Below the pieces are notes generated by a model. It did no database searches. It was not told the origin of the DNA and saw nothing but the letters and a program-made list of their open reading frames with translations. The position numbers were made by a program, and so were the translations under genes. Shown here piece after piece: positions 1 through 64,000 of a stretch of DNA of 64,000 bases; positions within the stretch are counted from its first letter, which is position 1, and each line of letters begins with the position of its first letter. This DNA comes from Halorubrum aethiopicum (lineage in GTDB: Archaea; Halobacteriota; Halobacteria; Halobacteriales; Haloferacaceae), in NCBI RefSeq assembly GCF_001542905.1, contig NZ_LOAJ01000001.1, positions 1,364,001 through 1,428,000 on the forward strand, read 5' to 3'.

Positions 1-9
1 CGAGCCGAT

Positions 10-942
10 TCACGCCGTCTCCGTCGTGTCCTCGAGATAGGGTCGACAGACGCGTTCGACGCCTTCTTCGAAGCTGATCCGGGGCTCCCAACCGGTGGCC
101 TCGTGGAAGGTGGAGTAGTCGGCCATGGTGTCGTGGACGTAGCCGTCGAAGGGGCACTCGACGTAGACGGGGTCGACGTCGGTGCCGAGCGCGTCGTTGA
201 TCATTGCGACCATCTCGTTGAAGGAGTAGGCCTCCTGGGTGCCGACGTTGTAGACGCCGGTGAGTTCGTGATCCGCGGCGAGCTCGCAGGCGCGCGCGAC
301 GTCCGCGACGTGGGTAAAATCGCGCGTCTGGCTGCCGTCGCCGAACAGCTCGGGGGCCTCGCCGCGGGCGATCGCGTCCGCGAACTGCGCGACCGTGTTG
401 GCGTACTCGCCTTTGTGTTCCTCGTTGCCGGCGAAGCCCTGGTACACCGAGAAGAAGCGGAGCCCCGCCACGTTCATCTCGTGGTGGTTGGCGTAGTACT
501 CGGCGTAGCGTTCGCGGGCGAGTTTGGAGGCCTCGTAGGCGGTGTGGGCCTCCACGTCCATGTCGACGGGGGAGGGTTCGGTTCGGCTGCCGTAGATCGA
601 GGAGGTGGAGGCGTAGACGACCGTCTCACAGCCCTGTTTTCGGGCGCGCTCGACCGTGTTGACGAACCCCTCGACGTTGACGCGGCAGCCGCGCTGGGGG
701 TCGCTCTCGTGCATGTTCCGCGAGGAGAGCGCGGCGAGATGGAAGACGACGTCGACGTCGACGGGGTAGTCGTCCTCGAGCACCGAGGCCTCGACGAACT
801 CCACGTCGTCGGCGAGGTTCTCGGGCGTGCCGAGGTAGGTGTCGTCGACGGCGATCACGTCGTTATCCGCGGCGAGGCGGTTCGCGAGGTTCGAGCCGAT
901 GAAGCCCGCGCCGCCCGTCACGAGGACGCGTTGACCGTTCAT
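10..942 (-). CDS. NAD-dependent epimerase/dehydratase, UDP-glucose 4-epimerase-like
   Basis: A 310-residue extended short-chain dehydrogenase that probably epimerises or dehydrates a nucleotide sugar in the cytoplasm for surface glycan synthesis. The N-terminal Rossmann motif TGGAGFIGSN lies at residues 9-18. An STSS segment near residues 112-115 and the catalytic YEASK (Tyr136, Lys140) follow. The length fits the family. The substrate cannot be told from sequence. It shares a glycan-gene neighbourhood with the nucleotidyltransferase at 3006-3770. A damaged close copy of its C-terminal half lies at about 6724-6870. The gene is complete, with its stop 10 bases from the window edge. Confidence 0.9.
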   Translation of the reverse strand: MNGQRVLVTGGAGFIGSNLANRLAADNDVIAVDDTYLGTPENLADDVEFVEASVLEDDYPVDVDVVFHLAALSSRNMHESDPQRGCRVNVEGFVNTVERARKQGCETVVYASTSSIYGSRTEPSPVDMDVEAHTAYEASKLARERYAEYYANHHEMNVAGLRFFSVYQGFAGNEEHKGEYANTVAQFADAIARGEAPELFGDGSQTRDFTHVADVARACELAADHELTGVYNVGTQEAYSFNEMVAMINDALGTDVDPVYVECPFDGYVHDTMADYSTFHEATGWEPRISFEEGVERVCRPYLEDTTETA

Positions 943-1038
943 GGAGACGGATCCTCGGAGCGGGCGGTTTAGCGCTTCGGTTCGTCCGCGGTTCGCGAAC
1001 GCCTCTCGAACCGGTGAGAGTCACCCGTCTACGAGACA

Positions 1039-2184
1039 CTACCGCGAGCCGTCCGCGAACCGCGCAACCGAGACGGCGTCCGGGATCGACTCTCCGTCGA
1101 GGATCCGGTCTGCGACGACCTTTCCGCTGTAGGGCCCGAGCGTGAGCCCGGTCGCCCCGTGGCCGGTCGCGAGGTGCGCGCCCTCGACGCCGGGGACGGG
1201 GCCGAGGACGGGGACGCCGTCGGCACAGACGGGACGGAGTCCGACGCGGTGCTCGATCACGGTCGCGTCGTCGAGGCCGGGCGCGACCCGGAGCGCCTCC
1301 TCGAGCACCTCCTGCAGTCCGCCGGCCGTGACCCGCGGGTCGAAGCCGCTCCCGGTCTCGCGGGTCGCGCCCGCGACGAGGCGGCCGTCCGGCCAGGGGA
1401 CGATGTAGTGGTGGCGGAACCCCTTCAGCACCGGCCACGAGCCCGTGTCGGCGTCCGGCAGGTCGAGGTGGACGATCTGGCCGCGCTTGGGTTCGACGGG
1501 GATCTCGGTTTCTAGATCATCGCCGAACGCGGACGACCACGCGCCGCCGGCGATCACGACCCGGTTCGCGTCGATCCGCGAGCCGTCGGCGGTCTCGACG
1601 CCAGTCACCTGGGCGTCTCGACTGCCGGGGTGCTCTCGAGTTCGGATCCGGGTCACGTCGCGCTCGGTCGTCTCGAGGCCGTGGGTCCGTCCCGCCTCCC
1701 GCAGCGCCCGCGCGAAGGTCTGCCCGTTCACACGCGCGGCGTCGGGGACGTGGAAGACCCGCTGTGGCTCCGCGAGCGCGGGGACGCGGTCGGTCGCCGT
1801 AGATGGATCGATCTCCTTGATGTCGGGGAGTTCGTCGCGACGGGCCTCGATCCGGGCGGTCGCCTCCTCGTAGGGGGCGAGCTCGTCGTCGTCGACCGCG
1901 GCGGCGATCAGGCCCACCCGCCCGTAGCTCGTGTCGCTCACGCCGTCGGATTCGAGTCGGTCGACGAGGTCGGGGTAGTAGTCGCCGGCGTCGGTCCCGA
2001 ACGCGAACCAGTCGTCGTCCGCGGTGCGGCTGCTCGTGCCCGGCGAGACGATGCCCGCGCCGGCGGTCGTCGCTCGCCCTGCGTCGCGCCGGTCCACGAC
2101 CAGCGTTTCGACCCCCGCACGCGCCAGATGATAGCCGACCGAGGAGCCGACGATTCCGCCGCCGACCACGACCGTGTCGTACAT
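1039..2184 (-). CDS. FAD-dependent oxidoreductase, DadA/glycine oxidase family
   Basis: A 381-residue flavoprotein of the D-amino-acid/glycine oxidase family (DAO fold), expected to oxidise an amino acid or a related amine using FAD. The start at 2184 puts the dinucleotide-binding motif VVGGGIVGSS at residues 6-15, where the family has it. A further in-frame extension to 2286 adds 34 basic residues unlike the family and is rejected. The C-terminal part carries the family's GLRPVCADGVPVLGPVPG-type segment and a GHGATGLTLGP motif that contacts FAD. The neighbours give no pathway, so the substrate is unknown. Confidence 0.85.
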   Translation of the reverse strand: MYDTVVVGGGIVGSSVGYHLARAGVETLVVDRRDAGRATTAGAGIVSPGTSSRTADDDWFAFGTDAGDYYPDLVDRLESDGVSDTSYGRVGLIAAAVDDDELAPYEEATARIEARRDELPDIKEIDPSTATDRVPALAEPQRVFHVPDAARVNGQTFARALREAGRTHGLETTERDVTRIRTREHPGSRDAQVTGVETADGSRIDANRVVIAGGAWSSAFGDDLETEIPVEPKRGQIVHLDLPDADTGSWPVLKGFRHHYIVPWPDGRLVAGATRETGSGFDPRVTAGGLQEVLEEALRVAPGLDDATVIEHRVGLRPVCADGVPVLGPVPGVEGAHLATGHGATGLTLGPYSGKVVADRILDGESIPDAVSVARFADGSR

Positions 2185-2329
2185 GCTGCGGGGAATCGAC
2201 CGCGGCTCACAAGGCAGTTCGGGTCGCGGAAGCCGACTACCCGGGTCTTTCCGATATCGCTCCCGTTGGCCCTCGACGACGTTCATTCGGCGACGAGTGT
2301 GAAGAGCGAGGATCCCCCTCGAACGTCCG

Positions 2330-2340
2330 TAATATAATTA
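2330..2340 (+). promoter_or_regulatory. TATA box of the mntA-hepT operon
   Basis: The AT-rich run TAATATAATTA stands out in GC-rich DNA. Its centre is about 30 bases before the ATG at 2365, the spacing of an archaeal TATA box with a very short or absent leader. No separate ribosome binding site is needed or seen. Confidence 0.6.
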
Positions 2341-2364
2341 GCCAGCGCAACCGTAGCGTGAGCC

Positions 2365-2658
2365 ATGCCCTCGACCGAGGATATCCCCACGCGGCTCGCG
2401 CAACTCAAGCCGCAGCTCGAGCGAGAGTATCCGATCAGCGAGCTGGGGATCTTCGGATCGTATGCGCGCGGTGAACAACGGTCCGATAGCGACCTCGACG
2501 TGCTCGTCGCGTTCGATCAGCCGGTGACGCTGTTCGATCTCGTTCGGTTGGAGAACGAACTGACGGACGAACTCGGCGTCGAGGTCGACCTCGTGACGAA
2601 AGACTCGTTGAAGCCGCGGATCGAAGCTCGCGTCACTGACGACTTGGTCTACGTATGA
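2365..2658 (+). CDS. mntA: MntA-type nucleotidyltransferase antitoxin
   Basis: A 97-residue minimal nucleotidyltransferase. GSYARG (residues 31-36) and DSDLD (residues 41-45, metal ligands Asp43 and Asp45) form the GSx10DxD active-site signature, and a third acidic residue lies in VEVDLV near residue 75. In characterised MntA-HepT pairs the antitoxin adds AMP units to a tyrosine of the HEPN toxin and neutralises it. The following gene overlaps by four bases (ATGA), so the two are translationally coupled. The order of antitoxin first and toxin second is one of the known arrangements. Activity here is inferred from the motifs and gene pairing. Confidence 0.88.
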   Translation: MPSTEDIPTRLAQLKPQLEREYPISELGIFGSYARGEQRSDSDLDVLVAFDQPVTLFDLVRLENELTDELGVEVDLVTKDSLKPRIEARVTDDLVYV

Positions 2659-2993
2659 GGGAGGTGGTGGACTACCTCGATGACATCCTCGACGCCGTCG
2701 AAAAGATCCGCCGATTCACGAACGGGATGGACTACGAGGCGTTCGTCGAAGACGAAAAGACGGTCGACGCCGTCCTTCGAAACTTCGAGGTGATCGGCGA
2801 AGCAGCGAAGAACGTTCCGGACGATATCCGTCACGAGTACAGTACCGTACCCTGGTCCGAGATGGCCGGTATGCGTGACAAGCTGATCCACGGGTACGCA
2901 ACCGTCGAACTGCGGATCGTCTGGACGACGATCGAAGAGGAACTCCCGGCTCTGGAAACACAGGTCGAGTCGGTTCGAGCCGAGTTCGAGTGA
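2655..2993 (+). CDS. hepT: HEPN toxin HepT (DUF86 family RNase)
   Basis: A 112-residue HEPN-domain protein. The motif RDKLIHGY (Arg74, His79, Tyr81) is an exact RX4HXY signature: arginine and histidine are the ribonuclease residues, and the tyrosine is the residue AMPylated by MntA in studied systems. The EVIGEAAKNVP segment (residues 45-55) is typical of DUF86 proteins. It starts inside the last codons of the antitoxin gene, forming a two-gene operon between an oxidoreductase and a sugar nucleotidyltransferase. Likely roles are plasmid or island maintenance or phage defence. Both key motifs are intact. Confidence 0.9.
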   Translation: MREVVDYLDDILDAVEKIRRFTNGMDYEAFVEDEKTVDAVLRNFEVIGEAAKNVPDDIRHEYSTVPWSEMAGMRDKLIHGYATVELRIVWTTIEEELPALETQVESVRAEFE

Positions 2994-3005
2994 CGGAATC
3001 GTTCG

Positions 3006-3770
3006 CTACGCGTCGGACTCGACCGTCTCCTCCGCGGACTCGTCGGGGTCGGCCTCGGCCTCGTCGCTGAGGCGGCGCTCAGCCTCCTCGCGGTCCTCGG
3101 GGTAGCCCACGTCGATGCGCCAGCCGTCGAGGCCGATGGCGTCGATGGTACGGCCGGATTGGATGAGCAGATCGACCGCGTCGCTGATCTCGTACTCGCC
3201 GCGGTTCGAGGGCTGGACGAGGTGACACGCGTGGAAGATCGCGGGCGAGAAGGTGTAGAAGCCGGTCATCACGAGGTTGCTCGGCGGGTCCTCGGGTTTC
3301 TCCACGACGTCCGTGATCTCCCCGTACTGGTTGGTGTCACACACGCCGTATCTGGAGGCCTCCTCCCACGGGACCTCCTCGACGAGGAAGGCGGCGTCCG
3401 CGCGGTCCTCGCGCTGGCGGCGGACCACGTCCTTGAGGTTCGCTTGGAATATGTTGTCGCCGAGGATGAGCATGAAGTCGTCGTCGATGTGCTCCTCGGT
3501 GGTGAGAAGCGCGTGGGCGAGCCCCTTCTGCTCGCGCTGGTGGGTGTAGGTGATCGGGACGCCCTCGTAGGCGTCGCCGTAGTGGTCGATGATGACCTCC
3601 TTCATGTAGCCGACGACGACGATGAGTTCGTCCGCGCCGAGATCGATGAGCTGATCGAAACAGTGGGTGATGAGGGGTTTCCCGTTCACTTCGACCATTC
3701 CCTTGGGCTTGTCATCGGTCAGTGGCCGGAGGCGCGTGCCCTTGCCGGCCGCGAGTACGACGGCTTTCAT
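3006..3770 (-). CDS. Sugar-1-phosphate nucleotidyltransferase (RmlA/AglF-like)
   Basis: A 254-residue NTP_transferase that should join a sugar 1-phosphate to a nucleoside triphosphate, giving an activated sugar and pyrophosphate. The phosphate-binding signature GKGTRLRPLTDDKPKG is at residues 9-24 and LILGDN, with the metal-binding aspartate, is near residue 100. It is short and lacks the left-handed beta-helix acyltransferase tail of longer archaeal relatives, ending instead in an acidic tail. Its paralogue is at 20487-21191 on the other side of the glycan island. The enzyme is probably a UTP:glucose-1-P or dTTP:glucose-1-P transferase, but the nucleotide is not certain. Confidence 0.88.
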   Translation of the reverse strand: MKAVVLAAGKGTRLRPLTDDKPKGMVEVNGKPLITHCFDQLIDLGADELIVVVGYMKEVIIDHYGDAYEGVPITYTHQREQKGLAHALLTTEEHIDDDFMLILGDNIFQANLKDVVRRQREDRADAAFLVEEVPWEEASRYGVCDTNQYGEITDVVEKPEDPPSNLVMTGFYTFSPAIFHACHLVQPSNRGEYEISDAVDLLIQSGRTIDAIGLDGWRIDVGYPEDREEAERRLSDEAEADPDESAEETVESDA

Positions 3771-3794
3771 TGGACGGCCCTTTCTGTCATAGGT

Positions 3795-3800
3795 GTATAA
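3795..3800 (-). promoter_or_regulatory. TATA box of the nucleotidyltransferase gene
   Basis: TTATAC on the minus strand is centred about 27 bases before the ATG at 3770. This spacing predicts a leaderless transcript. Confidence 0.45.
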
Positions 3801-3951
3801 GGATTCTGTCTTCGGGGATCGGACGGCAGCACGGGCACGAACGGTTCTCGATCACGCGGACGGTCCGGCGTGAGTGGCACGCTCGCATTCCGACCCGGAC
3901 GAGCGAACCGCGACCCCGCGGTTTTTGTCCTCGCTTCCCGTCGTCTCGTCC

Positions 3952-6669
3952 ATGAACGTCAACGTCGTCGGCAGCGGCTACGTGGGAACGACGCTCGCCG
4001 CCTGTCTGGCGGAGATGGGCCACGAGGTCACGGCCATCGACATCGACGAGTCCGTCGTCGAGACGATAAACGAGGGTCACGCACCGCTTCACGAGCCCGG
4101 CCTCGACGACCTGCTCGCAGCGCACGTCGGCAGCCGGCTGCGAGCGACGACCTCGTACGCCGACCTCGCGGACGCGGACCTCACCTTCCTGGCGATCGGC
4201 ACTCCGTCGAACCCCGACGGGAGCATCGATCTGGGCCCGCTGTCGGCGGCGGCGGAGATGGTCGGCGAGGCGCTCTCCGATCTCGACGGCGACCGTGAGC
4301 ACCTCGTCGTCGTGAAGTCGACGATCACGCCGCCGGGTCTCGGACAAGTTCGAGAGGCGCTCGCGACCGGGCTCGGTGACGGGGCCGGCGAGGTGGAGCT
4401 CGCGACGAACCCGGAGTTCCTCCGTGAGGGGACCGCCGTTTCGGACTTCCGGAACCCGGACAAGATCGTCTTCGGGACGGAGTCGGCGTCGCCGCTCGCG
4501 ACGTTGGAGGAGCTGTACGCACCGCTGATCGAGTCGACGGACAGCCCGGTCGTCCGGACGGACCCGGAGACGGCGATGCTGATCAAGTACGCCAACAACG
4601 CCTTCCTCGCGACGAAGATCTCGCTCGCGAACGACCTCGGGAACGTCAGCAAGGAGTTCGGGCTCGACGCCTACGAGGTGATGGAGGCGGTCGGGCTCGA
4701 CGACCGGATCGGCGAGCGGTTCCTGCGGTCGGGGGTCGGCTGGGGTGGGAGTTGTCTCACCGGTGATCAACGAGTATTGGCGAAAGACGACGACGGAACT
4801 CGATTCCTGACGTTCGAGGAGTTCTTTGGGCGATACGTGAACGAGGAGACCGAAAGTGTGGATGATGTCTCCGTGCTCAGTTACGACGAGAGCGGAAACG
4901 GCACGTTCAAATCAGTTCTTGAGGCAACTCGCCGTGAATATGATGGCGAATTGTGTCGAATCAGAACCAAGATGAACAAGGAAGTGACGGTTACGGACGA
5001 CCATCCGATGCTCGTCGTTGATGGCGATGATGTCCTCGTTCGAACGGCTGAATCACTGACGGAAACGGACCGAATTCCGGTGTACACGGACATCACTGTC
5101 GATCCGATTGGTCACTTCGATCTGATCGATCTCGTCGTTGGCGATCCGGATTTCCCGGCCGAGAAGGTGTATCTAAAACCGACGTTCGACCTCGCTGATA
5201 GAAAATCCCATCTACGGAACGTCCTCGAGGAGTACAATCGACGACAGAGCTACGATCGCGTCCGCGAGTTCTGCCGCAAGAATTACCTTCCGCTCGACGT
5301 GTTCCTTGAGTTCGAAAACCAACTCGACTTTGATCGGGGGGACGTCTCGCTATACACCACCGTTGGCGGCGGACAGACCTACGTCCCGGCGATCATCCCC
5401 GCTAATGAGGCGTTCTGGCGGTTCGTGGGCTACTATCTCAGCGAAGGACACATCAACGACGATGATTCCGGACACGGATCAACGACGCGTCGACGCGTCA
5501 TACTGAGTTTCCATCCTACGGACGAACCCGAATACGTTTCGGACGTTGAGTCGTATTACGAATCGTTAGGAATTCGATACACTACGAGCCGGCGAGACAC
5601 GACGAGACAGATCGAGATATCGAGCCGAATATTCGCTCGGTTCATCGAAGATCTCGGTTGCGGGACGGGTTCTTATTCAGCCGCGCTTCCGGACGTAGTC
5701 TATCAGGAACCAGTACCACACCGAAAGGCCGTTCTGTCCGGTCTGTTCCGCGGTGACGGCCACATCGCATATCCGAATCATTCGAACGCCGTCGTCTACG
5801 ATTACGGATCCGTCAGTGAGGAGTTGATCGCCGGCATGCAGCTGCTGTTACACAGTATCGGGATCGTCCCGAGTTATAAGATGTCGCAGTCAGCCAAATC
5901 GACGACGCCAGCACACTTCCTTCGAGTGAGTTCCAAAGAACAGATCGACGAACTCAAAGATCTGTTTCTCGACGCTGACGTGGCGAAGATCGATCGACGG
6001 CTCGACAACTATGCGAAATCGATCGCACCTACCGGCCACACCGACGGGGGTACACACACGACGGTTCGTGTCCGAGACATCGAGACGATCGACTCGGAGG
6101 AGCCGATTCCCGTGTATTCACTAGAAGTCGCGGACACTCACACGTTCGTCACAACTGACGGGCTCGCAGTCCACAACTGCTTCCCCAAAGACGTCGACGC
6201 GCTTCGCGCCGCGGCCCGAGAACAGGGCTACGAGCCACCCTTGCTCGAGGCTGCCGTCGAGGTGAACGACAAGCAGCCCGAGCGCCTGCTCGCGCTGCTC
6301 GACGAGCACGTCGACGTCGCGGGCGAGCGCGTGGCCGTCCTCGGGTTGGCGTTCAAGCCCGGCACCGACGACGTGCGCAACTCGCGGGCGATCCCCCTGA
6401 TCGAGGGGCTGCTGGAGCGCGGGGCCGCGGTCGTCGGCTACGACCCCGTCGCGACCGAGACCATGCGGGAGGTCTTTCCGGATGTCGAGTACGCGGACTC
6501 GGCCGCGGACGCGCTCTCGGGCGCGTCGGGCGCGGTCGTCGCGACCGACTGGGACGAGTTCGCGGCCCTGGACGAGGAGTTCGACGCGATGGCCGAGCCC
6601 GTGGTCGTCGACGGCCGGCGGATCATCGAGCGGCGCGAGGGGATCACCTACGAAGGGCTGACGTGGTAG
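3952..6669 (+). CDS. aglM: UDP-glucose 6-dehydrogenase (AglM-like) interrupted by an intein
   Basis: This gene encodes a 905-residue precursor. Removing a 475-residue intein leaves a 430-residue UDP-glucose/GDP-mannose dehydrogenase, the normal family length. The enzyme oxidises UDP-glucose to UDP-glucuronate with two NAD+. VGSGYVGT (residues 6-13) binds NAD, the central helix region has YANNAFLATKISLAN, and the C-terminal domain carries GLAFKPGTDDVRNS. The catalytic loop GWGGSCFPKD is split by the intein just before its nucleophilic cysteine (residue 743 of the precursor). The start at 3952 places the Rossmann motif correctly; 26 upstream in-frame residues are not family-like. Host exteins are GC-rich, while the intein is plainly less so. 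Confidence 0.93.
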   Translation: MNVNVVGSGYVGTTLAACLAEMGHEVTAIDIDESVVETINEGHAPLHEPGLDDLLAAHVGSRLRATTSYADLADADLTFLAIGTPSNPDGSIDLGPLSAAAEMVGEALSDLDGDREHLVVVKSTITPPGLGQVREALATGLGDGAGEVELATNPEFLREGTAVSDFRNPDKIVFGTESASPLATLEELYAPLIESTDSPVVRTDPETAMLIKYANNAFLATKISLANDLGNVSKEFGLDAYEVMEAVGLDDRIGERFLRSGVGWGGSCLTGDQRVLAKDDDGTRFLTFEEFFGRYVNEETESVDDVSVLSYDESGNGTFKSVLEATRREYDGELCRIRTKMNKEVTVTDDHPMLVVDGDDVLVRTAESLTETDRIPVYTDITVDPIGHFDLIDLVVGDPDFPAEKVYLKPTFDLADRKSHLRNVLEEYNRRQSYDRVREFCRKNYLPLDVFLEFENQLDFDRGDVSLYTTVGGGQTYVPAIIPANEAFWRFVGYYLSEGHINDDDSGHGSTTRRRVILSFHPTDEPEYVSDVESYYESLGIRYTTSRRDTTRQIEISSRIFARFIEDLGCGTGSYSAALPDVVYQEPVPHRKAVLSGLFRGDGHIAYPNHSNAVVYDYGSVSEELIAGMQLLLHSIGIVPSYKMSQSAKSTTPAHFLRVSSKEQIDELKDLFLDADVAKIDRRLDNYAKSIAPTGHTDGGTHTTVRVRDIETIDSEEPIPVYSLEVADTHTFVTTDGLAVHNCFPKDVDALRAAAREQGYEPPLLEAAVEVNDKQPERLLALLDEHVDVAGERVAVLGLAFKPGTDDVRNSRAIPLIEGLLERGAAVVGYDPVATETMREVFPDVEYADSAADALSGASGAVVATDWDEFAALDEEFDAMAEPVVVDGRRIIERREGITYEGLTW
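4753..6177 (+). mobile_element. Intein with LAGLIDADG homing endonuclease in UDP-glucose dehydrogenase
   Basis: A 475-residue intein. It begins with Cys (CLTGDQRVL, block A), has the TDDH motif of block B within VTVTDDHPMLVV, and ends in block F/G (YSLEVADTHTFVTTDG, then LAVHN) followed by the +1 cysteine of the host. The penultimate His and terminal Asn needed for splicing are present. Two dodecapeptide motifs, YYLSEGHI (about 5431-5454) and LSGLFRGDGHI (about 5734-5766), keep acidic residues, so the DOD endonuclease may be active. Base composition and codon use are clearly different from both exteins, which fits horizontal homing. Insertion immediately before the catalytic cysteine means that enzyme activity depends on splicing. 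Confidence 0.95.
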
Positions 6670-6723
6670 GTCGGTCCTCGGTGGGTGCGTTGTGAACCGG
6701 GATACGGTGATCGTGGCTTTTCG

Positions 6724-6870
6724 GATCGGATCGGGCTCCCAGTCGGTGGCCTCGCCGCGGGCGATGGCGTCGGCGAACCGCGCGACCGTGTCCGCGTACT
6801 CGCCCTTGTGACCCTCGTTGCCGCCGAACCTCTGGTACACCGAGAAGAAGCGGAGGCCAGTCTCCTTCTG
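6724..6870 (-). pseudogene. Internally deleted fragment of an NAD-dependent epimerase
   Basis: Reading on the minus strand, GLRFFSVYQRFGGNE and the following HKGEYADTVARFADAIARGEA match residues in the C-terminal half of the intact epimerase at 10-942 almost exactly. The fragment then jumps in frame to TDWEP, which corresponds to the near-C-terminal ATGWEP of the intact gene, so about 86 codons are missing. There is no start, no Rossmann domain and no proper end. It is a relic, not a gene. Confidence 0.85.
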
Positions 6871-6938
6871 TCCCGAAGCCGGAACGCACGCAGTGCGGAT
6901 CGGTACGTTTGTTTGCGGGCGTTCGGTAGGGAGGCGTA

Positions 6939-7151
6939 ATGCGAATCCTCCGGGTCGCGCCGTGGATATATCCCGACACGAAGGGCGGCGGGGACTACCA
7001 CGTCCACGCGATGTCGAGAGACCAGGCCGCGATGGGTCACGACGTGACCGTGCTTACGACGCGGGCGGACGAAGTGACGCTTTCCAGTTTCGACGAAGGA
7101 AGACTAGTCGAGCCGAACGAACCCTCGTGTCGTACTTCTAACCATGTCTGA
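6939..7151 (+). pseudogene. Truncated N-terminus of a GT4 glycosyltransferase
   Basis: The reading frame starts well, with a GGGAGG-like site upstream, and its first 43 or so residues (MRILRVAPWIYPDTKGGG, then HVHAMSRDQAAMGHDVTVLTTR) are the typical N-terminus of haloarchaeal family-4 glycosyltransferases. After about position 7070 the sequence no longer resembles the family and the frame stops at 7151, giving 70 residues where about 380 are expected. The next gene starts at 7144. A cassette replacement probably cut this gene. A translated stub is possible but cannot be a working transferase. Confidence 0.75.
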
Positions 7152-7968
7152 TCGACAGTTCTCGGTGCTGATCGCCACGTACGAGGGCGACGATCCAGAC
7201 GACCTGTCGCGAGCCCTCCAGAGCGTGATCGACCAGACGGTACGACCCGACGAGATCGTCGTGGTCGCTGACGGACCACTGACTGCCGAACTCGAAGCGG
7301 CTCTCGACGACTTCGAGTCGGCACATCCGGATCTGCTCACTCGGACGGCTCTTTCAACAAACCAGGGATTGGGGGCTGCGCTGAACCACGGCGTCGAGAC
7401 GTGTTCTCACGAGTGGATCGCCCGGATGGATTCCGACGACATCGCGGTGGAAGACCGGTTCGAGCAACAGTTCGAGTATTTGGACGAGAATCCGGAGACG
7501 GACGTTCTCGGCGGATACATCGGGGAGTTCTCTGACGATCCTGACGATATCGAGACGGTTCGTGAAGTCCCAACGACTCCGGATCGGATTCGGTCCATGG
7601 CTCGGTTTCGTTGTCCACTGAACCATCCGACCGTGATGTTTCGTCGATCAGCCGTGCTTGAGGTAGGAAACTACCGCCCGCTTCGATCGATGCAGGATTA
7701 CGACTTGTGGATGCGGATGCTCGCTAAGGATTACCGTCTGTTGAATACCCCCACAATACTCGTGAAGTGTGATGCGGGTAAGGAGCTCTTTGCCCGTCGT
7801 GGAGGCTTGTCGTACGCGAGGATCGAAATGAAGCTACAGTACGAGTTCTTCCGATTGGGTATGAACTCTGTTCCTGTCTTTCTTTTAAACATTTGTGTGC
7901 GAATTCCACTCAGGCTCATACCGAACAGGCTTCGTGGTTTTGTCTATCGGGTTTTCTTACGTGATTAA
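7144..7968 (+). CDS. Glycosyltransferase family 2
   Basis: A 274-residue GT-A fold transferase that adds a sugar from a nucleotide donor to a growing lipid-linked glycan at the cytoplasmic membrane face. The N-terminal strand FSVLIATYEGDDPDDL (residues 6-21) and the DSDD metal-binding motif (residues 96-99, in WIARMDSDDIAVEDRF) are characteristic. RSMQDYDLWMRML, near residue 180, is the acceptor-side ED/QDYDLW motif. The C-terminus has a hydrophobic, arginine-flanked stretch that may associate with the membrane. Its end overlaps by four bases the end of the opposite-strand gene at 7965-9215. Donor and acceptor are unknown. Confidence 0.88.
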   Translation: MSDRQFSVLIATYEGDDPDDLSRALQSVIDQTVRPDEIVVVADGPLTAELEAALDDFESAHPDLLTRTALSTNQGLGAALNHGVETCSHEWIARMDSDDIAVEDRFEQQFEYLDENPETDVLGGYIGEFSDDPDDIETVREVPTTPDRIRSMARFRCPLNHPTVMFRRSAVLEVGNYRPLRSMQDYDLWMRMLAKDYRLLNTPTILVKCDAGKELFARRGGLSYARIEMKLQYEFFRLGMNSVPVFLLNICVRIPLRLIPNRLRGFVYRVFLRD

Positions 7969-9215
7969 TTGATAATCTGACTCACATCAAGTACATACGA
8001 GTCTCGACGGCCGGTGTGAGTCGAATCGAAGGAGATCTGTGTACCATCGGGGCTCCACCGGGGATGTAAGTCGCATCTCGTTTCACCGGTGTATTTGAGC
8101 GGTTCGAAAAAGCGTCCGAGTTCGGTTACGTCGTCGGTCTCGCGGTCGTAGAGTAGGAGATGTCGCTGGCGTTTTCGATCCGGGTAGGTGTCGGTCACGA
8201 TGTACCGTCCGTCAGGCGAGATCGAGGGGTGTCCATCTCCCCACTCATCAAGTGCGTCGACATATTCGAGCTCTCCAGTATCCACGTTGAGTATGTGATA
8301 CCCGTCGCCGAAGGCGGCGGTGCGGCCCCATACGAATAACTCCGAGTTCGAGAGCCAGCAGTAGTGTGAGATGACGGTTTCATCCATTACAATCCGACAG
8401 TTCCCGTCACGATCGGCGACATATAGCCGAGAAACGCGGCCCTCCTCTCCGTTCCAGCGGTGGAGGAAGACAAATCGATCCCCTGTGGGATCGTAGAGAG
8501 CGTGGTTTAGATAGTGGTCGTCCGGGGGCGCGGTCGTGTCTGAGCGGTTGATGAGGGACTGAAGAGGAACGAGAAGTTCATCGGCTCTGGTATCCATTTT
8601 CACGCGCCACAGCCCGTCGACATTCGGATCCGGAAGCGAGCTGGGATCACGGCCGTATCCGTAGTCGGGACGGTTCCGGTTCAGCCGGTCGTAGTTCAGC
8701 GAGAGAAACTCAGTACCATCGGGATGAACAGCTTGGATTGGACGGTTGTAGGTGGCGATCGAGTCACCATCTGTGGCGACCTCTTGGGCGACGAGCTGGC
8801 CAGACTCGGTACGGTTGAACAGTATCGACTCGTCCCTAGGATGCCACTGCGTTCGCGACCCTTGTTGGTGGTTCCACGCCGTGGAGGTTGCGATGATCGT
8901 GCGATTGCCGTCGCGGTACAGGCAGATATCAACCCCGTTATCGACGATCTCGTGAAGCAGGAATCCATCCATCGAGGCGGTCCACGGTTGGATGTCGAAG
9001 TAGCCGAAGAAACGGTCACGATCGGTCGTTTCGATGTCGTATCGTGCTGGAGCAGAATAAATATCTGTCTCGTCAGTCGTTTCGTACCTAAACCCCCGAT
9101 CAGAATATATATGGTAATTCATATATTGATACGCTATCTTGATTTGGCGCTTCAATCTAGGATACCGTTGAAGAAGGGAGGCGACTCGCTGTTCGAGTCC
9201 ACTATACTGACTCAT
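7965..9215 (-). CDS. TolB/WD40-like beta-propeller protein of polysaccharide clusters
   Basis: A 416-residue protein with several propeller-type repeats: HPRDESILFNRTE, SPDGRYIVTD and WSPDGTQISFDSTH. The N-terminal RDRFFGYFDIQPW and AVHPDGTEFLSLNYDRLNR segments recall a family found within bacterial capsule and O-antigen clusters, of unknown biochemical role. No signal peptide or membrane segment is evident, so it is probably cytoplasmic. It is the only minus-strand gene inside the island and converges on the GT2 gene. It could be a scaffold or a sugar-acting enzyme with a propeller fold; I cannot choose. Confidence 0.7.
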   Translation of the reverse strand: MSQYSGLEQRVASLLQRYPRLKRQIKIAYQYMNYHIYSDRGFRYETTDETDIYSAPARYDIETTDRDRFFGYFDIQPWTASMDGFLLHEIVDNGVDICLYRDGNRTIIATSTAWNHQQGSRTQWHPRDESILFNRTESGQLVAQEVATDGDSIATYNRPIQAVHPDGTEFLSLNYDRLNRNRPDYGYGRDPSSLPDPNVDGLWRVKMDTRADELLVPLQSLINRSDTTAPPDDHYLNHALYDPTGDRFVFLHRWNGEEGRVSRLYVADRDGNCRIVMDETVISHYCWLSNSELFVWGRTAAFGDGYHILNVDTGELEYVDALDEWGDGHPSISPDGRYIVTDTYPDRKRQRHLLLYDRETDDVTELGRFFEPLKYTGETRCDLHPRWSPDGTQISFDSTHTGRRDSYVLDVSQIIN

Positions 9216-9302
9216 TTGTTACGTGGTGTATCATCTGAAGGTGTTTATGTGTATCTTCTCAAAGTGGAAAGTATAATTAACGTGTGTACATAGTAGGAAG
9301 TA

Positions 9303-10481
9303 ATGATCCAGACTATACTTTACGTATCTCTATTATTCACCGACGAAATAAGTGAGATATACGGGATATCTGATTATTCATTAGCAGGAAATAATAAAAA
9401 GAAATCAATTATTCGATCCATAGCTCAGAAGGATACAGAAGTTCACGTTGTTTCACCGGTGTTCAAAACTACTGAAAGTAATTTGTATTGTGCCTCACAA
9501 TCGTATTTCGATGAGGATATTGGCGCACATATACACATTCCTCCAATAGTTGATCTACATCCTGTGTTTAATTATATTTCCACCACAATCATATCAACTA
9601 TCTATATTATCCATTTACACATGAGGATAAATTTTGATTCGGTAATTTTCTATAACTTTCAATTGATAACTGCCTTACCAAGCTTCATTCTCTCCAAATT
9701 CATGAATACCAATCTAGTCGTTCAATTTGAAGATGCAGTTTATTATGACACAGAATCTGGATATTTATTACGGATCTCATCTATGCTACTCCGAAAATTG
9801 TTAAATCGATCCCTAGATGGCGCAATCTGTGTTAATACCAATTTGGAAGAACTGATCTATACAGATAACACTGTGGTTGTACGAGGATTTCCCTCAATTA
9901 ACACTGATATCATGGACAACTATAATGGTTGTACTGATACAATAACGGTAATGTTTGCAGGCCGTTTGGACGAATTACGCGGTATTGATCTATTTCTCAG
10001 TTCAATAAAATGTATTGATGAAGATAACATTCAATTTTGGATCTCTGGATATGGACCAAGAACAGATGAGATCAAAGAATATATTGATCGTTTGAATGAT
10101 GATAGAGTTTCTTTCTTTGGGACACTACCTGAAGATGAGTATAGGAAAAAGCTGGTAACCGCGGATATTTTTGTAAATTTCCAAAAACAAGATGAGAAAA
10201 TAAGTTACTATACTTTTCCCTCAAAACTCCTAGATTATATGGCCTGCGAGGGGGTCATTCTTTCGACAAATATGTCGGATCTTGAAAAAGAAATGAATGA
10301 TCTGGTAATCCTTGAAGACGAGGAATACATTGTAGATCGGCTATCTGAAATGGTTCAAAAATACTCTCGATCAGACAATCCCTATGATCAGCAGATTCAG
10401 CGGGCTAAGAATTGGGTTATGTTTGACTGTACACTAGAACGACAAGGTAATAAAGTCCAAACAATGTTGGCTGATACATAA
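9303..10481 (+). CDS. Glycosyltransferase family 4/1
   Basis: A 392-residue GT-B transferase. The C-terminal half has the Glycos_transf_1 features: VMFAGRLDELRGIDLFL (from about residue 217), a glycine-containing ISGYGPRTDEIKEYI strand, VSFFGTLPEDEYRKKL, and TFPSKLLDYMACEGVIL, whose last part is the nucleotide-binding E-rich loop. The N-terminal half is divergent and probably binds the acceptor. The gene is strongly AT-rich and uses codons rare in the GC-rich flanks. It is followed after one base by the polymerase gene, so the two form an operon. Donor sugar is unknown. Confidence 0.82.
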   Translation: MIQTILYVSLLFTDEISEIYGISDYSLAGNNKKKSIIRSIAQKDTEVHVVSPVFKTTESNLYCASQSYFDEDIGAHIHIPPIVDLHPVFNYISTTIISTIYIIHLHMRINFDSVIFYNFQLITALPSFILSKFMNTNLVVQFEDAVYYDTESGYLLRISSMLLRKLLNRSLDGAICVNTNLEELIYTDNTVVVRGFPSINTDIMDNYNGCTDTITVMFAGRLDELRGIDLFLSSIKCIDEDNIQFWISGYGPRTDEIKEYIDRLNDDRVSFFGTLPEDEYRKKLVTADIFVNFQKQDEKISYYTFPSKLLDYMACEGVILSTNMSDLEKEMNDLVILEDEEYIVDRLSEMVQKYSRSDNPYDQQIQRAKNWVMFDCTLERQGNKVQTMLADT

Positions 10482-10482
10482 A

Positions 10483-11694
10483 ATGAGAGAGTCAGATCAG
10501 TGGATTACAGCGCTTTATGCGGTATTTCCCGTTGTAATTGTTTTCTCAATTCAAATCCCTCTTGCTGTTGAAGGATCTACCTCCGCTTCAATCAATGCTG
10601 AAGATTTAATAATTCTCGGACTAGGGTTATTATTTTTATATGATATTTTAACAAATAACGAATTCAATATGAAAATATTATTCCCGAATATCTCATTATT
10701 AATGGGTATCATAGGATTCTGGATCGTTCTCACACTATTAATAGCAAATTTTCGCTCACCTGAGCCTGTGACAGTAAGTGTTCTATGGACTTTCAAGTGG
10801 ATCGAAATACTTCTATTCTTTATCTTTGTTCAGAATCAAATCACAGCAAAGAGGGCGAAAATATCATTAAAAACATTTTTTTATTCAGGTGTTCTATTGA
10901 CAATTTTTGTTTTATATGAATATTTGACTGTTTCTGGTAGAACAGTAGGAACGTTTGGTAATCCGAATGTGCTTGCTTCTGTACTAGTGTTATTTACTCT
11001 ACTCACGATAATGAAGATGTATGATTCTAATAAATACATATATTCCGCAGCCCATGGGATTATTAGTTGTCTTTCAATTATTGCTATACTATCTACCCAG
11101 TCACGTTCAGGTGTCCTTGCGCTAGTAACTGGGTGTATGATACTTTTCCTGTATATTCTTCTTGATCTAAATCTGGAAAATAAAATAAGATACCTAGCTG
11201 GCAGTGTTGTAATCTTTGCTATATCATTGTTATTCATAAGTCAGGAAGCAATCAACCGAATAACTGGTTGGATAACTATCTCTGATGGAAGACTACAATT
11301 GTCAGATACACAGGCTTCCTACGCTTTTAGAACAAGACTTAGATTATTAGATAAGGCAATAGAACTATTTAAAGAAGCACCTCTCTTTGGATACGGTTGG
11401 TTTGCATCGCCCAGCAGAGTTGGATACTTAGACGTTCACTATACAACTCTTCTAGTTGAATTGGGAATAGTCGGTATTGTTCTTTTTGCGATATTTTATA
11501 TGACGATTCTACGGGGATTCGTAAGCCAAATATCTAAGTCGGGTAAGATCGCTGTGCTTGGCTCCGCATGGTATTGTGGTCTAATCGTACAGGCGATTGG
11601 CGGTAATTTTCCCCGAATTCCTAGAATTATGTTTTTAATGCTTTTATTCATCGGTATTGTATGGGCTCTAAGAGAGAGTAATGAGTACGTCTAG
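10483..11694 (+). CDS. O-antigen ligase/polymerase-like membrane protein (Wzy family)
   Basis: A 403-residue polytopic membrane protein with about ten hydrophobic segments. The ILSTQSRSGVLALVTG stretch (around residues 205-220) is the arginine-containing motif of the Wzy_C/O-antigen ligase family, followed by a long extracytoplasmic loop (ISDGRLQLSDTQASYAFRTR). Members join glycan repeat units or transfer glycan on the outer face of the membrane. It sits between two glycosyltransferases in an AT-rich operon and overlaps the next gene by 14 bases. In archaea it may polymerise a repeat-unit surface glycan. Confidence 0.78.
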   Translation: MRESDQWITALYAVFPVVIVFSIQIPLAVEGSTSASINAEDLIILGLGLLFLYDILTNNEFNMKILFPNISLLMGIIGFWIVLTLLIANFRSPEPVTVSVLWTFKWIEILLFFIFVQNQITAKRAKISLKTFFYSGVLLTIFVLYEYLTVSGRTVGTFGNPNVLASVLVLFTLLTIMKMYDSNKYIYSAAHGIISCLSIIAILSTQSRSGVLALVTGCMILFLYILLDLNLENKIRYLAGSVVIFAISLLFISQEAINRITGWITISDGRLQLSDTQASYAFRTRLRLLDKAIELFKEAPLFGYGWFASPSRVGYLDVHYTTLLVELGIVGIVLFAIFYMTILRGFVSQISKSGKIAVLGSAWYCGLIVQAIGGNFPRIPRIMFLMLLFIGIVWALRESNEYV

Positions 11695-12607
11695 TCCGGA
11701 GATATCAGTAATTATCCCCACAAAAGATAGGCCTCAGATGCTACTGAGATCGGTTGAAAGTGTATTAAATCAAAGTATTCTTCCAGGAGAAATAATTATT
11801 GTGAATGATGGTTCTAAAATATCATACGATACGGTTCTTCCAAAACTGGATGCTGTAGAGCTAAATATTGTTTATGAGAAACTAGACAAATCTGTTGGCC
11901 CATCAATAGCAAGGAATCGAGCAGCATCTAAGGCATCAGGGAATATCTTAATGTTTTTAGATGATGACGATATATGGTATGAAAATAAAATTGAGTCACA
12001 ACTACAAAAATTCAATCAGGATTCTGAAATTGGTTTAATCTACACCGGACGAAAGGCGGTTGATCAAAAAGGAAATAAACTCTTTGAAGTCACACCAAAC
12101 AAAGAAATAAAGGGAAATATACATAGAAAACTTCTAATTGATAATTATATTGGAGGGACATCTATGGCAGGAATAGCAATTAAAAAAAGTGTTTTTGAAA
12201 GAGCAGGAGGATTTGATCCGAAACTTCCCGCTAGAGAAGATTACGATCTATGGATAAGAGCAACGAAGAACACACTCGTCTGTTTTTGCGATGAAGTTCT
12301 AGTAGAATATACTGTCCATAGCAAAAAATCCCAACAATTAGCAAACAATCCACAGTTGTATCTAGAAGCTAAAAATCACATGTGGGAGAAGTATTCGGAC
12401 GAATATCAAAAATTGTCACCAATTGAAAGGAGAAAATCGAAAGCTAACTATTTAACGATAATTGCAGATAAAAACTCAAAAATAGGGTCAAGGACAAAAT
12501 ACAAGTATATACTTCTGAGTTTACTTCAATACCCCTCCATTGCTGCTATCTCTAGACTCATACCATACCATACCTGGATTAAAATAAGATCCTATCTCTC
12601 TAACTGA
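11681..12607 (+). CDS. Glycosyltransferase family 2
   Basis: A 308-residue GT-A transferase. ISVIIPTKDRPQML (residues 8-21), VNDGS (residues 41-45), ARNRAASKASGNILMFLDDDD (metal site at residues 94-97) and REDYDLWIRATK form a complete family signature. It overlaps the polymerase gene by 14 bases and shares its AT-rich, lysine- and isoleucine-rich composition, so the three genes 9303-12607 moved as a unit. It probably adds one sugar of the repeat unit. Substrate is unknown. Confidence 0.88.
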   Translation: MSTSSPEISVIIPTKDRPQMLLRSVESVLNQSILPGEIIIVNDGSKISYDTVLPKLDAVELNIVYEKLDKSVGPSIARNRAASKASGNILMFLDDDDIWYENKIESQLQKFNQDSEIGLIYTGRKAVDQKGNKLFEVTPNKEIKGNIHRKLLIDNYIGGTSMAGIAIKKSVFERAGGFDPKLPAREDYDLWIRATKNTLVCFCDEVLVEYTVHSKKSQQLANNPQLYLEAKNHMWEKYSDEYQKLSPIERRKSKANYLTIIADKNSKIGSRTKYKYILLSLLQYPSIAAISRLIPYHTWIKIRSYLSN

Positions 12608-12776
12608 ATATCTATAATTTATTCGTGCTTTCTGGATGTTGATACAAATTAACCGATACGAATTCCCAATCTTTCATTATAATTCTGGTCGCTTTCTCAC
12701 TGAGTTATCTAATTTTTGATATTTTTTCAAGAGTTCAATGAAAAGACTAAACCAATCTTGGCTGCCAATACTTCCT

Positions 12777-13838
12777 ATGGAAATTGATTCACAACTCGTA
12801 GATCGCCCCGTTTTCGTTACTGGAGCAGATGGATTTGTTGGCTCACACCTCGTTGATAAATTAGTTCAAGAAGGAGCGAACATCCACGCCTTTGTTCGAG
12901 CCACCTCGAGTGGTGAACTCAAAAATATCCGCCATCACGCAGATAAGATTACTCTCCATCGCGGCGATCTCCGGGACAAACACTCCGTAGAAACCGCACT
13001 AAAAGCACTTGAGCCCCACAGTGATTCACTAATCTTCCATCTCGGCGCACAGGCACATGTCGGAGAATCATGGGAACGTCCCTATGAAACGGTAGAAACG
13101 AACATTACCGGGACGCTAAATCTTCTCCAGTCCGTCGTCGATCTCGATCTCGACATCGCAAAGTTTGACACGGCAGGAACCAGCGAGGAGTACGGTAACA
13201 TCAAAGAGGAGATGGTCGAGAAACACGAATTCGACGGTGACGACCGAGTTCTCCTCAGTGAACGATCGCCGGTAAACCCGACGAGCGTCTACGCGACATC
13301 GAAATTGGCTGCGGATTTTCTCACCATGAACTACCACGACGCGTACGGACTCCCCACAGTCACGACGCGGATGTTCAATAACTACGGGCCGCGTCAGAAT
13401 CCGCGCTACATCACGGGGACGATCATCACGCAGGCACTCGAACGCGACATCGTCGAGCTCGGGAACCTGACCCCGAAACGAGACCTGTGTTACGTCTCCG
13501 ATGGTGTCCGTGGTCACCTACATGTCGCACTCGAAGGGAACCCGGGTGAACAGTACGTCTACGGATACGGTGAGAACCTCTCGATGCGGGAGTGGACCGA
13601 GATGATCCTCGAGGTCGGTTCTGAACACGATTATTGGGAAAATCCGGAGATCGTTCAGGACGATGATCGCTTCCGCCCCGGTGACAGCGATGTCGAAGAG
13701 TTGCTCGTCGGGTACGAGAAGCTCAACGAGGAGACCGGGTGGGAACCACAGGTCTCCTGGCGTGAGGGTATCCGACGAACCATCAAGTGGTATGCGGACA
13801 ATCCCGACGGCTGGTACGGCCGGGTGGACTGGCGATGA
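12777..13838 (+). CDS. NAD-dependent sugar dehydratase/epimerase, GDP-mannose 4,6-dehydratase-like
   Basis: A short-chain dehydrogenase of 353 residues from the ATG at 12777; an in-frame ATG at 12738 would add 13 residues ahead of the usual family start. [11 protein letters not shown] holds the cofactor motif, TAGTSEEYG the Thr/Glu dehydratase site and SVYATSK the Tyr-Lys pair. The TSEEYG arrangement and the next two genes (GDP-fucose synthase-like and GDP-mannose mannosyl hydrolase) suggest it makes a GDP-4-keto-6-deoxy sugar. It is not close to classical Gmd, so another nucleotide sugar remains possible. It ends in an ATGA overlap with the following gene. Base composition rises within the gene from AT-rich to GC-rich. 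Confidence 0.75.
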
Positions 13839-14800
13839 GTAGCAGTCAGGGATACTGGGGCGACAAGACGGTCATGGTGACCGGTGGGGCCGGTTTCCTT
13901 GGGAGCCATTTGGTCGAAGATCTCGAATCCCGCTCGGATTCGGTCGACGTCTTCGTTCCACGTAGTGATGACTACGACCTCCGGAAAAAACCCGACATCG
14001 AACGAGCCTTCGAGGACTCGCAAGCGGACATCGTTATCCATCTCGCGGCGACGGTCGGCGGGATCGGGGCGAATCGAGAGAACCCCGGTCGGTACTTCTA
14101 CGACAACGCCGTGATGGGTATCGAACTGATCGAACAGGCGAGACAGTTCGATGTCGAGAAGTTCACGGTTCTCGGGACGATCTGTGCGTATCCCAAGCAT
14201 ACGCCGGTTCCGTTCGAAGAGGAGAACCTCTTCGACGGCTATCCAGAAGAGACGAACGCCCCTTACGGTATCGCGAAGAAGGCGCTGCTCACACAGTCTA
14301 AGGCGTATCGGAAACAGTGGGATTTCAACAGCATCTATCTCCTTCCAGTGAATCTCTATGGCCCGCGTGACGACTTCGATCTGGAGACGTCACACGTTAT
14401 CCCAGCCATCGTTCGGAAGTGTATCGAGGCTAGGGAACGAGGTGACGAGTCCATTACTGCGTGGGGAACGGGCGAACCTACTCGAGAGTTCCTCTATGTG
14501 AAGGACGCGGCTGAAGGGATCCTCGATGCGACTGAGCGGTACGACTCTTCCGATCCCGTCAATATCGGGAGCGGCGAGGAGATCTCGATCCGGGAACTGG
14601 TGAATGTCATCGTTGAAGAGACTGGATTCGAAGGGACCGTGGAATGGGACACCTCGAAGCCGGACGGGCAGCCACGACGAAAACTGGATACGTCCCGAGC
14701 GAAGCAGCGATTCGACTGGGAGGCGTCGACGGACTTCCGGGAAGGACTCCGAGAGACAATCGACTGGTACGAGGACAATCGGAAAGATCTTCATGAGTGA
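13835..14800 (+). CDS. fcl: GDP-L-fucose synthase-like epimerase/reductase
   Basis: A 321-residue SDR with the hallmarks of GDP-L-fucose synthase: [47 protein letters not shown] and [11 protein letters not shown] (catalytic Tyr and Lys). The family epimerises GDP-4-keto-6-deoxymannose at C3 and C5 and reduces C4 with NADPH. The start at 13835 overlaps the stop of the previous gene (ATGA), and the stop overlaps the next start by eight bases, so this is a tight three-gene operon. The final sugar may be fucose or a related 6-deoxyhexose. Confidence 0.87.
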
Positions 14801-15251
14801 GTGGATCTCAGAGGAAGAGTGGGAAACGATCGTTCGAAACGTGCCGATCGTCTCGGTTGATCTCGTGGTGAAACGTTCGGATGGGATCGTGCTCGGAAAG
14901 AGAACAAACGAACCGGCGAAGGGTGAGTGGTTCGTTCCGGGTGGACGGGTCCAGAAAGGCGAAAGCCGAGTTGAGGCTGTCCATCGGATCGCCGAAGAGG
15001 AACTCGGCGTCTTAGTTGACGTGATCGAGTCGCTTGGAGCGTTCGAACACCGCTACGAGACTTCCGACGTTGAGGGAGTGGAAACGAAACACTATCTCGC
15101 GAACGGATACGTGGTGGAGTTGAATTCGGGCCAGATCCGGCCTGACGATCAGCACGGAGAGGTACGAGTGTTCGGGTCGGCCCCTGATACTCTTCATCCG
15201 TACATTCGATCGTATGCTGAGGCATCGGAGACGATTGTCGATTGGTTGTAA
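14793..15251 (+). CDS. gmm: GDP-mannose mannosyl hydrolase (NUDIX)
   Basis: A 152-residue NUDIX-fold protein. [20 protein letters not shown] is the NUDIX box, with the second conserved Glu of the usual REUxEE core replaced (RIAEEE). Such loss is the known peculiarity of GDP-mannose mannosyl hydrolases, which cleave GDP-sugars with inversion instead of cutting the pyrophosphate. The conserved PxGRVQK also fits. It is translationally coupled to the GDP-fucose synthase-like gene and may control GDP-mannose or GDP-fucose levels. Confidence 0.83.
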
Positions 15252-15359
15252 TTAGTACGGTAGCGACGTTGAGTGAGACCATCTCAATGACTTTCGTATA
15301 CATAGATACTTCCGCCCAGATGGAAAGAGAGATGAGGTATTGCCCGTTTGCTGATCGTA

Positions 15360-16583
15360 ATGAGAGTACTCCATCTAAGCACTTCTGATACTAATGGCGG
15401 TGCAGCCCGAGCTGCCTATCGACTTCACCGTGGCCTCCGTTCCAACGGCGTTGATTCACGGATGCTAGTTCAAAATAAGGATAGTGACGACGATCACGTA
15501 TACGGACCAGACGGAATAATTGGAAATGTCAAGTCCAAGATCCGGCCACGAATTGATAAATTACCACTGAAACGGTATCCAGATCGAGATCCTGAGATCT
15601 TTTCGCCCGCGTGGACACCGGAATGCCGATCAAAACAGATCTCCAAGTACGATCCAGATATAGTCCATCTTCATTGGGTCTCTGGCGGATTTATCCGACC
15701 TAAAACGATCGCTCAGATAGATGTCCCAGTAGTGTGGACTCTTCACGATATGTGGCCATTTACTGGTGGATGCCATTATGCCAAATCGTGTACAAAGTAT
15801 CAAATTGAATGTGGTTCGTGTCCACATCTCGGTGGTGATCGACCAAACGATCTCGCAAATTCTGTATGGGAGCGAAAACGAGATGCTTGGGGCGGTTCTG
15901 ATCTTTCTGTTGTTTCCCCGAGTCAATGGCTTGCGGAGCAGGCTCAGGAAAGCAGCTTGTTAGGTGAAATGCGGATCGAAGTTATTCCCAACTGCTTGAA
16001 TATAAATTTGTTCTGTCCACAGGATCGAACTGAAGGCGTTCAGCATTTTGATCTTGAAGATGACAAACACTATATTTTGTTTGGAGCTGCGTATGAGACA
16101 TCTAGGAAGGGTGGTGACCTCCTCCTCGAAGCATTAGAACAACTAAGTCACAGATCCGATATTGTGGCGCTTACTTTTGGAAATACCGGTAGTCACGATC
16201 TGACATTTCCGGTGTCTGTGCGTCATATGGGTTGGCTTTCTGAAGAGGAGCTTCGTTTAATATATAGTACTGCTGACGTGACCGTTACACCGTCTACTCA
16301 GGAGGCATTTGGGCAGACTGCTTCTGAATCTATGGCATCCGGAACTCCCGTTGTTGCCTTTGATGCGACCGGTCCACAGGATATTATAGATCATAAAGAA
16401 ACCGGATATCTGGCTACACCATATGATCCGAAGGATTTAGCTAAGGGTATCAAATGGGTTATTACGGATCAAAGCCGGAATAAACAATTGGGCCGTCAAG
16501 CACGTGAAACCGCAGAGCAACGATTTGCGATCGAGAGAGTAACAGATCAACATCGAGAATTGTATCTGGATATTCTCCCGTGA
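15360..16583 (+). CDS. Glycosyltransferase family 4
   Basis: A 407-residue GT-B transferase resembling exopolysaccharide transferases of the WcaL/WbdA type. MRVLHLSTSDTNGGAARAAY begins it and WTLHDMWPFTGGCHYAKSC, with a cysteine-rich CTKYQIECGSCPH insertion near residue 145, follows. The C-terminal nucleotide-binding loop is TPSTQEAFGQTASESMASGTP, which carries the EX7E motif. An upstream in-frame ATG four codons earlier is less likely. The four-cysteine insertion may bind a metal. Composition is intermediate between the AT-rich and GC-rich parts of the island. Confidence 0.87.
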   Translation: MRVLHLSTSDTNGGAARAAYRLHRGLRSNGVDSRMLVQNKDSDDDHVYGPDGIIGNVKSKIRPRIDKLPLKRYPDRDPEIFSPAWTPECRSKQISKYDPDIVHLHWVSGGFIRPKTIAQIDVPVVWTLHDMWPFTGGCHYAKSCTKYQIECGSCPHLGGDRPNDLANSVWERKRDAWGGSDLSVVSPSQWLAEQAQESSLLGEMRIEVIPNCLNINLFCPQDRTEGVQHFDLEDDKHYILFGAAYETSRKGGDLLLEALEQLSHRSDIVALTFGNTGSHDLTFPVSVRHMGWLSEEELRLIYSTADVTVTPSTQEAFGQTASESMASGTPVVAFDATGPQDIIDHKETGYLATPYDPKDLAKGIKWVITDQSRNKQLGRQARETAEQRFAIERVTDQHRELYLDILP

Positions 16584-16628
16584 TCATGATAGAGTATTTA
16601 GTCATGGCCAAGCACTACTGATTACGTA

Positions 16629-17558
16629 ATGGCCTCAATTGGAATCGCAGTTTTCGCTTATAATCGTCCGGACCATCTCAGACGTGTTCTTTCGGGTCTT
16701 CAACGAAACGATGTCGATCATTTGTATATATTCGCAGATGGAGCAATAAATGGACAAGACCAGCAACAGATATCGGACGTTAGGGAGATAATTGATCAGA
16801 TAGAATGGTGCCGAACGACAGTTACCGCTCATGACCATAACATCGGTTTGGCAGAATCACTCACAAGCGGGATCGAACGCGTCTTTGAGGACCACGAACG
16901 GATCATCGTGCTTGAGGATGACTGTGTTCCTGCTCCGAATTTCGTATCGTTTATGAATACTTCTCTGGAGCGGTATGCGGACAACGAACGAGTAATGAAC
17001 GTGAACGGTTACAGTCCACCGATCGAGGTACCTGATGATTATCCCTACGATGTCTACTTCACGTATCGGAGTTCTTCGTGGGGTTGGGGGACATGGCGCT
17101 CCGCATGGGAGCATTTCGAGCGCGATCCACTGACAGTTGAGGAATTAGAACGAAAGGAGACCGAACTCAAACAAATAACTGACAAAGCGGGGAAAGACCT
17201 CTATCCGATGATGCGTGACCAGCTCGAGGGCAGTATCGACTCGTGGGCCGTCTGGTGGTCATTCGCTATTGCTGCTAATGACGGTCTGTGTCTCAACCCG
17301 GTCGATTCAAAAGTCCGAAATATTGGACACGACGGGACAGGTACCCATACAGGAGAATCTGATAAATATGATGTAGATCTGGATACTACTCCGGTTAATG
17401 AATTGGATTTCCCACAAGAGCCATTTGTTGATGGTGAGATTAACTCTAAATATAATCAGTTCATTAATACCGGAAATCGGGGTCGATTAAAGCAATACGG
17501 CGTTGATCTGTTGCAAGTGGTAGGGTTATGGGACAGATATATACAACTACGAAACTGA
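16629..17558 (+). CDS. GT-A fold glycosyltransferase, GNT-I-like
   Basis: A 309-residue protein starting with a GT-A strand (IGIAVFAYNRPDHLRRVLSG). IIVLEDDCVPAPNF (residues about 94-107) is a metal-binding DxD variant as in sugar transferases related to the GNT-I (GlcNAc-transferase) superfamily. A tryptophan-rich segment (YRSSSWGWGTWRSAWEHF) and SWAVWWSFAIAAN are probable acceptor-site elements. It follows the GT4 gene after 45 bases on the same strand. The donor sugar is unknown. Confidence 0.75.
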   Translation: MASIGIAVFAYNRPDHLRRVLSGLQRNDVDHLYIFADGAINGQDQQQISDVREIIDQIEWCRTTVTAHDHNIGLAESLTSGIERVFEDHERIIVLEDDCVPAPNFVSFMNTSLERYADNERVMNVNGYSPPIEVPDDYPYDVYFTYRSSSWGWGTWRSAWEHFERDPLTVEELERKETELKQITDKAGKDLYPMMRDQLEGSIDSWAVWWSFAIAANDGLCLNPVDSKVRNIGHDGTGTHTGESDKYDVDLDTTPVNELDFPQEPFVDGEINSKYNQFINTGNRGRLKQYGVDLLQVVGLWDRYIQLRN

Positions 17559-17756
17559 TCATGCCACAATCCACGGAAGTATTTTGATTTTGTATCATTT
17601 AACCAACCTGATCGACACATATTATAGAAATAGTTACATTTCCGCGAAATTAACTGCTACCACTGAGGGGTTCGTATTGATACGAATTATCTGAACAATG
17701 ATCTCAACCGTAACCGACGATTTCTTCAAGTTTCATTTGTTTTCACAAATAACGGC

Positions 17757-18587
17757 ATGTCCATGACTCCAAATTTTGGAAAACAACTGCGCGATATTCG
17801 GTCTCGTTTCTACTCTGGGAAAGTCCGTCAGATCGTCCGGAAAACGGGTCTCAATAAACTCCTCTCTAAGCCATACTGGCGACTCGTGTACACTCTTGAG
17901 GACACCCAAACACACGAGATCACTACTCATTCAGTAGATTTCCACACTAAAACATTTACTGAGTTTACTCGTTTCCGTGACCTCGTTGGCGAACGTTCTA
18001 TTGTCGAAGATCTACTGACTTCGCTTGATTCGAACGACATTTTTTATGACGTCGGTGCGAACGTCGGAACCTACACTTGCTTCGCTGCCGCCAAGCTCGG
18101 CCCTGGCAAAGTGGTCGCGTTTGAGCCCGAACCGGAAAACGCGGATCGTCTACGGGAAAACCTCGAACTGAATAATCTCGACGCTGAAATCATTCAGATC
18201 GCGCTGTCTGACACCGACGGCATCGTCGACCTCGCTCTCACCGGTGACGAGGCTGGTACAGGTGAACACGCTATTGCGACTGGCGACGACAAACAGACTC
18301 TCGAAGTTGAAACTGCTAGAGGCGACTCAATAATCGAAGAACGCGGACTGCCGAAACCGACTGTGGCGAAGATTGACGTTGAGGGTGCTGAACTCTCCGT
18401 GCTTCGAGGACTTCGGGAAACTCTTTACGAGAGCTGTCGTCTGATGTACGTCGAAGTACACACGGAGAAGATCAGGGATTTCGGCGCGGAGAGATCTGAA
18501 GTTGAAACCCTCCTCACGGACGCTGGCTTCGAAGTGACAGAGATCTCCCAGCGTGGAAGCGAGATATTTTTACGAGCATCGAAGTGA
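17757..18587 (+). CDS. FkbM family SAM-dependent methyltransferase
   Basis: A 276-residue protein with the SAM-binding core FYDVGANVGTYTCFAAAKLG (about residues 96-115), VVAFEPEPENADRLRENL (motif II) and VAKIDVEGAELSVLRGL, the FkbM signature. Such enzymes O-methylate sugars, and a methylated hexuronic acid or hexose is a common feature of haloarchaeal N-glycans. About 95 N-terminal residues precede the core and probably bind the acceptor. It has its own 198-base upstream gap, which contains only AT-rich sequence. Confidence 0.87.
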   Translation: MSMTPNFGKQLRDIRSRFYSGKVRQIVRKTGLNKLLSKPYWRLVYTLEDTQTHEITTHSVDFHTKTFTEFTRFRDLVGERSIVEDLLTSLDSNDIFYDVGANVGTYTCFAAAKLGPGKVVAFEPEPENADRLRENLELNNLDAEIIQIALSDTDGIVDLALTGDEAGTGEHAIATGDDKQTLEVETARGDSIIEERGLPKPTVAKIDVEGAELSVLRGLRETLYESCRLMYVEVHTEKIRDFGAERSEVETLLTDAGFEVTEISQRGSEIFLRASK

Positions 18588-18693
18588 GTTGCTAATGATA
18601 CTAATCTACACATAATTATGAAACTGATAGTCACACATGAACTTAATCCATGTGACAGTATAGCTCCCTCGTCACAGTGTTATTGATAGACTC

Positions 18694-20202
18694 ATGAGTA
18701 ATATTACTCGAGGATTCATTTCGATTTTCGGATCGAAAGTGGTTAACTTGTTTCTTGGGTTCCTAATTGCACCAGTTCTCGTTCGATTACTTGGTAGCTC
18801 ACAATACGGAAATTATGCATTTCTTTTCTCGGTTTTAGGTATTACAATGACTCTTGCTAATGCTGGAATCTTTGACGGAATTCGGAAGTATATGGCTGAG
18901 GATCGAGTAGAGTCAAATTGGATCGAACACGTCTTCGGATTTTACCTTCGAATCGCTTTTGTATTAGCTGTCTCCGCAGCGTTGGCTTATTTTGCGTTTT
19001 CATGGTTGGGTCTATCTGATCGTTTCTTCGGAGATAATTTCGATATTTATTTTTATCTTCTTGGTATTCTGGTAGTTAGTCGTCAGGCGAATTCTGTCGC
19101 TCGTGGGGGATTAATGGGACTTGGATTTGAGGATCGTAGTGAACCACTGAGTATCCTAAAAAAAGTTCTTTTTGGCGTTATCGGGCTTTCACTCGTATAC
19201 ATTGGTTACGGACTTGTTGGTGTTCTCATTGGAGAAATTATTTCTACCCTAGTTGTTTCGGTTCTTGCGTACGTTATCTTGTTTCAACACCTCGATTTTC
19301 GATCCGTTATCTCCCGTATTCCGGACGAATTCCCGAAAAAAGAACTACTTTCTTTTAATAGTCTCAGCATTGTCCTGATCCTCTTGACGGCTTCGCTGTA
19401 TCACGTCGATATCCTGTTCCTCAGAGTGTTGACTGGCGATCAAGCGACTGGATACTACAAGGCCGCTCTCGTGGTTGCTGAGTTCCTCTGGTTCGTGCCG
19501 AACGCGCTTCAGATGGTACTTCTCCATTCGTCTTCGGAACTCTGGGCGAACGATCGCACGGATCGAATCACGACGTTGGCGTCCCGGACCACGCGCTACA
19601 ATCTCTCACTTGTTCTTTTGTTCGCGATCGGTTTAGCAGCGCTTGTACAGGATTTCGTACCACTATATTTCGGGTCCGGCTTTGACGCGGCCGTGTTGCC
19701 CCTTCTCTTGTTACTCCCGGGCGTTCTCGGCTTCGCGCTCGCTCGCCCGATCTTCGCCATTGGACAGGGGAAGGGTCAACTTCGTGTACTAATTCTCGCA
19801 ACCGGTACAGCTTCGCTTATTAATCTCTGTCTGAACGCGCTACTGATACCAACGTACGGAACTCGCGGAGCAGCTGTCGCCACAAGCATCGGTTACGGAT
19901 CGATGTTGATACTTCACGTGCTCGCCGCCCGGCGAGTCGGGTTTGATCCGATCGATGATCTCCGTCTTACGAGGATCGCAATCGTTGCCCTCCTCGCTGC
20001 TGGTGTCATCTTCGGACTCTCATCAGCGATCGACTCGTCTATTGCTTCCCTCATCGTGGTCCCGCCGATCGGATTTGTTGTATATGCCACCTTGACTCTG
20101 AGACTCTCTGTAATCTCTCCGAAAGAAACTGAACTAATCACGCAGAGATTACCAGACCCGATTAGAGAGTATACAGAATCTATGATACGGTTTGTTGCTT
20201 GA
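18694..20202 (+). CDS. Polysaccharide flippase, Wzx/AglR-like (MOP superfamily)
   Basis: A 502-residue membrane protein with about 14 hydrophobic helices and the N-terminal pattern of oligosaccharide flippases (FISIFGSKVVNLFLGFLIAP, then SSQYGNYAFLFSVLG). It should move the lipid-linked glycan from the cytoplasmic to the outer face of the membrane. Wzx and Wzy together imply a repeat-unit pathway. The 5' half is AT-richer than the 3' half, and the switch falls near 19350, so the gene itself may be a recombinant. It is the last gene of the island. Confidence 0.85.
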   Translation: MSNITRGFISIFGSKVVNLFLGFLIAPVLVRLLGSSQYGNYAFLFSVLGITMTLANAGIFDGIRKYMAEDRVESNWIEHVFGFYLRIAFVLAVSAALAYFAFSWLGLSDRFFGDNFDIYFYLLGILVVSRQANSVARGGLMGLGFEDRSEPLSILKKVLFGVIGLSLVYIGYGLVGVLIGEIISTLVVSVLAYVILFQHLDFRSVISRIPDEFPKKELLSFNSLSIVLILLTASLYHVDILFLRVLTGDQATGYYKAALVVAEFLWFVPNALQMVLLHSSSELWANDRTDRITTLASRTTRYNLSLVLLFAIGLAALVQDFVPLYFGSGFDAAVLPLLLLLPGVLGFALARPIFAIGQGKGQLRVLILATGTASLINLCLNALLIPTYGTRGAAVATSIGYGSMLILHVLAARRVGFDPIDDLRLTRIAIVALLAAGVIFGLSSAIDSSIASLIVVPPIGFVVYATLTLRLSVISPKETELITQRLPDPIREYTESMIRFVA

Positions 20203-20264
20203 TTCATCGTGTTTTATTCCTATTGTACGACCAAATCAAGAATCCCACGTCAACTTCTTTTCGC

Positions 20265-20342
20265 CTTTGATATCACGGGTTCCGTCAGACCGTCCTCTTC
20301 GTAGACCAGCGAGCACGGCCTGCCATACACCAAAAGGACTGG
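20265..20342 (-). pseudogene. Short remnant of an NAD-dependent epimerase
   Basis: On the minus strand, VYGRPCSLVYEEDGLTEPV matches VYGKPRSLPYEEDHPTEPV of the intact epimerase at 21301-22287 (13 of these 19 residues). Nothing on either side continues the match, and no start or Rossmann motif is present. It lies at the right border of the glycan island. The rest of the 284-base gap (20203-20486) contains no gene that I can recognise. Confidence 0.65.
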
Positions 20343-20486
20343 TAGGGTCCTTGTTCGGTCCTGCTCTGTCGGTCTCGTCCCGCGCTCGCGACCCGCATCC
20401 GGACGCTCGTCGACCGAGTTTGCCCGGACCGCGCCCCTCACCATCGCGACCGCAGCCTCGATGAGAGGGAGCGTACGTCCATGACC

Positions 20487-21191
20487 CTATTGTCGCTCGA
20501 CCAGATCGGCCGCCCGCTCCACGTCCGCGGGCGCGTTCACGTTCACGCGCTCACCCAAACGCACCGTCGCCACGTCATACCCCGCCCGCACCAACAGCCC
20601 CACAGCTTCGCTCAGCTGGTACTCGCCCTCGGCCGACGGCCGGCACAGCGCGCAGGCGTGAAAGACGTCCTCGGGCAGGACGTAACACCCGGTCGTGACC
20701 AGCGTCGACGACGGGTCGTCCGGCTTCTCGACGATCCCTTTCACCCGGCCCGCCTCGTCCGTCTCGATCACGCCGGTCGTCCTCGCGACCGCGGGCGACG
20801 TCTCCTCGACCGCGAGGACGGCGTCGGCCCCTTCCACAGCCGCGACCGCCGGCTCCACGCTTTCCGCGAAGACGTTGTCGCCGTTCACGAGTAGGAACGT
20901 CCCGTCGACGTGCGGCTCGGCCTGTAACACGGCGTGACCCAACCCCTTCCGCTCGCGCTGGTGGACGTACGTGATCGGAACGCCCTCGAAGGCGTCGCCG
21001 AACCGGTCGACGATCCGTCCCGCCTCGTATCCCACGATCACGACCAGCTCGTCGGCTCCCGCCTCGACCGACGTCTCGAGGACGTGCGCGAGCAGGGGCC
21101 GCCCCGCTACCTCGACGAGCCCCTTCGGCCGGTCGTCGGTGAGCTCGCCGAGTCGGCTCCCCCGACCCGCGGCGGGTATCACGGCGTCCAT
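20487..21191 (-). CDS. Sugar-1-phosphate nucleotidyltransferase
   Basis: A 234-residue NTP_transferase. PAAGRGSRLGELTDDRPKG (residues 6-24) is the nucleotide-binding signature and LLVNGDNVF carries the catalytic aspartate. It is a paralogue of the gene at 3006-3770, sharing the ITYVHQRERKGLGHA-type segment and FHAC-LC/V-PS-GEYEL/QLSE motifs. The start at 21191 gives the family N-terminus; eight upstream in-frame residues are not conserved. It lies 109 bases beyond the epimerase gene on the same strand, repeating the gene pair seen on the left side of the island. The nucleotide is not certain. Confidence 0.87.
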   Translation of the reverse strand: MDAVIPAAGRGSRLGELTDDRPKGLVEVAGRPLLAHVLETSVEAGADELVVIVGYEAGRIVDRFGDAFEGVPITYVHQRERKGLGHAVLQAEPHVDGTFLLVNGDNVFAESVEPAVAAVEGADAVLAVEETSPAVARTTGVIETDEAGRVKGIVEKPDDPSSTLVTTGCYVLPEDVFHACALCRPSAEGEYQLSEAVGLLVRAGYDVATVRLGERVNVNAPADVERAADLVERQ

Positions 21192-21300
21192 ATCTCGACA
21201 CCGGCCACGACCCACGTGAATCCGTCGGCCGGCGGACGCTCTTCTGATCCGTTCATCCCTCCGTCTCTCGATCGAATCGACCTCCGAAAAGCGTCCCTGG

Positions 21301-22287
21301 CTACGACTCCCGCACCAACGGCTCGTACCACTCTCGGTTCGCCTGATACCACTCGATGAACTCGCCGACGCCCTCCGCGATCGTTCGCGAGGGCTCGTAC
21401 CCGATCAGCTCTCCGGCCTTCTCTACGGAGGCGTGGGTGTGCTCGGCGTCGGCCTCGCGCGCGGACTCGTAGACGATCTCCAGCTCGGGCGCCAACTGAT
21501 CCCGCACCGTCTCGGCCAACTCCTGTATCGAGATGTTGTCCGAACTCCCGACGTTCAAGACGTCGCCGTCGGCCGCATCCGACTCCAGGAGCGTCCGATT
21601 CGCGTCCACCACGTCCGCCACGTAGGTGAAGTCACGCGTCTGCTGTCCGTCCCCGTAGATCACCGGCGGCTCCCCGTTCAGACACCGCGAGACGAAGTTC
21701 GAGATCGCCATGTTCGGTCGCATCCGCGGCCCGTACACCGTGAAATATCGGAGACAGACGGTAGACAGGTCGTGGAGCTCGGTGTACACCCGCGCCATGT
21801 GTTCCTGGGTGAGCTTCGTCACGCCGTAGGGACTCACGGGCTCGGTCGGATGGTCCTCCTCGTAGGGGAGCGAACGCGGCTTGCCGTACACCGACGAGGA
21901 GCTCGCGAGGATCACTCTCTTCACGTCCATCTCCTTCGACGCCTCCAGCAGGTTCACCGTCCCGCTCACGTTGATGTCGGTCACCTTCCGCGGGTTCGCC
22001 ACGCTCTCTCGCACGCCCGCCTGCGCGGCCTGGTGGACCACCACGTCCGCGTCGGCGACGACCGCCCGGACCGTCTCCGGATCCCGTACGTCGCCCTCGA
22101 CGAACCGATATGCCGAATTCCCTCTATCAGCCACCTCTCGGTGGACATCGAGGGTATGGCGTTTGATCCCCTCCGCGTAGAAGGGTTCGAAGTTGTCGAG
22201 GACCGTCACGTCGTGGCCGTCTTCGAGGAACGACTCGGCGAGGTGGCCGCCGATGAATCCGGCCCCTCCCGTCACGAGGATTCGCAT
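21301..22287 (-). CDS. NAD-dependent epimerase/dehydratase (UDP-sugar 4-epimerase-like)
   Basis: A 328-residue extended SDR. MRILVTGGAGFIGGHLAESF begins it, SSSSVYGKPRSLPYEED contains the Ser site and SPYGVTKLTQEH gives the Tyr-Lys pair. RYFTVYGPRMRPNM is the sugar-binding region typical of UDP-glucose and UDP-glucuronate epimerases. The upstream in-frame extension to 22386 is not family-like, so the start at 22287 is chosen. Together with the downstream nucleotidyltransferase it should provide an activated sugar for the island. Confidence 0.9.
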   Translation of the reverse strand: MRILVTGGAGFIGGHLAESFLEDGHDVTVLDNFEPFYAEGIKRHTLDVHREVADRGNSAYRFVEGDVRDPETVRAVVADADVVVHQAAQAGVRESVANPRKVTDINVSGTVNLLEASKEMDVKRVILASSSSVYGKPRSLPYEEDHPTEPVSPYGVTKLTQEHMARVYTELHDLSTVCLRYFTVYGPRMRPNMAISNFVSRCLNGEPPVIYGDGQQTRDFTYVADVVDANRTLLESDAADGDVLNVGSSDNISIQELAETVRDQLAPELEIVYESAREADAEHTHASVEKAGELIGYEPSRTIAEGVGEFIEWYQANREWYEPLVRES

Positions 22288-22449
22288 ACGCGCCGTTCCG
22301 ACGGCCGACACAAAACTCGCGCGGTTCCGCGGGGAGGCTCCCGGTCTCCTGAACTCGAGTGAGCCACCGTCCGTCGAGCCTTCCAAAGGGGAACCGTTTT
22401 ACTTCCCGCCCGACACCCACGGGATAATGCGATTCACGGGTGGTCCCTC

Positions 22450-23550
22450 ATGGAACTGATCGACGAGGACGGCGACCTGTTCGGGGTCGTCAACGTCGTC
22501 GACGCGCTCGTCGTGCTGTTGGTCCTCGCGGTCGGCGTCGCCGGCGTCGCGCTCGTGTTCTCCGACGACCCCGCACCCGAACCCGACCTCGACTCCACGT
22601 ACGCGACCGTCGATATGGGGTCACAACCCGCGTACATCGTCGACGCGATAAACGAGGGCGACACCTACAGCCCGAACGACGTCTCCACGATGACCGTCAC
22701 GGACGTCCACCTCACGCCGCGCGGGAGCGACATCGGCGTCACCCTTCGCGTTGAACTCGAAGGCGAACTCCAAAGCGACGATTCGATCGCCTACGGGGGT
22801 GCCCCGCTCCGGCTCGGTCGAAGCCTCACGCTCGCGACCTCACGGTACGAGTTGAACGGACGGATCCGCGCGGTGGGCGACGGCGACGCGCTCACCCGCG
22901 AGGACGCCACGGTCGTCGTCCGGGACACGCTCGCGACCGCCACCGCCGAGGAGATCGCTCCCGGCGACGAGGTCCGGCTCGCGGGCCGAACCGTCGCGAC
23001 GATCGAGAACGTGACGCAGTTCGCGACCAACGACCCCGACCAGCGCCGGGTGTTCGTCGCCGCGACCCTTCGGACGCACCGGCAGGGCGGGGACCGGCGC
23101 TTCGGCGGCAGTCCCGTGCGCCGCGGGCAGACCATCCGGCTGTCGACCGCGGATTACACGATCAACGGGCAGATCGAGCGCGTCGGCGGACAGCTCCAGC
23201 TCGGCTCGGCCTCCACCCGGATGGTCACTCTCCGGATGGACGACGTCCGTGACGACATGGCCGACGCGATCGATCCGGGGATGGCCGAGGAGGCGGGCGG
23301 CGACACCGTCGCACGCGTGATTGAGGTCGACACCCGTCCCTCGCTCATCATCGCCACCGGCGACAACGGGACGGTGAACGTGGTCGATCACCCGATCGAC
23401 CGCGAGGTGACGCTCACGACCGAACTCCAGGTACGCGAGACCGTCTCCGGCCCGCGATTCAAGGGCGACCCCCTCCGGCAGGGACGGACCGTGACGCTCG
23501 ATCTGGGCACTGTCACCGTCCGCGCGACCGTCGTCAACGTCAGCGGCTAG
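22450..23550 (+). CDS. DUF4330 family membrane-anchored protein
   Basis: A 366-residue protein: a short cytoplasmic start, one membrane helix (VVDALVVLLVLAVGVAGVALVF, about residues 16-37), then an all-beta extracellular part. That part contains three related units, each with a G-x-P-[LV]-R-x-G-[RQ] core (GGAPLRLGRSL, GGSPVRRGQTI, KGDPLRQGRTV) followed by a hydrophobic strand and a N-G-[RQ]-I-type end. This matches haloarchaeal and bacterial DUF4330 proteins, whose role is unknown but which often lie in polysaccharide clusters. It is well placed for glycan export or anchoring; this is inference from context. Confidence 0.78.
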   Translation: MELIDEDGDLFGVVNVVDALVVLLVLAVGVAGVALVFSDDPAPEPDLDSTYATVDMGSQPAYIVDAINEGDTYSPNDVSTMTVTDVHLTPRGSDIGVTLRVELEGELQSDDSIAYGGAPLRLGRSLTLATSRYELNGRIRAVGDGDALTREDATVVVRDTLATATAEEIAPGDEVRLAGRTVATIENVTQFATNDPDQRRVFVAATLRTHRQGGDRRFGGSPVRRGQTIRLSTADYTINGQIERVGGQLQLGSASTRMVTLRMDDVRDDMADAIDPGMAEEAGGDTVARVIEVDTRPSLIIATGDNGTVNVVDHPIDREVTLTTELQVRETVSGPRFKGDPLRQGRTVTLDLGTVTVRATVVNVSG

Positions 23551-23652
23551 CCGACTTCTCGCACCTGTTCGGTTCCATTCTATCGATCTTGGCCTGTTTT
23601 GATCACTCACCGATCACAACCGGTTTGACGCTTCGCTCGATCGGTTTACTCG

Positions 23653-24447
23653 ATGACGACTCGTGACGCCGATCGGGACGTCGCCCGAACCACCGCTGAC
23701 TCCGGCGACGGACTGCTCTCGCGGGTGGGATCCGGGTCGGTCGTCCTTGGCCAAACCCGAGCGGCAGGCAAACGCGTCGCGAATGCGGTCCGCGCCTCGT
23801 GGCTGTATCGGTGGCTCACGGCCGAGCCTGACCCGGAGGTGATCGTGATCGACCTCCGCGAGACGTGGACGGTCGGCCCGTTCCTCCGGATCCTCGACTG
23901 GATCATCGGCTTCCTCATCGACGCCATGGAGGGGTCGATCTTCGTCGGCGCGGCCGGCGCCGCGATGAACCGGACTCGTGACACGCCGCTGCGCGTTGCC
24001 GGCGGCCTCACCCTGCTCATGGGTCTAGCCGTCTTCCTCGTTGCGGTCGCCGGCGACGCCGTCTCGACGACGCTTCTGGTGGGCGCGCTCGTCGTCTCCG
24101 TGGTCGGTGTCGTGGGGCTGCGTGACCGACGGAGCTGGGAGGAACTCCGCGACACGCGCGTCGTCGAATTCCTCATCCGCGCGCTCGAGCCGCCAGCCCC
24201 TCCGGACGAGACCGACGAGTCGATCGAGTCGGATGACTCCGTCGATTCCGCCGAATTCGCCGATGCTGACGACCTCGGTACTTCACGGGAACGCGACACC
24301 CCGGAGAACGACGTGGCATCGGAGCTGTTCCCCGACGAGTCTGCCGACCAATCAAGTGATGCGGAGCCGACGCTGTTCTCCGACGACTCGGAAACCTCCT
24401 CGGACGAGACGAGGTCGGAATCGACATCGGACGAGGACCGATCCTGA
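23653..24447 (+). CDS. Membrane protein of unknown function with acidic C-terminal tail
   Basis: A 264-residue protein I do not recognise. The N-terminal third is mixed and has a possible amphipathic segment (FLRILDWIIGFLIDAMEG). Two strong membrane helices follow (LRVAGGLTLLMGLAVFLVAVAG and TTLLVGALVVSVVGVVGL). The last 80 residues are almost entirely Asp, Glu and Ser, an intrinsically disordered acidic tail such as halophiles use. It follows DUF4330 after 102 bases on the same strand and may be co-transcribed. Codon use is typical of the GC-rich core. Confidence 0.65.
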   Translation: MTTRDADRDVARTTADSGDGLLSRVGSGSVVLGQTRAAGKRVANAVRASWLYRWLTAEPDPEVIVIDLRETWTVGPFLRILDWIIGFLIDAMEGSIFVGAAGAAMNRTRDTPLRVAGGLTLLMGLAVFLVAVAGDAVSTTLLVGALVVSVVGVVGLRDRRSWEELRDTRVVEFLIRALEPPAPPDETDESIESDDSVDSAEFADADDLGTSRERDTPENDVASELFPDESADQSSDAEPTLFSDDSETSSDETRSESTSDEDRS

Positions 24448-24574
24448 TCATCTCGATCCGATTCGACTGCCGTTCTCGTAGTCGCCGGACCTGCCACACT
24501 CCCCGTATTGGTGGCAACCGCGCCTCCGACCCGATCGGCGTCTCTTAAGTATCCGTATCGTGCGAGTATGAGTC

Positions 24575-25402
24575 GTGACGGACACGGACCTCCTCGTCGC
24601 GGTCCTCGCCGGGATCGTCCAGGGCGTCGTCGAGTGGCTGCCGGTCTCGAGTCAGGGGAATCTCGCGCTGTTCCTCACGTTCGTCGGCACCGAACCGGAG
24701 GCCGCCCTCCAGCTCGCGCTCTTCTTACAGGTGGGAACGACGCTCTCGGCGGCGACGTACTACCGCGGGGAGATCCTGACCGCGCTGCGCGCGGCACCCG
24801 GCTGGCGGCCCGCCACCGCGTACGAGGGCGACAGCGCGCTCGTCTCGTATCTCGTCCTCGCCAGCGCGATGACCGGGCTCGTCGGGATCCCGCTGTACGT
24901 CTTCGCCGTGGACCTGGCGAGTCGGCTCACCGGCGGCGTGTTCATCGCCGCTATCGGCGTCCTGCTCCTGGTGACCGGCGTCCTGACGTACGTCTCCGAG
25001 TCGGTGTCGATGGGCGGACGGCGCGACCCGACGCTCGTCGACTCGCTGCTCGTCGGGGCCGCCCAGGGTCTCGCGATCCTGCCGGGCATCTCCCGATCGG
25101 GGATGACGGCGAGCACGCTGTTGTTTCGGAGCTACGACCCGCCGTCGGCGTTTCGGCTGTCGTTCCTGCTCTCGATCCCCGCGAGCCTCGGCGCGGCGGT
25201 CCTGACGCTCCTCGACGCCGGGGGCCTCCCTGGAATCGACCCGACCCCGGCCGCCGTCGCGCTCGGGGTCAGCGCGGTCGTCGGCTACGCCACCATCGAC
25301 GCGCTGATGCGGGTCGTCGAGCGGGTCCCGTTCTGGGCCGTCTGCTTCGGACTCGGTGCCCTCGCCATCGTCGGCGGGGGCGTCGTCTCCCTCGTCGTGT
25401 GA
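24575..25402 (+). CDS. uppP: Undecaprenyl-diphosphatase family protein (UppP/BacA)
   Basis: A 275-residue polytopic membrane phosphatase. EWLPVSSQGN (residues about 20-29) and ILPGISRSGMTAS (about 169-181) are the two catalytic motifs of the UppP family, with the conserved Glu, Ser and Arg residues present. In bacteria it dephosphorylates undecaprenyl diphosphate outside the membrane; in archaea it may recycle dolichyl diphosphate after glycan transfer. Translation begins at GTG 24575; an ATG seven bases upstream is out of frame. Its position next to glycan genes supports carrier recycling. Confidence 0.9.
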   Translation: MTDTDLLVAVLAGIVQGVVEWLPVSSQGNLALFLTFVGTEPEAALQLALFLQVGTTLSAATYYRGEILTALRAAPGWRPATAYEGDSALVSYLVLASAMTGLVGIPLYVFAVDLASRLTGGVFIAAIGVLLLVTGVLTYVSESVSMGGRRDPTLVDSLLVGAAQGLAILPGISRSGMTASTLLFRSYDPPSAFRLSFLLSIPASLGAAVLTLLDAGGLPGIDPTPAAVALGVSAVVGYATIDALMRVVERVPFWAVCFGLGALAIVGGGVVSLVV

Positions 25403-25683
25403 ATGGACGCCGAGATCCGCCCGTGGCCGGTCCGTCGGCGGATCGAACGGGTACTGCGCGAACGCTGTCATTCGATCCCGTGGACGACGGCCGTGGCGTC
25501 TCCCTCCCGGAAATTTATCGGATCGGAAACGTTCAGTGTCGTAACCGATAAATGGTGGAGCGGGTTGAGTACGAGTATCCCGCAGCGCGTGACCCGCTGT
25601 CGGTCGCGCGGGCGTTGAGCGTCGGCGATATCGACGCGTGAACATCCGCGCTAGCGACAGCCCCGGCGCTCGTGGGGACATAC
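25403..25683. other. Gap before the surface-protein gene with an inverted repeat
   Basis: No convincing gene is present. TTTATCGG at 25514-25521 and CCGATAAA at 25545-25552 form a perfect eight-base inverted repeat around 23 bases. A 29-codon frame begins in its right arm (25552-25641, starting MVERVEYEY) and looks like a fragment; I do not claim it as a gene. The repeat could be an operator or mark a former promoter. Confidence 0.4.
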
Positions 25684-28600
25684 ATGACACGTGAGAACTC
25701 GCCTCGGTTCGTCGCGATCGCTGCCGCCCTAACTATCGTCGCCACTCTGGCTGGGATCGGGCTAGGTGCCTCTGTGGTGGATGCTGAAACGACTGGTGAT
25801 GTATATATAAACCAGACAGGATCCCCGACGGATCTTGTTCCCGGAGATACTACGCATACTATTCATGATTTACAGATTGATCTAAATAATACTCCTTCTG
25901 AAAATGAGAAAATTAACTTAGATATCGATCTCTCCAACATATCAACATATGATGTAAACACTTCCTCGGCATATATCGAAAACACAACTATACAGAATGG
26001 AACTTTTCTTAGTCAAGAGCAGTACGTCTCTGAAGACGGTAATAATAGTCTTCGTCTGACCATCGAATATTCCGGTAAGGGGGATCCCGTTTATATCGAC
26101 CGTATATTGATCGGTGGTCTTGTTACAGATTCTGCTGATCCACGTTCCGATGTTCAATATCGTTTTGAAGTTAGTAGTGACAGTACTCACTCATTAGATA
26201 ATTCATTCACACATACAAGCAATTCTATAGTTTCTAGGGAATTCACTATCGCGGGAGGATCGTTCCGATTCAGAGATCAAGCGACTGGATCTCCTGACGA
26301 AAGTGGATTTACTACCCTTTCTGCTACGGTTGAGGATGTGGAAGCAAATGTGAACAGTACACTTGTGGTTACATTTGACGGGAAATTCACTCGTATCGCA
26401 GGGATCAAATCCGTTTCACGGGACGCGCTTAATGGAAATAATAGGATATCAATTAAATATCTTGAATCAAACGGATTTCCAGGACCACATACCATCTATC
26501 TCGTACCAGAAAGTCGATTGAGCAGTGATGACTACGACGCTGGGGATGAACTGCCGGAAGCAACTTCAAAATATTCTATAGATGAGCACGTAAGTAAGTC
26601 GTTGTACGGCTCAGTAAATTTTAGAGACATTTCGGTTGATACAGCATTAACAAATAACATCACAATCTCAGACAGCTTATTAGACGATGAAAACGGTGGT
26701 ACTACTCCATATATTATTACACTTCATCCAATATTAAATAATGGATCTATTGTAGCTGACGAATATATTGGTTCATCACAAATACTCACAGGATTTCAAG
26801 AGGATATTGTAATTGATTTGCAAAATAAAAACGGTGAGCAGATCCAGCTATCACAAAGTAACAAATATGCTGCCACTATGCGTCTTATTGATGATGGGTC
26901 AGAAGTTGGGGATCCCGTCTCCCTTGGATCTTATCCCATATTACAGAATTCGGATTTTAACCGACAATTCGTACGGAATGGGATCTCGGACAGTGGTTTA
27001 ATATCTATCAACAAATCCGAAGAAGAAACCTCTACTGCTGAACAATCGTTCACTCATACGGAATATTTAAATGAAACAATCTACGCTGGCGGCCTCGTTG
27101 CTTTTGAAGAACCTAGTGGTGAACCGAGTCGAATTGAATTATATCGTGAATCGGATAATTCGACATCAATCCTTCAAGGAATAGAATCAACGAATGATAG
27201 TTCTAACCTTGTATATTTCAACACTTCTCAATTTCAAACTGGTAATTACTCTCTCAGCGGCGGTGGATTTGATGAGAATTCGTATTTCAGGGTAATTAGT
27301 AGTCATGATCAATATTCTAGTCTGTCTAATGTTCCTAACTTAACTACTCTCGGAAACAAAGTTGAATTCAAGTTAGTAGCAGATGCCGACACAACCAACC
27401 TCTCAATCACGAAATCGAACTCGGACACACCGGTAGCCACCGCGAGCGTTACGACGCCCCGTGAGGAATCGACCTCGCTCCGGTTCAACACGTACGCGGC
27501 GGGCGATCCCGACCTCGCCGCCGACCTCTTCACGATCGACGGACCGGGAACGATCGAGTCGGCCACGACAACCGCGGTCGACGGAGCGATCCCGCCGGGC
27601 GAGTACGAGATCACGGCGACTGCGGCTCCGAACGGGCCGAGCGACACCGCGACCACGACGCTGCGAAATCGATCGACGAACGGTCTCTCGATGTATTCGG
27701 CCGCGGAGAGCGCCACCGACGATCTTCCCACGGCCGAGGCTGTGACGGATGCGATCTCGAACGAGACGCTCGCGCCCGCGGAGACGGTCACCGACGGTGA
27801 TACGGTCGTCTACGCGGTCGACGCCACCGGACTCGCCGGCTACACCTCGGTTCGCGCGCCGACCCTCGCGACGGGGTCCGACCTCGATCGACTCGCCGGG
27901 CTCGAGTTCGCTGTCTCGAACGCGACGGATCCAGGATCGAACGCGACGCTCGCGAACGGCACGACGGTCCTTCCCCACGAGACGGGGCTGTTCCTCGTGG
28001 CCAACGCCAGCGAGACGCTCGGTGGGACCGTCGCGGCGACCGGCGAGACGGACCTCGCGGCGACGTTCGACGTGGTCGACGACCGCCTCCGCGCGGCCGC
28101 CGGACCGAACGCGTCCCACGCCCATTCCGTCGCGTTCACGTACGCCCGGAACGCGGCCGAACCCGGCGACACGACCGACGGCGAGGTCGACGACGGCGGG
28201 ACCGGTAGCTCCGGGAAAACCGACGACGGCAGGGGAACTGACGGCTCCGAGGGGTCCACCGACTCCGACGGTTCTACAGATCCCGACGGATCCGGCTCCG
28301 AATCGACGACCGAGGGGACCGAGTCGCTCGACGGCACGGACGGCAGCGGCGACGACGTGAGCGCCGACGGCGGAACTGGTGATACCGGCGAGACGACCGG
28401 AACCACCGACCCCGGCGAGGAGACGGACGACACGGGTGACACCCCGACTGCGGGGACCGACCCGACCGACGGGGAGACGGTGGACGACGGGACGGTCACG
28501 AATGAGGAGAGCATTGCGGACACGGATTCCGACGCCGACGGCGACGCGCTCGACCCCGATGGCTCCGAATCGGTCGACTCCGGGGGGACGGGTGGTACGG

Positions 28601-29334
28601 ACGCCGACGATGGCGGAGGAGGTGGCGGAACCGGCGATGACGGAAGTAGCAGCGGTGGTGGAGGTAGCGACGGAAGTGGCGGTGGTGGAGGTGGCACTGG
28701 CGGCGGTGGAGGTGGCACTGGCGGCGGTGGCGGGAGTGGAAGCAGCAACGGTGGCGGCGGAAACGCTGGCAGCGACGACGGGGACCGGTCCGATTCCGGT
28801 GGAGAACCGGCGAAAGAGAGCGCCGGCGGAGGCGAGTCGGGTCCTTCCGATCCCGGTGGGCGTGCGTCCGGCGTCGAGGACGCCGTCGACGGTCCGGAAT
28901 CTCGGCCGAATCCCGCGGACGATGGTGTGGGAACTCGGCGGCTCGATCCCTCCCGAGCGACCGCGATCCGCGCCGCCGAGGAGCGCGCGCTCCGCGATCG
29001 GCGGGAGCTCGGTCCCCGACCGGTGGCCGACCCGAACGCTCCCGAGGAGGCGGAGTACGTCTCCCGCTTCCCCGCGATCGAGCGGGCGTCGTCCCTCGGT
29101 CCGTCCGCGGAGGCGAGCGGTCACGACGGCGCGCCCACCGACGCGCCGGCGATCGAGGGGGGCGACGCCGCCGGTTCCTCCGCGCCGGACGGCGACCGAC
29201 CCGCGCGGCCGCCCACCTTCGAGGAGGCTCCGCTGCGCTCGACCGCCTACGACGTTCCGGGCTTCGGCGTCGACGCCGCGCTGTTCGCGCTCGTGGCCGC
29301 GATCCTGCTCGCCCGTCGTCGTCGAGAGCGATAG
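25684..29334 (+). CDS. Large secreted surface glycoprotein with PGF-CTERM anchor
   Basis: A 1216-residue exported protein. A Sec-type signal peptide (hydrophobic run FVAIAAALTIVATLAGIGLGA, cleavage near VVDAE) leads into about 560 residues rich in beta strands and in N-x-S/T sequons. A region of similar fold but GC-rich coding follows, then a long low-complexity Asp/Gly/Ser/Thr linker with a glycine-run core (about 28600-28770). The C-terminus DVPGFGVDAALFALVAAILLARRRRER is a PGF-CTERM signal, cut and lipid-attached by archaeosortase A. It is probably an adhesin or S-layer-associated protein and a likely target for the neighbouring glycan genes. Coding is AT-rich from about 25790 to 27400 and GC-rich thereafter. 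The start at 25684 is chosen over an ATG four codons earlier because it puts the basic residues directly before the signal. Confidence 0.8.
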   Translation: MTRENSPRFVAIAAALTIVATLAGIGLGASVVDAETTGDVYINQTGSPTDLVPGDTTHTIHDLQIDLNNTPSENEKINLDIDLSNISTYDVNTSSAYIENTTIQNGTFLSQEQYVSEDGNNSLRLTIEYSGKGDPVYIDRILIGGLVTDSADPRSDVQYRFEVSSDSTHSLDNSFTHTSNSIVSREFTIAGGSFRFRDQATGSPDESGFTTLSATVEDVEANVNSTLVVTFDGKFTRIAGIKSVSRDALNGNNRISIKYLESNGFPGPHTIYLVPESRLSSDDYDAGDELPEATSKYSIDEHVSKSLYGSVNFRDISVDTALTNNITISDSLLDDENGGTTPYIITLHPILNNGSIVADEYIGSSQILTGFQEDIVIDLQNKNGEQIQLSQSNKYAATMRLIDDGSEVGDPVSLGSYPILQNSDFNRQFVRNGISDSGLISINKSEEETSTAEQSFTHTEYLNETIYAGGLVAFEEPSGEPSRIELYRESDNSTSILQGIESTNDSSNLVYFNTSQFQTGNYSLSGGGFDENSYFRVISSHDQYSSLSNVPNLTTLGNKVEFKLVADADTTNLSITKSNSDTPVATASVTTPREESTSLRFNTYAAGDPDLAADLFTIDGPGTIESATTTAVDGAIPPGEYEITATAAPNGPSDTATTTLRNRSTNGLSMYSAAESATDDLPTAEAVTDAISNETLAPAETVTDGDTVVYAVDATGLAGYTSVRAPTLATGSDLDRLAGLEFAVSNATDPGSNATLANGTTVLPHETGLFLVANASETLGGTVAATGETDLAATFDVVDDRLRAAAGPNASHAHSVAFTYARNAAEPGDTTDGEVDDGGTGSSGKTDDGRGTDGSEGSTDSDGSTDPDGSGSESTTEGTESLDGTDGSGDDVSADGGTGDTGETTGTTDPGEETDDTGDTPTAGTDPTDGETVDDGTVTNEESIADTDSDADGDALDPDGSESVDSGGTGGTDADDGGGGGGTGDDGSSSGGGGSDGSGGGGGGTGGGGGGTGGGGGSGSSNGGGGNAGSDDGDRSDSGGEPAKESAGGGESGPSDPGGRASGVEDAVDGPESRPNPADDGVGTRRLDPSRATAIRAAEERALRDRRELGPRPVADPNAPEEAEYVSRFPAIERASSLGPSAEASGHDGAPTDAPAIEGGDAAGSSAPDGDRPARPPTFEEAPLRSTAYDVPGFGVDAALFALVAAILLARRRRER

Positions 29335-29462
29335 AGGGACCAGAAGAGGGACCGATCCGGGGCCGGCCGATCGGGCAATGGGCCGACGGCGGGATGGGAC
29401 GGCCGGGCCGATGCCGCCGGCTCGGCGGTATCCTTTTGCTGACGCGACGCCTCTCTCCCGAC

Positions 29463-29630
29463 ATGAGCGTCACCATCTCTCCCCCGACCGAACGGACCTG
29501 CGAACTGTGCGGCCGCGTCGAGCGCTGGAACGCCGACGTGGAGGGATGGCGGATCGACGAGGAACCCGGCGACGTCTACTGTATCCACGACTGGGACATC
29601 AACGGAACGTACGCGCCGTTCGAGGAGTAG
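29463..29630 (+). CDS. HEWD family small zinc-ribbon-like protein
   Basis: A 55-residue protein. CELCG (residues 13-17) and the later YCIHDWDINGTY (HEWD-like motif, here HDWD) could bind a metal through Cys13, Cys16, Cys40 and His42. The family is widespread and small in haloarchaea and has no known function. Upstream in-frame residues lack similarity, so the ATG at 29463 is used. It lies between the surface-protein gene and glutamate synthase with its own promoter region. Confidence 0.75.
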   Translation: MSVTISPPTERTCELCGRVERWNADVEGWRIDEEPGDVYCIHDWDINGTYAPFEE

Positions 29631-29777
29631 TTGACGAACGATCGAACATCTCGTCGATAGATCTGGGTTCTCCGGTATACGTCTGGTCAACCGTCTACTC
29701 TACCGTGGTTATCGGCGTCGTTTCTGACCGGACGACGATCGTGGTAAACCGTACCAATCCCTTATAGATAATTACCT

Positions 29778-29810
29778 TATATTCCCTAATGTGTGTACGA
29801 TGGATCGTAC
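29778..29810 (+). promoter_or_regulatory. gltB promoter with a perfect palindrome
   Basis: TTATATT at 29778-29784 is a good TATA box; transcription should begin near 29807. The palindrome GTACGATGGATCGTAC (29795-29810, arms of seven bases around GG) lies between TATA box and expected start point. A dimeric repressor bound there would block initiation. A GAGGAGGTG ribosome binding site stands just before the ATG at 29856. Confidence 0.55.
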
Positions 29811-29855
29811 CCATATCAGGGTTATTCCTTTAACCTATGATCCGCGAGGAGGTGT

Positions 29856-32800
29856 ATGACCAAGTCACGTAGTACCATCCCCGAGCCGGGGACGACTCGG
29901 GACGACCGCGACGCGGGGCTCGCCTCCCCGACGGACGACCGCTCGAACTGCGGGATCGGCGGCGTCATCGACCTCGACGGCGCGCCCGCTCACGACACCG
30001 TACGCGACGCCGTTCGACTCCTGGAGAACCTCGAGCATCGGGGGACCACGGGCGCGGAGGAGAACACGGGCGACGGGGCCGGGATCATGGTCGCGCGCCC
30101 CGACGAGTTCTTCGAGGCGGTCGTCGACGCCGACCTCCCCGAGGAGTACGCCGTCGGCTCCGTCTTCATGCCGCCGGAGCCCGGCGTTCAAGCCGAGATC
30201 CACGACGTCATCGCCGAGGTGCTCTCCGTCTACGGGCTCGAGGTGCTCGCCTGGCGGGACGTCCCGACCGACAACGGCGACCTCGGCGAGACCGCGCTCG
30301 ACTCGGAGCCGCACGTCGCCCAGCTGTTCGTCGCCCCGGTCGAGGGGGCCGGCCTCGCCGAGCGGTTCACGGATCCCGCGGCCGATCCCGACGCCGACCC
30401 CGAACTGCTCGGGTTCGACCGCGCGCTGTACGCCGCCCGCCGCGAGATCGAGAACGTCGTGGGCGACGTCGACGGCGCGGGGCGATTCTACGTCTGCTCG
30501 TTCGACCGCCAGCGCGTCGTGTACAAGGGGCTGCTCAAGGGCTCCCAGCTCGCCGACTACTACCCCGACCTCGAGGACGAGCGGTTCGCGAGCCACGTCG
30601 CGTTGGTCCACGCCCGCTTCTCGACGAACACGCTCGGCGCGTGGCACCTCGCGCACCCGTACCGCAACGTGGTCCACAACGGCGAGTTCAACACGATCCG
30701 CGGGAACGTCAACTGGATGCGCGCCCGCGAGAACGACCTGGACCACCCGGCCTTCGGCGCGGAGCTCGAGACGATCCGGCCGGTGATCGACGACCCGAAC
30801 CAGTCCGACACCGCCAGCCTCGACAACGCGGTCGAACTGCTCCTCCAGACCGGGCGCGACCTGCCGCACGTCCTGCGGATGCTCGTCCCCGAGGCGTTCC
30901 GCGGCGACGACCTCATGGCCGACGAGCGTGCGGACTTCTACGACTACCACGCCTCGCTCGTCGAGCCGTGGGACGGCCCCGCCCTCGTCATCGGCTTCGA
31001 CGGCGACCGCGTCGCGGGCGTGCTCGACCGCAACGGGCTCCGGCCCTGCCGCTACGAGGTCACGACCGACAACCGGCTGGTCGTCGGCAGCGAGGTCGGC
31101 GCGCTGCCCACCGACGCCGCGAACGTGACGCGCCGCGGCCGGCTCCAGCCCGGCGAGATCTTCGTCGCCGACCCCGAGGAAGGGCGGATCGTCCCCGACG
31201 ACGAGGTGTTCGACGAGCTCACCGACGAGAAGTACGGCGAGTGGGTCGACGACGGGCAGGTGGGACTCGACGACCTCGTCGGCGAGGACGCCGAGGCGAC
31301 GACGGAGGCCGACCCGGAGCCTGGCGGGTTCGACGGAAGCTCGGACGACGAGGAGGAGACGGACGAAACGAACCACACCGTCCGTGCCCACCAGGCCGCC
31401 TTCGGCTACACCACGGACTCGCTGAACCACCTCGTGGAGCCGATGGCCGAGGCGGGGAAGGACCCCGTCGGGTCGATGGGCGATGACACCCCGCTGTCGG
31501 TGCTCGCCGACGTCGACCGGCCGCTCTTCACCTACTTCAAACAGCTGTTCGCGCAGGTGTCGAACCCGCCGATCGACTACATCCGCGAGGAGCTCGTCAC
31601 CTCGCTCGAGTCGCGGATCGGCAACCAGCGCAACCTGCTCGCGGAGACGCCCGAACACGCCCGGCAGATCGTCGCCGACTCCCCCGTCCTGTCGAACGCC
31701 GAGGCGGCCGCGCTGAAGGGGCTCGACGGCGACTCCGGGTTCTCGTCGGCGACCGTCGACACCACCTACGCCCGCGACACGTCGCTCACCGACGCCGTCA
31801 CCCGGATCCGCCGGGAGGCGTCCGACGCGATCGAGGCGGGCGCGGACGTGGTCGTGCTCTCGGACCGGGCGATCGGTCCGGACCGGCTCGCCGTGCCCAG
31901 CCTGCTCGTCACGGGCGCGGTCCACCACCAGCTCGTGCGCAACGGGCTCCGGAACCGCGCGGGGCTCGTCGTCGAGTCCGGCGAGCCCCACGAGGTCCAC
32001 CACCTCGCCACGCTGGTCGGCTACGGGGCGGACGCGGTCGACCCGTACCTCGCGTACGCATCCATCGCCGACGTGGTCGCCGGCCCGGACGGGGCGGACG
32101 AGGCGGACGCGCTCGCCGCCTACCGCGGCGCGTTGGAGGACGGCCTCCTCAAGACGATGGCGAAGATGGGGATCTCGACGGTCGAGTCCTACCAGGGCGC
32201 ACAGATCTTCGAGGCGGTCGGGCTCGACTCCGATCTCGTCGGCGAGTTCTTCGAGGGGACCGAGATCCGCACCGAGGGGATCGGGCTCGAGGAGATCGAG
32301 GACGACCTCCGGACCCGCCACGCGATGGCGTTCGGGGTCGACCCGGAGCTCGAGACGGTCGGCGAGTACGAGAACCGCTCGTCGGGCGTCCACCACGGCT
32401 GGAACCCGCAGACGGTCGGGACGCTCCAGCAGGCGGTGCGCAGCGGCGACTACGAGCAGTACGGCGAGTTCGCCGAGCTGGTCAACGACCAGTCGGAGAC
32501 GCTCCAGACGCTGCGCGGACTCTTGGAGTTCGACTCCGACCGCGACCCGGTGCCGGTCGAGGAGGTCGAGCCCGTCGAGTCGATCGTCGAGCGCTTCTCG
32601 ACGGCCGCGATGAGCCTCGGCAGCCTCTCGCCGGAGGCCCACGAGAACAACGCGATCGCGATGAACCGGCTGGGCGCGAAGTCCAACACCGGCGAGGGCG
32701 GCGAGCCGCCCGAGCGGTTCGACACCGAGAAGGAGTGTAACGTGAAACAGGTCGCCTCCGGCCGCTTCGGCGTCACCGCCGAGTACCTCGCGAGCGCCGA

Positions 32801-34523
32801 CGAGCTCCAGATCAAGATGGCTCAGGGGTCGAAGCCCGGCGAGGGCGGCCACCTCCCCGGCGAGAAGGTCAACGAGATGATCGCGCACGTCCGGTGTTCC
32901 ACGCCCGGCGTCGGCCTCATCTCCCCGCCCCCGCAACACGACATCTACTCGATCGAGGACCTCAAACAGCTCATCTTCGATCTGAAGGCCGCGAACCCCT
33001 CGGCCGACGTCAACGTGAAGCTCGTCTCGGAGGCCGGGATCGGCACCATCGCGGCGGGCGTCGCGAAGGCGAACGCCGACGTGGTCCACGTCTCCGGCCA
33101 CTCCGGCGGGACGGGCGCGTCGCCGAAGACGTCGATCAAGAACGCGGGACTCCCCTGGGAACTTGGGCTCGCGGAGGCGAACCAGATGCTTCGCGCGACC
33201 GGGCTGCGCGACCGGATCCGCGTGACGGCCGACGGCGGGCTCAAGACCGGCCGCGACGTGGCCGTCGCCGCCGCCCTCGGCGCGGAGGAGTACGTCTTCG
33301 GCACGGCCTCGCTCGTCACCTCCGGCTGCGTGATGGCCCGCCAGTGTCACGAGAACACGTGTCCGGTCGGCGTCGCCACCCAACGGGAGGACCTCCGCCA
33401 GCGCTTCCCCGGCCAGCCCGATCACGTGATCAACTACATGACGTTCATCGCCCAGGAGCTGCGCGAACTCATGGCCGAGCTCGGCTTCACGGAGCTCGAG
33501 GAGTTCGTCGGCCGGCCGGACCTGTTGACCCAGCGCGAGACCGACCACGAGAAGGCGAGCCACCTCGACCTCTCGGCGGTGATCGCCGACCCCGCCGGCG
33601 ACTCCCGCACCAAGACGCGGGCACAGACCCACGCCGGCATCGAGTCGCTGCTCGACTGGGACCTGATCGAGGAGGCGTCGCCCGCCATCGAGGACGGGAC
33701 GCCGGTCGCGCTCACCCGCGACATCGACAACGTCGACCGCGCGGTCGGCGCGACGCTCTCGAACCGCGTCGTCTCCGCACACGGCGGCGAGGGGCTCCCG
33801 GACGACACCGTCACCTGTCGGTTCGACGGGCACGCCGGCCAGAGCTTCGGCGCGTTCCTCGCGCAGGGGATCACGATGGAGCTGGCCGGCGCGGCCAACG
33901 ACTACGTCGGCAAGGGGCTCTCCGGCGGGCGGATCGTGATCTCGACGCCGGAGGACGCGGGCTACGACCCCGCCGAGAACGTCGTCGCCGGCAACGTCGG
34001 TCTGTACGGCGCGACCGCGGGCGAGACGTACGTCAACGGGGTCGTCGGCGAGCGCTTCGGCGTCCGCAACTCGGGCGTCAAGGCGGTCGTCGAGGGCGTC
34101 GGCGACCACGGCTGTGAGTACATGACCGGCGGCGTCGTCGCCGTGCTCGGCGACACCGGCCGCAACTTCGCGGCCGGCATGTCCGGCGGCGTCGCCTACG
34201 TCTACGATCCCGACGACCGCCTCGACGAGCGGCTCAACCGCGGGATGGTGTCGCTCTCGTCCGACCTCGACGCCAGCGACGAACGGATGCTCCGCCGGCT
34301 CGTCGAGAACCACCGCGCGTACACCGACAGCGACCGCGCCGCCGAGCTGCTCGACGACTGGGAGGCCACGCTCTCGGACTTCGTTCGCGTCTTCCCCGAC
34401 GCGTACGCCGACGTGATCGCCGAGGGGACGGGCACCGACGTGCGCGAGGAGCCGCCCGCGCCCGCCGACGCCGCGCCCGACGCCGCCGCCGACGCGACCG
34501 GACAGGTCTCGAGCGACGACTGA
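29856..34523 (+). CDS. gltB: Glutamate synthase large subunit (GOGAT)
   Basis: A 1555-residue enzyme that transfers the amide nitrogen of glutamine to 2-oxoglutarate. The Ntn glutamine amidotransferase nucleophile is Cys32 (SNCGIGG), preceded by a 31-residue extension that must be removed. Linker and central domains follow, then the FMN barrel (from about residue 915, GAKSNTGEGGE and SGGTGASP segments). The 3Fe-4S cluster cysteines are 1158, 1164 and 1169 (CVMARQCHENTCPVG), and a GXGXG repeat domain ends the protein before an acidic tail. No small subunit is adjacent, so ferredoxin is the likely electron donor. A strong Shine-Dalgarno site precedes the ATG. Confidence 0.95.
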   Translation: MTKSRSTIPEPGTTRDDRDAGLASPTDDRSNCGIGGVIDLDGAPAHDTVRDAVRLLENLEHRGTTGAEENTGDGAGIMVARPDEFFEAVVDADLPEEYAVGSVFMPPEPGVQAEIHDVIAEVLSVYGLEVLAWRDVPTDNGDLGETALDSEPHVAQLFVAPVEGAGLAERFTDPAADPDADPELLGFDRALYAARREIENVVGDVDGAGRFYVCSFDRQRVVYKGLLKGSQLADYYPDLEDERFASHVALVHARFSTNTLGAWHLAHPYRNVVHNGEFNTIRGNVNWMRARENDLDHPAFGAELETIRPVIDDPNQSDTASLDNAVELLLQTGRDLPHVLRMLVPEAFRGDDLMADERADFYDYHASLVEPWDGPALVIGFDGDRVAGVLDRNGLRPCRYEVTTDNRLVVGSEVGALPTDAANVTRRGRLQPGEIFVADPEEGRIVPDDEVFDELTDEKYGEWVDDGQVGLDDLVGEDAEATTEADPEPGGFDGSSDDEEETDETNHTVRAHQAAFGYTTDSLNHLVEPMAEAGKDPVGSMGDDTPLSVLADVDRPLFTYFKQLFAQVSNPPIDYIREELVTSLESRIGNQRNLLAETPEHARQIVADSPVLSNAEAAALKGLDGDSGFSSATVDTTYARDTSLTDAVTRIRREASDAIEAGADVVVLSDRAIGPDRLAVPSLLVTGAVHHQLVRNGLRNRAGLVVESGEPHEVHHLATLVGYGADAVDPYLAYASIADVVAGPDGADEADALAAYRGALEDGLLKTMAKMGISTVESYQGAQIFEAVGLDSDLVGEFFEGTEIRTEGIGLEEIEDDLRTRHAMAFGVDPELETVGEYENRSSGVHHGWNPQTVGTLQQAVRSGDYEQYGEFAELVNDQSETLQTLRGLLEFDSDRDPVPVEEVEPVESIVERFSTAAMSLGSLSPEAHENNAIAMNRLGAKSNTGEGGEPPERFDTEKECNVKQVASGRFGVTAEYLASADELQIKMAQGSKPGEGGHLPGEKVNEMIAHVRCSTPGVGLISPPPQHDIYSIEDLKQLIFDLKAANPSADVNVKLVSEAGIGTIAAGVAKANADVVHVSGHSGGTGASPKTSIKNAGLPWELGLAEANQMLRATGLRDRIRVTADGGLKTGRDVAVAAALGAEEYVFGTASLVTSGCVMARQCHENTCPVGVATQREDLRQRFPGQPDHVINYMTFIAQELRELMAELGFTELEEFVGRPDLLTQRETDHEKASHLDLSAVIADPAGDSRTKTRAQTHAGIESLLDWDLIEEASPAIEDGTPVALTRDIDNVDRAVGATLSNRVVSAHGGEGLPDDTVTCRFDGHAGQSFGAFLAQGITMELAGAANDYVGKGLSGGRIVISTPEDAGYDPAENVVAGNVGLYGATAGETYVNGVVGERFGVRNSGVKAVVEGVGDHGCEYMTGGVVAVLGDTGRNFAAGMSGGVAYVYDPDDRLDERLNRGMVSLSSDLDASDERMLRRLVENHRAYTDSDRAAELLDDWEATLSDFVRVFPDAYADVIAEGTGTDVREEPPAPADAAPDAAADATGQVSSDD

Positions 34524-34576
34524 GTCGGCGACCGTCCTCTCCGTCGTTTTCTCTCCGGCAGGCTCCGTCGGAACCC

Positions 34577-35296
34577 TCAGTTGACCGCCTTCGAGAGTTC
34601 GGCGCCCGCCTTGAACTTGACCACGTTCTTCGCCGCGATCTGGATCTCTTTTCCGGTCTGGGGGTTTCGTCCGGTCCGGGCGGAGCGCTTCGAGATGCTG
34701 AACGACCCGAACCCCTCGTTCTCGTCCTCCTTCCCACCCAACGACAGCCGATCGCCTTTCTTCAGGGCCTTCGTCGTCGCGTTGATGAACGCCTCGAGCG
34801 CCCGTTTCGCGTCGTCCTCCGATAACCTCGAGTTGCGTCCCGCTTCACTCGCGATGTACTCCGCGTCGATCACCACGTCGGCGTCTCGGCACTTGGCGCT
34901 GGCCTCGTCACCCTTGCCGGGGTTGAGATCGAGCGCGGCCGCAAACTCCGGGCAGGCGTCGAACGCCACCGGCGAGTCGTTTACGGACCCGTTTCGAGAC
35001 TTCGGATTTCGACCGGTCCGGGCGGAGCGCTTCGAGATACTGAACGACCCGAACCCGACTAGTACGGCGCTTTCGCCCTTCTCCAAGGCTCTCGTCGTCG
35101 CGTGGGTAAACGCGTCGAGCGCCCGCTTCGCGTCCGCCTTGCTCAGTCCGGATTCGCTCGCCATCGCCTCGATCAGTTCCGCTTTGTTCATCGCCGCGGT
35201 CTGACCAGTCATCGTTATCACGCCCAGTCCGAGAGTCGTCGAGAGGATAGCACCCCTCCGCAGTACGGTTCGCCGCGAGAGATCGTTTTGGAACAT
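34577..35296 (-). CDS. Tat-exported protein with two tandem HU (DNABII) domains
   Basis: A 239-residue protein. Residues 1-35 form a twin-arginine signal peptide: SRRTVL, a hydrophobic core (GAILSTTLGLGVITM) and a TAA cleavage region. Then comes a bacterial-type HU domain beginning MNKAELIEAMASESGLSKAD and ending in the DNA-contacting SARTGRNP loop, a linker with two cysteines, and a second HU domain ending QIAAKNVVKFKAGAELSKAVN. Both domains share FGSFSISKRSARTGRNP exactly. HU bends and coats DNA. Export suggests an extracellular DNA role, as for DNABII proteins in biofilms. The start at 35296 fits the TATA box at 35331-35341; an in-frame ATG at 35191 would give a cytoplasmic form. Confidence 0.8.
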   Translation of the reverse strand: MFQNDLSRRTVLRRGAILSTTLGLGVITMTGQTAAMNKAELIEAMASESGLSKADAKRALDAFTHATTRALEKGESAVLVGFGSFSISKRSARTGRNPKSRNGSVNDSPVAFDACPEFAAALDLNPGKGDEASAKCRDADVVIDAEYIASEAGRNSRLSEDDAKRALEAFINATTKALKKGDRLSLGGKEDENEGFGSFSISKRSARTGRNPQTGKEIQIAAKNVVKFKAGAELSKAVN

Positions 35297-35330
35297 GATA
35301 CCTTTACTCACAGTCTTCCAACGCTTCATA

Positions 35331-35341
35331 AGTATATAAAC
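35331..35341 (-). promoter_or_regulatory. TATA box of the tandem-HU gene
   Basis: TTTATATACT on the minus strand, in an AT-rich patch extending to 35400. Transcription should start near 35310, about 14 bases before the ATG at 35296 and downstream of the other in-frame ATG at 35329, so it decides the start of the HU gene and keeps the Tat signal. Confidence 0.6.
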
Positions 35342-35497
35342 ATATTTAAAATTTCACCTCTTTGTTATTATTTCGTCTCCTCTATTATATAAAATCGAAC
35401 ACGAATCGAGGTATTCTCCGTGGAACGGTGACACTTCGCGAACGTATACTCTACACCGGCACTGCGTTCAGGTGAAGGAGTGAGCGATCGCCCGAGC

Positions 35498-35750
35498 GGT
35501 GGCGCGCCTCCGAGCGAGCCATCGGCTCGCGAGGAGCCCGCGAGGGACGCGGCGACTGAAAGGAGCCGCGAGGCTGGGGAGGTGTGAGGCGCAGTTGCGG
35601 GGCGGTTGGGCGGGACTCAAAGGGGCAGCCGGCTCCGGGAAGACGGCCGACGCAAGGACCGCAGGAGCGAACGCAGTGAGCGAGGAGCGCAGCGAGGCTC
35701 TCGACCGGAGCCGGCTGGGGCTTTGAAAGAGTTCACCGCGCCAACAACGA
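35498..35750 (+). repeat. Structured intergenic repeat, copy 1
   Basis: This copy starts GGTGGCGCGCC and includes GAGGCTGGGGAGGTGTGAGG, GGGACTCAAAGGGG and GGCTGGGGCTTTG, ending near GTTCACCGCGCCAACAACGAT. The arms 35626-35638 and 35705-35717 are perfectly complementary over 13 bases; a smaller hairpin is at 35514-35520 with 35524-35530. It occupies most of the gene-free stretch 35297-35964, between two divergent promoters. The remainder holds the HU promoter (to 35400) and a T-rich run at 35752-35760. No conserved reading frame is shared with other copies. Confidence 0.85.
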
Positions 35751-35964
35751 TCTCTTTTTTATTACCTCGATCACCGATGAAATACCTGTACCACTAGCAC
35801 TCGAAACATGACGGCCGTTTCAGTTCAGGTCACCTTTATCGAAGGACATCAATGAAGCCCTCGTCCACTCACCCTCCTTCGTCGTGCTCTCTTCCGTCCT
35901 TCTCCCGTCCGCCCTCGAAGTCGCCGGGCGGACTGCTTAATACGCGCCGGGCGAACCCTTCGGC

Positions 35965-36531
35965 GTGGACGAACTCGTCGTGCGCACCGAGGTGTACGCC
36001 GACCCGGAGACGGTGTACGAGTTCCTGCTGGACTTTCAAGGCTACGCCCACTACTCCGAGTACCTCCGGGAGGTCCGGATGCTCGCGGGCGACGGCGGAC
36101 CCGGAACCCGCTACGCGCTCACGTTCGCGTGGTGGAAGCTCACCTACACCGCGCGCTCGAAGGTGACCGGCGTCGAACCACCCGAGCGGATCGACTGGGA
36201 GATCACGAAGGACATCGACGCGGGCGGCTGTTGGCGGGTGACGCCGCTCGGGGACGACGAGGCGAGCGAGACGACGGGGGACGCAGAGGAGACCGGCGAG
36301 AGCGACGAGCCGAGATGTGAGGTCGCCCTCGAGGTCGAGTTCGATCCGGGATCGGCGAGCCCGAACGCGCTCGACCTCCCGCGGCTCGTCTCGTTCGACT
36401 GGGTGTTGAAGAAGGCGATCCCGCTCATCCGGTCGGAGGCCGAACGGGTGGTCGAGCGGGCGGTGCGGGACCTGGAGGGCTCGACGCGGGACGTCGAACT
36501 CGACGTGTACGTCGACTCCGATCGGATCTGA
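35965..36531 (+). CDS. SRPBCC (START/polyketide cyclase-like) family protein
   Basis: A 188-residue single-domain protein of the Coq10/SRPBCC superfamily. DELVVRTEVYADPETVYEFLLDFQGYAHYSEYLREV is the typical first strand and helices, and a C-terminal helix runs through the RSEAERVVERAVRDLE segment. A short acidic insertion near residue 100 is halophile-like. The fold binds hydrophobic ligands; the ligand is unknown. Translation starts with GTG at 35965, preceded by a CTTAATA TATA-like site at about the leaderless distance. Confidence 0.78.
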   Translation: MDELVVRTEVYADPETVYEFLLDFQGYAHYSEYLREVRMLAGDGGPGTRYALTFAWWKLTYTARSKVTGVEPPERIDWEITKDIDAGGCWRVTPLGDDEASETTGDAEETGESDEPRCEVALEVEFDPGSASPNALDLPRLVSFDWVLKKAIPLIRSEAERVVERAVRDLEGSTRDVELDVYVDSDRI

Positions 36532-36620
36532 ATCGTCGCCGGCGCGGTTCGATCCGCACCGACCGATCCCCGAGTCGAAGGCCTTAATATACGCAACGGG
36601 GAACTGGTGGATGCGTACGA

Positions 36621-36692
36621 GGGCTCGTAGATCAGTGGTAGATCATCCCCCTGGCACGGGGAAGGCCCGGGGTTCAAATCCCCGCGAGTCCA
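36621..36692 (+). tRNA. tRNA-Ala (GGC)
   Basis: A 72-nucleotide cloverleaf: the acceptor GGGCTCG pairs with CGAGTCC (one G-U), the anticodon stem TCCCC/GGGGA encloses loop CTGGCAC with anticodon GGC, and the T arm is CGGGGTTCAAATCCCCG. The discriminator base is A, and CCA is not encoded. It reads GCC and GCU alanine codons. Confidence 0.95.
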
Positions 36693-36730
36693 TGTTTCCG
36701 CGCCGCGAGCAACGTCCCAATCCGTGACTT

Positions 36731-37213
36731 TCACCGAACCTCGAGTCGTAACTCCACGTCCGCGCCGTCGGCGAGTGCGGCCACGAGGTCGCGGTCGAGG
36801 TCGGCGGCCGCCGCGTCGGCGTCGACCAGGATCGTCCGCTCGTCGTCGGTGTACTCGCTCGTCCGGCCGACCATCGACCGGTCGTCGACGAGCGCGAGAC
36901 CGGGGTCGCCCCGGCCGACGACCGTCTCCGTGTGTGTCTCGCCGTCCTCGGCCTCGACCGTGATCGTCGCCGTGATCGTCGCCTCGGGGTCCCGACACGC
37001 CTCCCGGAAGGCCGCGGAGAAGTCCCGCGGGGTTCGGTCGGCCGCGACGCCGAGGATACAGTCGCCCGCGGGCGTGAGCCAGTCGTCGGTCGTGAACTCG
37101 AAGGTGCTCGCATGCTCGGCGGTGACGTTCTCGTGGCCGCGCGCGCGGACGACCTCGACGCGTTCGACGTGCGGGTCGCCGGCTGGGTGGTCGTCGACGG
37201 GGTCGTCGCTCAT
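36731..37213 (-). CDS. DUF371 family protein
   Basis: A 160-residue archaeal protein of the DUF371 family. GHENVTAEHASTFEFTTDDWL and LTPAGDCILGVAAD (about residues 26-61) are the conserved core. No function is known. It is probably soluble and cytoplasmic, with no signal or membrane segment. It ends 38 bases beyond the alanine tRNA, on the opposite strand. Confidence 0.82.
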   Translation of the reverse strand: MSDDPVDDHPAGDPHVERVEVVRARGHENVTAEHASTFEFTTDDWLTPAGDCILGVAADRTPRDFSAAFREACRDPEATITATITVEAEDGETHTETVVGRGDPGLALVDDRSMVGRTSEYTDDERTILVDADAAAADLDRDLVAALADGADVELRLEVR

Positions 37214-37302
37214 GCTCGTCGGGTCGGCGGCGACGCGACAAGTGGCCGTCGCTTCGGCCGGCGGCGCGTCACGTCGTGCTGCGCCGCGTCACATCTTCCC
37301 GC

Positions 37303-38133
37303 TCACACGTCCGCCCCCTCGGCGAGCGCGGGGACGAGCCGGACCGGGTTCTTCGCGAAGACGCGGCGCATCAGGTCCTCGGAGACGTCGAGGGTCAACA
37401 CCTCCATCACGCCGACGTTCGGGTGGACGTGGGGCGCGCCGGAGCCGAACACGACGCGGTCGGGGTGTTCCAACACCCCGCGTTCGAGGATCTCGCGGTA
37501 GCGCACGGCGCTCGTGTCGACGTAGAGGCGGTCGTGCTCCTCCAGGAGGTCGAGCGTCCGGTTCATCAGCCCGGTGTCGAGCGGGTAGCCGCCGAAGCTC
37601 GCGAGCACCACGGGGAAGTCGTAGCCGAGCAGCTCGCGCTCGACCGCGTCGGGCGGGAACTCCCGTCCGCCGTGGACGATGACGGGGAGGTCGGCCGCCT
37701 CCAGCCGTTCGAGGACGTCCGCGTTCGGCAGCCCGTCGTGCGGGGGGACGAGTTTGAACCCGTGGAACCGGTCGTCGTAGGAGTACTGCTCGACGTCGTC
37801 GGGGCGGGCGTGGTGGTCGTCGCGCTCGGCCCTGAGGTTGCGGACGGCGGAGACGGGCCCGTTTCCGGGATCCCTGGGGCCGTTGAGCCGGGCGAACGCG
37901 ACGAACGGACGGTCGACGGCGAGCCGCGCGACCGCGTTGTTGGCGCGGAGGTAGCTCCGTCCGGCGGCGCGGCGGCCGGGGCTCGCGACCGCGCGGACGA
38001 TCCCCGCCTGGTGCATCTCGCGTTCGAGCCGCTCGGGCGTGATGTCCCGGCCGTGTGCGGCGACGGAGGCCTCGTCCGGGTCGAGGGACGCGTGGGTGTC
38101 GACGATCCGGAAGTCGTGTTCCAACCCCAGCAT
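37303..38133 (-). CDS. Amidohydrolase-family TIM-barrel protein
   Basis: A 276-residue protein resembling metal-dependent amidohydrolases of the PTPS-like/Amidohydro_2 group. Visible elements are IVDTHASLDPDE (residues 10-21), FHGFKLVPPHDG, LPVIVHGGREFP and the C-terminal RVVFGSGAPHVHPNVG. The first HxH of canonical members is THASL, so one metal ligand is lost, while later histidines remain. The catalytic status is therefore uncertain. It is divergent from the thermosome gene and shares the 147-base promoter region with it. Confidence 0.72.
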   Translation of the reverse strand: MLGLEHDFRIVDTHASLDPDEASVAAHGRDITPERLEREMHQAGIVRAVASPGRRAAGRSYLRANNAVARLAVDRPFVAFARLNGPRDPGNGPVSAVRNLRAERDDHHARPDDVEQYSYDDRFHGFKLVPPHDGLPNADVLERLEAADLPVIVHGGREFPPDAVERELLGYDFPVVLASFGGYPLDTGLMNRTLDLLEEHDRLYVDTSAVRYREILERGVLEHPDRVVFGSGAPHVHPNVGVMEVLTLDVSEDLMRRVFAKNPVRLVPALAEGADV

Positions 38134-38243
38134 TCGCGTGGGTATCCCACGCGTGGCGCATGTGCCTGTCGGTCCGACGATACGAGGTCGCCTCGCCGAC
38201 CGACCCGCTCCCTTCGGGCGATCTCAGCCGATCAGGAGCGATA

Positions 38244-38252
38244 CGTATATAT
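38244..38252 (+). promoter_or_regulatory. TATA box of the thermosome gene
   Basis: CGTATATATAG lies about 33 bases before the ATG at 38281, predicting a leader of only a few bases. It is a strong consensus box, as expected for a chaperonin gene. Confidence 0.6.
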
Positions 38253-38280
38253 AGAACCGCTGACCGAGTATCCGCAACGT

Positions 38281-39840
38281 ATGGCATCCCGTACTCAACC
38301 GATCTACGTGCTCTCGGAGGACAGCGAACGAACGCGCGGCCGCGCCGCCCAGGAGTCCAACATCGCGGCGGGGAAGGCCGTCGCCGAGGCCGTTCGCACG
38401 ACGCTCGGGCCTCGCGGGATGGACAAGATGCTCGTCGACTCGACGGGGACGGTCGTGATCACGAACGACGGGGCGACGATCCTCGATCAAATGGACATCG
38501 ACCACCCCGCGGCCCAGATGATCGTCGAGGTCGCGGAGTCCCAGGAGGAGTCCGTGGGCGACGGGACCACGACCGCGGCCGTGCTCCTCGGCGAACTCCT
38601 CTCGCGGGCGGAGGACCTGCTCGAGGACGACCTCCACCCGACCGTGATCGTCGAGGGGTACGCCGAGGCGGCCCGGCTGGCGAACGAGGCGGTGGACGAG
38701 CAGCTGATCGACGTCGCCGACGCGGACGACCTCCTCGCGGAGGTCGCGGAGTCGTCGATGACGGGGAAGGGCACCGGCGACACCGCCGCCCGCGAGCTGG
38801 CCGACCTCGTCGTCGAGGCGATCGAGCGGGTCGCCGAGGACGGGATCGACCGCGACGCGGTCCACGTCCACCCGCGAGTCGGCGCGGCGTCGTCCGCGAC
38901 GGAGCTCGTCGACGGGGTCGTCCTCGAGGAGGAGCCCGTCCACGACGGGATGCCCCGGACGGTCGAGGACGCCTCGGTGGCGGTCCTCGACACGAAACTG
39001 GAGGTCCGGCAGGGCGGCGTCGACGCGGAGTACTCGATCACCTCGGTCGACGGACTCGAGGCGGCGCTGAAGGCGGAGGACGACGAGCTCCGCGGCTACG
39101 CCGCGGCCCTCTCCGAGGCCGGCGTCGACGTCCTGGTCTGCCGGAAGGCGATCGACGATCGCGTGGCCGGCCACCTCGCCGACGCCGGGATCCTCGCCTT
39201 CGAGAGCGTGAAGTCCTCCGACGCCACCGACGTCGCCCGCGTGACGGGCGCGAAGCGGCTCGGGACCCTCGACGACATCGAGGAGGCCGATCTCGGCCGC
39301 GCGGAGTCGATCGCCGTCGAGAGCGAGGGCGACGACGACCTCGTCTTCGTCCGCGGCGGCGACGCGAGCCGGGCGGTGACCCTCCTCGTGCGCGGCTCGA
39401 CCGACCACGTCGTCGACGAGCTCGAACGCGCGGTGAACGACGCGGTCGACGCGGTCGTCGCCGCCCGCGAGGAGGGGATCGTCCCCGGAGCGGGCGCGAC
39501 CGAGGTCGCGATCGCGGCGCACCTCCGCAGGGCGTCGGCCTCCGTGGAGGGGCGCAAACAGCTCGCGATCGAGGCGTTCGCGGACGCCGTCGACGCGCTC
39601 CCCCGCACGCTGGCGGAGAACGCCGGTTCGGACCCGATCGACACCCTCGTCGACCTGCGGGCGACCCACGACCGCGAGGGCCGAGCGGGCGTCATCGCCG
39701 ACCGCCGGATCGCCCGCGTCGGCGACCCCCTGGAGGCGGGGATCGTCGATCCCGCCGCGGTGAAACGCGAGGCCGTCGACTCCGCGACCGAGGCGGCGAC
39801 GATGCTCCTCCGGATCGACGACGTGATCTCCGCGGAGTAG
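38281..39840 (+). CDS. Thermosome (group II chaperonin) subunit, CCT3-like
   Basis: A 519-residue chaperonin that folds proteins in an ATP-driven double ring. [28 protein letters not shown] (residues about 24-51), [19 protein letters not shown] and [11 protein letters not shown] (equatorial ATP site) are diagnostic. [16 protein letters not shown] is the conserved C-terminal equatorial element. It ends at ISAE with no Gly/Met-rich tail, like the shorter third subunit of haloarchaea. A single subunit gene lies here, so partner subunits must be elsewhere. It has its own promoter and converges with ychF. Confidence 0.93.
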
Positions 39841-39874
39841 ACCGGTAGACTGAGCGGTCGCGTTCCTTTCAGCC

Positions 39875-41062
39875 CTACGGCCCCGCAGTCGAGACGATCT
39901 TCACCACGTCGCCCTCCGAGAGGGTGTGGTCCTCGCCGATCCGCCGGCTCGACCGCGCGTCGACCGCGTGGAGGTACCCCTCGCCGATGTCGGTGTGGAC
40001 CGCGTACGCGAGGTCGGGCGGGGTGGCCCCCTCGGGAAGCAGGAACGCGTCGGGGAGGACGTTCCCCGTTCCGTCGGTCCACTTGCTCGCGTCCTGGACG
40101 GGGTAGACCGTGATCCGGTCGAGCAGGTCGTAGACGGCCGCGTTCAGCGCGGCCTGGACGCCGGTCCCGCCGAGCCGCTCCATCACGTCGCGGATCGCGT
40201 CGAGGCCGGCGCGCTGCTCGTCGGAGACGTCGCCGAGGACCTCGAAGTCGGGGTCGCCGGGGTCGTACGAGACGACGCTCGCCTCGGCGGCCCGCCGGAG
40301 CGCGAGTTCGCCGTCCGCGGTCGCCGGAACGACCGGCTTGTCGGTCGCCTCGCGGAGCCGCTCGAGGGTCTCCGCGGGCGCGACGTCGGCCTTGTTCGCG
40401 ACGACGACCATGGGCTTCGTCCGGCGGCGGATCGCGCGGGCCAGCGCCTCGCGGTCCGCGTCCTCCCAGCGCTTCGGGTCGGCGGGGTACTCCAGCCCGC
40501 GGAGCACCGCCGCCACGTCGGCCTCGGTCGCGCCGACTCCCGTGAGCATCTCGGTGAGCGTCTCGTCGAGGTCGAAGTCCGGCGCGCGCGACTTCCGCTC
40601 GACGCCCTCCCAGTTGTCGCCGATCACGCCGGCGAGCCAGAGGTCCATCTCGGTCTCGATGAAGTCCACCTCGTCGACCGGGTCGTGGCTGCCGGCCTCG
40701 ACGGGCTCGCCCTCGGCGTTCGTCGCCCCCGAGGCGTCGACGACGTTCAACACCACGTCCGCGTTCGTCAGCTCGTCGAGGAACTGGTTCCCGAGTCCCT
40801 TTCCCTCGTGTGCGCCGGGGACGAGCCCGGCCACGTCGAGGAGTTCGACCGGGACGTATCTGGTCCCATCGTGACAGCGCTCGTTCCCGCAGCGCTCCTC
40901 GCGGTCGAGACAGGGGCACTCCGTGCGGACCGCGGTGACCCCGCGGTTGGCGTCGATCGTCGTGAACGGGTAGTTGGCGACGTCGACGTCGGCCATCGTC
41001 GCGGCGGTGTAGAAGGTGGACTTGCCGGCGTTCGGCTTCCCCGCCAGAGCGACCGTGATCAT
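39875..41062 (-). CDS. ychF: YchF/OLA1 family GTP/ATP-binding protein
   Basis: A 395-residue OBG-family P-loop protein. GKPNAGKSTF (residues 8-17) is the Walker A motif, PVELLDVAGLVPGAHEGKGLG the switch II region and VVVANKAD the NKxD motif. A four-cysteine insertion (CPC, then CGNERC, residues about 49-62) probably binds zinc, as in archaeal members. The last 80 residues form a TGS domain (AYAVHTDIGEGYLHAVDA). It works on ribosomes or translation stress in studied organisms. Structured repeat copy 2 lies just upstream of its start. Confidence 0.92.
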   Translation of the reverse strand: MITVALAGKPNAGKSTFYTAATMADVDVANYPFTTIDANRGVTAVRTECPCLDREERCGNERCHDGTRYVPVELLDVAGLVPGAHEGKGLGNQFLDELTNADVVLNVVDASGATNAEGEPVEAGSHDPVDEVDFIETEMDLWLAGVIGDNWEGVERKSRAPDFDLDETLTEMLTGVGATEADVAAVLRGLEYPADPKRWEDADREALARAIRRRTKPMVVVANKADVAPAETLERLREATDKPVVPATADGELALRRAAEASVVSYDPGDPDFEVLGDVSDEQRAGLDAIRDVMERLGGTGVQAALNAAVYDLLDRITVYPVQDASKWTDGTGNVLPDAFLLPEGATPPDLAYAVHTDIGEGYLHAVDARSSRRIGEDHTLSEGDVVKIVSTAGP

Positions 41063-41152
41063 GGTCGTGGGTCGCGGCCCCGCGAAAAGCGCCTTTCGGT
41101 CGGACGCTGTGAGGTCGGGCGGTCCTCATCGGCAACCCATGATCTCAATTGC

Positions 41153-41467
41153 GGTGGCGCGCCTGCGAGCGGTCGTCCTTGACGACCGCGAGTCAGTCCG
41201 CGAGGGACGCCACGAGCGAAGCGAGTGGCGAGGCTGGGGAGGTGTGAGGTGCGGGACGGTTGCGGTCGGGTGGGACTCAAAGGGGGAGTCGCGATTCCCG
41301 CGAGCGTAAGCGAGCGGGAAGTCGAGAGACGAAGTCTCTCGGAAGGACGAAGCCCGGCGACGTAAGCACCGCAGCGAAGGAGCGAGTGAAACGAGCGACT
41401 GAGCGAGGAGCGCAACGAGCCGCGCGAGTCCTCGCGGCTGGGGCTTTGCCAGTGTTCGTCACCGATC
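41153..41467 (+). repeat. Structured intergenic repeat, copy 2
   Basis: This copy has the shared blocks GGTGGCGCGCC, GCGAGGCTGGGGAGGTGTG, GGGACTCAAAGGGGG and GGCTGGGGCTTTG. Hairpin arms GCGGTCGTC (41169-41177) and GACGACCGC (41181-41189) differ in sequence from those in other copies but pair perfectly. AGTCGCGA (41287-41294) pairs with TCGCGGCT (41432-41439, one G-U). It fills most of the gap 41063-41491 between two minus-strand GTPase genes. Confidence 0.85.
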
Positions 41468-41491
41468 TGACCCCCGCAGTAACTCACAATT

Positions 41492-42601
41492 TCACTTCCG
41501 AGCGACGATCCGGAGCACGTCTTCATCAGCCAACTCGTGGCCCTTCCCGACCTGCTGGTCGTCGTGTTTCGCGCTCGGGCCCGACACGCGCGCGAACTTG
41601 AACCGCTCGTTGAACTCGCCGCCGATCTTCTCGCAGGCGTCGCCGACGGTGTCGCCCGAAAAGAGGATGAGCGGCTCCTCGTAGTCGACGCCGCGGCCGG
41701 GCTTGTCCATGTAGATCCGGATGAGCCCCAACTCCTCCCAGAGCCGCTCTTTGAGCCCCTCCAGGCCGCGCTCCTCCTCGGCGGAGATGAACACCACGTC
41801 GTCGGGGTCGAGCCCGCGGTCGCGCAGTTCGGACTCGACCGTCGGCAGGTACTCCCTGTCGATGAGGTCCGCCTTGTTGACCGCGACCATCGAGGGGAGA
41901 TAGACGCGGTTGTCCATCACGGCGTCGACGAGCTCGTCGATCGTGAGGTCGTGGGGGATCGTCACCTTGGCGTTGACGTAGCCGTACTCGCGGAGCACCT
42001 GCTTGACGGTGTCCTCCTCGAGGCTCACCTCGTCGCTCATCGTCACGCCGATGCCGTCCTTGTGCGTCTTCCGGATGTTGATGTTCGGCGGCTCGGTGTC
42101 GATCCGGATATTGGTGGCGTACAGCTCCTCGCTCAGCCGGTCGTACTGTTCGATCTCGAAGACGGAGAGCATGAACACGACGAGATCCGCCGTCCGGACG
42201 ACGGACAGTACCTCCTTGCCGCCCCCGCGGCCGCCCGCGGCACCCTCGATCAGCCCCGGCACGTCGAGGATCTGGACGTTCGCGCCGCGGTACTGTAGCA
42301 TGCCGGGGTTGACGTCGAGCGTCGTGAACTCGTAGGAGCCGACCTCGCTGTCGGCGTTGGTGAGGGCGTTGATCAGCGTGGACTTGCCCACGCTCGGGAA
42401 CCCGACGAGCGCGACGGTCGCGTCGCCGTGCTTCTCGACGGCGTAGCCGTGGCCGCCGCCGGCGGAGGACTGGTTCTCCAGTTTCTCCTTTTTCTCCGCG
42501 AGCTTCGCCTTCAGCCGCCCGATGTGTGCCTCCGTGGACTTGTTGTAGGGCGTCTCGGCGATCTCCTCGCGGAGTTCCTCTATCTCTGCTTCCAGTCCCA
42601 T
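41492..42601 (-). CDS. DRG-family GTP-binding protein
   Basis: A 369-residue OBG-family GTPase. MGLEAEIEELREEIAETPYN begins the N-terminal coiled-coil, GFPSVGKSTL is the P-loop, DVPGLIEGAAGGRGGG the switch region and VAVNKAD the base-binding motif. The last 70 residues are a TGS domain, ending in DVLRIVARK. The DRG proteins act in translation elongation. The long upstream in-frame extension to 42778 is rejected because the helix starting at MGLEAEIE is the family N-terminus. The following 288-base gap (42602-42889) holds no recognised feature. Confidence 0.92.
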   Translation of the reverse strand: MGLEAEIEELREEIAETPYNKSTEAHIGRLKAKLAEKKEKLENQSSAGGGHGYAVEKHGDATVALVGFPSVGKSTLINALTNADSEVGSYEFTTLDVNPGMLQYRGANVQILDVPGLIEGAAGGRGGGKEVLSVVRTADLVVFMLSVFEIEQYDRLSEELYATNIRIDTEPPNINIRKTHKDGIGVTMSDEVSLEEDTVKQVLREYGYVNAKVTIPHDLTIDELVDAVMDNRVYLPSMVAVNKADLIDREYLPTVESELRDRGLDPDDVVFISAEEERGLEGLKERLWEELGLIRIYMDKPGRGVDYEEPLILFSGDTVGDACEKIGGEFNERFKFARVSGPSAKHDDQQVGKGHELADEDVLRIVARK

Positions 42602-42889
42602 CGGTACCACCTCGGCCGCTCGACTCGTTAAAAGTGTTCCTTCGACGGCCGTCGGATCGTCGCTCACCGGGCCATCCCCCGGACGCTCCCGGGCACGTGA
42701 CGACGACAACGAGGCCGTCGTGGCGAGCGGGCCGTCGCGGCGATCCGTTCCGACGACGCCGAAACCACGATCGCCCACGTCGACCCGGTCGGAGATGTCG
42801 ACGTAATCTCGCGCGGTAACGATAGACCGGTTGTCAGGGAGACATTTCGATACGGTTATCCGGTGGTCGCCCGTCGCGGCACACGTCGA

Positions 42890-43090
42890 ATGTCCGACGC
42901 CTCGACGTTCCGCGATAGCACGCAGATACTGATTCCCGCCCGGGCGATCGACGGGCTCCGCGACGGGCTCGAAGAGCGGTTCACCCTGACGATCGTCGAG
43001 GCCGACGGTCGGTGTCGGATCATCGGGAGCCCGGCCGAGATCAAGGACGCGAGCGCGTATCTCTCCCGCAACGGCGTGTCGATCGCGTGA
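42890..43090 (+). CDS. Small conserved haloarchaeal protein (VNG_1110C-like)
   Basis: A 66-residue acidic protein with a simple alpha/beta pattern: LIPARAIDGLRDGLEERFTL, then VEADGRCRIIGSPAEIKDAS and a final helix ending in RNGVSIA. It resembles a small single-domain family seen in many haloarchaea and known after a Halobacterium locus, as I recall it. Role is unknown; the fold could be an RNA- or ligand-binding ferredoxin-like one. The ATG at 42890 starts it; a codon nine residues upstream is less likely. Confidence 0.6.
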   Translation: MSDASTFRDSTQILIPARAIDGLRDGLEERFTLTIVEADGRCRIIGSPAEIKDASAYLSRNGVSIA

Positions 43091-43132
43091 TACCTGAAAA
43101 AACGCCGTCGTTCTCGGACCCGTACGTCCCCG

Positions 43133-43585
43133 CTAGCCGATGACGCCGACGAGCAGCTGGACCGCGATCAACACCAGAAAGACCAGCCCGGCCGCGAACG
43201 ACCCGGCGGCGACGCCGTGGGCGTTTCCGAGCCCCCGACCGCGCACGCCGAAGTACGCCCCGAGGAAGACGAAGCCGGTGACGAGCAGGCCGACGACGGC
43301 GAACAGGACCCCGAGGAGCGAGCCGGTGATCCCCTCGACGAACGCGAAGTTCCCGACCGAGAGGACGACGAGCGCGCCGACGCCGAGCGCGATGACGACG
43401 AACGCGATCGACCACACGGCCGGGGTCCGCGCGACCTCGCTCAGCCGTCGAGTGATCGCGGTGTAGGTGTCCTCGGACTCGTCTGCTCCCGGCGCGCGCT
43501 GCCCGCCGATCCGCGCGGCGGCGACGAACGTGGCCAGCACGAGCAGCCCCATCAACGCCGTACTCAAGAGGGTAAGCGAAACCAT
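43133..43585 (-). CDS. Four-helix membrane protein next to cytochrome oxidase genes
   Basis: A 150-residue protein with four predicted membrane helices: residues about 4-22, 58-78, 86-112 and 126-148. A short charged loop (GADESEDTYTAITRRLSEV) follows helix 1. I do not recognise its family. It is divergent from coxB, with 136 bases between the starts, and might help assemble or support the oxidase; this rests only on position. Confidence 0.65.
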   Translation of the reverse strand: MVSLTLLSTALMGLLVLATFVAAARIGGQRAPGADESEDTYTAITRRLSEVARTPAVWSIAFVVIALGVGALVVLSVGNFAFVEGITGSLLGVLFAVVGLLVTGFVFLGAYFGVRGRGLGNAHGVAAGSFAAGLVFLVLIAVQLLVGVIG

Positions 43586-43721
43586 GGTTCCTCGTTACTA
43601 CCCGGTCCGGACGCGTGTACAAATAGCCTTCGTATACGGCCCCGCGGCACCTCCGGACGCCGGCGTACACAAGAGCTAAGTGCGCCATCGCCAAGGGAAC
43701 GATAAGAGCTGAGAGACGAAC

Positions 43722-44519
43722 ATGATAGACCCACTTCCCCTACAACAAGGGACCGACTGGCGGGCACAAGCGGAGGTGTTCGAGGAGATCTTCTTCGTCT
43801 TCCTCACGCTGGGTACCCTCGTCGGTATCATCGTGGTCTCGTACACGTTGTGGAACGTCTACAAGTACCGCGACGACGGCGGCGAACCGGACGAGGACTT
43901 CGACGCGCCGGTCGTCGGCGAGCTGCCCACCGGACAGGGCGGTCCGAAGGCGAAGAAGCTCTTCCTCTCGTTCGGGCTGAGCGCGATCGTCGTCATCAGC
44001 CTCGTCGTGTACGCGTACGGGCTGCTGTTGTATGTCGAGGACGGCCCCGAGACGGGCGACGAGGGCGACATCGAGATCACCGTCGAGGGATACCAGTTCG
44101 GGTGGGAGTACTTCTACCCCAACGGCCACTCGGAGATGAACGAGCTCATCGTCCCCGCCGACCAGCGGATCGACCTGAAGATAACCTCGAGGGACGTGTG
44201 GCACAACTTCGGCTCCTCGGACTTACGGATAAAGTCGGACGCCATCCCCGGTGAGACCAGCGAGACCTGGTTCACCGTGAGTTCCGAGGAGGTCGAGGCC
44301 CAGGGCGGCGAGGCGACGTACCTCGTGGAGTGTTTCGAGCTCTGCGGGGCCGGCCACTCGGCGATGAAAGGGCAGATCACGGTCATCCCGCAAGAGGAGT
44401 GGGAGGAGTGGTACGCGGGCACGGGTAACGCCTCCGAGACGGACAACAGCTCGAGCGTCGAGGGCGACCTCGCCGCCCCGAGCGTTACGGCTCCGGTCGC
44501 CGGAGGTGTCTCCGCATGA
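43722..44519 (+). CDS. coxB: Cytochrome c oxidase subunit II (CuA subunit)
   Basis: A 265-residue oxidase subunit. Two N-terminal membrane helices (residues about 22-45 and 83-104) anchor a cupredoxin domain outside the cell. The CuA ligands are in [14 protein letters not shown], with the earlier conserved histidine in SRDVWHNF. It accepts electrons from a membrane or blue-copper donor and passes them to heme a. No signal peptide cleavage site is clear. It overlaps the next gene by four bases (ATGA). Confidence 0.95.
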
Positions 44520-47014
44520 GCGAGCTCCCGCCGACGACCTCCGTCCGCCGCTGGCTCGTCACGACGAACCACAAGGACATCGGGATCCTCTACATGATCA
44601 CGGCGCTGTTCTTCCTGCTTTTCGGCGGGGTTCTGGCGCTCCTGATCCGCGTCCAGCTGTGGGACCCGGCGAACCAGGTGCTCTCCGGGCTGGCGTACAA
44701 CGAGGCGGTCACCGCACACGGGTTGATCATGGTGTTCTGGTTCCTCTCGCCGTTCGCGTTCGGCTTCGCGAACTACTTCGTCCCGCTCCAGATCGGGGCC
44801 GACGACCTCGCGTTCCCACGGTTGAACGCGCTCTCGTACTGGATGTATCTGTTCTCGGGGCTCCTGCTGGCGGTCAGCTTCTTCCAGGGCGGGACGCTCA
44901 GCGCGGGCTGGACGATGTACGCCCCGCTCAACGTCCCCATGTACACGCCGAGCATCGGCTCGACCGGGGCGGTGTTGGCGCTCGCGATGTTCGTCATCGG
45001 CGTCACCGCCTCCACGGTGAACTTCCTCACCTCCATCCACCACTCCCGCGCGGAGGGGATGGGGATCATGGACATGCCGATGTTCACGTGGTCGATGCTC
45101 GCGACCGTCTGGATGATGCTGTTCGCCTTCGCCGCGGTGCTCGCGGTCGGGCTCATCCTCGCGTCTGACCGCGTTCTCGGAAGCGTCTACTTCTCGGCGA
45201 CCGAGGGCGGCTCCCTGCTGTGGGGCCACCTCTTCTGGTTCTTCGGTCACCCCGAGGTGTACATCGTCTTCTTCCCGGCGCTCGGCGTCATGCTGGAGCT
45301 GTTCCAGACGTTCTCCGGCCGCCGGCTCGTCGGCCGGAAGTGGGTCATCATCGCCATCTGTCTGATCTCGGTCCAGTCGTTCCTCGTGTGGATGCACCAC
45401 ATGTTCCTGACGACGATCAACCTCGAGATCAAGACGCTGATGATGGCGACCACCATCGGGATCTCCTTACCCTTCGACCTGATCGTCTTCTCGCTCATCT
45501 ACACGCTGATGAAGGGTCGCATCCAGTTCACCACGCCCTTCCTGTTCGCGTTCGGCGCGTTGCTTCTGTTCATCCTCGGGGGCATCACCGGCGTCTTCCT
45601 CGGCGCCATCGTCCTCGACTACGAGTTCCGCGGCACCTACTGGGTGGTCGCGCACTTCCACTACGTGATGTTCGGCGGCGCGACCGCGCTGTTCGGCGGG
45701 GCCTACTACTGGTTCCCGAAGATGACGGGGAAGATGTACGACGAGTTCCTCGGTAAGGTCCACTTCGTCGTCTTCTTCATCGGGTTCAACGCCGTCTACT
45801 TCTCGATGTTCCTCGGCTGGGAGACCCCACGCCGGGTGTTCGAGTACAACCCCGAGTTCCAGATCTTCCACCAGATCGGGACGATCGGCGCGTTCGTGCT
45901 TGGTTTGTCCTTCTTCATCATGTTCTACAACTTCCTGAAGTCGTTCGTCTCGGGTCCCCCGGCGGGCGATAACCCGTGGGACTACTCGCGGACGGCGGAG
46001 TGGGCGGTGTCGTCGCCGCCGCCGCTGGAGAACTGGCCGAACCGGCCGTCGTACGCCTCCGGGAAACTGGAGTTCGTGAAGGATTACGTCCCGGACGGCG
46101 GGCCGGCGATGAAGGCCGACGAGGAGGGCAACGCCGCCACCGACGGCGGGGACAGCCACTCCGAGCACATCCGCGAGTACCCGTACTGGGACAAGCACCC
46201 GAGCCACGCGAGCATCTGGCCGATCGCGCTCTCGTTCGCGACGCTCGTCATGTTCCTCGGGCTCTCCGGGTTCAACGATTCGGTGTCGATCGGCGCGGCC
46301 GACTCGCTGGCGACGACGCCGGTGACGATCAGCAACCCGGTGTATCCGCTGTTGGCGGTCGTCGGGCTGCTCGGGCTCGTCTACACCGGCGTGAAGTGGG
46401 GGCTCGAGGACTTCTACGCGCCCCCCTCCGAGTTCGCCGAGCGCTGGCCGTTCAACGGCGTCGAGAAGGTGAAACTGGGGATGTGGTTCTTCCTCGCCTC
46501 GGACGTGATCGTCTTCGGGGCGTTCATCTCGGCGGCGGTGTTCATCCGCTTCAACGCCGGCTGGCGCACGTGGGAGCCGCTGACCGAGTCGCTGCCGGGG
46601 CTCGTCAACACGTTCGTGCTGTTGACCTCCTCGTTCACGGTGATCCTCGCGCTGGTGGCGGCCCACCGGAACAGCCGCAAGGGACTGCTCGCGTCGCTCG
46701 GGACGACGATCGCTCTCGGGTTGACGTTCCTCGCGATCAAGATGTGGGAGTGGCACCACGAGATCTACGACGTGGGCGTCACCATCTCCGAGAACTACTA
46801 CGGTGACCCGGTCCAGGCGTCGATCTACTACGTCACGACGGGGCTCCACGGCGTCCACGTGGTCGGCGGCCTGCTGATCGCCGGGTTCCTGTTCTACCGG
46901 GCGTACCACGGGGCGTACCTGGACGACGAGCGGCCGGTCGAGTACTTCGGGCTCTACTGGCACTTCGTCGACATCGTCTGGGTGTTCCTCTTCCCGCTGT
47001 TCTACCTCTTCTGA
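44516..47014 (+). CDS. coxAC: Fused cytochrome c oxidase subunits I and III
   Basis: An 832-residue protein. Residues 1 to about 500 are the heme-copper subunit [11 protein letters not shown] (heme a ligand), [14 protein letters not shown] (CuB and cross-linked Tyr), MHHMFL (CuB ligands) and [12 protein letters not shown] (heme ligands). A linker of about 125 residues with an acidic patch ([14 protein letters not shown]) follows. The last 200 residues are subunit III, with [16 protein letters not shown] and [10 protein letters not shown]. The complex pumps protons while reducing oxygen to water. The HPEVY sequence keeps the D-channel glutamate of A1-type enzymes. The fusion avoids separate synthesis of subunit III. 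Confidence 0.95.
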
Positions 47015-47166
47015 GGTAGCGGGTCTTCCTTCGGCGTCGAACCGCGGCGGATATTCTTTCGGGGGTTGGCTGTGACTCGTCGTGATCGCGTTTCCGAGGA
47101 CGGGTTCGTCCGAACCGGTCGTTATGTGTTGCGTGCTAATGGTACGGATCGTGTGATCGTGGATAG

Positions 47167-47444
47167 GTCGTTGCTGGCGCGGTGAGGATGATCACGGAGA
47201 ACACTTCCAAAGCCGCAGTCGCGAGGAGGCCGTACGCTCACTGCGCTCCTCACTCGGTCGCTCGTTTCACTCGCTTCCTCGTTGCGGTGCTTGCGTCGCC
47301 TACGGCCTCCTCGCGACTGCCCCTTTGAATCCCGCCCCGCACCACAACCGCACCTCACGCCTCCCCAGCCTCGCGGCTCGCTTTCAGTCGCCGCGTCCCT
47401 CGCGGGCTGCTCGCGCCCTCTCGGGCGCTCGCAGGCGCGCCACC
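47167..47444 (-). repeat. Structured intergenic repeat, copy 3
   Basis: A minus-strand copy. The best stem is here: 47216-47234 is perfectly complementary to 47301-47319 over 19 bases. A hairpin is at 47413-47418 with 47423-47428. Conserved blocks read GGTGGCGCGCC at the 47444 end and CCTCACGCCTCCCCAGCCTC on the plus strand. It lies in the 511-base gap 47015-47525 between two converging genes. I see nothing else in that gap apart from unremarkable sequence. Confidence 0.85.
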
Positions 47445-47525
47445 GCGGATCGGTAGCTCACCCACCTGTACTGACCGCAACCGGTCCCGAGCCGATCATC
47501 TGCCCCACGGCCGCGAGTCGACGCC

Positions 47526-48209
47526 TCATTCCGCCGACTCCGCCGGCGGGTCGCTCTGGAGTCGGCGGGCGAGAACGGTGAAGATCCCGAGTCCGAGGAG
47601 GTAGAGCCGCCACCCGCGTCCCGCGACCGGGAACCGCCGGTCTATGGTCTCCGCCTCGGCGAGGACTTCCGGGTCATCCGGCTCGATCGGGTTGTTCACG
47701 TGAACCGACTGCGTGGTCCCCGTGCTGCCGGCGTCGACCCGGCGGTCGCCGGTCTCCGGGTCGACCTCGACGTCGACGAACGTCTGAACGAGGCCGTCGG
47801 CCGAGGACCACAGTAGTTCGCCCTCCAGCCGGAAGAAGGAGTCGTGGAGCGGCCATAGGACGTTCACGCCCTGGAGGTGCGCCCAGTCGAGCGAGAGGTG
47901 CGCGAAGACGTGGACGAACAGCGCGACCCAGGCGACCCGGACGCCGCGGTCGGCGACGCGCTCGCGGAGGAGGGACTCCTCGCGGATCCGAGTGTCGTAG
48001 TAGAGAAGCAGCGCGACCGCCGCCGGGAACACGAAGTTGTGCCCGACGGTTCGGTGTGCGCCGGGCATGACCGGTCCCAGAAGGGAGTCGGCCTCGGGGA
48101 GGACGACGATCGCGAGGACGACGGCGAGCGCCCGGCGGTCGTACGACCCCCGCAACAGCCCCGCCGCGAGCACCAGCGCGAACCCGGCGTGAACGAGCGA
48201 GGAGACCAT
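47526..48209 (-). CDS. YdjM-like (DUF457) membrane metal-dependent hydrolase
   Basis: A 227-residue membrane protein. Histidines of the DUF457/YdjM type are present in AHRTVGHNF (residues about 51-59) and HVFAHLSLDWAHLQGVNVLWP (about 99-119), a metal-binding pattern within helices. A hydrophobic N-terminus and a C-terminal helix enclose a loop of about 60 acidic residues. In bacteria YdjM is membrane-bound and LexA-regulated; its reaction is unknown. It is the second of two tandem paralogues; the upstream one ends at 48210, the base next to this start. Confidence 0.75.
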   Translation of the reverse strand: MVSSLVHAGFALVLAAGLLRGSYDRRALAVVLAIVVLPEADSLLGPVMPGAHRTVGHNFVFPAAVALLLYYDTRIREESLLRERVADRGVRVAWVALFVHVFAHLSLDWAHLQGVNVLWPLHDSFFRLEGELLWSSADGLVQTFVDVEVDPETGDRRVDAGSTGTTQSVHVNNPIEPDDPEVLAEAETIDRRFPVAGRGWRLYLLGLGIFTVLARRLQSDPPAESAE

Positions 48210-48908
48210 CTATCGGCTCGCCTCCCCCGTGTCGCCGGACGCGGCGGTCGAGGAGCGCGCACGTTCCCACGGCCGGAACCGGACCGCGAGCGACGCGACC
48301 GCGCTCGCGACGACGACCGCCTGCCAGCCGGCGTCGACGACGACGAACTCGCGTTCGGCCCCGAGCGCGAGACCGGGCCGCCCGTCCGGGTTCACCCACG
48401 TCCCGATCGCGTGCGTCTCCGTCGTCCCCGTGCTCTCGAACGGGAGGAGGCCGGGACCCTCTCCGGTCGCCGAGACGAACGTCTGGACGACGCCGTCCTG
48501 CGTCGAGAACAGCAGGAGGCCGTCGACGACGTAGTAGACGGTTTCGACGGGGTACAACAGGCTGACGCCCGGATCGCCGAAGAGATCCGGGGCGACGCCG
48601 GCGACCGCGAACCCGGCGAGCGCGACCCAGGCGACCCGGACGCCCCGCCAGCCGTATCGCCCGCGGAGTCCGGAGCGATCGCGGAGCGCCGTGTCCCAGT
48701 GGAGGAGCCCCGCGAGCGCGAGCGCGAGCCACAGGTTGTGGAGGAGGGCGTTCGTCGCACCCGGTATCGCGAGGTTCGCGGCCGCGTCGAGGGTCGGAAG
48801 GAGGGCGGCCGCGACGACGACCGCCACCGACCGGCCGTCGAAGGCCGGCCCGAGAAGCGCCGCCGCGAGCAGCGCGCCGAGCGCGGCGGTGAGAAGGATC
48901 GGTGCCAT
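48210..48908 (-). CDS. Degenerate DUF457-like membrane protein, paralogue of the next gene
   Basis: A 232-residue polytopic protein with the same helix pattern and loops as the gene at 47526-48209 (matching VVVAAALLPTLDAAANL against IVVLPEADSLLG, and GVSLLYPVETVYYVVDGLLLFSTQDGVVQTFV against the other's VNVLWPLHDSFFRLEGELL). Most metal-ligand histidines are gone: GATNALLHN replaces GAHRTVGHN, and the HxxxHxxxDWAH region reads FAVAGVAPDLFGD. It is probably not catalytic and might be a partner subunit. The ATG at 48908 is preferred. Confidence 0.65.
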   Translation of the reverse strand: MAPILLTAALGALLAAALLGPAFDGRSVAVVVAAALLPTLDAAANLAIPGATNALLHNLWLALALAGLLHWDTALRDRSGLRGRYGWRGVRVAWVALAGFAVAGVAPDLFGDPGVSLLYPVETVYYVVDGLLLFSTQDGVVQTFVSATGEGPGLLPFESTGTTETHAIGTWVNPDGRPGLALGAEREFVVVDAGWQAVVVASAVASLAVRFRPWERARSSTAASGDTGEASR

Positions 48909-49018
48909 TGGCGGTCCCTTCGGTCCAGCGGTCATAAGCCCTCGGGCGGCCCAGGTCGCGTCGGCTCCGAGCGACGCCGTCCGAAGGTATTCGGGCCTCG
49001 ATCCCGAACCCCCGCGCG

Positions 49019-49717
49019 ATGAAGGTCGGACTCCTCTCGGACGTCCACGCGAACCTGCCGGCGCTGGAGGCGGTCCTCGAGGACATGCCCGCGGTCGACA
49101 CGGTCGTCTGTGCCGGCGACGTCGTCGGCTACAACCCGTGGCCCGGCGAGTGTCTCGCCCGCGTTCGCGAGGTCGCCGCGGCGACGGTCCGCGGGAACCA
49201 CGACCGCACCGTCGAGACGCCCGAGCGGTACCGCGCCAACCGGATGGCCGAAGCCGGGCTCGAACACGCGAAGCGGGAGCTCTCGGCGGAGGGGCTCGAG
49301 TGGCTCCGCGACCTGCCGCGGGCGACGTGGTTCGGGGACGGCCGCTACCATCTCGTCCACTCGCACCCCGCGCCCGAGCGCGAGGACGCGTACGTCTACC
49401 CCGAGGAGTTCCCGGCGCTCGACCGGCACCTCGAGGAGCTCGCCGGCGAGGAGGACGCGGTCGACCTCGACGGGCTCGTCCTCGGCCACACCCACGTCCA
49501 GGGGGCTCGATCGGTCGACGGTCGGCTCGTGGTCAACCCCGGAAGCGTGGGACAGCCCCGCGACGGCGACCCGGACGCCGCCTACGCGGTGCTCGACGCC
49601 GACGCCGGCGAGGTCGACCTCAGGCGGGTCGCGTACGACGTGGACCGCGTCGCCGAGGCGGTCGAGCGGGAGGGGTTGCCGGAGCGAACCGCGACGCGGC
49701 TGTATCGCGGGGAGTGA
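49019..49717 (+). CDS. Metallophosphoesterase, YfcE-like
   Basis: A 232-residue calcineurin-like phosphoesterase. The five metal motifs are present: DVHAN (residues 8-12), GDVVG, GNHD (about residue 61), HSHP and GHTHVQ. It probably hydrolyses a phosphodiester or a nucleotide phosphate. The ATG at 49019 is preceded by CGCGCG with no ribosome site, suggesting a short leader. The substrate cannot be told. Confidence 0.88.
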   Translation: MKVGLLSDVHANLPALEAVLEDMPAVDTVVCAGDVVGYNPWPGECLARVREVAAATVRGNHDRTVETPERYRANRMAEAGLEHAKRELSAEGLEWLRDLPRATWFGDGRYHLVHSHPAPEREDAYVYPEEFPALDRHLEELAGEEDAVDLDGLVLGHTHVQGARSVDGRLVVNPGSVGQPRDGDPDAAYAVLDADAGEVDLRRVAYDVDRVAEAVEREGLPERTATRLYRGE

Positions 49718-49743
49718 CCCGGCTCATGGGACGGGGGATCGAC

Positions 49744-50172
49744 TCATCCCAGATAGCCCGCGACGAGAAGCAGGTTCCGCCCGGCCGCGAGAAGCGAGAT
49801 CGCGCCCACGCCGGCGCACATCACCGTCGCGACGAGCCGGCGGCTCCCGCCCGCGACCGCGACGGGGATCCCGATCACGACCATCCCGAGCGCCTTCGTG
49901 ACGAGCATTCCGCGGAGCGGGCCGAGCCACGTGATGAACGTCCGGCCGACGGGCGACCCCTCGACGAACTCGCCCGTCGAGATCGCGAGGTACGTCGACC
50001 ACACGTCGGCGACGGTGCCGACGAGCAGGAGGGCGACCGCCGCGGCGAGGCGTCCCGACACGAGCGGACGCACGCGCCCGCCGAGTATAAACCTCGTGAC
50101 CGCTCGCCGTCCCGCGAGGGTCGCCCGTCGCCACACCCGGCTGGCCGACCGTCGCGCACACCCCATGGACAT
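49744..50172 (-). CDS. DUF5658-like membrane protein
   Basis: A 142-residue protein if started at 50172; the core has three membrane helices: LAAAVALLLVGTVADVWSTYLA, a second around residues 85-105 and a third in TVMCAGVGAISLLAAG. VADVWSTYLAISTGEFVEGSPVGR (about residues 52-75) resembles the DUF5658 family. The first 40 residues are very basic, and the ATG lies only 30 bases from the divergent start at 50202, inside its promoter. A GTG near 50076 could be the real start. Function is unknown. Confidence 0.6.
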   Translation of the reverse strand: MSMGCARRSASRVWRRATLAGRRAVTRFILGGRVRPLVSGRLAAAVALLLVGTVADVWSTYLAISTGEFVEGSPVGRTFITWLGPLRGMLVTKALGMVVIGIPVAVAGGSRRLVATVMCAGVGAISLLAAGRNLLLVAGYLG

Positions 50173-50201
50173 TTAACCCGGTCCGACCCGTAGCACCGGT
50201 A

Positions 50202-51305
50202 ATGAGTGCTTCCGACGAGAACGCGTACGACGTCGCGGTCGTGGGCGGCGGTCCGGCCGGACTGACGACGGCGCTGTACGGCGCGCGACTCGGCCACGAG
50301 ACGGTGCTGATCGACCGGGGCGGCGGCCGCGCGGCGATGATGGCGGACACCCACAACGTGATCGGCGTCACCGAGGAGACCTCCGGCAACGAGTTCCTCG
50401 CGACCGCCCGCGAGCAGGTGGCCTCCTACGGCGGCGACTTCGAGCGCGGCTTCGTCGAGTCGATCGAGCGCACCGACGAGGGGAAATACGGCCGGTTCCG
50501 ACTCGTCGCCGGCGACGACGAGTTCTCGGCGAAGCGGGTGGTCCTCGCGACCGGGTTCTCCGATAAGCGTCCGGACCCCCCGCTGCCCCGAACGGGGAAG
50601 GGGCTCCACTACTGTCTCCACTGTGACGCGTACATGTTCGTCGACGAGCCGGTGTACGTGATGGGCCACGGCGAGGCGGCGGCCCACGTCGCGATGATCA
50701 TGCTCAACGTCACCGACGACGTGGACCTCCTGACGCGCGGCGCGGAGCCGACCTGGAGCGACGAGACCGCGACCCAGCTCGAGGCGCACCCGATCGAGGT
50801 GATCCACGAGGAGATCGCCGGCGTCGAGAACGACCCGGACTCGGGGTGGCTGGAGGCGCTGGAGTTCGCGGACGGCACCCGCCGGGAGTACCGCGGCGGC
50901 TTCCCGATGTACGGCTCCGACTACAACACCGCGCTCGCGGAGTCGCTCGGTTGCGAGTTGACCGAGAGCGGCGAGATCGACGTCGACGACCACGGGCGCA
51001 CGAGCGTCGACGGCGTCTTCGCGGTCGGCGACGTGACCCCCGGTCACAACCAGATCCCGGTGGCGATGGGCCAGGGCGCGAAGGCCGGCCTCGCGATCCA
51101 CAAGGAGATCCGCGAGTTCCCGCGCTCTAAGGAGGCCATCGCGCGTGACGGACCCGTGAGCGACGAGGAGGTGCCCGCCATCTCGCCCGACCTCCTGGCG
51201 ACCGCGGTCGCCCACGAGGGCCACGCCGGCGGGCCGCGGGAGCCGCCGTCGGCGGAGTCGGAACCCGAGTCCGAACCCGAGGCCCCGCCGACCGACGACG
51301 ACTGA
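50202..51305 (+). CDS. Thioredoxin reductase-like FAD/NAD(P) oxidoreductase
   Basis: A 367-residue two-domain flavoprotein. VAVVGGGPAGLTTALYGARLG (residues 11-31) binds FAD, HYCLHCDAY (CLHC, about residues 141-144) is the redox CxxC in the position of the thioredoxin reductase disulfide, and VFAVGDVTPGHNQ is the second FAD motif. The NADPH motif is replaced by YVMGHGEAAAHVAM, so cofactor preference is unclear. The last 60 residues are a Glu/Pro-rich tail. A TTTAACC box at about 50172 is at leaderless distance. Confidence 0.85.
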   Translation: MSASDENAYDVAVVGGGPAGLTTALYGARLGHETVLIDRGGGRAAMMADTHNVIGVTEETSGNEFLATAREQVASYGGDFERGFVESIERTDEGKYGRFRLVAGDDEFSAKRVVLATGFSDKRPDPPLPRTGKGLHYCLHCDAYMFVDEPVYVMGHGEAAAHVAMIMLNVTDDVDLLTRGAEPTWSDETATQLEAHPIEVIHEEIAGVENDPDSGWLEALEFADGTRREYRGGFPMYGSDYNTALAESLGCELTESGEIDVDDHGRTSVDGVFAVGDVTPGHNQIPVAMGQGAKAGLAIHKEIREFPRSKEAIARDGPVSDEEVPAISPDLLATAVAHEGHAGGPREPPSAESEPESEPEAPPTDDD

Positions 51306-51424
51306 CGCTTCGGTCGCCCGATCCTCGCGGTCCCCGCGGAGTCGATGCTGTCCGAACGCGTCGGCGAACCGTTCGAGAGACGGCGACACCGACCCTTTTT
51401 GATCCGCCGTGACCGACCGCCCGT

Positions 51425-52195
51425 ATGGGGACCATCGACGCGGACTTCGCCGGCGAGACGGTCGTGGTCACGGGGGGATCGAGCGGCATCGGTCGCGCGG
51501 TCGCGACGGGATTCGGCGACGCGGGCGCGACCGTGATCAACGCCGACGTTCGGGCCGAGCCGAAGGACCCCGATGTGGACGCGCCCACCCACGAGGCCAT
51601 CGAGGAGCGGGGCGGCACCGCCGCCTTCGTCGAGACCGACGTCTCCGAGCCGACGGAGATCGCCTCCGTGATCGAGGCGGCTCGCGAGTTCGGCGGCGTC
51701 GACGTGATGGTGAACAACGCGGGAATTCACCGCGATCTCGCGTTCCTCGAGGTCGCCCCCGAGGACTTCGACGCCGTCCACGGCGTCAACCTCAGAGGTA
51801 CGTTCTTCGGCACGCAGCTGGCCGCACGGGACATGATCGAGCGCGGCGTCGAGGGGGCGATCGTGAACACGTCGTCGACGACGGCCGAGCGCGCGGAGCC
51901 GAACCACTCCCACTACGCGGCGACGAAGGGCGGGGTTCAGATGCTCACCCGGAGCGCGGCGCTCGAACTCGACCGACACGGGATCCGGGTGAACGCGGTC
52001 GCGCCGGGACCGATCGCGACCGAGATCCGGGAGGGCTGGTCCGCGGAGGCGAGCGAGATCGGAGCGTCCGACGGGCTCCCGTCCCGAGCCGGCACTCCCG
52101 CGGACCTGCGCGACGCGTACCTCTTTCTCGCCTCCGAGGGTGCGGACTACGTGACCGGCGAGACCGTGTGGGTTGACGGGGGAGCGAGCTTGTAG
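51425..52195 (+). CDS. Short-chain dehydrogenase/reductase (FabG/glucose dehydrogenase type)
   Basis: A 256-residue classical SDR. VTGGSSGIGRAVA (residues 14-26) binds NAD(P), NNAG is present at about residue 97, NTSSTT at about 147 and HYAATKGG (Tyr, Lys) at about 161. A short insertion PKDPDVDAPTHEAIEERGG follows strand 2. The family reduces a ketone or oxidises a sugar or alcohol; the substrate is unknown. It stands alone, 119 bases after the thioredoxin reductase-like gene. Confidence 0.87.
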   Translation: MGTIDADFAGETVVVTGGSSGIGRAVATGFGDAGATVINADVRAEPKDPDVDAPTHEAIEERGGTAAFVETDVSEPTEIASVIEAAREFGGVDVMVNNAGIHRDLAFLEVAPEDFDAVHGVNLRGTFFGTQLAARDMIERGVEGAIVNTSSTTAERAEPNHSHYAATKGGVQMLTRSAALELDRHGIRVNAVAPGPIATEIREGWSAEASEIGASDGLPSRAGTPADLRDAYLFLASEGADYVTGETVWVDGGASL

Positions 52196-52328
52196 GCTAT
52201 GATCGAGTGAAAAACGAGGAGACACAACTGTCGACTGACGAGATCGACTGAGAAATGCGCCGGCCGGGACTCTCGCGAGCGAACAACGTGAGCGAGCGGG
52301 AGTACGGGCGGCGCACGACCGAAGGGAG

Positions 52329-52399
52329 TGCGCCGGCCGGGATTTGAACCCGGGCCATGAGCTTGGAAGGCTCAGGTCCTACCACTAGACCACCGGCGC
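52329..52399 (-). tRNA. tRNA-Gly (TCC)
   Basis: A 71-nucleotide cloverleaf on the minus strand: the acceptor GCGCCGG pairs with CCGGCGC, the D arm is GTCTAGTGGTAGGAC, the anticodon stem TGAGC/GCTCA encloses loop CTTCCAA with anticodon TCC, and the T arm contains GGGTTCAAATCCC. The discriminator base is A. Confidence 0.94.
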
Positions 52400-52489
52400 G
52401 CGTTTCTGGAAAAACGGTGCCGGAATAAGGAGTTTACCCTTTGAGCCGATGACGACGACCCACCTCGTGGTCTCGATCGCTCGCCCGTG

Positions 52490-52661
52490 TGGGGCGAGAA
52501 TCGGTCCTCGAAGCGGGTCGCCGAAGCCTCGGCCGCACAGTCCCGCACCTCACGCCTCCCCAGCCTCGGTCTCGGCGACCCGCCGGAACCGCTGGCGGGT
52601 CACCTCGACCTCCCTCGCGCGGGCTCCTCGCGCCCTCCCGGTCGCTCGGAGGCACGCGCCA
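52490..52661 (-). repeat. Structured intergenic repeat, copy 4 (partial)
   Basis: A minus-strand copy that has CCTCACGCCTCCCCAGCCTC (plus strand, 52549-52568) and the GGCACGCGCC end, but lacks a clear CTCAAAGGGG block and the GGGGCTTTG end. GACCCGCC (52577-52584) pairs with GGCGGGTC (52594-52601) at the place of the second hairpin. It lies in the 478-base gap 52400-52877, before the doxX operon. The rest of the gap (52662-52865) contains nothing that I can identify. Confidence 0.7.
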
Positions 52662-52865
52662 CGATCGATGTGTCGCGGACGAACGCCGTATTCGGCTCGG
52701 TCCGCTCGAGATCACGACGAACGATCGACGATCGGGATCGGGATTCGACCGGGGTGATCACCCGTCGAGTTCGACGACCGCGCGTTCTCAGCCCCTCGGA
52801 ACGCTTCCCGTCCAGCGGGAGTCGTCGTCGGAGTATAACTCGGTTCCGACGTAACGTCCACACGT

Positions 52866-52872
52866 GAGGTGA
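52866..52872 (+). promoter_or_regulatory. Strong ribosome binding site deciding the doxX start
   Basis: GAGGTGA lies five bases before the ATG at 52878. It excludes the overlapping ATG at 52869 as start. A stronger form, GGAGGTGA, precedes the next gene at 53417. Confidence 0.65.
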
Positions 52873-52877
52873 CGCTC

Positions 52878-53402
52878 ATGGCATACCAAACGGGGAATCC
52901 CCTGACGACCGACGTCGAGTTCGCGCTGGACGGCCCGTGGACCGCCTACTGGGTCGCGTTCCTGCGCGTCGTGACCGGCTGGTGGTTCTTCCACGCCGGC
53001 GTGACGAAACTCATCGAGGACGGGCTGGCGTACACCTACGGCCCGGCGTACATGTCGGAGATGACCGGCACGGCGCTCGGTCCCATCCCGGTCTGGATGG
53101 GGAACAACCTCGCGTGGCTCATCGAGCCCGGCGTCCCGCTGTTCGAGACGCTCATCGGACTGGCGCTCATGGCCGGCGCGCTCACCCGGTTCGCCGCGTT
53201 CGGCGGGGTCATCTTCATGGTCCTGTTCTGGATCGGCAACGCCGGCTTCGGCAACGGTCTGGTCAACGGCGACTTCATGGGCCTGCTGTTGTTCCTGACC
53301 GTGATCGTGTTGGCCGCCGGCCGGTACTACGGCCTCGACGCGGTCATCGAGCGCACCGAGTTCGTCGAACGACATCCGAAGCTGCGGTACCTGCTCGGCT
53401 GA
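52878..53402 (+). CDS. DoxX family membrane protein
   Basis: A 174-residue membrane protein with four helices. WWFFHAGVTKLIED (about residues 38-51) is the conserved DoxX start, and ETLIGLALMAGALTRFAAFGG the second helix pair. DoxX relates to subunits of terminal quinol or thiosulfate-linked oxidases and to proteins for redox homeostasis. It is coupled to the small membrane protein that follows after 14 bases. No oxidase subunit of another kind is adjacent. Confidence 0.84.
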   Translation: MAYQTGNPLTTDVEFALDGPWTAYWVAFLRVVTGWWFFHAGVTKLIEDGLAYTYGPAYMSEMTGTALGPIPVWMGNNLAWLIEPGVPLFETLIGLALMAGALTRFAAFGGVIFMVLFWIGNAGFGNGLVNGDFMGLLLFLTVIVLAAGRYYGLDAVIERTEFVERHPKLRYLLG

Positions 53403-53416
53403 GGAGGTGACATCCA

Positions 53417-53707
53417 ATGAACCAACCCGACATCATCGACAGGGCGGCGATGGCGCTGAGCGCCGGACTGATGCTCACGGGGATCGTCGTGCTCGGCCTG
53501 ATCGAGATCCTCGCCGGGCAACCCTACAGTCCGGTCCCGATAACCAACGACGCGGGCGAGGTGGTCGCGACCCCGCTCTTCGACCCGACGCTCCGGACGG
53601 CGTTCGTCCTCGCGGGGATCGGCGTCCTCGGCCTGTACGCGGCCTACCGGATCGTGACGCCGACGACGGAGGAGACGACGGATCGGACCGGCGTGACGGC
53701 CGACTGA
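53417..53707 (+). CDS. Small two-helix membrane protein in the doxX operon
   Basis: A 96-residue protein with two membrane helices (residues about 12-34 and 62-80) separated by an extracytoplasmic loop of about 28 residues (GQPYSPVPITNDAGEVV, then ATPLFDPTLR). The ATG is preceded by GGAGGTGA at good spacing. I do not recognise a family. Its position and size suggest that it is a partner of the DoxX protein, comparable in arrangement to the two-subunit DoxDA-type enzymes, but sequence similarity is not evident. Confidence 0.7.
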   Translation: MNQPDIIDRAAMALSAGLMLTGIVVLGLIEILAGQPYSPVPITNDAGEVVATPLFDPTLRTAFVLAGIGVLGLYAAYRIVTPTTEETTDRTGVTAD

Positions 53708-53774
53708 CGGCGACCGACGACCCGCGTTTCGACCACTGTTCTCCCGGTTTCTCCGTTCGCTCCGTTTCCGACGG

Positions 53775-54419
53775 TCAGCCGTCGGGCCGCGCCCCCGGCG
53801 CGCGGACGACGCCGTAGCAGTTCCCGCTGGAGACGGCGACGTCGTCGACGACGAGGTCGCTCGCCGCGAGGTCCGACTCGAACTCCTCGGGATCGTAGAC
53901 GTGGTAGTACCGGGGCACCGTCTCGCCGCCGGGGAGCGTCCAGTCGACGGTCGTGTCGAACCCCTCCTCGCGGTCGAACCGGTCGTGCGCCGTGCTCCAC
54001 GCGCTCACCAGCGCGACCCCGTCCGGTCGGAGCACGCGCGCGAGCTCGTCCAGGCTCCGGACCCGCGCGGCTCGCGGCGAGAGGTGATGGAGCGTGGCGA
54101 CGTACACTGCGAGATCGACCGCGTCCCCCGCGACCGGGAGCGCCGCCGCGTCGCCGTGGACGAACGCGGTCCGGGCGGCGAACCCGCGGTCGCGCGCCCG
54201 CCGCACCGCTTCCCGGAGCAGTCCGCGACTGAGGTCGACGCCGACGGCTCTCTCCGCCCGATCGGCCAGCAGCTCGGTGTGTCTTCCGTTCCCGCAGCCG
54301 ACGTCGAGCGCGCGCCCGACGCGTCGCCCCTCGAGGAACGACTCGACCTCGGGCCAGGCGTACTCCCGCGTCTTCGAGAAGTGGCCGGCGATCCGGTCGT
54401 ACGTCGACTGCGGGTCCAT
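53775..54419 (-). CDS. Class I SAM methyltransferase, Trm9/ALKBH8-like
   Basis: A 214-residue methyltransferase. DPQSTYDRIAGHFSKTREYAWPEVESF begins it, ALDVGCGNGRHTELL (about residues 37-51) binds SAM, and VYVATLHHL and ARVLRPDGVALVSAW are later motifs. The N-terminus and YYHVYDPEEFESDL resemble Trm9-type tRNA wobble-uridine methyltransferases. The final SSGNCYGVVR also fits that group. Substrate assignment is by similarity only. Start at 54419; a longer frame upstream is not protein-like. Confidence 0.83.
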   Translation of the reverse strand: MDPQSTYDRIAGHFSKTREYAWPEVESFLEGRRVGRALDVGCGNGRHTELLADRAERAVGVDLSRGLLREAVRRARDRGFAARTAFVHGDAAALPVAGDAVDLAVYVATLHHLSPRAARVRSLDELARVLRPDGVALVSAWSTAHDRFDREEGFDTTVDWTLPGGETVPRYYHVYDPEEFESDLAASDLVVDDVAVSSGNCYGVVRAPGARPDG

Positions 54420-54496
54420 ACCCGCCGGTCGACGGCGACGGATATAGGTCCGGTGGACCCCCCGCCGTCTCCCCCGTTCTCCGGTCCGCCCCGCGC

Positions 54497-56668
54497 TCAC
54501 AGCCCGCCCATCGCCGCGAAGGCGAGGAGCGTCAAGACGAGCAGGACGGCGGCGTGTTTCGCGCCGTCCTTGGCGGATCCCTCGCCGAGCTGTCCGGCGA
54601 CGATCCCCGAACACAGCGCCTGAACGGCAGCTGCGTGGAAGAACAGCCGCTCGTACGCGCTCGCGTCGATGTCGCCGAGCCCGCCGACGATCCCGCCGCC
54701 CGCTCCCGTTCCGACGCCGGTTCCGGTCCCGGTCTCCGCCGCCGCGCCCGCGACCGACGCCTCCTCGATCGCGGGGATGAACGACACCGAGAGCGCGGCG
54801 ATAACGCCGAGGAACACCAGAAACGAGATGTAGATGACGATGAGGTACGTCAACATCACCTGTCTGCGCTCCCGGCGCAGCGTCCACGTCGCCCGCGCCT
54901 CGTCGGCCGCGATCCGGAGGACGGGCGCGACGTCGTCGCTCGCGTGTATCGCGTTCGTCACGAGCACGACCGCGCGCGACGTCATCGGCGAGGCGACCCG
55001 CTTCTCCAGTCGACGGAGCGCCGAGGTCACGTCCGCGCCCCAGTCCACGTCGCGTCGGGTGCGTTCCAGGTCGGCCGTCAGCGCCTCGAGGTCGGTTCCG
55101 GCCACGCGGCGGATGCTCGCGACGACCGAGGTCCCCGCCTCGTTGACGCTTGCGAGCCGGTCGAGGAAGTCGGGTATCGCCGCCTCGATGCGTCGGATCC
55201 GGCGTTTCCTGACCTCGTAGACGACCGCGTACGTCGCGAGGACGAACGCGGACGCGGCCACGATCGGGGCGTCGATCTGCGCGGCGATCTCCGTCGCCCC
55301 GCCGGTCGACAGCGGGTGGACGACGGCGACGACTCCGAGGACCGCCACCGGCACGACGACGGCGAGGACGGCCTCCGGCGACCGCAGGACGTGTTCGACC
55401 GGCGAGCTCGCCCACGCCCGGGCCGTTCGGAGCCGATCGTACTCTCGCAGTCGCTCGCGGCTCGCCCGCCACCGGTCGGTCACGTCCCCGCCGTCGGAGC
55501 GGGCGGACCCGGGAGCGGGGGCGGCTCCCGTCGGCTCTCGATCGCCGTCGGCTCCGTTCCCGTCGCGGTCGGACGCGGCGCGTCCGGCGGCCCGACCGTG
55601 GGACTCCTCCGACGGTCCGACCCGCTCGCTGCCGCCGATCCCCTGCGTGATGCTGTCGACGTACACCGCGAACCCGAACGTCGCGAGCGGGACCGCGACG
55701 TAGACGACGACGCGCAAGAGCGGGAGCGTGTCCTCCAGGACGAGCCCGATCACGACGAGGATGGTGATGAAGAACAGCGGCCCGGCGACGAGCGTCGTGA
55801 CGTACGCCTCCGCGAATGTCGAGAGCAGCTCGAGGTACTGCTCCTGTTTCGTCTCCGCCTCCTCCTGATAGCGCTCGTACTGGTCGTTGAGGAACGCCGA
55901 CAGCGACCGCCCGGTGCCGAGGACGGACGCGAGGTTCTCGGCGAACTCCGAGAGGTCGTCGCTCGGAGTCCGTCGCGCGGTGTGCCGGAGCGCGGTCAAC
56001 ACGTCGGTCCCGAACGCGTTCATCTCGCGGACCGCGACGGACAGCTCCGTGGCGGCCTCGCCGTACACCGCCTCGTTCTCGGCGAGCGTGTCCATCACCC
56101 GGGGAAACGGCATCCCCGACCGCGAGAGCGCGTACACGAACGCCACCGTTCGCGGGAGCGTGGCGTCGATCTCGACGGCGCGTGCGGTCGCCCGCTGGCT
56201 CAAAAGCGCCCACCGGGCGTAGTACGCGCCGGCCGCGAGCGCCGCGCCCACCGTGGCCGACGCGGCGACGAGGAGGACGAACAGCTCGAGGAGCCCGGCC
56301 TCCGTCAGCCGCGTCAGTCCGGCCAGAAACGAGAGCGGGGCCGGGAGGACCTCGGTCAGGCGGTCGCCACCGACCTCGAGCGCGGTCAGGACCGCGGCGG
56401 CGAGGTAGACGCCGATCACGCTCCCGGCGACGCCGAGGACCCCGGAATACAGCAGGGTCCGCGAGGCGTACTCCCTGTGGGTCCCCCCGACGTGAGCGGC
56501 GCGCATCAGGTCGCGCTCGCGTTGCCTGCGACCGCGGCTCGCGACGTAGTCGCCGAAGAGCGACAGCGCCAGCCTGGTGACCACGAGGTCCGCCCGCGGG
56601 ACCGCCCGCGACGCCGCGAGCGCGAGACAGCAGGTGACCGCGAGGACGAGCGGGAGGTACGCGATCAT
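54497..56668 (-). CDS. pilC: Type IV pilus-like platform membrane protein (PilC/TadC type)
   Basis: A 723-residue polytopic protein with two T2SSF domains. The first (about residues 155-320) has FVYALSRSGMPFPRVMDTLA, and the second (about 515-650) has DFLDRLASVNEAGTSVVASI. Each is followed by membrane helices. A charged, low-complexity segment (about residues 345-400) joins the halves. With the ATPase encoded just upstream (four-base overlap) it forms the core of a pilus or adhesion-pilus assembly machine. No prepilin gene is adjacent, so pilins must be encoded elsewhere. Confidence 0.88.
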   Translation of the reverse strand: MIAYLPLVLAVTCCLALAASRAVPRADLVVTRLALSLFGDYVASRGRRQRERDLMRAAHVGGTHREYASRTLLYSGVLGVAGSVIGVYLAAAVLTALEVGGDRLTEVLPAPLSFLAGLTRLTEAGLLELFVLLVAASATVGAALAAGAYYARWALLSQRATARAVEIDATLPRTVAFVYALSRSGMPFPRVMDTLAENEAVYGEAATELSVAVREMNAFGTDVLTALRHTARRTPSDDLSEFAENLASVLGTGRSLSAFLNDQYERYQEEAETKQEQYLELLSTFAEAYVTTLVAGPLFFITILVVIGLVLEDTLPLLRVVVYVAVPLATFGFAVYVDSITQGIGGSERVGPSEESHGRAAGRAASDRDGNGADGDREPTGAAPAPGSARSDGGDVTDRWRASRERLREYDRLRTARAWASSPVEHVLRSPEAVLAVVVPVAVLGVVAVVHPLSTGGATEIAAQIDAPIVAASAFVLATYAVVYEVRKRRIRRIEAAIPDFLDRLASVNEAGTSVVASIRRVAGTDLEALTADLERTRRDVDWGADVTSALRRLEKRVASPMTSRAVVLVTNAIHASDDVAPVLRIAADEARATWTLRRERRQVMLTYLIVIYISFLVFLGVIAALSVSFIPAIEEASVAGAAAETGTGTGVGTGAGGGIVGGLGDIDASAYERLFFHAAAVQALCSGIVAGQLGEGSAKDGAKHAAVLLVLTLLAFAAMGGL

Positions 56669-58347
56669 TCGCCGTCGGTCCCGATCCCGTCGCCGTCGGC
56701 TTCGGATCGATCGGTCTCAGCCTCGGCCCGCTCCGCGAGCCGCTCCATCACCCGATCGGCGTCGGCGTAGTACTCGTTGACGAGCGCCGTGAACCGCCTG
56801 TACCCGTTCACGCCGAGGTCGGAGAGCAGCTCGAGGAACCGCTCGCGCCGATCGACCTCCCGAAGGAGTTCCGAGCGGGACCACCCCCGCTCCGACTGTA
56901 TCTCCTCGAGGAGCACGGAGTCGTTACGCCGGAACTCGTCGGTCTCCGCCCGCCACTCGAACGCGGAGGAGTAGTCGAGCTCGCCGGTCCGCTGGTCGAT
57001 GCCGCCGATCTCCCCGATCGTCTTCGCCCGGCGGACCCGCTGGTCGTCCGAGCGCGTCAGCGTCTGGACGGAGAGCATGTCGAGCGACTGGACCATCGCG
57101 CGCGGGACGTTGATCGGGTCGTTCTCGAGCCTGTTGATCACGGTCTCGATCGAGTCGGCGTGCATCGTCGAGAACGTGGTGTGGCCCGTGTTCATCGCCT
57201 GGAACAGGGTGATAGCCTCCTCGCCGCGGACCTCGCCGACGATGATGTACTCGGGGCGGTGTCGCAGCGCCGACCGCAGGAGGTCGTACATGTCGATGTC
57301 GTTGCCCTCGTGGCGGCGCTCGCGGGTGACCGAGGAGAGCCAGTTGTCGTGGTACAAGGAGAGCTCGCGGGTGTCCTCGATCGAGAGCACCTTCGCGCGC
57401 GGCGGGACGAACATCGAGACCGCGTTCATCGAGGTGGTCTTCCCGGAGGCGGTCCCGCCCGCGAAGATGAGGCTCTTGTTGTGCTCGATACAGAGCCAGA
57501 AGTACGCCATCTGCTCGATCGAGAAGGTCCCGTACTCGACCAGATCGATCGGCGTGAACGGCTCGTCGGCGTACTGTCGGATGGTGAACGCCGACCCGCG
57601 CGGCGTGACCTCCTCGCCGAGCGCGAGCTCGGCGCGCGACCCGTCCGGCAGCGTCGTCTCCACCATCGGGTCGCCGACGGAGACGTGCCGGCCGGACTGC
57701 TGGGCGAGCCGGATGACGTAGTTGTCGAGCTCCGCCTTCGGGAACGAGACGTTCGTCTCGACGTCGGTGTACTCGTCGTGGTAGACGAATATCGGGAGGT
57801 CGTACCCGTCACAGGAGACGTCCTCGATGTGGCCGTCGTTCAACAGCGGGTCGACCTTCCCGTATCCGCGGAAGTCGCGGTAGAGGTAGTACGCGAGCGA
57901 GTGGAAGGTGTCCATCCCGGCCTCGACGCCGTACCCCTCGAGCAGCGACTCGAGCTCCGCCCGGAGCGTCTCCTCGTCGGTTCGGCCGGTCCCCTCGCGG
58001 TAGAGGAGGGGGTCGCGGATGTCGTCGGCGACGCGGTCGAGCAGCTCCCGCTCGAAGTCGTCGAGGTCGGGCTCGACCGCGTAGTAGCGGTGTTCGCTCT
58101 CGACCTCGTCGTAGGTGATCACGACGTACGCGTACGGCGCGTTCACCCAGTAGCGGTCGACCTCGCGCTCGTCCGGCGGCGCGGAAAAGGAAGCGAGCGG
58201 GCCGTCCTCGCCCGGCCTGAACGGGCGGACCGAGAGCTCCGAGCCCCGGAGCATCTCCCACGTGCGCTCGAGGCGTCGGCGGAGCGCCCCGACGGCGTCC
58301 CCGACTCCCTCCGCGCTCGCGTCCTCGGCCGATGCGTCCCCCGCCAT
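56665..58347 (-). CDS. pilB: Type II/IV secretion-pilus ATPase
   Basis: A 560-residue hexameric ATPase. The N-terminal 200 residues include the YAYVVITYDEVE segment. FAGGTASGKTTSMNAV (about residues 293-308) is Walker A, IEDTRELSLY the Asp box, VGEVRGEEAITLFQAMNTGH Walker B and TFSTMHADS the His box. It powers assembly of type IV-like pili, with PilC downstream. The acidic C-terminus (EAETDRSEADGDG) fits a halophile. It is divergent from the DUF5793 gene. Confidence 0.93.
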   Translation of the reverse strand: MAGDASAEDASAEGVGDAVGALRRRLERTWEMLRGSELSVRPFRPGEDGPLASFSAPPDEREVDRYWVNAPYAYVVITYDEVESEHRYYAVEPDLDDFERELLDRVADDIRDPLLYREGTGRTDEETLRAELESLLEGYGVEAGMDTFHSLAYYLYRDFRGYGKVDPLLNDGHIEDVSCDGYDLPIFVYHDEYTDVETNVSFPKAELDNYVIRLAQQSGRHVSVGDPMVETTLPDGSRAELALGEEVTPRGSAFTIRQYADEPFTPIDLVEYGTFSIEQMAYFWLCIEHNKSLIFAGGTASGKTTSMNAVSMFVPPRAKVLSIEDTRELSLYHDNWLSSVTRERRHEGNDIDMYDLLRSALRHRPEYIIVGEVRGEEAITLFQAMNTGHTTFSTMHADSIETVINRLENDPINVPRAMVQSLDMLSVQTLTRSDDQRVRRAKTIGEIGGIDQRTGELDYSSAFEWRAETDEFRRNDSVLLEEIQSERGWSRSELLREVDRRERFLELLSDLGVNGYRRFTALVNEYYADADRVMERLAERAEAETDRSEADGDGIGTDGE

Positions 58348-58501
58348 CTGTCGTTATCGGTGTACACGCGGCTCCGAGTTAAAAGGACCCCGTCGATTAT
58401 CGGATCTGCGATCCCGCGGTCCGCGGGCGAGCGACGCGAGTCCCCGCGCCGCCGATGCCCGTTACGTTCATACGGTCGGACCGCTAAGCATCGGCCAGGC
58501 A

Positions 58502-58966
58502 ATGCGGCGTGACTACTTCGAGTTGACCGTCGAGGGCGTCGCCGAGGACGGCGGCGAGCCGACGACTCCGCTGGTCCGCATCGACTTTCACGGACCGGAG
58601 GGGCTGTTGCGCGACCGGCTCTCGGACGCGGACGGCGAGCTGCTCTCCGCGTCCGAGATCGACGTGGCGTTCCGTCTCCGCGAGCCGCTCGAGAGCGGCG
58701 ACGCCGAGGGCGTCGTCGGCGTGACGAACCGATTCACGGGCGATTTCGTCCTCGAACTCAACGAGAGCGCGGACGACGTGCTCCCCTTCATCCGCGCCGC
58801 CCGCGACTCGGTCGACGCCGCCGGCGACGACGCGCGCTACCGCGTCGAGATCGACCTCGACGGCGAGCGGCTCGTCAGCTACGACAAGGAGACGTTCCTC
58901 GTGTACGACCACGAGGGGAACCTCCTCCGGAGCGAGAGCCTGATCCCCTCGGGCGTCGAACTCTGA
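58502..58966 (+). CDS. DUF5793 family protein
   Basis: A 154-residue acidic protein typical of haloarchaea: MRRDYFELTVEGV, SASEIDVAFRLREPL, GVTNRFTGDFVLELN and VYDHEGNLLRSESLIPSG. It has no membrane segment and no known function. The family is conserved beside this pilus or SAM hydrolase region in my recollection, which is not proof. The ATG at 58502 is the family start. Confidence 0.72.
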   Translation: MRRDYFELTVEGVAEDGGEPTTPLVRIDFHGPEGLLRDRLSDADGELLSASEIDVAFRLREPLESGDAEGVVGVTNRFTGDFVLELNESADDVLPFIRAARDSVDAAGDDARYRVEIDLDGERLVSYDKETFLVYDHEGNLLRSESLIPSGVEL

Positions 58967-58990
58967 TCCCGGCCGGCCCCGCCTCCCCGA

Positions 58991-59812
58991 TCACAGACTG
59001 ACGTTGTCTGCGACGAACCGCACCGCGTCGCCCGGCCGCAGGTCGAACGCGCCGTCGCCGCGGCCGTCGTTGACGTCGCACTCCGCGTAGCCGTGGCTGC
59101 CCACGGTGACGAGCCGCTCGCCGGGCTTGACCGCGCCGAACGTCTCCGCCACCGGCGTGAGGTCGCCGTCGACGCGGATCCAGTCGCGTCCCCGGACCAG
59201 CTCGCCGGGGACGTTGGTGATCACGTTCCCGAAGCGGTCGATCGCGAGCACCTCGCCGTCGACGGCCGCGGCCTCGCCCGCCTCGTCGCGCTCGACGCTC
59301 GGCTCCGGGAAGACGAGGTCGACGGGATCGCTCGCGGGCGAGAGGTCGTCCATCGCCGCGAGCGCGTCGGCGACGGTTTCGGAGTCGGTCGATCCCTCGT
59401 CGATGGCCTCCCGGACGCGCGCGGCGGTCGGCGCGAACACGTCGCGGCCGTGGAACGTCTCGCTCGCCGGGTCCTCGACCGCGATGCTCCACGCCTCGAT
59501 CTCCGATTCGTCGCCCGCCAGCGCCCGCGCCGGCGGCATCGCGAGCCCGTTGTCGGGCGCGACGATGGCGTGGGAGCCGGCGCGGACGACCAGCGCGTCC
59601 CGCCCCGTCCCCACGCCCGGATCGACGACCGCGCAGTGGACGGCCGGCGGGAACTCCGGGAGGACGAACCGGAGCCAGAACGCGGCCGCCCGCGGGTCGC
59701 CGCGGGGCAGGTCGTGGGCGACGTCGATCAGTTCGGCGTCCGTGTGCCGGCGGATGACGCCCTTCATCGCGGCGGGGTACGGCGAGCCGAAATCGGAGGT
59801 GAGCGTGATCAC
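58991..59812 (-). CDS. SAM hydrolase (SAM hydroxide adenosyltransferase, DUF62)
   Basis: A 273-residue protein: ITLTSDFGSPYPAAMKGVI begins it, AVVDPGVGTGRDALVVRAG and VAPDNGLAMP follow, then FHGRDVFAPTAA and IDRFGNVITN, the diagnostic motifs. Relatives split S-adenosylmethionine into adenosine and methionine. The start is GTG at 59812, with TTTTAAG at 59837-59843 at leaderless distance. It lies on the opposite strand to repeat copy 5. Confidence 0.9.
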   Translation of the reverse strand: MITLTSDFGSPYPAAMKGVIRRHTDAELIDVAHDLPRGDPRAAAFWLRFVLPEFPPAVHCAVVDPGVGTGRDALVVRAGSHAIVAPDNGLAMPPARALAGDESEIEAWSIAVEDPASETFHGRDVFAPTAARVREAIDEGSTDSETVADALAAMDDLSPASDPVDLVFPEPSVERDEAGEAAAVDGEVLAIDRFGNVITNVPGELVRGRDWIRVDGDLTPVAETFGAVKPGERLVTVGSHGYAECDVNDGRGDGAFDLRPGDAVRFVADNVSL

Positions 59813-59836
59813 ACCGGATTCGCGATCCGGCGGACT

Positions 59837-59843
59837 CTTAAAA
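59837..59843 (-). promoter_or_regulatory. TATA-like box of the SAM hydrolase gene
   Basis: TTTTAAG on the minus strand centred about 28 bases before the GTG start predicts a leaderless message and supports the GTG. Confidence 0.45.
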
Positions 59844-59911
59844 GGGCCGGACGGCGTCCGCCGAGCGATCCGATCGATCCGCGACGGCAACGTCTTATGA
59901 ACCGATCCGGC

Positions 59912-60261
59912 GGTGGCGCGCCGGTGAGCGGGTGCGACAGCACCCGCGAACCGCCCGCGAGGGACGCGGCGAGCGAGGTGCGAGTGAAACGAGCACCTCG
60001 ATTGCGAGCGGTGAAACCGCGAGCAACGAGCCGCGAGGCTGGGGAGGCGTGAGGTGTTGTACGGGGCGGGACTCAAAGGGGTAGTCGCCGGCGGCGGAGC
60101 CGCCGGCTGCCAGAGGCGCGGAGCGCCTCGCTGCCGCGAGGGCGAAGCCCGCCGCAGTAAGCACTGGAAGGAGCGAACGAAGTGAGCGACTGAAGCGCGC
60201 AACAAGGCGCGCGAGTCCTCGCGGCTGGGGCTTTGGTGGTGTTCACCGCGCAGGCAACGAT
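59912..60261 (+). repeat. Structured intergenic repeat, copy 5
   Basis: The longest copy. It starts GGTGGCGCGCC and ends GTTCACCGCGCAGGCAACGAT. GCGGGTGC (59928-59935) pairs with GCACCCGC (59940-59947), and AGTCGC (60083-60088) pairs with GCGGCT (60221-60226, with a G-U). Extra hairpins expand its middle. It occupies most of the 512-base gap 59813-60324 between the SAM hydrolase and nadM genes. Confidence 0.85.
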
Positions 60262-60324
60262 ATATAACGGGACACCGGCTCGCGACGATCTGTCGGGGGC
60301 ATCCCCTGAATCGTCCCGATCGAG

Positions 60325-60855
60325 CTACTGATCCGAGGGCTCGTCCCCGTTCGAGTCGGTCTCGGCGATCCGGCGGATGCGCTCGACGCCGCCGACCTCC
60401 TCGATCACGTCGGCGACGGCGTCGGGGACGAGCGCCTCCCAGTCGCGGCCGCGGATCATGCGCTCGCGGAGTTCGGTCCCCTCCAGCACGTCGCGGCGGA
60501 ACATCGGCGACTGGCGCACCTCGACGCCGGCCTCCTCGAAGAGCCGCACGACGAGCGGGTTGTTCGAGTACGCCACGTCGAACCGCGGGGTCATGCTCCG
60601 GACGTGGCTCACCCAGACGGAGTTGCGGTCGAGGTCCTCGATGGGGACGACGTAGGTGGTCACCGGGAGGTCCTCGACGGCCTTCGTCACCATCATCACG
60701 CGCTCTCCCGCGGTGAACGGGTTGCGGGTCGTGTGCGAGTCGCCGGCGGAACCGATCCCCAACACCAGCTCGTCGACCTCCTCGGCGATCTCCTCGACCA
60801 TGTGTCGGTGGCCGTCGTGAAACGGCTGGTACCGCCCGATGTAAAAGCCCCGCAT
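60325..60855 (-). CDS. nadM: Nicotinamide-nucleotide adenylyltransferase
   Basis: A 176-residue NAD-biosynthesis enzyme that joins NMN and ATP to NAD. GRYQPFHDGH (residues 7-16) is the nucleotidyltransferase HxGH-type motif, and ERMIRGRDW near residue 130 is the ISSTxxR-equivalent phosphate site. A haloarchaeal acidic C-terminus follows. Its stop is 63 bases from repeat copy 5; it is divergent from lonB. Confidence 0.93.
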   Translation of the reverse strand: MRGFYIGRYQPFHDGHRHMVEEIAEEVDELVLGIGSAGDSHTTRNPFTAGERVMMVTKAVEDLPVTTYVVPIEDLDRNSVWVSHVRSMTPRFDVAYSNNPLVVRLFEEAGVEVRQSPMFRRDVLEGTELRERMIRGRDWEALVPDAVADVIEEVGGVERIRRIAETDSNGDEPSDQ

Positions 60856-61023
60856 GGATACAGGATGCGACGCCGGGATTTATAAACCCCGTGGGAGCCG
60901 ATCGCCGACGGAAACGGGCGTTATACGCCGATATCGGGGGTCTGAAGCGCCGGGGACCGAGGGCCGCGGGGAGAAAGTATATCAGTAGCCGACCCTTCCG
61001 TTCCGATAACGGATACCGATTCT

Positions 61024-63429
61024 ATGAGCAACGAGAAGGACACGAACGACCCGCCGGAGGAGGACGCCTCGCCCCCGGACGACGCCGCGCCGGAGGAGGC
61101 CGAGGAGGACGTTCGAAACCCGGACGGGAACGGCGAGGACGCTCCCGGCGAGGACGCCCCCGAAGAGGGTGTCCCCAGCGAGGACGGACCCGACGAGCGG
61201 CGTCGGGACCGCGCCGGGGACGAGGCGGATCACGCGGGGCCGGACCCGGTCAACGACGGGTTCCGCGACTCCGACGACGGGTTCCGTGAGCCCGACGATG
61301 GGTTCCGTGACCCCGACGACGGGTTCCGCGAGCCGAAGGTCGCCCCGGTCGAGGAGGACGCGTCCGACGACGGCTCCCCTGACGACGGGATCCCCCCGAA
61401 CGACGGCGAGGAGTCGCCGGCTCATCCGGACGCGCCCGACGCGCCGGACGAGGTCGTCGACTCCGGCGACGACGGCGGGATCGACGACCTCGGGAGCACC
61501 GTCGAGGTCGAGGGCGCGGAGATCGAGGAGGACCCCGACGAGGACGACCTCCTCGGCGGGCTCAAGATCGACACCACCTCCGAGATCTCGATCCCCGACC
61601 GGCTCGTCGACCAGGTGATCGGCCAGGAGCACGCCCGCGACGTGATCATCAAGGCGGCGAAACAGCGCCGCCACGTGATGATGATCGGCTCGCCCGGGAC
61701 GGGGAAGTCGATGCTCGCGAAGGCGATGTCCGAGCTCCTCCCCAAAGAGGAGCTCCAGGACGTCTTAGTGTATCACAACCCCGACGACGGCAACAAGCCG
61801 AAGGTCCGGACCGTCCCGGCCGGCAAGGGCGAACAGATCGTCGACGCCCACAAGGAGGAGGCCCGCAAGCGCAACCAGATGCGGTCGCTCCTCATGTGGA
61901 TCATCATCGCCGTCGTGTTGGGCTACGCGCTCATCATCGTCGGCCAGATCCTCGTCGGCATCATCGCGGCCGGGGTCGTCTACCTCGTCTTCCGCTACCT
62001 GAACCGCGGCTCGGACGCGATGATCCCGAACCTGCTCGTGAACAACGCGGACACGAAGTCCGCGCCGTTCCGCGACGCGACGGGCGCACACGCCGGCGCG
62101 CTGCTCGGCGACGTCCGGCACGACCCGTTCCAGTCCGGCGGGATGGAGACGCCGAGCCACGACCGCGTCGAGGCCGGCGCGATCCACAAGGCGAACAAGG
62201 GCGTGCTGTTCATCGACGAGATCAACACGCTCGACATCCGCTCACAGCAGCACCTCATGACGGCGATCCAGGAGGGCGAGTTCTCGATCACGGGCCAGTC
62301 CGAGCGCTCCTCGGGCGCGATGGTCCAGACCGAGCCCGTCCCGACGGACTTCGTCATGATCGCGGCCGGGAACCTCGACGCGATGGAGAACATGCACCCG
62401 GCGCTGCGCTCCCGGATCAAGGGGTACGGCTACGAGGTGTACATGGAGGACACCATCGAGGACACCCCGAAGATGCGCCGCCAGTACGTGCGCTTCATCG
62501 CCCAGGAGGTCGCGAAGGACGGCCGGCTGCCGGAGTTCACGGCGGAGGCGATAGAGGAGGTCATCCTCGAGGCCAAGCGCCGCTCCGGCCGGAAGGGCCA
62601 CCTGACGCTTCACTTCCGGAACCTCGGCGGGCTCGTGCGGGTCGCCGGCGACATCGCCCGCGGCGAGGACGCCGACTTCACCACCCGCGACCACGTGTTA
62701 CAGGCGAAAGGACGCTCCCGCTCCATCGAACAGCAGCTCGCCGACGACTTCATCGAGCGCCGGAAGGACTACGAGCTGCAGGTCTCGGACGGCTACGTCG
62801 TCGGCCGCGTCAACGGCCTCGCCGTGATGGGCGAGGACTCCGGGATCATGCTCCCGGTGATGGCCGAGGTCGCGCCCTCGCAGGGGCCGGGCGAGGTCAT
62901 CGCCACGGGTCAGCTGAAGGAGATGGCCCAGGAGTCGGTCTCGAACGTCTCGGCGATCATCAAGAAGTTCTCCGACGAGAACATCTCCGAGATGGACATC
63001 CACATCCAGTTCGTCCAGGCGGGCCAGCAGGGCGTCGACGGGGACAGCGCGTCGATCACGGTCGCGACTGCCGTGATAAGCGCGTTGGAGGACGTCGGCG
63101 TCGACCAGAGCCTCGCGATGACCGGCTCGCTGTCGGTGCGGGGCGACGTGCTCCCCGTCGGCGGCGTCACCCACAAGATCGAGGCGGCCGCGAAGGCCGG
63201 CTGTACCCGGGTGATCATCCCGCAGGCCAACGAGCAGGACGTGATGATCGAGGAGGAGTACGAGGAGATGATCGAGGTCATCCCCGTCTCGCACATCAGC
63301 GAGGTGCTCGACATCGCTCTGGAGGGCGAAGCCGAGAAGGACTCGCTCGTCTCCCGGCTCAAGTCGATCACCGGCTCGGCGCTCAAAGACCAGGGAGTCT
63401 CGAGTCCCTCCAGCCCGAGCCCGCAGTAG
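61024..63429 (+). CDS. lonB: Membrane-bound ATP-dependent protease LonB
   Basis: An 801-residue archaeal Lon. The first 180 residues are an acidic, disordered extension with four tandem heptads DGFR[DE][SP][DK] (61255-61338). The AAA+ module has GSPGTGKS (residues 222-229) and VLFIDEIN; two adjacent membrane helices (residues about 290-325) sit within it, as in all archaeal LonB. The protease domain carries the Ser675-Lys718 dyad (GDSAS and THKIEAAAK). It degrades regulatory and damaged proteins at the membrane; in Haloferax LonB is essential and controls carotenoid and membrane enzymes. Family members lack such a long N-terminal acidic repeat region, to my knowledge. Confidence 0.95.
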   Translation: MSNEKDTNDPPEEDASPPDDAAPEEAEEDVRNPDGNGEDAPGEDAPEEGVPSEDGPDERRRDRAGDEADHAGPDPVNDGFRDSDDGFREPDDGFRDPDDGFREPKVAPVEEDASDDGSPDDGIPPNDGEESPAHPDAPDAPDEVVDSGDDGGIDDLGSTVEVEGAEIEEDPDEDDLLGGLKIDTTSEISIPDRLVDQVIGQEHARDVIIKAAKQRRHVMMIGSPGTGKSMLAKAMSELLPKEELQDVLVYHNPDDGNKPKVRTVPAGKGEQIVDAHKEEARKRNQMRSLLMWIIIAVVLGYALIIVGQILVGIIAAGVVYLVFRYLNRGSDAMIPNLLVNNADTKSAPFRDATGAHAGALLGDVRHDPFQSGGMETPSHDRVEAGAIHKANKGVLFIDEINTLDIRSQQHLMTAIQEGEFSITGQSERSSGAMVQTEPVPTDFVMIAAGNLDAMENMHPALRSRIKGYGYEVYMEDTIEDTPKMRRQYVRFIAQEVAKDGRLPEFTAEAIEEVILEAKRRSGRKGHLTLHFRNLGGLVRVAGDIARGEDADFTTRDHVLQAKGRSRSIEQQLADDFIERRKDYELQVSDGYVVGRVNGLAVMGEDSGIMLPVMAEVAPSQGPGEVIATGQLKEMAQESVSNVSAIIKKFSDENISEMDIHIQFVQAGQQGVDGDSASITVATAVISALEDVGVDQSLAMTGSLSVRGDVLPVGGVTHKIEAAAKAGCTRVIIPQANEQDVMIEEEYEEMIEVIPVSHISEVLDIALEGEAEKDSLVSRLKSITGSALKDQGVSSPSSPSPQ

Positions 63430-63492
63430 CGCCCTCGCGCGGCGTCGGTCGGTCCCGCCCCTTTTTGTACGGTCGAGGACGTACCCACCTCC

Positions 63493-64000
63493 ATGTCCGG
63501 AAAGCCGACGGTCGGCGAGTACATGACCCGGGACGTCGAGACCGTCAGCCCCGACGACACCGTGGCGTCGGTCGCGAAGCGGATGGTCGAGACGGCCGGT
63601 CACAAGGGGTTTCCCGTCACTCAGGGGCGGACCGTCGAGGGGTTCGTCTCGGCGGGCGACCTGCTCTTGGCCGACGACGACGCCCCCGTGTTCACGGTGA
63701 TGTCCGAGGACCTGATCGTCGCCCATCCCGACATGAAGGTCACCGACGCCGCCCGCGTCATCCTCCGGTCGGGGATCCAGAAGCTCCCGGTCGTCGACGA
63801 CGCCGACAACCTCGTCGGGATCATCTCGAACACGGACGTCGTTCGCTCGCAGATCGAGCGGGCGACCCCCGGGAAGGTCGGGAAGCTGATGCGCACGCTC
63901 GAGCAGATCCACGGCGTCGCACTCGACGAGGAGCGCCGCGAGGTCCGCCTCGACGACCTCACGCCCACGCAGGCGCGGGTGTACGCCGACGAGCTGGAGG
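63493..64000 (+). CDS. CBS-domain protein, partial at the right edge
   Basis: At least 169 residues, running off the window. Two CBS motifs are present: VGEYMTRDVETVSPDDTVASVAKRM and, later, VMSEDLIVAHPDMKVTDAARVI with QKLPVVDDADNLVGIISNTDV. After residue 125 the chain continues in a third region (RREVRLDDLTPTQARVYADELE) that may lead to a ParB-like domain seen in some archaeal CBS proteins; the end is not visible. CBS pairs bind adenosyl ligands and regulate enzymes. Confidence 0.85.
   Translation, partial: MSGKPTVGEYMTRDVETVSPDDTVASVAKRMVETAGHKGFPVTQGRTVEGFVSAGDLLLADDDAPVFTVMSEDLIVAHPDMKVTDAARVILRSGIQKLPVVDDADNLVGIISNTDVVRSQIERATPGKVGKLMRTLEQIHGVALDEERREVRLDDLTPTQARVYADELE

Follow-up and report, generated by a model that had tools for sequence, protein, structure and literature searches.

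The aglM gene of Halorubrum aethiopicum, contained in the 64,000-nucleotide stretch of DNA analysed here (the window), is interrupted at positions 4753-6177 by an in-frame class 1 intein, the identification of which is far beyond chance. We are highly confident that it belongs to the known 'udp' allele and that it is an intein which splices itself out and homes. These activities (splicing, cutting of DNA and homing) are those that the established biochemistry of the family would predict. The features are as follows.

3006-3770, minus strand: AglF, UTP-glucose-1-phosphate uridylyltransferase (447 bits, cut-off 400)
3952-6669, plus strand: aglM, UDP-glucose 6-dehydrogenase gene (frame open over 3874-6669, ATG at 3952)
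3952-4752, plus strand: N-extein of AglM, from ATG to GGS (frame reading, Pfam, NCBIfam)
4753-6177, plus strand: class 1 intein of 475 aa with a LAGLIDADG homing endonuclease domain (frame, Pfam, NCBIfam, conservation, predicted fold)
4753-4755, plus strand: Cys1, the N-terminal splicing nucleophile (kept in all copies whose contig includes the intein start)
4993-5004, plus strand: block B, TDDH (T81 and H84 invariant)
5428-5451, plus strand: first LAGLIDADG motif, GYYLSEGH (acidic residue E231 invariant, 12/12)
5740-5763, plus strand: second LAGLIDADG motif, GLFRGDGH (acidic residue D335 invariant, 12/12)
6172-6177, plus strand: penultimate His474 and terminal Asn475, block G (conserved in relatives)
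6178-6180, plus strand: +1 Cys, predicted nucleophile of the C-terminal splicing step and, in the spliced enzyme, the catalytic cysteine (frame, alignment to solved UGDHs)
6178-6669, plus strand: C-extein of AglM, including the stop codon (frame reading, Pfam, NCBIfam)

Anatomy of the intein and of its host protein

The intein runs from TGT at 4753 to AAC at 6177, 475 codons in frame with zero stops. These are exactly the borders that a preliminary description had given for an intein in UDP-glucose dehydrogenase, and the residues that it had named (Cys1, TDDH, the terminal His-Asn, Cys+1 and the two acidic LAGLIDADG residues) are all present. The family matches agree: in Pfam, Intein_splicing (PF14890) scores 52 bits against a cut-off of 35.8 and LAGLIDADG_3 45 bits against 22.5, and the NCBIfam models intein_Nterm and intein_Cterm are both matched in aglM. 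Cys1, a TxxH block B (here TDDH) and the HN|C junction assign the intein to class 1. Residue conservation was assessed across 12 intein relatives, which retain T81, H84, E231, D335, H474 and N475, and also Cys1 wherever that end of the intein lies on the contig. The AlphaFold model of the intein (mean pLDDT 83.4, pTM 0.86) is matched over its whole length by PI-PkoII (2cw7, E 1.8e-25, TMq 0.67), TliVMA (7qss) and PI-PfuI (1dq3), with PhoVMA also among the matches, all of them inteins with homing endonuclease domains. Along with the PF14890 score above cut-off, the matches of this predicted model point to a HINT fold. PI-PkoII, TliVMA and PI-PfuI share with the window intein the HINT splicing fold and a two-motif LAGLIDADG domain, but they reside in other host genes and are 14-17% identical to it in the structural alignments.

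The host gene is assigned to AglM by NCBIfam NF041297 (707 bits, cut-off 670), and its three UDP-glucose dehydrogenase (UGDH) Pfam domains are split around the intein. Spliced AglM aligns over its full length with the solved UGDHs 3vtf and 4a7p, GGSCFPKD falling on GGSCFPKD. The intein splits GGS|C, and the first residue 3' of it is in this alignment the Cys of that motif, the established catalytic nucleophile of the UDP-glucose dehydrogenase family. The insertion is thus directly before the catalytic Cys, as had been proposed, and this cysteine appears to double as the +1 splicing nucleophile of the intein. A search of the whole H. aethiopicum genome found neither a second aglM nor an uninterrupted copy of the site. 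Because the genome has no second aglM, splicing is required if AglM is used. The aglF gene adjoins aglM and encodes the preceding step of the pathway; its product, UDP-glucose, is the substrate from which AglM makes UDP-glucuronic acid. In Haloferax volcanii, AglF and AglM are both part of the pathway of N-glycosylation (PMC5867893).

Translation of aglM would give a single 905-residue precursor, expected to be inactive because the intein lies between the Gly-Gly-Ser loop and the catalytic Cys. Self-excision by the HINT domain would begin with an N-S shift at Cys1, followed by transfer to the +1 Cys, then by cyclisation of Asn475 and finally by an S-N shift, after which the +1 Cys would serve as the nucleophile of the mature enzyme. 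During gene exchange between cells, the LAGLIDADG domain would cut the empty aglM site of an intein-free allele, and repair from the invaded copy would insert the intein together with a short flank.

The 'udp' allele and its distribution

The type of insert and its site are already known, and the window intein is a further member of a catalogued allele. Soucy et al. (2014, PMC4071816) catalogued the 'udp' allele with 7 halobacterial members, 2 bacterial ones and 6 from other Euryarchaeota; Methanocaldococcus jannaschii (NP_248048.1, one of these 6), Thermococcus gammatolerans and Dictyoglomus are among the carriers. The same paper names it among the more ancient intein alleles and reports its halobacterial copies to be monophyletic. 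The M. jannaschii UGDH intein mentioned in the preliminary description is in the list of this very allele, the identity of the exact insertion base being taken from the allele definition of that paper. We find no difference in kind between the 'udp' allele and the window intein: the host enzyme is the same, the insert is full length with an endonuclease, and Halobacteria are included. A literature search on AglM inteins gave nothing relevant besides PMC4071816. The polB intein of Haloferax volcanii, for which homing via gene conversion was shown in vivo (PMC3024317), is likewise a haloarchaeal homing intein, but differs in gene and recognition site.

A close copy of the intein (59-100% identity) is carried by 19 of 391 Halobacteria genomes, including Halorubrum halodurans, H. 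yunnanense, H. saccharovorum, Halorientalis, Halosimplex and Haloarcula. The proposed check for intein-free alleles was fruitful, as 305 of the 391 have an empty aglM site, among them the closest aglM genes (protein identity 92-95%) apart from that of genome G204; most Halorubrum relatives are without the intein. The insertion site, GGS|C...HN|CFPKD, is identical in all homologous loci with both junctions on the contig. The inteins in aglM of Halorubrum halodurans Cb34 (L034) and of G204 lie at this site and are 99% identical to the window copy, with few substitutions. Presence of the intein, placed as a label on the host-protein (extein) tree, changes 9 times, at least 8 of these changes being forced by well supported branches. 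Such a patchy spread, with an intact endonuclease, would fit homing.

Outside the class Halobacteria, a genome of the same phylum (G414, locus L105) has a same-site 'udp' intein, 53% identical. Its GC is host-like (0.34, in a low-GC genome), and it appears to be a fully ameliorated copy across the class border. A same-site relative with 31% identity occurs in a planctomycete MAG titled Singulisphaera (L044), from which all the haloarchaeal copies group apart on a tree with few outgroups. Searches of viral contigs and of plasmids found no copy of the intein, and those of phages gave matches at 28% only, in other genes. In the uncultured archaeon A07HR67 (L038), whose aglM bears the intein, similarity of the C-extein is lost about 10 codons past the intein, which is probably an assembly frameshift or gene decay.

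Probable homing, selection and the age of arrival

Flank mismatches were counted on codon-aligned aglM between the window and the nearest intein-free allele, and they cluster on both sides of the intein.

4744-4752, plus strand: probable gene-conversion tract, upstream end (5/9 bases mismatched to the nearest empty allele vs 50/789 beyond, p=1e-4)
6178-6225, plus strand: downstream part of the probable tract (18/48 bases differ vs 33/441 beyond, p=8e-8)

The next two closest intein-free alleles show the same clustering, which is probably a short gene-conversion tract, such as homing would leave. With G152 as outgroup, the invaded pair has the derived state at 6 of the fixed sites and the empty alleles have it at 4, with 3 unclear; gain of the intein by homing is a simpler reading than its loss via replacement by an empty allele.

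One might instead suppose a splicing intein whose endonuclease is dead, inherited vertically and occasionally lost through recombination with empty alleles. The ambiguous polarity of the tract would agree with this, as would the G204 copy, diverged like the exteins, and the deep divergence from the other intein copies. Selection on the endonuclease argues otherwise. Comparison of the window copy with other Halorubrum copies gives a dN/dS of about 0.09, both for the endonuclease region and for the intein as a whole, with synonymous distances near saturation; for two closer intein pairs the value of the endonuclease region is 0.07 to 0.08. Such low values, no higher than in the splicing region, indicate that the endonuclease is kept by selection, purifying selection acting on this part of the intein as well. 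Moreover, all copies are full length (469-490 aa) with no mini-inteins among them, both catalytic acidic residues are invariant in 12 sequences, and the distribution is patchy. A dead endonuclease is thus rather unlikely.

Far less probable is an intein kept as a switch, by which salt- or redox-dependent splicing would govern AglM and the UDP-glucuronate for N-glycosylation or exopolysaccharide. The identity of the catalytic Cys with the splicing nucleophile would suit such a role, and salt-dependent splicing is attributed to a Halobacterium salinarum intein (Reitter et al. 2016, as cited in PMC10663303). Yet most Halorubrum relatives do without the intein, marks of regulation are absent from the sequence, and mobility alone accounts for the data; the version in which the shared cysteine acts as the sensor, so that salt or redox state controls the supply of UDP-glucuronate, has, if anything, a slightly smaller chance of being right. 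A broken aglM, whether pseudogene or assembly artefact, is refuted by the open frame with zero stops, purifying selection, the nearly identical copy (99%) in another assembly and orthologues in many genera.

As to the age of the intein, its composition does differ from that of both exteins, as first noticed (GC3 0.63 vs 0.91 and 0.94-0.95). This had been taken as a sign of recent arrival, an argument that we reject: GC3 drops relative to the host in 20 of the 22 haloarchaeal copies, in several families, the exceptions being L022, in which the host gene itself has low GC3, and L038, with its broken C-extein reading. The drop is therefore a lasting property of the 'udp' intein, and low intein GC is no clock for arrival in haloarchaea. 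G204 has the intein too, identical at 98.5% of nucleotides, and the exteins of the two have diverged to a similar extent; the intein therefore predates the split from G204 and is not brand new. It would have reached the lineage (or the sisters would have lost their copy) after the split from G014, G008 and G107, fairly recently in relative terms. Between the window copy and other Halorubrum copies, dS is 1.2-1.9 in the intein vs 0.5-0.6 in the exteins, so that a recent donor is not among the copies sampled.

We also considered the +1 codon as a mark of resistance to cutting. It is TGC in 22/22 invaded haloarchaeal genes vs 7/28 empty Halorubrum genes, but 156/305 empty-site genomes of the class also have TGC and the copies are not independent; we rejected this candidate, the simplest reading being that the codon travels along with the adjoining intein. 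Separately, many intein-free Halorubrum aglM genes (L045-L047, L050, L052-L058) have an AT-rich stretch just 3' of the empty site, with GC3 of 0.48 in the first four codons and about 0.92 further on. This stretch may be left over from an earlier conversion or loss, or may reflect synonymous change of the cutting site.

The significance of the finding, correct but ordinary, reaches little beyond annotation. It is a well-resolved case, with the nearest intein-free sisters known and a short recombination tract in the flanks, and is useful for tracing homing in Halorubrum.

Other inteins and a neighbouring gene pair

Two genomes of the same phylum, outside the class (G634 and G532; loci L106 and L107), have an intein of 489-490 aa in PurL, phosphoribosylformylglycinamidine synthase, at GIVRDVV|C...HN|CMGAQPIA. 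It is 24-30% identical to the 'udp' inteins over most of its length and may represent an old move of their lineage to another gene; the paper abstracts searched gave no recognisable report of a PurL intein. The H. aethiopicum genome has a sole other intein at the Pfam cut-off, of 473 aa, in the MCM helicase (L001, C1, near 942144-943538, minus strand), which follows GDPGTGK and ends in HN before Ser. Within the window, positions 2365-2993 hold a pair of genes for an MntA-like nucleotidyltransferase and a HepT-like RNase, a probable type VII toxin-antitoxin module.
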